Shown here: one piece after another, positions 1 to 20,501 of the stretch
How the letters are laid out: each line of letters opens with the position of its first letter
Position numbering within the stretch: position 1 is the stretch's first letter
IMG/VR virus record: IMGVR_UViG_3300025532_000328
Location: 1 to 20,501 of that record
Direction: 5' to 3' (one strand)
Source of the DNA: a virus
Length of the DNA stretch: 20,501 nt
Made by a program: the position numbers and the translations under genes
The notes under the pieces: model-generated
The model's database searches: none
Seen by the model: the letters and a program-made list of their open reading frames with translations, nothing else
What the model was told of the DNA's origin: nothing

Positions 1-1475
1 GCGCAAATCAAACTGATACCATTTGCGCCGCCAGTGTCATTACCGAACGACCCCATAACGAGCTGCGTGAAGTTCGGCAGCATCATGCCAATGCCGCTGA
101 TTTGAGCTGTGCCGCCACCCGCGACAACAGCGAACCCGCCGCCGTAGTTGGGCAGAAAATCCGCTCCGTTGCTGCCGCTACCTTCGTTGCCGTTTGGGGC
201 TGACGCACTTACCGGCACCCAACCCGTTGTAGGAAATACGTACGGGTTGCTGGAAGGATTCGTGAAGTATGTTCGCGGCCAATCCGCGCCGGAGCAGAGA
301 CGCCAATAATTCACTGGCGGGTCTGTCGCGCCATCGTCGTCCGGGTCAGTGCCCCATCCAGTGCGATTACCCGGAGCGAGGAAAAAAGCCACGCCGTTCA
401 ACAACGCGTCGTTTTGTACTAAATAGTAGTTGTGAGTACCGGGTTCAGGCGTGTGCATTCCGTCGTTCGCCCAACCGGTTGGCCGGACGGCAACAGCGGT
501 TCGCACATAGGTGCCATTCATGTCTGACCACTGAGTTCCGCCGGGGCCGCCCCACGCCGGAACTGGACTGATATAACCCTCGCCAGCATTGGTGATGCCG
601 CTTACGACCACTGACGAAGTAAGCGTGACGTTGTTGAATGTCACGTTGTCGTGCGTATTCAGGTCTTGGTCAAACGGGTTGCCCCCACTACCACCGCCGC
701 CGCTACTGACCTCTACCGCGCTCGTGTCTGCAAGTCCGGCGTACAGTTTGTTTTCTTCTTCGTCGTACAGCATCTCGCCCGGCTGCACGTTGATCGGCGT
801 CGGGTTTTCGGCGCTGACGATTTCACGGCGGCGGTGCGGGAAGTGCAACGCACGGAAAACGCGCGTACCGGTCTCAACCGGGCCTTCGCTGATTTGAAGA
901 TATGTGAAATAAGATTTCTCGCCGCCTACAACGTCTGTATCAAGGTCGGCGTGGAAACCAATACGGTACGCGCCAGCAGAGAGCCGCTCGTTGGTAAGCG
1001 TAAGCGTGTCGACCGGAGAGCCGGTTGCGCTAGCGCCATCAAACAATTCGTGCGTAATGGTTTCCGCAACCGGGTTATAAGTCACGCGCGCTGTGTACGT
1101 ATCGCCAGTGGTAAGTTCATATTGCGAATTAACATTGTTTTCTTCTTGCCCGTTAATTTCTGGGTCGCCGCAATTGTACTGAACTGCAATACGTGAAGTG
1201 TTATCGCCCCAACTCCAGTACGGTTCAACGTCGGCTTTGAAAAAACAAATGCCCTGATCGGGGCAGCCGTCGTCTACGTCAGCGTGCACAAAGGTGTAAA
1301 TAATTACGACAGTCGTTTCGCCGTCGATGTCGTAGTTAGTGCGTACCGGGTACGGCGCCAACGACGCGTTGCCCGAGAACCACATGCCGGTGCTATCAAA
1401 CCCAAATAATACGTCCGCGTCGGGGAACGTATCGAGCCAGAACGGCTGTGTGCGCAGATTGCTAGAAACACTCAT
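1..1475 (-). CDS. Tail-fibre-like adhesin, N-terminal 491 codons (3' end outside window)
   Basis: A minus-strand frame with no stop runs from ATG 1475 (MSVSSNLRTQPFWLDTF) off the left edge. GGGAG lies 7 bases upstream of the start. Residues about 10-195 look like a concanavalin/LamG-type lectin sandwich (WFSGNASLAPYPVRTNYDID, TYTARVTYNPVAETITHELF, GAYRIGFHADLD, KSYFTYLQIS). Residues 228-248 (NVQPGEMLYDEEENKLYAGL) match the GELLYDxxxNRLYxG element common in phage fibre proteins. A Gly/Ser linker (SSGGGGSGG) follows, then QDLNTHDNVTFNNVTLTS, a typical fibre repeat unit. The region beyond is Gly/Asn/Pro/Trp-rich and fits a receptor-binding shaft or tip. It is probably the host-recognition protein. 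The family is inferred from motifs. Confidence 0.85.
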   Translation of the reverse strand, partial: MSVSSNLRTQPFWLDTFPDADVLFGFDSTGMWFSGNASLAPYPVRTNYDIDGETTVVIIYTFVHADVDDGCPDQGICFFKADVEPYWSWGDNTSRIAVQYNCGDPEINGQEENNVNSQYELTTGDTYTARVTYNPVAETITHELFDGASATGSPVDTLTLTNERLSAGAYRIGFHADLDTDVVGGEKSYFTYLQISEGPVETGTRVFRALHFPHRRREIVSAENPTPINVQPGEMLYDEEENKLYAGLADTSAVEVSSGGGGSGGNPFDQDLNTHDNVTFNNVTLTSSVVVSGITNAGEGYISPVPAWGGPGGTQWSDMNGTYVRTAVAVRPTGWANDGMHTPEPGTHNYYLVQNDALLNGVAFFLAPGNRTGWGTDPDDDGATDPPVNYWRLCSGADWPRTYFTNPSSNPYVFPTTGWVPVSASAPNGNEGSGSNGADFLPNYGGGFAVVAGGGTAQISGIGMMLPNFTQLVMGSFGNDTGGANGISLIC

Positions 1476-1499
1476 GCCGGTACTCCCTGTGTAAGCGGT

Positions 1500-1919
1500 T
1501 CAGCGCAGCATCGGCGTCTCAACGGTCACGGTCAGCGCGAAGTCTTTGCTGCCCGTGCCAGACGGTTTGATCCACAGGTAAAGATATCTTTGGGGATTCG
1601 TCGGCGAGCCGTCACGGTTGATGTACGCCACATTGATATTGCTGTTTTCAGCGATATCTACAACGTCCGGGTCTTCTACAACGTCGGCAAAATCAGACAA
1701 GCTCAACACGTGAAAAGACTCGGCCGGCAAAGACGCGTTGGGCTCTGTTTCCTGGTTGCTGGCATACAGATCGGCCTCGAAACCCGCCTTGGCGCCGGTG
1801 CGCTGCACGAGCTGATAGCCGCGCAGCACGCCACGGTGCGGCATCGAGATCGGGACGATTGTCTCCGCACCGCTCGCCGCCGAAAAAGCCTTCGTACCGG
1901 ACCAGATAGTGCTAGCCAT
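1500..1919 (-). CDS. Probable small virion protein, 139 aa
   Basis: The start at 1919 (MASTIWSGTKAFSAASG) has AAGGGTGAG just upstream and lies close after the previous stop. The pattern is beta-rich throughout: ETIVPISMPHRGVLRGYQLV, AKAGFEADLYAS, FHVLSLSDFADVV, NINVAYINRDGSP, RYLYLWIKPSG, DFALTVTVETP. This suits a compact beta-sandwich. There is no signal peptide, TM or cysteine. It sits directly upstream of the tail-fibre-like gene, so a tail or capsid decoration or fibre-attachment protein is plausible. No named family can be assigned from sequence alone. Confidence 0.72.
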   Translation of the reverse strand: MASTIWSGTKAFSAASGAETIVPISMPHRGVLRGYQLVQRTGAKAGFEADLYASNQETEPNASLPAESFHVLSLSDFADVVEDPDVVDIAENSNINVAYINRDGSPTNPQRYLYLWIKPSGTGSKDFALTVTVETPMLR

Positions 1920-1928
1920 TGCTCACCC

Positions 1929-4340
1929 TTAGTTGTTAGCGACACTGGACAGGTCAACGTCGGAACCAGCCTCTTCCGGATACGGCTCGATGGTTTTCTG
2001 CTTGAGAAAGAGGATAACGTCACCGAGCATCTCAAAGGCGTTGCGTAGCGAGTCTTCCAGTTCCGGCATGTCAGACTTGCCGTAACGCTCGGCAAACTTG
2101 TCGCCGTGCCAGTAAAACATGAACAGAATGCGGCCAATCTTATCGAGACCTTTGGTCAACTCACCCATGTACCGGTCGACCAGCGAGTCGTCGCGCACGG
2201 CGCGCAGCATGCTGCCGATCATCGCCGTATCAAACACTTCTTTCTGCCCGGACTGCGCAGCCTGCAGCACGTTGTTAATGTCATGCTTGTCAAGCTTGGT
2301 GTTGGGGTTGTAGATCTGCCGATCGGTCTTGGCAGCAGACACGCTCGGCACCGGCACGCCAACATCGATGCCCATCTGCGTAGGAATGTCCGCGCCCATG
2401 ATGGTCTCGCCACCCATGATCGGGCCTGGGTCGCTCGGCGCGTTGGGCGCGTCGTTGACCATCATCGGGGCGCCGTACGGATCGGCGTACTTCACGCGGC
2501 ACTCAAATTTGCGCTTAGCGGCCGCCGCCTTGAGAATTTCGCGGGCTGCGCCTTCGCGAAGACCGTGCCGACCTACAAGCGAAATAAGCGCCTGCTTCTC
2601 CGACAGTTCTTTTTCAATTAAGCCAATATGTCCTGGCTGGTGCGAGCACATTTCAACTGCCGTACCGTTGTGATACACAGTCAGCGCCGCGGTCTTCTGC
2701 ATCAGCGCCAATTGTGCGTCCACGATGTTGCCTGGCATCAGCGGCGGATCTTTGCTCTCACCGCAGCCGCACACACCCTGATCGTCAGCGTCAGCCTCCG
2801 TTTTGTCGTCCTCGCCGGGCGCGCACTTGAGAGCTTTGAAGCTCTCCGGCACGAAGATGTCGCCCATCGAGCTGCGAAGGCTAGAGCCCTTCTTGCCGCC
2901 CAGATGAACGCGCACACCGTCGCGGTACTTGTCGTAGTTCAGTGGATCCGCGTAGCAGCACGCCGAAATATGCCCCTTCGGCGGATACTTGGAGTAATCT
3001 TCAAGATGAACCTCGTAGCTAGTCGTACCGAATTCATCTTCGCCGAGCTCGCGCAGTACGCGCACCGGGCATGTCGCGTCGCCGTTCTTGCCAATCAGCA
3101 TGGTGCGGGTGCGGCCGGTCGGAAGGCTGGTCGCGTCTTTCAGGCCGTTGAACCAGCTGTCAAACTCCTCGCCTTCGACCTGCGCAATGGCGAAAACCTG
3201 GTCGGCGCGGGTGTTCACCCAATCGGGTGTGCCCTCGGTGCGCACCACGGTGACAAAGTCCGCGCGCTTGGCGGCGCCCATCGGAAACACGGCGACATAG
3301 CAGCGCTCGATGTTGCCCGGCTTGACCAGAATGTCGTACAGACCAGAACAGGCCGGCGTGAAAAGTTTCTTCTCGACCTGAATCTGGTAGGGAATCGAGA
3401 CGTTGTCGCGATCCCGCTGGTCGAGAATCAGCACGCCGTCGCGCAACAGCTTTTCCTGGTCTTCCTCGCTGTAACCGGCCGGCAGCTTTGTCTGCAGCGT
3501 GACGTCGAGCGTCACAATCTTGAGGCCGGCAACAGACGCCGGCTCTTTGGGCGCCTCCGACAGCACACTGGCAATCTTCAGCTGCGCATCACGGGCCTTC
3601 GCCGCCGCAATCGCTTCCTTGATTACGCCCAGGCCGTGAAAGTTATCAAACGCCCTGGCGAGCGCCGGGGCGTCCTGGAACGTCTTCACGAGCATTTCGA
3701 CCGTGGTCAGGCGGGCTTCCTTGAGAAACTGCGCCAGGTTGAGTTTCTGGCCCAGCTCAGCCAGCGTGGCGCCTGTGTTCAGCGTGGCGCACTTGGCCAG
3801 GGTCGGCATCACGGCCGTCATCATTTCCCGAAGCGTGGGCTTGGCCGAGCCGAACTTGGCCGGGCTGCGCGAAAGCTGTGTAAAGTCGGGCTGCCGCTGA
3901 CCGAGCCCGGACAGATTCCGGTCAACGCTCGAGCCGAGAATATTTGGCTTCCGGTTGATCAGGTAATTGATCCAGTTTTCCTTGAGCGGCACGAACATGT
4001 CCTGGTTTTTGATGTACAGGAGCTCGTGACCTTTGAGGTCGCCGTTCAGGAAGAAAACAGGCGCGTACAGCCAGTTCGAGCCGACCTTGAAGGCAAAAAC
4101 ACCGACCGCCTTCGTGTTTTCACGGTTCCGGTCCAACAGCTGGAAGCCGACTTCATGATCCAGCAATTTCGGCGCCGAATCGCGGAGATACGCGTGCGCA
4201 AGATTGCTGAAAGCCTGCTCGAACGACGCGGAGTCGCCTTTGCCGCCAAAATCGGCCACCTTTGTCTGGGTCCGGTCGTGCGAACGGACCACAGTCAGCA
4301 GGTTCTTTAAGGACGATTCGGTATTCTTGCGGTTGTACAC
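1929..4340 (-). CDS. Large protein of unknown function, probable virion component, 803 aa
   Basis: I chose GTG at 4340 (then YNRKNTESSLKNLL), with GGAGG five bases upstream; the frame is open to a TTG at 4388. The first ~130 residues contain beta-rich and aromatic stretches (GFQLLDRNRENTKAVGVFAF, WLYAPVFFLNGDLKGHELLY). A long helical region (about 170-270) follows, then mixed alpha/beta domains. A cysteine-rich spot (VCGCGES) lies in an acidic linker near residue 530. The C-terminal ~110 residues are helical and acidic (DKIGRILFMFYWHGDKFAER). Unlike its polymerase neighbours it has many cysteines. No TM segment and no known motif are visible. It lies between the polymerase genes and probable tail genes, so a structural role is likely. 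Not recognised. Confidence 0.78.
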   Translation of the reverse strand: MYNRKNTESSLKNLLTVVRSHDRTQTKVADFGGKGDSASFEQAFSNLAHAYLRDSAPKLLDHEVGFQLLDRNRENTKAVGVFAFKVGSNWLYAPVFFLNGDLKGHELLYIKNQDMFVPLKENWINYLINRKPNILGSSVDRNLSGLGQRQPDFTQLSRSPAKFGSAKPTLREMMTAVMPTLAKCATLNTGATLAELGQKLNLAQFLKEARLTTVEMLVKTFQDAPALARAFDNFHGLGVIKEAIAAAKARDAQLKIASVLSEAPKEPASVAGLKIVTLDVTLQTKLPAGYSEEDQEKLLRDGVLILDQRDRDNVSIPYQIQVEKKLFTPACSGLYDILVKPGNIERCYVAVFPMGAAKRADFVTVVRTEGTPDWVNTRADQVFAIAQVEGEEFDSWFNGLKDATSLPTGRTRTMLIGKNGDATCPVRVLRELGEDEFGTTSYEVHLEDYSKYPPKGHISACCYADPLNYDKYRDGVRVHLGGKKGSSLRSSMGDIFVPESFKALKCAPGEDDKTEADADDQGVCGCGESKDPPLMPGNIVDAQLALMQKTAALTVYHNGTAVEMCSHQPGHIGLIEKELSEKQALISLVGRHGLREGAAREILKAAAAKRKFECRVKYADPYGAPMMVNDAPNAPSDPGPIMGGETIMGADIPTQMGIDVGVPVPSVSAAKTDRQIYNPNTKLDKHDINNVLQAAQSGQKEVFDTAMIGSMLRAVRDDSLVDRYMGELTKGLDKIGRILFMFYWHGDKFAERYGKSDMPELEDSLRNAFEMLGDVILFLKQKTIEPYPEEAGSDVDLSSVANN

Positions 4341-4345
4341 AGCCA

Positions 4346-4350
4346 CCTCC
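4346..4350 (-). promoter_or_regulatory. Shine-Dalgarno that decides the GTG start of the 803-aa protein
   Basis: The minus strand reads GGAGG, then five bases (TGGCT), then GTG at 4340. The upstream in-frame alternative is a TTG at 4388 with no purine-rich site. This supports the GTG start and leaves an 87-base gap (4341-4427) after the polymerase gene. In that gap I see no clear -10/-35 pair. Confidence 0.6.
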
Positions 4351-4427
4351 GTGCGGCGTAGCGACAAATGACACTGATAACTCAACAATTTACCGTGTCT
4401 AAGCTCTTACATCCTACCGAAATGCGA

Positions 4428-6302
4428 TTATGGGCGCCATCCGCTTGTGGCGCCCGTTACGCCAAACTGTTCGCCGCGAGCCAGCGCCGGCACAAAACTG
4501 CTGCCAGATGTGTCGCTAACTCCGCCGTGGTGTACGCTGTCGAGCAGGCCCTTTTGCTGGTAAGACCCGAGCATCCGCGTCATCCAGTCCTGGTCGTTTG
4601 AAATGTTACTCATGCCGCGAACCATTTCCGGCTGAAACGGCGGCGGCGTCCGGTGCGCTTCGATGTTATTGATTCCGTACTTCTGCAACGTATCGGTCAC
4701 ATTTTTGCCGATTTTTGTTCCAACAGAATAGTGCAGCACTGGGCGCTCTAAGTAATGCCCCGCCAGACTTTTTGGCGCGCCGGTCACGCTACCCGGCCGC
4801 GGCTGCCAATTTCGTTCAACCATCGAATACGGCACGATATCGTCGGGGTTGTAATCACCGTACTCGTCGGTCATTCGCACGTGGTTTACAAGCCCGCGCG
4901 CCAGCAGCTCGATATTGCGCCGCTGCGGCGTAATTCCTGAGTTCTGCATAACCTGCCGCATAGCTGACACAAAATAGCGGCGCCCTTCGCCAACGCCCTT
5001 GTGCCGCACTATTTCGGCCGGACTGGGCATACCGTCTGACAGCACGTCGCCGGCTTCCAGCGAATCGCCTTTCTTCACGATGACTTGCCGGTCGGCCGGC
5101 ACGTAATGGTCTTGGCTGTTGACCTGCACGTAAAACCCGCCCTGGGGCGCTGGTCGGATTTCTTGTACGTGCCCGTCAAACTGCGCATGTGTCGCGCCGT
5201 CCGGATATGTTTTCGGTACCTGCACAAGCGCATTGATCGCCTTAAAACCGGCGATTGAACCGGCGCCGCCGACGCCGCCGGAGTGCTTAGAGCTAATCTG
5301 CGCCTGCGTCACGGGCTCACCTAACGCCTGCGCGGCCGCGATACCAACGTAATCGCCGACAGGTGGTAATTTTCCTTTTTCCCGATAACCAACGTCACGC
5401 GCAAATACGCCGCCATCATCCGGGCCGCCCACCGTCGGACTGCGCACGAGAATATCTTTCATGCCCATTTCTTTGATGTCGCGAAGAATCTTCGGCGTCA
5501 GCATCGTGTTGCGCTTGTACGGGCCGACCGGGCGCGCTAGCAGCGCGCCCTCGTTGTCAGAGTCGTCGACATCGGTCGGAAAGCCTCGGTCAACAGCGCC
5601 AGCTGCGCGCTCTTCGTCGTCATCGTCATCAGATGTAACTAGCAGCCGGTGCGTCATCTGTGAAAGCTGCTTGCTGAAAAACCCAGCGTCGGCGGTCGCT
5701 GTTTTTAGATCCATGACACCTTTACGCGTGCCGAAGGCGCCGGCGAAATATTCAACGGGCCGGAGCCCCTGACCGTAGCCGTGCAGCACCGGAATCGGAA
5801 TCGGGTCGTTCTTGTGGTCGACATACTGCATGTCGGCCCCAATCAGCGAATTCAGGCTGAACTTGTTGCCCTTGCCAACGCCGATGACCTGGTGCGCCAA
5901 CGGGTTATCAAAACCTTTTGCTTCGTCGTAAACTTCGTTGACGAGCGAGCGCTGCGTGTCGCCGGCCAGCTTTAAAATTTTCAGTGTGCGCGCTTTTTCA
6001 TCCAAGCTGCTGTCTGACAGAATTCCGCGCAGCTGCTGGTTAACTCTGTGTCGCGCGTTCTGGACCGCCACGGTGGCTTTGATATCTTTGAGACCGAACG
6101 ACAAGCCGTTGGTGGTATAGCTGGCTTCGCGCCCCACGTCGTGCAACCGCTTCATCACGTCGCGGTATTTCTCGGGATATTTTTCAGCCAGCGTTGTCGC
6201 GAGCTGGGCCATATCTTTTTTTGTCAGCACGCGCTCGTAGTTGCGTAAGTCTTCTGGCAACGCGGCGTTAATGAGTACTTGGCCGAGCGTAGTTTTCAGC
6301 AT
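4428..6302 (-). CDS. Phage RNA polymerase beta-prime C-terminal half (bridge helix and trigger loop), 624 aa
   Basis: The start at 6302 (MLKTTLGQVLINAALPEDL) lines up with bacterial beta-prime near E. coli residue 640 (TTVGRALLWMIVPKGL). The bridge-helix region is at about 178-213 (GLRPVEYFAGAFGTRKGVMD; TATADAGFFSKQL). The trigger-loop region is at 319-345 (VGIAAAQALGEPVTQAQISSKHSGG). His340 aligns with E. coli His936, while Ile336 and Ser337 replace Met932 and Arg933. Jaw- and clamp-like parts follow, including RNIELLARGLVNHV near 462-475. The second zinc site (CDTDFGVCAHC in bacteria) is replaced by a Cys-free stretch at 286-305, and the whole chain lacks cysteine. An acidic run (225-232) sits after the bridge helix. 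It must pair with the beta/beta-prime-N fusion to form an active centre. It ends in a small hairpin over the stop codon. Confidence 0.95.
   Translation of the reverse strand: MLKTTLGQVLINAALPEDLRNYERVLTKKDMAQLATTLAEKYPEKYRDVMKRLHDVGREASYTTNGLSFGLKDIKATVAVQNARHRVNQQLRGILSDSSLDEKARTLKILKLAGDTQRSLVNEVYDEAKGFDNPLAHQVIGVGKGNKFSLNSLIGADMQYVDHKNDPIPIPVLHGYGQGLRPVEYFAGAFGTRKGVMDLKTATADAGFFSKQLSQMTHRLLVTSDDDDDEERAAGAVDRGFPTDVDDSDNEGALLARPVGPYKRNTMLTPKILRDIKEMGMKDILVRSPTVGGPDDGGVFARDVGYREKGKLPPVGDYVGIAAAQALGEPVTQAQISSKHSGGVGGAGSIAGFKAINALVQVPKTYPDGATHAQFDGHVQEIRPAPQGGFYVQVNSQDHYVPADRQVIVKKGDSLEAGDVLSDGMPSPAEIVRHKGVGEGRRYFVSAMRQVMQNSGITPQRRNIELLARGLVNHVRMTDEYGDYNPDDIVPYSMVERNWQPRPGSVTGAPKSLAGHYLERPVLHYSVGTKIGKNVTDTLQKYGINNIEAHRTPPPFQPEMVRGMSNISNDQDWMTRMLGSYQQKGLLDSVHHGGVSDTSGSSFVPALARGEQFGVTGATSGWRP
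4432..4455 (-). other. Short hairpin overlapping the 3' end of the beta-prime C-terminal gene
   Basis: The 8-base arms GGGCGCCA and TGGCGCCC are separated by 8 bases and end just before the stop codon region. No T tract follows on the minus strand, so it is a weak terminator candidate at best. It could slow or trim the transcript end. The sequence may simply be coding constraint (ATSGWRP at the C-terminus). Confidence 0.3.
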
Positions 6303-6303
6303 G

Positions 6304-6543
6304 TTACGGCGTCCAAATCAGATTTTGCATCGGCTTTGGCTGTACTTCTGTAACTGCTACGGTTTTGTTGACGCCCGCGGCCCGCAACAGCGCATGAAAG
6401 TCTTTTTCTCGGGCGTCGGCATACACGATCGATTCGTCAAGCTGCAGCGCTACAAAAATAGGGTTGCCCAGCGCGTCCTCGATGACGACGCTGTGCGCTG
6501 ACTGTTCATGCGGCTGTAGGTTGTGCTGCAGTTTAACGCGCAC
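6304..6543 (-). CDS. 79-aa hypothetical protein upstream of the RNAP beta-prime C-terminal gene (GTG start)
   Basis: The start is GTG at 6543 (read as Met, then RVKLQHNLQPHEQ). It is preceded by AGGAG with an 8-base spacer, inside the end of the preceding gene (11-base overlap). It is a compact soluble alpha/beta-looking protein: strands at SVVIEDALGNPIFVALQLD, a helix at AREKDFHALLRAAG, and a strand at KTVAVTEVQP. No cysteine, no TM. Its stop is one base from the ATG of the beta-prime C-terminal gene, so translation is probably coupled. It could be a small polymerase-associated subunit, but I recognise no family. Confidence 0.7.
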   Translation of the reverse strand: MRVKLQHNLQPHEQSAHSVVIEDALGNPIFVALQLDESIVYADAREKDFHALLRAAGVNKTVAVTEVQPKPMQNLIWTP

Positions 6544-7216
6544 GCCCCAAGCTCCTGCGCAAAACAGACAACGCCGCAGCCTTCAACTGCAGCTCAGACG
6601 GCGCATCAGGATCGGGCAGCTCGGCGGTAACTTGCTCCCACCACGCCTGCTTGCCAGCGTTCGGGTCCATTGGCATTTGACTCGGATCCTGGGGGCCACC
6701 CGGCGGCATTGGGCCGCCCGGCGGCTGCGGACCGCCAGCGGCATTCGGGTCTTGTGGGGGCGGCGGCGCCATAGGGCCACCAGGCAGCGCCGACTCGGCC
6801 GGCGGTGCGCCGTTAGAGCCTGGCGGCAGCACTAACGTAGCAGGGTCTACCTGCACGCCCATCGCGTTCATGATCGCCGTGAGTTGCTGTTGCATGTTAT
6901 ACAGCCGGAAATCGATCATCTGCATCATTTGCTCGGGCTTCATCTTCTGCCCTTGCGCGGCGCCGGGCGGCGCAGCGGGCGCCGGAGCCGGCATCGGAGC
7001 GGGAGCCGGCGGCATCGCAGCAGCGCCGGCGCCGGTCGGATCTTGAGCAGCTGGCGGCGGTGCGGCACCCATAGCAGCTTGCGCCGGATCGACCGGCGGC
7101 GCAGCGCCCATTTGGGATGGATCCGGCTGCATGCCCATCATCGCAGCTTCAGACGGCACCACAGCCGACTTTTCGAACGTGGCGCGGGCCATCTTCATCA
7201 ATTCACGATTGACCAT
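6533..7216 (-). CDS. Pro/Ala/Met-rich low-complexity protein between the two RNAP genes, 227 aa
   Basis: The start at 7216 (MVNRELMKMARATFEK) has GGAGG with a spacer of about 9 bases. A short N-terminal helix leads into a long low-complexity region (about 28-90) of Pro, Ala, Gly and Met. A central helix follows (MKPEQMMQMIDFRLYNMQQQ), then a second Pro/Gly/Met-rich region (about 130-190). A C-terminal ordered part (WWEQVTAELPDPDAPSELQL) ends in a basic helix (LRRSLGRAR). There is no cysteine. It lies between the genes for the two halves of one enzyme and overlaps the next small gene by 11 bases. A flexible linker, scaffold or polymerase accessory is possible; no family is known to me. Confidence 0.75.
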   Translation of the reverse strand: MVNRELMKMARATFEKSAVVPSEAAMMGMQPDPSQMGAAPPVDPAQAAMGAAPPPAAQDPTGAGAAAMPPAPAPMPAPAPAAPPGAAQGQKMKPEQMMQMIDFRLYNMQQQLTAIMNAMGVQVDPATLVLPPGSNGAPPAESALPGGPMAPPPPQDPNAAGGPQPPGGPMPPGGPQDPSQMPMDPNAGKQAWWEQVTAELPDPDAPSELQLKAAALSVLRRSLGRAR

Positions 7217-7234
7217 GGACGTAAACCTCCGTGT

Positions 7235-10200
7235 TTAACTTTCGACGATGTGCACCGGGGAGTCGACGTCAAGTTCGCCCCGGCGGTAAGCGTTAATTGC
7301 GTCCTGCGTGCTGCGATATACCCTGGGCTTAGCTTTTTTATCGATGCGGCTCGAGGCAAGATACACACCGGTCTGATAGTCCGCGTTCGGCACGTAATGC
7401 GCCTTGAAGTTGGATGTTGCAAAAAGGTTTTTGCTGGGAAGCATCTTTTCGACTGCTTCTTTTGCAGCGTCTTCTGTGCTGGGAACGTGATATTGCATCG
7501 CGTCTCCGTCAAAGTCGGCACCAAAACCTTTTGTAATGACCGGATTAACCTCCATGACCTTGTTTTTTGTAAGCTTTGGATAGAACGCCATCATACCGTA
7601 TCGGTGCAGAACCGGCGCACGGTTGATAACGATAGGCCGAGACGACATCTGGGTCTCCAGCTCTGCCATCGCCTGTTTATTGCGGTCTTCGACAGCCTGC
7701 AGCGCCTGCATGCGCGGTAACCCGCGGCGCACTAGCCCGCGCACAACAAACGGCTTGTAAACGGCCCAGGCCTTGTCTTCGGGCAGCGCGACCTCGTCCA
7801 TGTTCAGGTCTGGGTTCGGCGTGATCACCGCCCGGCCCACAAGGTCAACCGTGGTGCTGAGCAACTTACGCTGCACGGTGCCGTATTTGGGCGAAGAGCC
7901 AAAAATATGGGACAAGAAGCCTTTCACGCGGCGTTCCTGGTTTTTTGGCTGCGTCGGATCGCCGAGCCCGGTCACGGCTTTCATAGTGTCGTACAGCGCC
8001 AGCCGTTCGTCGCCATAGCTTTCAAGCGCACCAGATGCCTCTTTCAAAGTGCTGTTGGCGTCCAGCAGTTCTTTGTAGAGATAGTTCGCATCGGCAACCA
8101 GGGGCAGTTTTTTATTACCCATTGTGCTGACCGGCCGGAAGAGCGGCGGCAGGACGGGCATTTTTGTCAGCATCCAATCTTTGGGATGCACGCCGGTCTG
8201 CTCTGCGTTCTTCAAGTATCCCAACTTGCGCACCGCAGCGTCGCGCAGGGTCTTCCGGCCGGACTTGATATCTTCGCGCACCTGCTCGAGCATTTTTGGC
8301 AGGTTAATCCGAGATAGCGCGTTTTGAATCGCTTTGGGCCCAGTCTCGTCGTGGATCTTGGCTTCGCCTGCGAGCACGTTCCGGTACTCTTTTTCAGTCA
8401 GCCCAAGCACGCGACGAATAGGCTCTTCCATGACCGGATTCGGCATCGGTTCGTGCAAAGATATCTTTGCCCACCGGTTGCCGCCGTGGCCGCCCGTAAG
8501 TTTTTCGTCGAAGAGGCCGCCAGCAATCGGCTTCAATCGGCCCTTCCAGTCGACGGTTTCAGAATTCTCGATTTCGCGACCGCCCGCCATGTCATCGACG
8601 TCTTTGTCGGTCAACGCCATGATGTGCGTCTGGCTGCCAGTGCGCACGGTGTTAATACCGGCGCCCTTCAGCTGGTTAACGAACTTTTCGTAGACGTGTG
8701 GCACCTTGGGCAACGGCGGAGTGTATCCGGCCATAAATTGCGACCAGTACTCTGGGTTTGCTTGGCCGCGCACCATCTTGGCGTCCCGGATTACTTTTCC
8801 AGCGCCGTGCGACAGTAACGCGCCAAGATCCAACATTCCGACGCGTTTAGCACCTTCGCTGCCGCCCTTGGCCGGAGTGCCTTCGGCTGTGTAACTACCC
8901 ATCGCGCGGCCTTGCCCTTTGCCTTCGGCCGTGTGGTGCAGCTTCATAAAGAACCGGGAACCGGTCAGCACGCCTTTGATCTTACGACCGGTTTCCGGAT
9001 CAACTACGTCCTCGGTATCAGAGAGGCCGTGCTTCCCAAGCTCTTTTTGAGCGAAATCAACAAGATCAACACTGCCGTCAAAGTCTTTGAGTTTGAACGG
9101 CTGACCCGTTTTGGCTGCAACTTTTCCAAGCGCGGCCTCGATCACCTGCGCGGGATTCACGCGGCTGATAAGTCCAAGCGGGCTGACCAGCACTTCATAC
9201 GGACTGCCGTCTTTATCGTGCGGCATCTGATGGTCAGGCACAATATCGGCAACAACGCCTTTGTCGCCGTATCGCCCGGTCAGCTTATCGCCAACCTGCA
9301 TTTCCGCCTGTGTTTTTACGACGACCTGCACACCCTTGTTGGTATGCGCAACGTCGGTCACGATACCGGGCGAATGATGATCCCAGGTTTCCGACTCGTT
9401 TGAGAAGTTGCCGGCACGCCCGCGGTGCACTTTGCCGTACGTTGTTTCTTTGGCCTTGGCGTGCAGGATTAGCGGATCACCGAACTGCACAACGGCGCCC
9501 TTCTTGATCGCGCCTTTGTCGTCAAAGTTATCAAGCTGCTTTTTGTCGTACTCGCCGGGAAACAACGCAATAAATGCTTTCTTGCCAGCGTGGCTCGAGT
9601 CTGTCCATTCGGCGGCATGCTGATACATGTGCTCGCTGGTCAGCTTGCGCGCTGTGCTTTGACTGATCACAACCGCGTCTTCGTAGTTCTTGCCGTGATA
9701 CGGCAAATACGCCACGCGCAAATTTTTACCCAGCGCTGCAGAACCGGCCGGATCTGTAAAGTTTGAGTGCGCCAGCAGCTGCCCCGGTTGAATAACGTCG
9801 CCAGGCTGCACCGTCGGTGTTTGATGCCAAAACGTTTTCCGATTGAACGGGTGCTCGTTATACAGATCAATATCGTGTTTGTTGCCGTCGCGATCGCGCA
9901 GCACCATTTTGCCAGGTTCAGTTGAAACAACTTGCCCGTGAAATTGCGCGCGTACAGCGCCCAGCTGCTCGCCCATTTCATCTTCGTGCGACGTGCCGTC
10001 TTTGCCGATAATAGCTGACTGCACGTGTGGCGCTTCAGGTCCAACCAGCGGCAGCGCTTGCGTGAACATGCGGCTCGCCATGATCACGCGGTGGCCCTTC
10101 ATGTAAGACTTCATCGGCACCATGTTAGACAGCGCCGAAAACGTGTTGTCCATGTGCGGCAGGCTGTACTGTACTTGCTCGCGCGGCATGTACTTCATCT

Positions 10201-12643
10201 TGCCGTTGACCATCGCGGCAATCATGGGCAGCGTGCTTTTTTCTTCGCCCGGAAACGCCAGCGGCAATTCAGCCAGCTCGCCGGGTGTTTTGTACGTTGT
10301 CTCGCCTGTGCGCGTGTCAATTACGGGTGTGTAGATTTTGCCATCAGCGCCTTTGCGCGCGCCACGAGCAAAGCGCATGTCGACACCGACTTTTCCGCTG
10401 TTGCCGCACCAAAAACCGCAGCCGCCTTTTCGGCGCACGTAAAGCAGGCCGCCGGGCACGGTCGCGCAATACACCAGGCCGTCGTACTGTTGCCGGAAAT
10501 AATGGCATTCGCCCTTGGGCGTATTCGGCAGCACTTGATGGCTAGTCTGTTTGTGTACGTGCACGACCCAGCAGCCGCCGACCGCTGCGTGAGGGCGCTT
10601 GTCGCGCTCGAACACGACTTTGCATGAATAACCCAGCCCAAAAGCCAGCCGCTCAAAATCAAGCGCGAGCTGGTGGCTGGCAGTGCAAAAACAAGTTCTT
10701 TCGCCGCGCTTGTTCTTGCGCCCTTCACTTTTCATCAGCGCGTCAAACAACCGAAAGCGGGCAGAAACCGGCGCATCCAAGAACTCTTCTGGGATCCAGC
10801 GGCCCGGGCTGCCGTGGAATTGCTTGAAATACGCCGCAACTTGTTTTGTCGCGATCGAAAACGCCTTGCCGTGATAACCCCACTTAAACGGCAAGCGGCT
10901 CAACAACGCGCGGATTTGGTCGCAGTTTTCCGGATTGTGCTTTTGGCACTGCGTGATCTTAATCTGAAATTGCGACTTCTCCGGGCGATACACGCAGCTG
11001 CCCTCGCCCAAATACCAGCCGAGCAGTTCTGCCCAATCGTCCAACAAAACGTTGCCGACGACAACCCGGTTATTGCTCTCGTAAACCGGCGCCGGAATGC
11101 TAAACACGGCGGCAGAAACGCCGCTGTACGGGTCAAAACCGGCAGAAAGAACACCGCGAAACTTCAAGTGTGTCGTTTCGGCGGATTCGATTTTGTACGG
11201 CGCGCCTTCGTAAAGCGAGCGCACATACATCCGGTGATTCGGCGTCACAAGATAGTTAATCTTGCCGGTAGCAGCGCCGTACATTTCGCCGACGTAGCGC
11301 GATTCGTGCAACTTTTCTGCCTTGTGGAACTCGAGCTGCCCGGCGACCAGGCAGGCAAACTCGTCTCGCTCGGTGACGTCTGGCCACTTTTTCCAGCCAC
11401 CGCGCGTCATAACCTCGGTTTGACTGTCGTAGCACTCGGGCGTGCGCAAGAAATCCACAAAACCAAGATGACTCGGCTGTACGCTGCGCGATTCTTGCGG
11501 CACGGCGTCAAGCGACCCGATGCCGCCTTCGCCCATGCGGGTCACGCGGGATTGATGATCGAAAATCTCGGCCGGATTGATTTCTTCAAGCGAGCTGCCC
11601 AACCCAGAGCCAATCAACGCAGCGCTGATGCCCTTGTTGAACACGCCAGTCGGAAGCCGATCAAGATTTTTCTTGGCGGTTGCTTTCCAGAGAATCTGCC
11701 GCAACGTCTGCCGATCTTTTGTAAACCGCTCGGCGATCAAATCTTCCGGACCCACAACAGATTGGTACGCCATGGCGTCGCGATCGTCCGGGTCGGCTTC
11801 TTTGCGATTGAGCGCGATGAGCTTCTTAGTGATCGCCAGAATTGCGTCCGGCGTAAGATTTTTGTATTCAGCGCCGAGCGTGCGCCGCGTGACATCTGGA
11901 TCCATTTCCATGCGCGCAAATTCGTCGGCGATGGCTTTTTGTTTGCCGGCCGCGTCAATGCCCGGCACTGGTTTGTACACAAGTCGCTGGTACAGTTTGT
12001 CTAACGTGCCCGCGTCGCCTTTCTGCATATTGACGGCTGTAATGTCGTTGCCCCACGCAGCACGAATATCCTGATCGTGCGCGCCCATGGCTTTCAACAA
12101 TGGCAACAGCGGAATTTTGGCCTGCCCAATATTGATGTTGAGCACGCCGGTTTTTGGATCCAAAAAGTAACGGTGCATGCGTCCTTTGCCAGGAAGCACA
12201 TTGACGTGGGCTTCCAGCTCGCCGTTATCTTTTTCACGGGTGTAGACGCCGGGCTTCAGCCGCATCTGGTGTGCCAGCGTGTATTCAACACCGCGGTTCA
12301 CAAACGTGCCAGAATCCGTGAGATACGGCACATGCGCCAGTGTTGTTTGCCGGCGGGCGATTGGCTGGCCCGTCACATTGTCGGTAAGCGACCACGTGCC
12401 GGTCATACGCCGGTGCATAGAGTTACCGGTCAAAATAGCCGTCTTTTGATCAGCCTTGGTAAAACGCTCCGGCCCCGTGTACTTCACATCATGAAGCTGG
12501 AGCGTATAGAGATCGTTTTTAACCGGCTCAAGCGACGACGCACTGCGGAGCGCGCTGTCAAAGATGTTGTTACGCAGCGAACTGATGTCGCCAAACGCGC
12601 GCATTTGCGGCGCCGGAGAACCTGGAAGCATCGAGTCTGGCAT
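7235..12643 (-). CDS. Phage RNA polymerase beta / N-terminal beta-prime fusion, interrupted by an intein (1802 aa precursor, 1457 aa mature)
   Basis: Start ATG at 12643, weak upstream GAG. Beta landmarks: TDSGTFVNRGVE and KPGVYTREK (N-terminal lobe); FDHQSRVTRMGEGG (361-374), matching the rifampicin-site HKRRISALGPGG; LRTPE, matching IETPE just before the intein; NYEDAVVIS (986-994); LTGRYGDKGVV (1121-1131), matching AGRHGNKGVV; GSYTAEGTPAKGG near the end of beta. Beta-prime follows without a stop from about residue 1362: WKGRLKPIAGGLFDEKLTGG, MPVLPPLFRPV, VINRAPVLHRYGMMAF (1672-1687) and the catalytic GADFDGDAMQYHVP, with Asp1710, Asp1712 and Asp1714 as Mg ligands (7502-7516). The beta-prime N-terminal zinc-binding domain is missing. 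The exteins contain no cysteine. The chain stops about where cyanobacterial rpoC1 ends. No sigma, alpha or omega gene is in the window. Identity is certain; virion versus non-virion use is unknown. Confidence 0.96.
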   Translation of the reverse strand: MPDSMLPGSPAPQMRAFGDISSLRNNIFDSALRSASSLEPVKNDLYTLQLHDVKYTGPERFTKADQKTAILTGNSMHRRMTGTWSLTDNVTGQPIARRQTTLAHVPYLTDSGTFVNRGVEYTLAHQMRLKPGVYTREKDNGELEAHVNVLPGKGRMHRYFLDPKTGVLNINIGQAKIPLLPLLKAMGAHDQDIRAAWGNDITAVNMQKGDAGTLDKLYQRLVYKPVPGIDAAGKQKAIADEFARMEMDPDVTRRTLGAEYKNLTPDAILAITKKLIALNRKEADPDDRDAMAYQSVVGPEDLIAERFTKDRQTLRQILWKATAKKNLDRLPTGVFNKGISAALIGSGLGSSLEEINPAEIFDHQSRVTRMGEGGIGSLDAVPQESRSVQPSHLGFVDFLRTPECYDSQTEVMTRGGWKKWPDVTERDEFACLVAGQLEFHKAEKLHESRYVGEMYGAATGKINYLVTPNHRMYVRSLYEGAPYKIESAETTHLKFRGVLSAGFDPYSGVSAAVFSIPAPVYESNNRVVVGNVLLDDWAELLGWYLGEGSCVYRPEKSQFQIKITQCQKHNPENCDQIRALLSRLPFKWGYHGKAFSIATKQVAAYFKQFHGSPGRWIPEEFLDAPVSARFRLFDALMKSEGRKNKRGERTCFCTASHQLALDFERLAFGLGYSCKVVFERDKRPHAAVGGCWVVHVHKQTSHQVLPNTPKGECHYFRQQYDGLVYCATVPGGLLYVRRKGGCGFWCGNSGKVGVDMRFARGARKGADGKIYTPVIDTRTGETTYKTPGELAELPLAFPGEEKSTLPMIAAMVNGKMKYMPREQVQYSLPHMDNTFSALSNMVPMKSYMKGHRVIMASRMFTQALPLVGPEAPHVQSAIIGKDGTSHEDEMGEQLGAVRAQFHGQVVSTEPGKMVLRDRDGNKHDIDLYNEHPFNRKTFWHQTPTVQPGDVIQPGQLLAHSNFTDPAGSAALGKNLRVAYLPYHGKNYEDAVVISQSTARKLTSEHMYQHAAEWTDSSHAGKKAFIALFPGEYDKKQLDNFDDKGAIKKGAVVQFGDPLILHAKAKETTYGKVHRGRAGNFSNESETWDHHSPGIVTDVAHTNKGVQVVVKTQAEMQVGDKLTGRYGDKGVVADIVPDHQMPHDKDGSPYEVLVSPLGLISRVNPAQVIEAALGKVAAKTGQPFKLKDFDGSVDLVDFAQKELGKHGLSDTEDVVDPETGRKIKGVLTGSRFFMKLHHTAEGKGQGRAMGSYTAEGTPAKGGSEGAKRVGMLDLGALLSHGAGKVIRDAKMVRGQANPEYWSQFMAGYTPPLPKVPHVYEKFVNQLKGAGINTVRTGSQTHIMALTDKDVDDMAGGREIENSETVDWKGRLKPIAGGLFDEKLTGGHGGNRWAKISLHEPMPNPVMEEPIRRVLGLTEKEYRNVLAGEAKIHDETGPKAIQNALSRINLPKMLEQVREDIKSGRKTLRDAAVRKLGYLKNAEQTGVHPKDWMLTKMPVLPPLFRPVSTMGNKKLPLVADANYLYKELLDANSTLKEASGALESYGDERLALYDTMKAVTGLGDPTQPKNQERRVKGFLSHIFGSSPKYGTVQRKLLSTTVDLVGRAVITPNPDLNMDEVALPEDKAWAVYKPFVVRGLVRRGLPRMQALQAVEDRNKQAMAELETQMSSRPIVINRAPVLHRYGMMAFYPKLTKNKVMEVNPVITKGFGADFDGDAMQYHVPSTEDAAKEAVEKMLPSKNLFATSNFKAHYVPNADYQTGVYLASSRIDKKAKPRVYRSTQDAINAYRRGELDVDSPVHIVES
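10400..11434 (-). mobile_element. Intein with LAGLIDADG homing endonuclease inserted in the RNAP beta ETPE|G motif, 345 aa
   Basis: Precursor residues 404-748. Splicing block A begins at Cys404 (CYDSQTEVMTRGGW). Block B is VTPNHRMYV (His470). Endonuclease motif 1 is LLGWYLGEGS (540-549, acidic Glu547) and motif 2 is LFDALMKSEG (632-641, Glu640). Block F is GLVYCATVPGGLLYVRRKG, and block G ends WCGN748 followed by Ser749 of the extein. Removing it restores HLGFVDFLRTPE-SGKVGVD, which lines up with the bacterial beta motif HYGRVCPIETPEGPNIGL. That fixes both splice junctions. The penultimate residue is Gly instead of the usual His. Both acidic endonuclease residues remain, so it may still be mobile. 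It holds 13 cysteines while the host protein has none. Confidence 0.93.
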
Positions 12644-12648
12644 GTCGA

Positions 12649-13482
12649 TTACTCATGTGTCGGCTGCGTGGCCATCTGCTTAATCTGCGCCAGCTGATCG
12701 GGATCAACGTACACGTCAGGCAATCCGCGCATCCGCGCTCGGCTAGCCCGCGCCTTCGCAACGTTTTCGCCGCGCGTGCGCTCTGCTGTGCGATCGTACA
12801 TGTACTTTCCGCCAACACCGGCAGCGGCAAGAGACGCCAGTACTTGCGTCGTCGCGACGCCGTGCGGCACGGTGTTGGTCAAAAAGTTCCACGGCACGCT
12901 GAGCACGTCTGTAATGCTCGGCGCGGCCCACTTTTCATATACGGCGTCAAGCGCGGCCGCAGACTTGTCTTGTCCGCTGAGAATGGCGTAATAGCGCTGG
13001 CGTTCTTTTTCAACCTCATCCTTGGCTTCTTGCTTGTCTTTGTGCTTCACAATGGAATTGACCAGCGCCCCACCACCTAAAACGCCGCCGCCCAAAGCGC
13101 CAAAATTCATCGCCGTACCGAAAGCGTCCCGATACAGGTTGGGCATATACGAGCCAAGTTCGTCGCCCGACCGCAACCCAACCGGGCTAAAGATCGTGTC
13201 GGAAATACGCCCCGGAACAGAGCCAATCAAACTGGCGATATTGTTGTAAACGTTTTCAGTAGTTGAGCTAGCCGTCTTGACGTCTGGGGCCGCAAGCGTG
13301 GGTGCACCCGGGGCAAAATCCTGATAGCTAGTTTCTTTCTTGTTGGCCGGCTTCAACGCTCGAATAAGCTGCCACAGCGCCATACCGCCGACGCCGACAC
13401 CAGCGCCGGTCGCCAGGTTTGTCAAAACCTGTTTGCCTAATGCGGCCTCGTCAAACGCAGCTGTTTTGTTTGCTGTAGTCAT
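12649..13482 (-). CDS. Gly-rich multi-TM protein next to RNA polymerase, 277 aa
   Basis: I chose the ATG at 13482 (MTTANKTAAFDEAALG), five bases after the previous stop, with a weak AAAGTGA. An in-frame ATG at 13524 would overlap the previous gene by 37 bases and remains possible. Three hydrophobic Gly/Ala-rich segments lie near 22-43 (GAGVGVGGMALWQLI), 123-145 (FGALGGGVLGGGALVNSIV) and 205-228 (LASLAAAGVGGKYMY). A very charged helix (KDKQEAKDEVEKERQRYY) sits between the second and third. The C-terminus is basic. No cysteine is present. The gene lies immediately upstream of the RNA polymerase fusion, six bases apart. A channel-forming ejection protein would fit; nothing proves it. Confidence 0.7.
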   Translation of the reverse strand: MTTANKTAAFDEAALGKQVLTNLATGAGVGVGGMALWQLIRALKPANKKETSYQDFAPGAPTLAAPDVKTASSTTENVYNNIASLIGSVPGRISDTIFSPVGLRSGDELGSYMPNLYRDAFGTAMNFGALGGGVLGGGALVNSIVKHKDKQEAKDEVEKERQRYYAILSGQDKSAAALDAVYEKWAAPSITDVLSVPWNFLTNTVPHGVATTQVLASLAAAGVGGKYMYDRTAERTRGENVAKARASRARMRGLPDVYVDPDQLAQIKQMATQPTHE

Positions 13483-13487
13483 AGTTG

Positions 13488-13835
13488 TCACTTTGGCGGC
13501 AGCATTCCGTACACCTGAAACCATTCCAGCCAGGCGCGGTAATGTTTTTTTTCTTCATCCCAGTTGTCATTACGACGCACAAGCCTGTACCAGCCATTGA
13601 CTATTTTATCATTCACGTCGTCAAACTCGGCTTTTTGGGCGTCGTCCCAAAGCTCAAACATTTTTGACTTAAAGTCCAGCCGAAGATCGAGATTATCAAG
13701 CTCGGCCTGCTTGAGATCGGGCTGGGGGCCCGGGCGTTTCAGCACAGGGAAGCCGTCTGGCGTACCGGGCCAATTCAACTGCGCGCCGCCGTGCGCCGGG
13801 CCGCCTAATTCACCGTAGTACTTGTGCATGCTCAT
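13488..13835 (-). CDS. Hypothetical acidic/aromatic protein, 115 aa
   Basis: The start at 13835 (MSMHKYYGELGGPAHGG) has TAAGG about 8 bases upstream; an ATG two codons later is possible. The first 40 residues are Gly/Pro-rich and look extended. Residues about 42-110 are helical, charged and rich in Trp/Tyr/Phe (FELWDDAQKAEFDDV, WYRLVRRNDNW, YRAWLEWFQVYG). There is no cysteine and no TM segment. The gene ends five bases before the chosen start of the next gene. No family is recognised; a soluble virion or assembly protein is possible. Confidence 0.68.
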   Translation of the reverse strand: MSMHKYYGELGGPAHGGAQLNWPGTPDGFPVLKRPGPQPDLKQAELDNLDLRLDFKSKMFELWDDAQKAEFDDVNDKIVNGWYRLVRRNDNWDEEKKHYRAWLEWFQVYGMLPPK

Positions 13836-13845
13836 AATTTACGCC

Positions 13846-14220
13846 TTACATGGCAGATCGGTACTGCTTCGACTTCCTGTGCGCTTGCAGCCGGTCGGCG
13901 TAAACGCGGTACGTGTGCGCCAGCTCTTGAGCTTTCACCTGATCTTCGTCAATTTTTGGCTCGAGCATCTTTGCCGCACCCCAACCCCCCGCGGCGCCGG
14001 CAGTTAAACCTCCAGCGACGGGCAACCAGTACAGCGCGTTCATTGCGGACGGCGCAAATTTACTGGTAGTACTCATCGCAGCCCGTAGTGTTGCCAACGC
14101 CGTAAGCGGATTGACAGCGACTTTTTCAAGCCGGGCTGTTAACTGGTCGCCTGTAAGGCGCTCTTCCGCACACCGAGTCAAAAAACCTAACTTGAAAGCT
14201 TCTTTAGCGGCGTCAGACAT
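13846..14220 (-). CDS. Small Gly-rich single-TM protein, 124 aa
   Basis: The ATG at 14220 overlaps the previous stop by one base, so it is probably coupled. The N-terminal amphipathic helix (AKEAFKLGFLTRCAEERLT) is followed by a Thr/Ala-rich helix. A Gly-rich hydrophobic segment at about 62-85 (LYWLPVAGGLTAGAAGGWGA) and a charged C-terminal helix (about 90-118) complete it. The Gly-rich membrane segment followed by a charged helix repeats the layout of the larger protein at 12649-13482. This suggests related roles, possibly internal virion or ejection components. That is inference from composition only. Confidence 0.68.
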   Translation of the reverse strand: MSDAAKEAFKLGFLTRCAEERLTGDQLTARLEKVAVNPLTALATLRAAMSTTSKFAPSAMNALYWLPVAGGLTAGAAGGWGAAKMLEPKIDEDQVKAQELAHTYRVYADRLQAHRKSKQYRSAM

Positions 14221-14708
14221 CAGAAATCTCCCGGCAAAATGAGTTTTTTAGGCTGCGCGCCCAGCGTGAAATCAGGCATGACGTGTTTGCCGGTATTTTG
14301 CCCCAGCGGCAGCGCACCAGGCGCGGCGGTCTTAAAGTTGGCTGCCGCGGCCAAAGACACGCGGCTCCGACTGTGCGGGCGGTGTCGCGCAAACCAGGCT
14401 GCGACCTCGGGGTCGTCGCGATCGCCTTGTTCTTTAGCCTCTTTGCAGCACGCCACCATGTTCTCAATTGCCTGCTGTAACTCCAAACGGTCGGAAACAA
14501 TCCAAGCGCGCCCAGGATTGCTAATTGCCTGCTGCCGCAGCCTTCCCGCTTCGTCGGAAATGGCTTTTGCTCGCAAAAGAAACTCTTTTCGCGTCAAAAC
14601 GAAAAAAGAGCCGTCGTCTTCGTCGTGCAAGCAGACAAAACCGTTGCGGGCGTAAAACTTCAGGCCGCGAAACGTGTAACATTTTCCCGTGACATCAGCG
14701 ACAGGCAT
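14220..14708 (-). CDS. Hypothetical protein, 162 aa
   Basis: The start at 14708 (MPVADVTGKCYTFRG) has AAAGGT at about 8 bases. The N-terminal 45 residues look beta-rich (FRGLKFYARNGFVCLHD, SFFVLTRKEFLLRA). A helical region follows (about 46-110) with a Cys-Cys pair (MVACCKEA), then a polar, less ordered tail that ends MPDFTLGAQPKKLILPGDF. The stop overlaps the next start by one base (TGATG). No family is recognised. It sits in a run of small genes just upstream of the RNA polymerase block. Confidence 0.7.
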   Translation of the reverse strand: MPVADVTGKCYTFRGLKFYARNGFVCLHDEDDGSFFVLTRKEFLLRAKAISDEAGRLRQQAISNPGRAWIVSDRLELQQAIENMVACCKEAKEQGDRDDPEVAAWFARHRPHSRSRVSLAAAANFKTAAPGALPLGQNTGKHVMPDFTLGAQPKKLILPGDF

Positions 14709-14717
14709 AAAACACCT

Positions 14718-15110
14718 TTAGTTGCCAAGTTTTCCGGGCGGGCACTTACCGTCCGGGCAATTTGCGGGCAACGTAGTAGCCGGCACGCTTTGCACGGGAG
14801 CAGCGCGGAAGAGCGCAGGGGCCGGCGGCATTTCGCGCAGGGGAAGCGTCGTAACTGGCAGCACGCGCCCAGTCCCTTTACACGGTTTACATGTGTTCAT
14901 GACAATCCCGTCGCCGACTTTTCCGACTCCGTTGCAGTTGGGGCAGATGTCGCCGGGCTGCGGGATTGTTTTGTCGGGCGTACTAGGAAGCAGAGTAGCA
15001 TAAGCAGCCTCTGCAGCGACCACGGCGACATAATCTTTCGCGGGCGCTTGTGCATTGGCTGTACCCGCGGCAGCTGGCGCTGAAAACAACAAAAAAAGCC
15101 ATTCAAACAT
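14718..15110 (-). CDS. Secreted protein with DnaJ-type CxxCxGxG zinc motif pair, 130 aa
   Basis: The start at 15110 (MFEWLFLLFSAPAAA) has AAGGAG with a 7-base spacer. The first 20 residues look like a signal peptide with a likely cut after TANA. Residues 56-63 (CPNCNGVG) and 74-81 (CKPCKGTG) are two CxxCxGxG repeats, as in half of the DnaJ cysteine-rich domain, and probably bind one zinc. The rest is Pro/Ala/Thr-rich, with a second Cys pair near the C-terminus (Cys118, Cys123). There is no J-domain, so this is not a DnaJ chaperone. The motif may serve as a small zinc knuckle for binding protein or RNA, or as an extracytoplasmic redox site. The role is unknown. Confidence 0.75.
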   Translation of the reverse strand: MFEWLFLLFSAPAAAGTANAQAPAKDYVAVVAAEAAYATLLPSTPDKTIPQPGDICPNCNGVGKVGDGIVMNTCKPCKGTGRVLPVTTLPLREMPPAPALFRAAPVQSVPATTLPANCPDGKCPPGKLGN

Positions 15111-15121
15111 GGGCCTGCTCC

Positions 15122-16147
15122 TTAAATGTTACCAAGTGCGCCATAACTCTTGAGCTTCTTCCGGGGCCAGCCGTTTACGCCGGAAAACGCAATCATGTCT
15201 CGGTTTTTGATGTCCGACCATTTCACCCAAAATGCGCCAGTTGGAATGTCGATAAACGTGCCAAAAATGCGTTTACCACCCTCGTTCCAATCGCCCCAAC
15301 TTTGCTGCAACATTACAAGCGGCCCGCCGTACAGCTTGTGAATCTCCGGCCGGTCGTCACAGGCCAGGTAGGCCATGGCGTGTCCCCAAGAGCCTTTGCG
15401 CGAGCTGACGCCGTTTGCGTCACGCTGGTCAGAAAAGCCCTCGCTGCCACACGAGCTTACGGCATAACCGTTCGCCAGCATGTCGCGCAGCTCTTCAAAG
15501 CTGTTCAGCACGGTGGCTGTGCGCAGCAGATGGTTCTTGCCAATCTCGAGCCAGCTGGCGGGCGGAGCACTCCCGCCGTACCTGCCCGCGTTCCGGGAGC
15601 TGTACTCTGTGAGATCCAGGCCAATCTCGGGATAGTCCTTGCGCAGCCACAGGCCGGATTTCTTAATCGCGACCTGCGCCGCGTCAGAACAAAACCAGCC
15701 GTCGCCGGAGTGCCCGCGGAAGTTGTAAAACGCCTCGGTACTGAGCACGCCGCTGGCGATGCCCCTAGCGCTAACCTCGGGCGCGCCTTCCAGCTTGCCG
15801 GTCACTTCGTCGGGCTTGGCGCTGGTGATCTCCGCGCACATGGTGCCTAAGCACGCATTGCGGGTCGACCAGCTGACGCAGTCGCCGCGACCCTGTGCGC
15901 CGCCCGGCAGGCAGCCCGGATAGAGCGCGTAGATCTCTCGAAAGAGCAGCGTGAGCTTGTTTTTGCCGGTTTCTTCCAGGCCGAACTGCGAGCAGGCTAT
16001 CGCCCCCTCGGGCACGCCGCCGTCCGCTGCGATCATGGCCTTCAGCGCGGCGATACGCTCGGGATCGCAAGAAGCACCGATGAAGCCGTCTTCATACGCC
16101 TTGCGAATATCGACGACAGAGTTGAAAAACACCGGTTCGTTGGCCAT
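15122..16147 (-). CDS. Papain-fold (C1-like) cysteine protease-like protein, 341 aa
   Basis: The start at 16147 (MANEPVFFNS) has GGAGGG immediately upstream. The order of landmarks fits the papain fold: QGRGDCVSWS at 85-94 (Gln85 as oxyanion-hole candidate, Cys90 as nucleophile), GSWGHAMAYL at 252-261 (His256), and LQQSWGDWNEG at 280-290, which corresponds to the papain NSWGxxWG element. At that third position the usual Asn is replaced by Gln282. There is no signal peptide and no obvious prodomain; residues 1-80 form a mixed helical N-terminal region. The C-terminal tail is basic (WPRKKLKSYG). Such a protein in a phage could be a maturation protease, a virion protein or a host-surface enzyme. 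The fold is fairly clear but the activity is uncertain. A TAAGGAG at its end couples it to the next gene. Confidence 0.8.
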   Translation of the reverse strand: MANEPVFFNSVVDIRKAYEDGFIGASCDPERIAALKAMIAADGGVPEGAIACSQFGLEETGKNKLTLLFREIYALYPGCLPGGAQGRGDCVSWSTRNACLGTMCAEITSAKPDEVTGKLEGAPEVSARGIASGVLSTEAFYNFRGHSGDGWFCSDAAQVAIKKSGLWLRKDYPEIGLDLTEYSSRNAGRYGGSAPPASWLEIGKNHLLRTATVLNSFEELRDMLANGYAVSSCGSEGFSDQRDANGVSSRKGSWGHAMAYLACDDRPEIHKLYGGPLVMLQQSWGDWNEGGKRIFGTFIDIPTGAFWVKWSDIKNRDMIAFSGVNGWPRKKLKSYGALGNI

Positions 16148-16171
16148 GACTCCCTCCGTGGAGCGGCAGAA

Positions 16172-16202
16172 AGGCCGGCGCAGGGGTTACCTGCGCCGGC
16201 CT
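16172..16202 (-). terminator. Perfect 13-bp GC-rich hairpin between the Ig-like and papain-like genes
   Basis: A 13-base arm (AGGCCGGCGCAGG), a 5-base loop and an exactly complementary 13-base arm fill most of the gap between the stop at 16213 and the ATG at 16147. On the minus strand this hairpin lies upstream of the papain-like gene and downstream of the Ig-like gene, and is followed by TTTCTGCC. The stem is strong enough for an intrinsic terminator but the T tract is short. It could instead be an mRNA processing or 3'-end stabilising hairpin. It is the only perfect long hairpin I found between genes. Confidence 0.6.
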
Positions 16203-16212
16203 CTCATAGATA

Positions 16213-16650
16213 TCAAACCTCGTCGGACGGGCGCTCGGACACCAGCGTCACGCTAAACGAGCCCGGCGTCGAGGGCCGGAGCGTGTCGGACGCCACGAAC
16301 TCGACCACCGCCGGCTCCGAGTAGTTCCCGGCGTCGTCCACGTCGACCAGCGACAGCACGACGTTCGAGTTCTGCGCAACCTCGATCGTGCCCAGATCCG
16401 TCGCCGCGCCCTCGTACGACTTCGAGCCCTCGGAAACCCCGTCTACGGTCACCGTCAGCTGCCGGGAAACCACGTCATGGTCGACCGGAGCGCCCACCGT
16501 CACCTGATACGTCAAAACATCAGCCATAGGACTTTTTCCTTTCTGGGAAACCATCAACAACACAGGCCGCGAAACAGTTGGTCGTTTGTTGAGCCACGCG
16601 AAGCAGATAAGCAACAGCAGCGCGGCAAGAACTGTAAATAACTTAAGCAT
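16213..16650 (-). CDS. Ig/FN3-like beta-sandwich protein with optional N-terminal membrane anchor (two starts: 16650 and 16527)
   Basis: The long form (145 aa) starts at 16650 with MLKLFTVLAALLLLICFAWL, a clear TM or signal segment, and is preceded by GAGG about 10 bases upstream. A second ATG in the same frame at 16527 (MADVLTYQVTVG) has AAAGGA with a 9-base spacer and would give a 104-aa soluble form. That form looks like one Ig-like or fibronectin-III-like beta domain: alternating V/T/S strands, DVDDAGNYSEPAVVEF, then a C-terminal strand after a Pro/Ser/Thr linker (TPGSFSVTLVSE). Both products seem possible. The gene ends just before a strong hairpin. It may be a virion decoration or adhesive domain. 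The fold is inferred from the residue pattern only. Confidence 0.72.
   Translation of the reverse strand: MLKLFTVLAALLLLICFAWLNKRPTVSRPVLLMVSQKGKSPMADVLTYQVTVGAPVDHDVVSRQLTVTVDGVSEGSKSYEGAATDLGTIEVAQNSNVVLSLVDVDDAGNYSEPAVVEFVASDTLRPSTPGSFSVTLVSERPSDEV
16537..16541 (-). promoter_or_regulatory. Internal Shine-Dalgarno for the short form of the Ig-like protein
   Basis: The minus strand reads AAGGA here, 9 bases before the in-frame ATG at 16527. It lies inside the coding sequence of the longer, membrane-anchored form and looks as good as or better than the site for that form. This supports internal initiation that gives a soluble Ig-like domain. Confidence 0.5.
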
Positions 16651-16662
16651 GCTAACATAACC

Positions 16663-17145
16663 TCACTGCGCAGAAGCCGCCACAATGTCGCACGCCTCAA
16701 TGATCAGCGCTTTCGTCTTCTCGTCAGCTGGCACGACTTCTTTGTCTTTACCGAGCTTGGACTCAAACACAGCCTCGATCGCTGTGTCCAGATCTTCGTA
16801 TTTACCCTGAAGCGCCGTGTCGCCGATGGCAAGATTCAGGTGGTTCGCGTGCAACAGCTCCCACTGCTCGGTGGTCTTGATCAGCTTTTCTTTGTCTCGG
16901 CGCACAATGTCCGCGAGCGCCCGGTACAGCCCGTTGATGTGCGCCTTGTCAGCCGCGGGGGCCTTCGCCAAGATCTCGACGATCTTGGGATCCGCCGGCA
17001 CAGTTGGCGCTGGCGCGGGCGCGGGGGCCGGCGTCACAGGCTTCGCCGGACGCGCAAACTGCGGCCCGTGCGGAAACACAATCGATACCGCCAGCAGCAG
17101 CCCGGCGAGCCAGACCAGCGGCGCAGCAGAGTTCTTCTTGATCAT
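16663..17145 (-). CDS. Membrane-anchored helical protein with Pro-Ala linker, 160 aa
   Basis: The start at 17145 (MIKKNSAAPLVW) overlaps the previous stop as ATGA and has GAAGGG a few bases upstream. A basic N-terminus (KK) and hydrophobic segment at 9-25 (PLVWLAGLLLAVSIVF) act as a signal anchor or uncleaved signal. They are followed by a Pro-Ala spacer at about 33-50 (AKPVTPAPAPAPAPTVP). Residues 52-160 are an Ala/Lys/Glu-rich helical domain with no cysteine. The anchor, rigid linker and extracytoplasmic helical domain resemble the layout of envelope-spanning phage proteins such as i-spanins, but no sequence motif supports that name. Function unknown. Confidence 0.72.
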   Translation of the reverse strand: MIKKNSAAPLVWLAGLLLAVSIVFPHGPQFARPAKPVTPAPAPAPAPTVPADPKIVEILAKAPAADKAHINGLYRALADIVRRDKEKLIKTTEQWELLHANHLNLAIGDTALQGKYEDLDTAIEAVFESKLGKDKEVVPADEKTKALIIEACDIVAASAQ

Positions 17146-17435
17146 ACAACACCCTTCGACGGTTGCTGGTACTCCACGATCACGCGCAGCAGCACGGTGC
17201 AGGCTTCTACGCCTTCCTTGCAGCCTTCCGCCGACAGGCGGTCTCGCAGGTTCGTCACCGACACGATGTCGTTCACCAGATTCACGGCGATCGACGGCTG
17301 CACCACCGGCACATCACCGACAGACACGGCAGTCTTGCCAAACAGCGACCGCGCAACGGCGACAAGCTGCTGGCGGTACACAAGCCCGGCGACGAGCGCA
17401 AACAGCCCGGCGCACAGCGATTGAAACTCAGTCAT
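17142..17435 (-). CDS. Small N-terminal-TM protein, 97 aa, unknown
   Basis: The start at 17435 (MTEFQSLCAGL) is preceded by TGGAG at a suitable distance. The in-frame ATG 45 bases upstream has no such site. One hydrophobic segment lies at about 7-30 (LCAGLFALVAGLVYRQQLVAV). A polar region of about 65 residues follows, with two cysteines nine residues apart (GCKEGVEAC) that could form a disulfide outside the cytoplasm. The stop overlaps the next start (ATGA). The gene follows the metalloprotease and precedes another membrane-anchored protein, so a lysis or envelope role (spanin-like or accessory) is conceivable. I recognise no family. Confidence 0.65.
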   Translation of the reverse strand: MTEFQSLCAGLFALVAGLVYRQQLVAVARSLFGKTAVSVGDVPVVQPSIAVNLVNDIVSVTNLRDRLSAEGCKEGVEACTVLLRVIVEYQQPSKGVV

Positions 17436-17476
17436 AAAGCACTCCAGTCTTAAAATACAGGGTTTACACCAGTGTA

Positions 17477-18289
17477 TCACGTTTTAGGAACGAGAATGTA
17501 CGGCTTGCCATTGATAACGATTGTGCCGCCCAAATGCACTGACGCGTCGCTAGTCATCGGCAACGGGTTTTTACGCTTGCCATACAGCTCCACGATTTCC
17601 CGCACATCGCCAGCCTGCGGCTCAGTGACATTCGGGTCGTAATACGGCGCCATCAGGTTGCCCTTCGCTAAATGCGGCAGGCCCAACGCGTGACCCAGCT
17701 CGTGGCAAATCACAGCCACGGCCATGTTGAAGCTCCAGTCCTCGGCTTCATCAAACATTTGATCAAGCTGGATGCGCTCGTGCACGTCGCAAGGCAGCTC
17801 GCTCCACGCCAGCGTGCCGCCACGGTCATCCAGGCCGGCTTTTCGGCCTTTACCTGACCTGGCCAGAATATTGGCCTGCTCAGCCACGTCAGCGCGTTTG
17901 GGCTCGATGTCGCACACCGCCGCCCACTGCGAGAACGCAATGTCGTAGGCTTGCCGGGCCTGTTCTACTGAAATGCCCGGCAGCTGGATGTTCGGGAAGT
18001 ACGTGATGTTCTTGTGCGGCCACCGACACGTCGAGTCGGCCGCCGAAAAATTGAAATCTGGCAGACCGCAGCGGCGCCTAGCCATCACGCTGGCGGTTGT
18101 CACGCCAACGGTACCGTCCGGCTCAATGCCGTGAAAGCGCTGATATTCGCGAATTGCGCGAGTCAGTTCAGCGCCTTTGATCCCTTTAACCTGGTTCCAG
18201 GTCTTTGCGCCGAAATAGCCGAAACCGTAAAGTTTCTGCAGAATTTCGCGGGTGGGGATGACGTGTGAATTAGATGGCATCCTTGCCAT
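17477..18289 (-). CDS. Matrixin (M10-like) zinc metalloprotease with peptidoglycan-binding-like prodomain and cysteine switch
   Basis: The protein is 270 aa. The start at 18289 (MARMPSNSHV) has AAGGA with a 9-base spacer. Residues 15-72 match the PG_binding_1 fold seen in MMP propeptides and lysins (LQKLYGFGYFG, AIREYQRFHGIEPDGTVG). Residues 71-78, RRRCGLPD, closely match the cysteine-switch motif PRCGxPD, with Cys74 the expected zinc ligand of the latent form. The catalytic domain follows: a K/RWPxxxxTYFPN-like entry strand near 89-100, AYDIAFSQW (114-122), the zinc site HELGHALGLPH at 196-206 (His196, Glu197, His200, His206), and a Met-turn at LMAPYY (Met213). A tail of about 30 residues ends it. 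No signal peptide is visible, so export through a holin or release on lysis is inferred. Likely substrates are envelope proteins, S-layer or peptide cross-links; this is not determined. The family assignment is firm. Confidence 0.93.
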   Translation of the reverse strand: MARMPSNSHVIPTREILQKLYGFGYFGAKTWNQVKGIKGAELTRAIREYQRFHGIEPDGTVGVTTASVMARRRCGLPDFNFSAADSTCRWPHKNITYFPNIQLPGISVEQARQAYDIAFSQWAAVCDIEPKRADVAEQANILARSGKGRKAGLDDRGGTLAWSELPCDVHERIQLDQMFDEAEDWSFNMAVAVICHELGHALGLPHLAKGNLMAPYYDPNVTEPQAGDVREIVELYGKRKNPLPMTSDASVHLGGTIVINGKPYILVPKT

Positions 18290-18326
18290 AATTTCGCATC
18301 CTTGCGAGTAATGCGGTTGTGAGCAA

Positions 18327-18743
18327 TCAGCCGTCGAGCGGTTTGTTGCGCTCGGCCAGCCACAGCAGCTCGTCAATTGCAGCGTCGTCCGCGCTGTCAC
18401 TGAGCTCGTAAACGGCTTCCAGCAGCGGGTTGCGCGCAGCAAAAAGAGTATCGTCCGCGCACGTATTGCGCCAGAGGTCTTTCAATTTTCTGCGCAGCCG
18501 AATCAGCTTGCGCGCTGGCAGTGCCCGCAGCTCGCGCATGTCTAGCCGCAACTCGTCAGTGTTGCGGTGCTCGCGGCAGTACGTGAGTACCTGAATCAGC
18601 ACAGAAATCAACGAGATAATCAGCAGCGGACTGAACTGAATAGATTTGTCCATGCGAAAACTCACCTCGGACTGCAGCTGGTTTTGCAGCTGCGCGAGCG
18701 CTGGTGAATTCTCGAGCCGCTCTTTCAGTTCTGCTTCAGTCAT
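18327..18743 (-). CDS. Single-TM protein with basic cytoplasmic-type segment, 138 aa
   Basis: The start at 18743 (MTEAELKERLENS) overlaps the stop of the holin-like gene as ATGA. An AAGGGGG-like purine run lies just upstream. A polar helix (1-35) precedes one TM segment at about 37-55 (FSPLLIISLISVLIQVLTYC). A strongly basic stretch at 69-92 (MRELRALPARKLIRLRRKLK) and an acidic C-terminal helix with several Asp residues follow. The longer in-frame extension upstream would overlap most of the preceding gene and is Arg/His/Ala-rich like a shadow frame, so I rejected it. Its place between a holin-like gene and a metalloprotease suggests a membrane accessory of the lysis or envelope module, for example an antiholin or membrane anchor. 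No motif shows this. Confidence 0.72.
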   Translation of the reverse strand: MTEAELKERLENSPALAQLQNQLQSEVSFRMDKSIQFSPLLIISLISVLIQVLTYCREHRNTDELRLDMRELRALPARKLIRLRRKLKDLWRNTCADDTLFAARNPLLEAVYELSDSADDAAIDELLWLAERNKPLDG

Positions 18744-19114
18744 GCGCCGCCCCCTTGCTGCCGCAAACGCTGCAGCTCCATCGCAGCGGTCATGTACTGA
18801 TACTTCGCCGTAAGCGCGGCTTCTTTCACCTGAGTGCGCGCCGAAATGAACTTCCACACAAGCGCCGAGTTGAGCAGGATAACCTGCGCGGCTCCAAGCA
18901 GCGCCGACAGCGCTTTCGTGAGCGTCGCCGCGTCTGTGCTGCTGAGCCAACCTAACACGACGCCGACAGTCACAAGATTTGTCGCGGCAGACACAACCAT
19001 GGCCCAAAACTCGGGCGTGAACCAGTCATTCGTGTTCACGGCGCCAACAGATTCTTCGGCAACTTCACCCAAAACGCGCATTTCCTCACGAATCGACGGC
19101 GGGTATACAGACAT
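18740..19114 (-). CDS. Two-TM holin-like protein, 124 aa
   Basis: The start at 19114 (MSVYPPSIREEM) is preceded by AGGAG with an 8-base spacer. That makes it much better than the in-frame ATG 66 bases upstream. A polar N-terminus of about 35 residues is followed by two hydrophobic segments: roughly 36-57 (FWAMVVSAATNLVTVGVVLGWL) and 67-90 (ALSALLGAAQVILLNSALVW). A short loop (SSTDAATLTK) joins them. The C-terminus is charged and helical and ends RLRQQGGGA. Size, two TM segments and a charged tail fit small phage holins, and the next genes include a peptidoglycan-binding-like metalloprotease. No family-specific motif confirms this, and any small phage membrane protein could look the same. The stop overlaps the next start as ATGA, so the two genes are probably translationally coupled. 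Confidence 0.75.
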   Translation of the reverse strand: MSVYPPSIREEMRVLGEVAEESVGAVNTNDWFTPEFWAMVVSAATNLVTVGVVLGWLSSTDAATLTKALSALLGAAQVILLNSALVWKFISARTQVKEAALTAKYQYMTAAMELQRLRQQGGGA

Positions 19115-19183
19115 AGCGGCAGCTCCTGTAAATACGTGTTTGACTGGTATTATTTTGGCAGGTTGCGGTAATTCGCGCAACGG

Positions 19184-20224
19184 CTAGCGCCCGCCAAAAA
19201 GCGGCGGAACAATGGCGTGCATCATGCCGGCCCACAGCCCCATGTCCTGAAGCTTGTTTTGCGCTGCAGGCGTCAATCCGGCCAGCGCAGACAAAGTACG
19301 CCCGGCCAGATTTGCCGTGGCCAGACCTACTCCAGCAGAGACAAATCCACGCACAACGTCGATCGGCCTGATAATCGGCGACTGCGTACCGGCACTAATG
19401 CCGCTGAGCATGCCCGTTGTCACCGCGGCGTACTGCGGCGGCGTGTGCATGCCGTTAGGGTTGTAATATTGCTTGTTAACGTCGTTCCAAGCCATTTGAT
19501 TGAACTGCTGCACGGGAATACTCGGCGCATACAAACCCGTATCATTTGACATCGTGGGATCCGGTCCAAAGTCGTAACTCTTTTTTTCGCCGGCTGTTTG
19601 CAGGTACGGCGGAATCGCGTTGTTGGGTGTGATCAAACCGTGCAGCGTATCTGTGTTCATGGCGCGGCCGGCGGCATAGGCGTTATTCAGCGCCAGGCCG
19701 GCGCCTGCGAGCCCGCCGGCGGCGGCTAAAGACCGGCGCAGCTTGCCGCGCTGTAAATAACGCTCCGGAAACAGCGTCTCAGCCAGCGCGCCAGTTCCGT
19801 ACCCCAAGCCGCCGAGCAGCAGCCCGGCTACAACGCCGTTCGTCAGCGGCCTCGAGCCGCCCAGCATGGCGTTGCCGTAGTGCCACACTTTATCTAAGCC
19901 GGGAATCAACGAGCTCGCGCGCTTGATCAGAATTTCGCGGGCCCAGTCCGGCTGGCTTGCCGGTGCTGGAAAAACAATCCGGTCGGCCGGGCGGATGGCA
20001 GCTGACACGTACGCCGCCGCTGTTTTTTCAGAGACAAGCTGCGTCAGGTATACCCGCAAAGTATCTGTGTCGGGAGACCAGGTGGCGGCGCTGAGCGGCA
20101 GAATATGCGACGCCAGCGCGGCCTTTTCGTGCGCAACGCGGGCCTTGGCCGCTTCGGGCAGCAGCTGAGCTACCCGGACCGGAACTTCCTGCCACACATT
20201 GATATCTAAGTCGTTTGTTTTCAT
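19184..20224 (-). CDS. Gly-rich membrane/virion-associated protein, 346 aa, unknown function
   Basis: I chose the ATG at 20224 (MKTNDLDINVW). The frame is open further upstream, but that part overlaps the previous gene and reads like non-coding sequence. No strong Shine-Dalgarno precedes 20224, so the start is only moderately certain. Residues 1-115 look helical and mixed. Residues 128-150 (VVAGLLLGGLGYG) and 165-187 (LAAAGGLAGAGLALNNAYAAG) are Gly/Ala-rich hydrophobic segments with small-xxx-small spacing. A third such segment lies near 290-318. Residues 195-285 are a polar region rich in Pro, Asn and Tyr. The protein contains no cysteine. Gly-rich membrane segments recur in two other proteins of this window, at 12649-13482 and 13846-14220. 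Internal or ejected virion protein is a guess from composition and context only. Confidence 0.7.
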   Translation of the reverse strand: MKTNDLDINVWQEVPVRVAQLLPEAAKARVAHEKAALASHILPLSAATWSPDTDTLRVYLTQLVSEKTAAAYVSAAIRPADRIVFPAPASQPDWAREILIKRASSLIPGLDKVWHYGNAMLGGSRPLTNGVVAGLLLGGLGYGTGALAETLFPERYLQRGKLRRSLAAAGGLAGAGLALNNAYAAGRAMNTDTLHGLITPNNAIPPYLQTAGEKKSYDFGPDPTMSNDTGLYAPSIPVQQFNQMAWNDVNKQYYNPNGMHTPPQYAAVTTGMLSGISAGTQSPIIRPIDVVRGFVSAGVGLATANLAGRTLSALAGLTPAAQNKLQDMGLWAGMMHAIVPPLFGGR

Positions 20225-20276
20225 GGGTTTACGCGATTCGCGAATTACGATTTTCCATTTTCTAGAAAAAGATAAA

Positions 20277-20501
20277 TCAGCTAAACAACGCACGCGTAAA
20301 ACGCACAACACCGCGCAAAAACAACCACACCCACAGCACGATACCGCTGACAGCTAAAAAAACCATCACCGGCACTGTAAACACAGCGGCCCCGAGCTTT
20401 TTCTTGTCCAGCTGCCGCAGCAGCAGCCACGCTTTCAACCACGCTGCCCGGGCCGGGTTCGGCTCGTCGGGGGGCGGGGTTGGTACAGGCACCGGAGTTG
20501 G
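20277..20501 (-). CDS. Partial single-TM protein with Pro-rich N-terminal region (5' end outside window)
   Basis: The frame is open to the window edge and 74 residues are visible. It starts inside a proline-rich stretch (PTPVPVPTPPPDEP), followed by a short basic helix (LDKKK) and one strongly hydrophobic segment of about 20 residues (VFTVPVMVFLAVSGIVLWVW), then a short basic tail. A GTG at 20492 could be a start. However, the in-frame Pro-rich codons continue upstream of it and no ribosome binding site is visible, so the true start is probably outside the window. The product is likely a bitopic inner-membrane protein. It lies 52 bases upstream of a Gly-rich membrane or virion protein and leads into a probable lysis module. 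The function is not recognised. Confidence 0.6.
   Translation of the reverse strand, partial: PTPVPVPTPPPDEPNPARAAWLKAWLLLRQLDKKKLGAAVFTVPVMVFLAVSGIVLWVWLFLRGVVRFTRALFS

Follow-up and report, generated by a model that had tools for sequence, protein, structure and literature searches.

The window, a 20,501-nucleotide stretch of DNA that is an IMG/VR contig, encodes a phage matrixin for which the zymogen architecture of matrix metalloproteases (MMPs) is well supported by sequence, conservation and a confident structural model. As a tentative reading, with somewhat less than an even chance, the protein may be a late lysis or envelope-degrading protease that would be kept latent in the cytoplasm by a Cys74-zinc contact and released through holin lesions.

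Layout, fold and conservation of the matrixin

The coordinates, strand and length given for the gene in the initial annotation are correct (Table 1), Cys74 is residue 74, and the motifs follow one another in the order claimed: a PF01471 domain, RCGLPD, and a matrixin domain with HELGHALGLPH and a Met-turn. Both Pfam matches exceed their curated cut-offs, PF01471 at residues 14-69 (E 4.7e-9, 36.7 bits against 23) and PF00413 at residues 89-237 (E 2.2e-17, 63.8 bits against 24). By Pfam, the matrixin domain is the sole catalytic domain of the ORF, which has no peptidoglycan-hydrolase catalytic domain; a PHROG endolysin family matches the protein at E 3e-4. No signal peptide was seen, and the first 60 residues are of low hydrophobicity in 48 of 48 homologues. 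A short tail of the form INGxPYxLVPxT, conserved across the phage family, forms the C-terminus.

Table 1. Features of the matrixin gene and its neighbours (positions in the window)
Feature	Position	Strand	Basis
Matrixin zymogen gene (ATG start, 270 aa)	17477..18289	-	Pfam, phmmer against PDB, family profile
Prodomain, PF01471 PG_binding_1-type, helical (residues 14-69)	18083..18250	-	Pfam and model helices
Cysteine switch RCGLPD (residues 73-78, Cys74)	18056..18073	-	proMMP-1 alignment and conservation
Matrixin catalytic domain PF00413 (residues 89-237)	17579..18025	-	Pfam and superposition on MMP catalytic domains
Catalytic zinc site HELGHALGLPH (residues 196-206)	17672..17704	-	Invariance in 48/48
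Met-turn methionine Met213, in NLMAPYY	17651..17653	-	Invariance in 48/48
C-terminal tail, GGTIVINGKPYILVPKT type	17480..17542	-	Kept across the phage family; two short predicted strands
Two-TM holin-like gene, two genes upstream (likely ATG start, MSVYPP)	18740..19114	-	Weak Phage_holin_10 matches in homologues
One-TM gene directly upstream of the matrixin	18327..18743	-	Position and sequence kept in all loci compared
Small gene with hydrophobic N-terminus, directly downstream	17142..17435	-	Conserved position
N-terminally anchored protein with soluble C-terminal region, spanin-like position	16663..17145	-	TM prediction and conserved position

The best PDB match by phmmer is full-length human proMMP-1 (1su3, E 8e-17), where one alignment spans the prodomain, the switch (RRRCGLPD on QPRCGVPD) and the zinc site; with the family profile, proMMP-1 is matched at E 3.4e-24. 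In the alignment, the switch cysteine and the first zinc-binding histidine are 122 residues apart, compared with 126 in proMMP-1. An AlphaFold2 model from an alignment of 58 sequences reached a pLDDT of 89.6 and a pTM of 0.86, replacing a poor and unused model from 27 close relatives (pLDDT 56.7), and places prodomain helices at residues 13-22, 31-34, 39-52 and 63-69. All 50 matches listed in a PDB fold search were MMPs (E down to 1e-15), and the best 19 were all pro-forms (proMMP-1, -3, -9 and -10). For proMMP-9 (8k5v_B), 241 columns gave a TM-score of 0.82 by target and 0.71 by query, compared with about 0.50 by query for catalytic-only MMP structures. Since pro-forms outscore the catalytic-only structures, the prodomain is predicted to be placed as in a zymogen; AlphaFold2 may here be recalling MMP zymogens from its training. 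The outcome named at the outset as speaking against an MMP-type zymogen layout, a switch cysteine that could not reach the zinc or a defective catalytic fold, was not seen in the sequence and fold comparisons: the layout is borne out by sequence, by conservation and by the model, which superposes on pro-MMPs over both domains.

A survey of viral genomes for matrixins, proposed with the initial annotation, recovered 68 loci of the family from IMG/VR, several of them on contigs of 194-205 kb, including near-complete tailed phages. Among 48 distinct full-length proteins, the switch residues R73, C74, G75, P77 and D78, the catalytic-site residues H196, E197, H200, G203, H206 and Met213, and the calcium-site acids D154, D180 and E183 are invariant in all 48, as are cysteines 88, 126, 167 and 195 of the catalytic domain. 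Pairwise dN/dS had a median of 0.13 (range 0.03-0.25, 54 pairs), and the gene is under purifying selection. The 68 viral loci, the low dN/dS and the invariance of RCGxPD, HExxHxxGxxH and the Met-turn in the 48 proteins together argue that the feature is not due to chance. PF00413 was found in 11 of 11 near-complete genomes of the phage family. Further afield, of 58 divergent viral and planctomycete sequences at least 90% retain the switch cysteine. Many of them, relatives with a Tat signal included, have no helical prodomain; the persistence of the cysteine where the prodomain is lost argues that it has some function at the zinc.

The phage and the setting of the gene

The RNA polymerase of the window shares 33% identity with its counterpart in the myovirus Salmonella phage Arash. 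The 205 kb genome G001 has homologues of Arash terminase, portal and structural genes, and these, together with the related RNA polymerase, support a tailed phage. The term "jumbo" applies loosely to this family of large uncultured phages, since several members are just below 200 kb. Window positions 7235-12643 (-) encode RNA polymerase beta fused to the N-terminal part of beta-prime (1802 aa; 1471 aa in the G001 homologue), and the length together with alignment breaks at residues 404/749 suggests a putative intein of about 330-345 aa. Several tail-region proteins of G001 (70.6-89 kb and 165.5-170 kb) carry strong collagen triple-helix repeats and laminin-G-like domains.

Gene order in the compared phage loci runs from the two-TM holin-like gene through the one-TM gene and the matrixin to small hydrophobic or TM genes. 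The one-TM gene overlaps the holin-like gene by ATGA. Phage_holin_10 (Pam3 gp28) is matched by three of seven two-TM homologues, with a best E of 1.9e-4 that is below the cut-off, and the window copy has no Phage_holin_10 match. No lipobox was seen in the anchored protein at the spanin-like position. A PGBD-switch matrixin (RFCGCPD) in a different phage contig, L180, also has a TM gene before it and a haem-protein gene after it; this order recurs in two planctomycete elements with terminase and portal genes nearby. In the distant loci L111-L137, a small TM-protein gene adjoins the matrixin in 18 of 27, as a raw count.

Other genes around the matrixin include one for a 341-aa protein (15122-16147, -) which has the look of a papain-type (C1) cysteine protease, with QGRGDCVSW, a conserved histidine (SWxHAMAY) and N-S-W-G, the window copy having Gln where relatives carry Asn; it had no Pfam match and no PDB match by profile. 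Positions 14718-15110 (-) encode a 130-aa protein with a DnaJ-type zinc-finger motif (CPNCNGVGKV...CKPCKGTGR) and weak PHROG matches only. A few genes upstream of the matrixin, an actin-like protein (G001 30020-31054; L082 10521-11555) is probably the source of a Volactin PF25216 match of E 7e-62 in the set.

Proposed role in lysis and its alternatives

In MMPs, extracytoplasmic calcium stabilises the fold, and cutting, displacement or modification of the cysteine opens the switch. From this, and from what is known of holins and endolysins, we infer the latency, release route, trigger and substrate proposed here. A large tailed phage would make the zymogen without a signal peptide, within a late set of lysis or envelope-breaching proteins. 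While the enzyme is in the cytoplasm, a reducing setting low in calcium, the helical prodomain would lie over the cleft with Cys74 on the catalytic zinc, and no protein would be cut. The holin-like membrane protein would then open the inner membrane, and the enzyme would gain the envelope as endolysins do. There the prodomain might be displaced by binding or cleaved off, or the cysteine oxidised, while calcium would occupy its site once the enzyme is outside the cytoplasm. The freed protease would cleave envelope or wall proteins, leading to virion exit. PF01471 is a domain of many endolysins, which makes wall binding by the prodomain plausible.

The lysis or envelope role, raised in the initial annotation as a possibility, is suggested by the conserved order of the holin-like and TM genes, the lack of a signal peptide and, in one genome, the lack of a known peptidoglycan-hydrolase family. 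It is weakened by the holin match, a weak one that falls below the cut-off and is lacking in the window copy, and by the lysis-side neighbours, none of which matches Arash proteins. The four extra invariant cysteines could join in other chemistry, which also counts against a lysis zymogen.

Among the matches listed in a Pfam scan of G001, which covered ORFs of at least 100 aa apart from a few above 700 aa, there was no known peptidoglycan-hydrolase family. All 11 near-complete genomes lack SLT, Amidase_2 and Phage_lysozyme, and G001 shows no match to any of the hydrolases annotated in Arash. These results are suggestive of phages with no second lysis enzyme of a known family. Absence of a family is not absence of a hydrolase, and several large tail or structural proteins of G001 have no Pfam match.

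Each of the 11 near-complete genomes also encodes a single S1 (trypsin-fold) protease, e.g., at G001 44868-45752 (L083). In the eight copies read, the N-termini are signal-peptide-like and Met or Leu takes the place of trypsin's Asp189, which makes trypsin-like specificity unlikely. The S1 protease was considered as activator of the matrixin, by cutting at the basic residues before Cys74, and was rejected since these eight copies lack Asp189.

A broader proposal is that host lysis by such phages relies on a protease zymogen that would replace or precede a peptidoglycan hydrolase, with the switch timing lysis and the peptidoglycan-binding-type prodomain acting as a sensor of arrival at the wall. 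The hosts would be bacteria with an envelope dependent on a protein layer, possibly Planctomycetota; taken as a whole, this is doubtful.

The matrixin lies in one block with the RNA polymerase genes, and virions of phage Arash contain the related RNA polymerase subunits in abundance (PMC10585845). The C1-like cysteine protease gene is found a few genes downstream, and the conserved C-terminal tail of the matrixin could be a packing signal. A protease packed in the virion, which would open a proteinaceous outer layer at entry or process structural proteins in assembly while the switch delays it until assembly or contact, is nevertheless unlikely, as the genes next to the matrixin encode membrane proteins and not components of the tail or head, none of these lysis-side neighbours matches Arash proteins, and the adjoining holin-like and TM genes fit lysis better.

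Action in the cytoplasm on host regulatory or defence proteins, with the cysteine as a redox or metal sensor, would agree with the missing signal peptide but is improbable: the switch would hold the matrixin latent in this reducing compartment, the calcium-site acids are invariant, and most distant viral relatives bear a Tat-like signal or a TM anchor. There is likewise only a slim chance that lysis itself does not need the enzyme, which after release would act beyond the dying cell, for example on biofilm or on proteins belonging to neighbours or competitors. Two points favour such action: bacterial matrixins are usually extracellular, and the Listeria phage-derived metzincin Mtz works in trans on other cells (PMC8235301). 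The gene's place among membrane genes and its very strong family-wide conservation argue against it.

The least probable role, and a very improbable one, is trimming of the phage's own collagen-like tail proteins in parallel to collagenases: several G001 proteins match collagen repeats strongly (E down to 3e-76), but the matrixin has no hemopexin domain, the collagen-like genes are unlinked to its gene and collagen-like repeats are commonplace in phage tail fibres. Animal collagenases need the hemopexin domain for the triple helix.

Relation to known matrixins

Research on cysteine-switch matrixins has dealt with extracellular enzymes from animals, plants and some bacteria. With animal pro-MMPs (MEROPS M10A; proMMP-1, -3, -9 and -10) the phage protein has in common the order of parts, RCGxPD, HExxHxxGxxH, the Met-turn, the calcium-site acids and the predicted docking of the prodomain. 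It differs in having no signal peptide, no hemopexin domain, five invariant cysteines and its own C-terminal tail, at 25-30% identity. Animal-type MMPs have a structural zinc site (three His, one Asp) and a calcium site, and most have a hemopexin domain. In the alignment to proMMP-1, the residues assigned to the structural zinc in the MMP family are missing (LAH is LAW, DAHFD is DQMFD and the DHRD loop has no counterpart), while the acids assigned to the calcium site remain.

Among bacterial cysteine-switch matrixins, the Paenibacillus sonchi plasmid protein WP_202677761 shares the PGBD-type prodomain, PRCGLPD and the matrixin domain. It is not phage-borne, retains the structural-zinc motifs LAH and DVHFD, has long C-terminal repeats and is 26% identical. 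The nearest relatives found in cellular genomes are matrixins of planctomycete prophage-like elements (L044, L045; 35-41% identity), which carry GGTLAWSELPCG like the phage protein and are sited upstream of terminase and portal genes; their switch is VCGVAD or FCGVVE, compared with RCGLPD in the phage, and a haem protein of about 430 aa is encoded next. The MMPs of insect viruses (granulovirus, ascovirus, entomopoxvirus, iridovirus) are also virus-borne matrixins, some with a prodomain, but come from viruses of eukaryotes and have no holin context. They were probably derived from the host.

Phage P1 Lyz is a muramidase kept off by cysteine chemistry until release, via disulfide exchange. Such regulated endolysins are likewise cysteine-restrained lytic enzymes, with disulfide exchange rather than a zinc-cysteine switch. 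The Listeria Mtz/Tim locus encodes a phage-associated metzincin which affects phage lysis by raising sensitivity to it; Mtz is Sec-secreted and partnered by a TIMP-like lipoprotein, and the text of that study mentions no cysteine, zymogen or prodomain (PMC8235301).

Insect-virus MMPs, bacterial cysteine-switch matrixins with a PGBD and the Listeria phage-derived metzincin affecting lysis are thus already known, and structure libraries include phage proteins with a similar fold that are uncharacterised. Among open-access journal papers, none was found to describe a phage cysteine-switch matrixin, and two jumbo-phage reviews do not mention matrixins. The initial description as unusual in a phage stands among characterised phages, and less so more widely, given related matrixins in viruses and prophages. 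Phages and prophages carry matrixins widely, which MMP phylogenies have not considered, a recent one mentioning neither phages nor viruses (PMC12587646). If the lysis reading is true, the switch mechanism extends to phage release, which would suggest protease-based lysis, and the phage matrixin is a small protein that allows separate tests of switch, prodomain and trigger.

By tblastn against annotated phage records, neither the window protein nor the planctomycete protein found relatives. The only matches of a distant-relative query, two and both short and weak, were to "Acinetobacter phage MD-2021a" records, which were set aside; these assemblies are probably bacterial contigs, since bacterial-style rpoB/rpoC pairs are also present. 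A planctomycete host is hinted at by the nearest cellular relatives and was not adopted: among 246 genomes of that phylum, only the query genome itself matched at that grade.

Planctomycete genomes (L044, L045, L079, L080) have a prophage- or gene-transfer-agent-like element bearing a matrixin and haem proteins, along with ParB-like, ABC-GNAT, terminase, portal and tape-measure-like genes. Viral matrixins with an N-terminal TM anchor were seen in L182, L184 and L185, with YFCG in L182 and L185 and absent from L184. Those of L111-L128, L130 and L132-L137 have a Tat-like signal and a short pre-catalytic segment, mostly with a cysteine (e.g., CLCGVPD), which is possibly a minimal cysteine switch.
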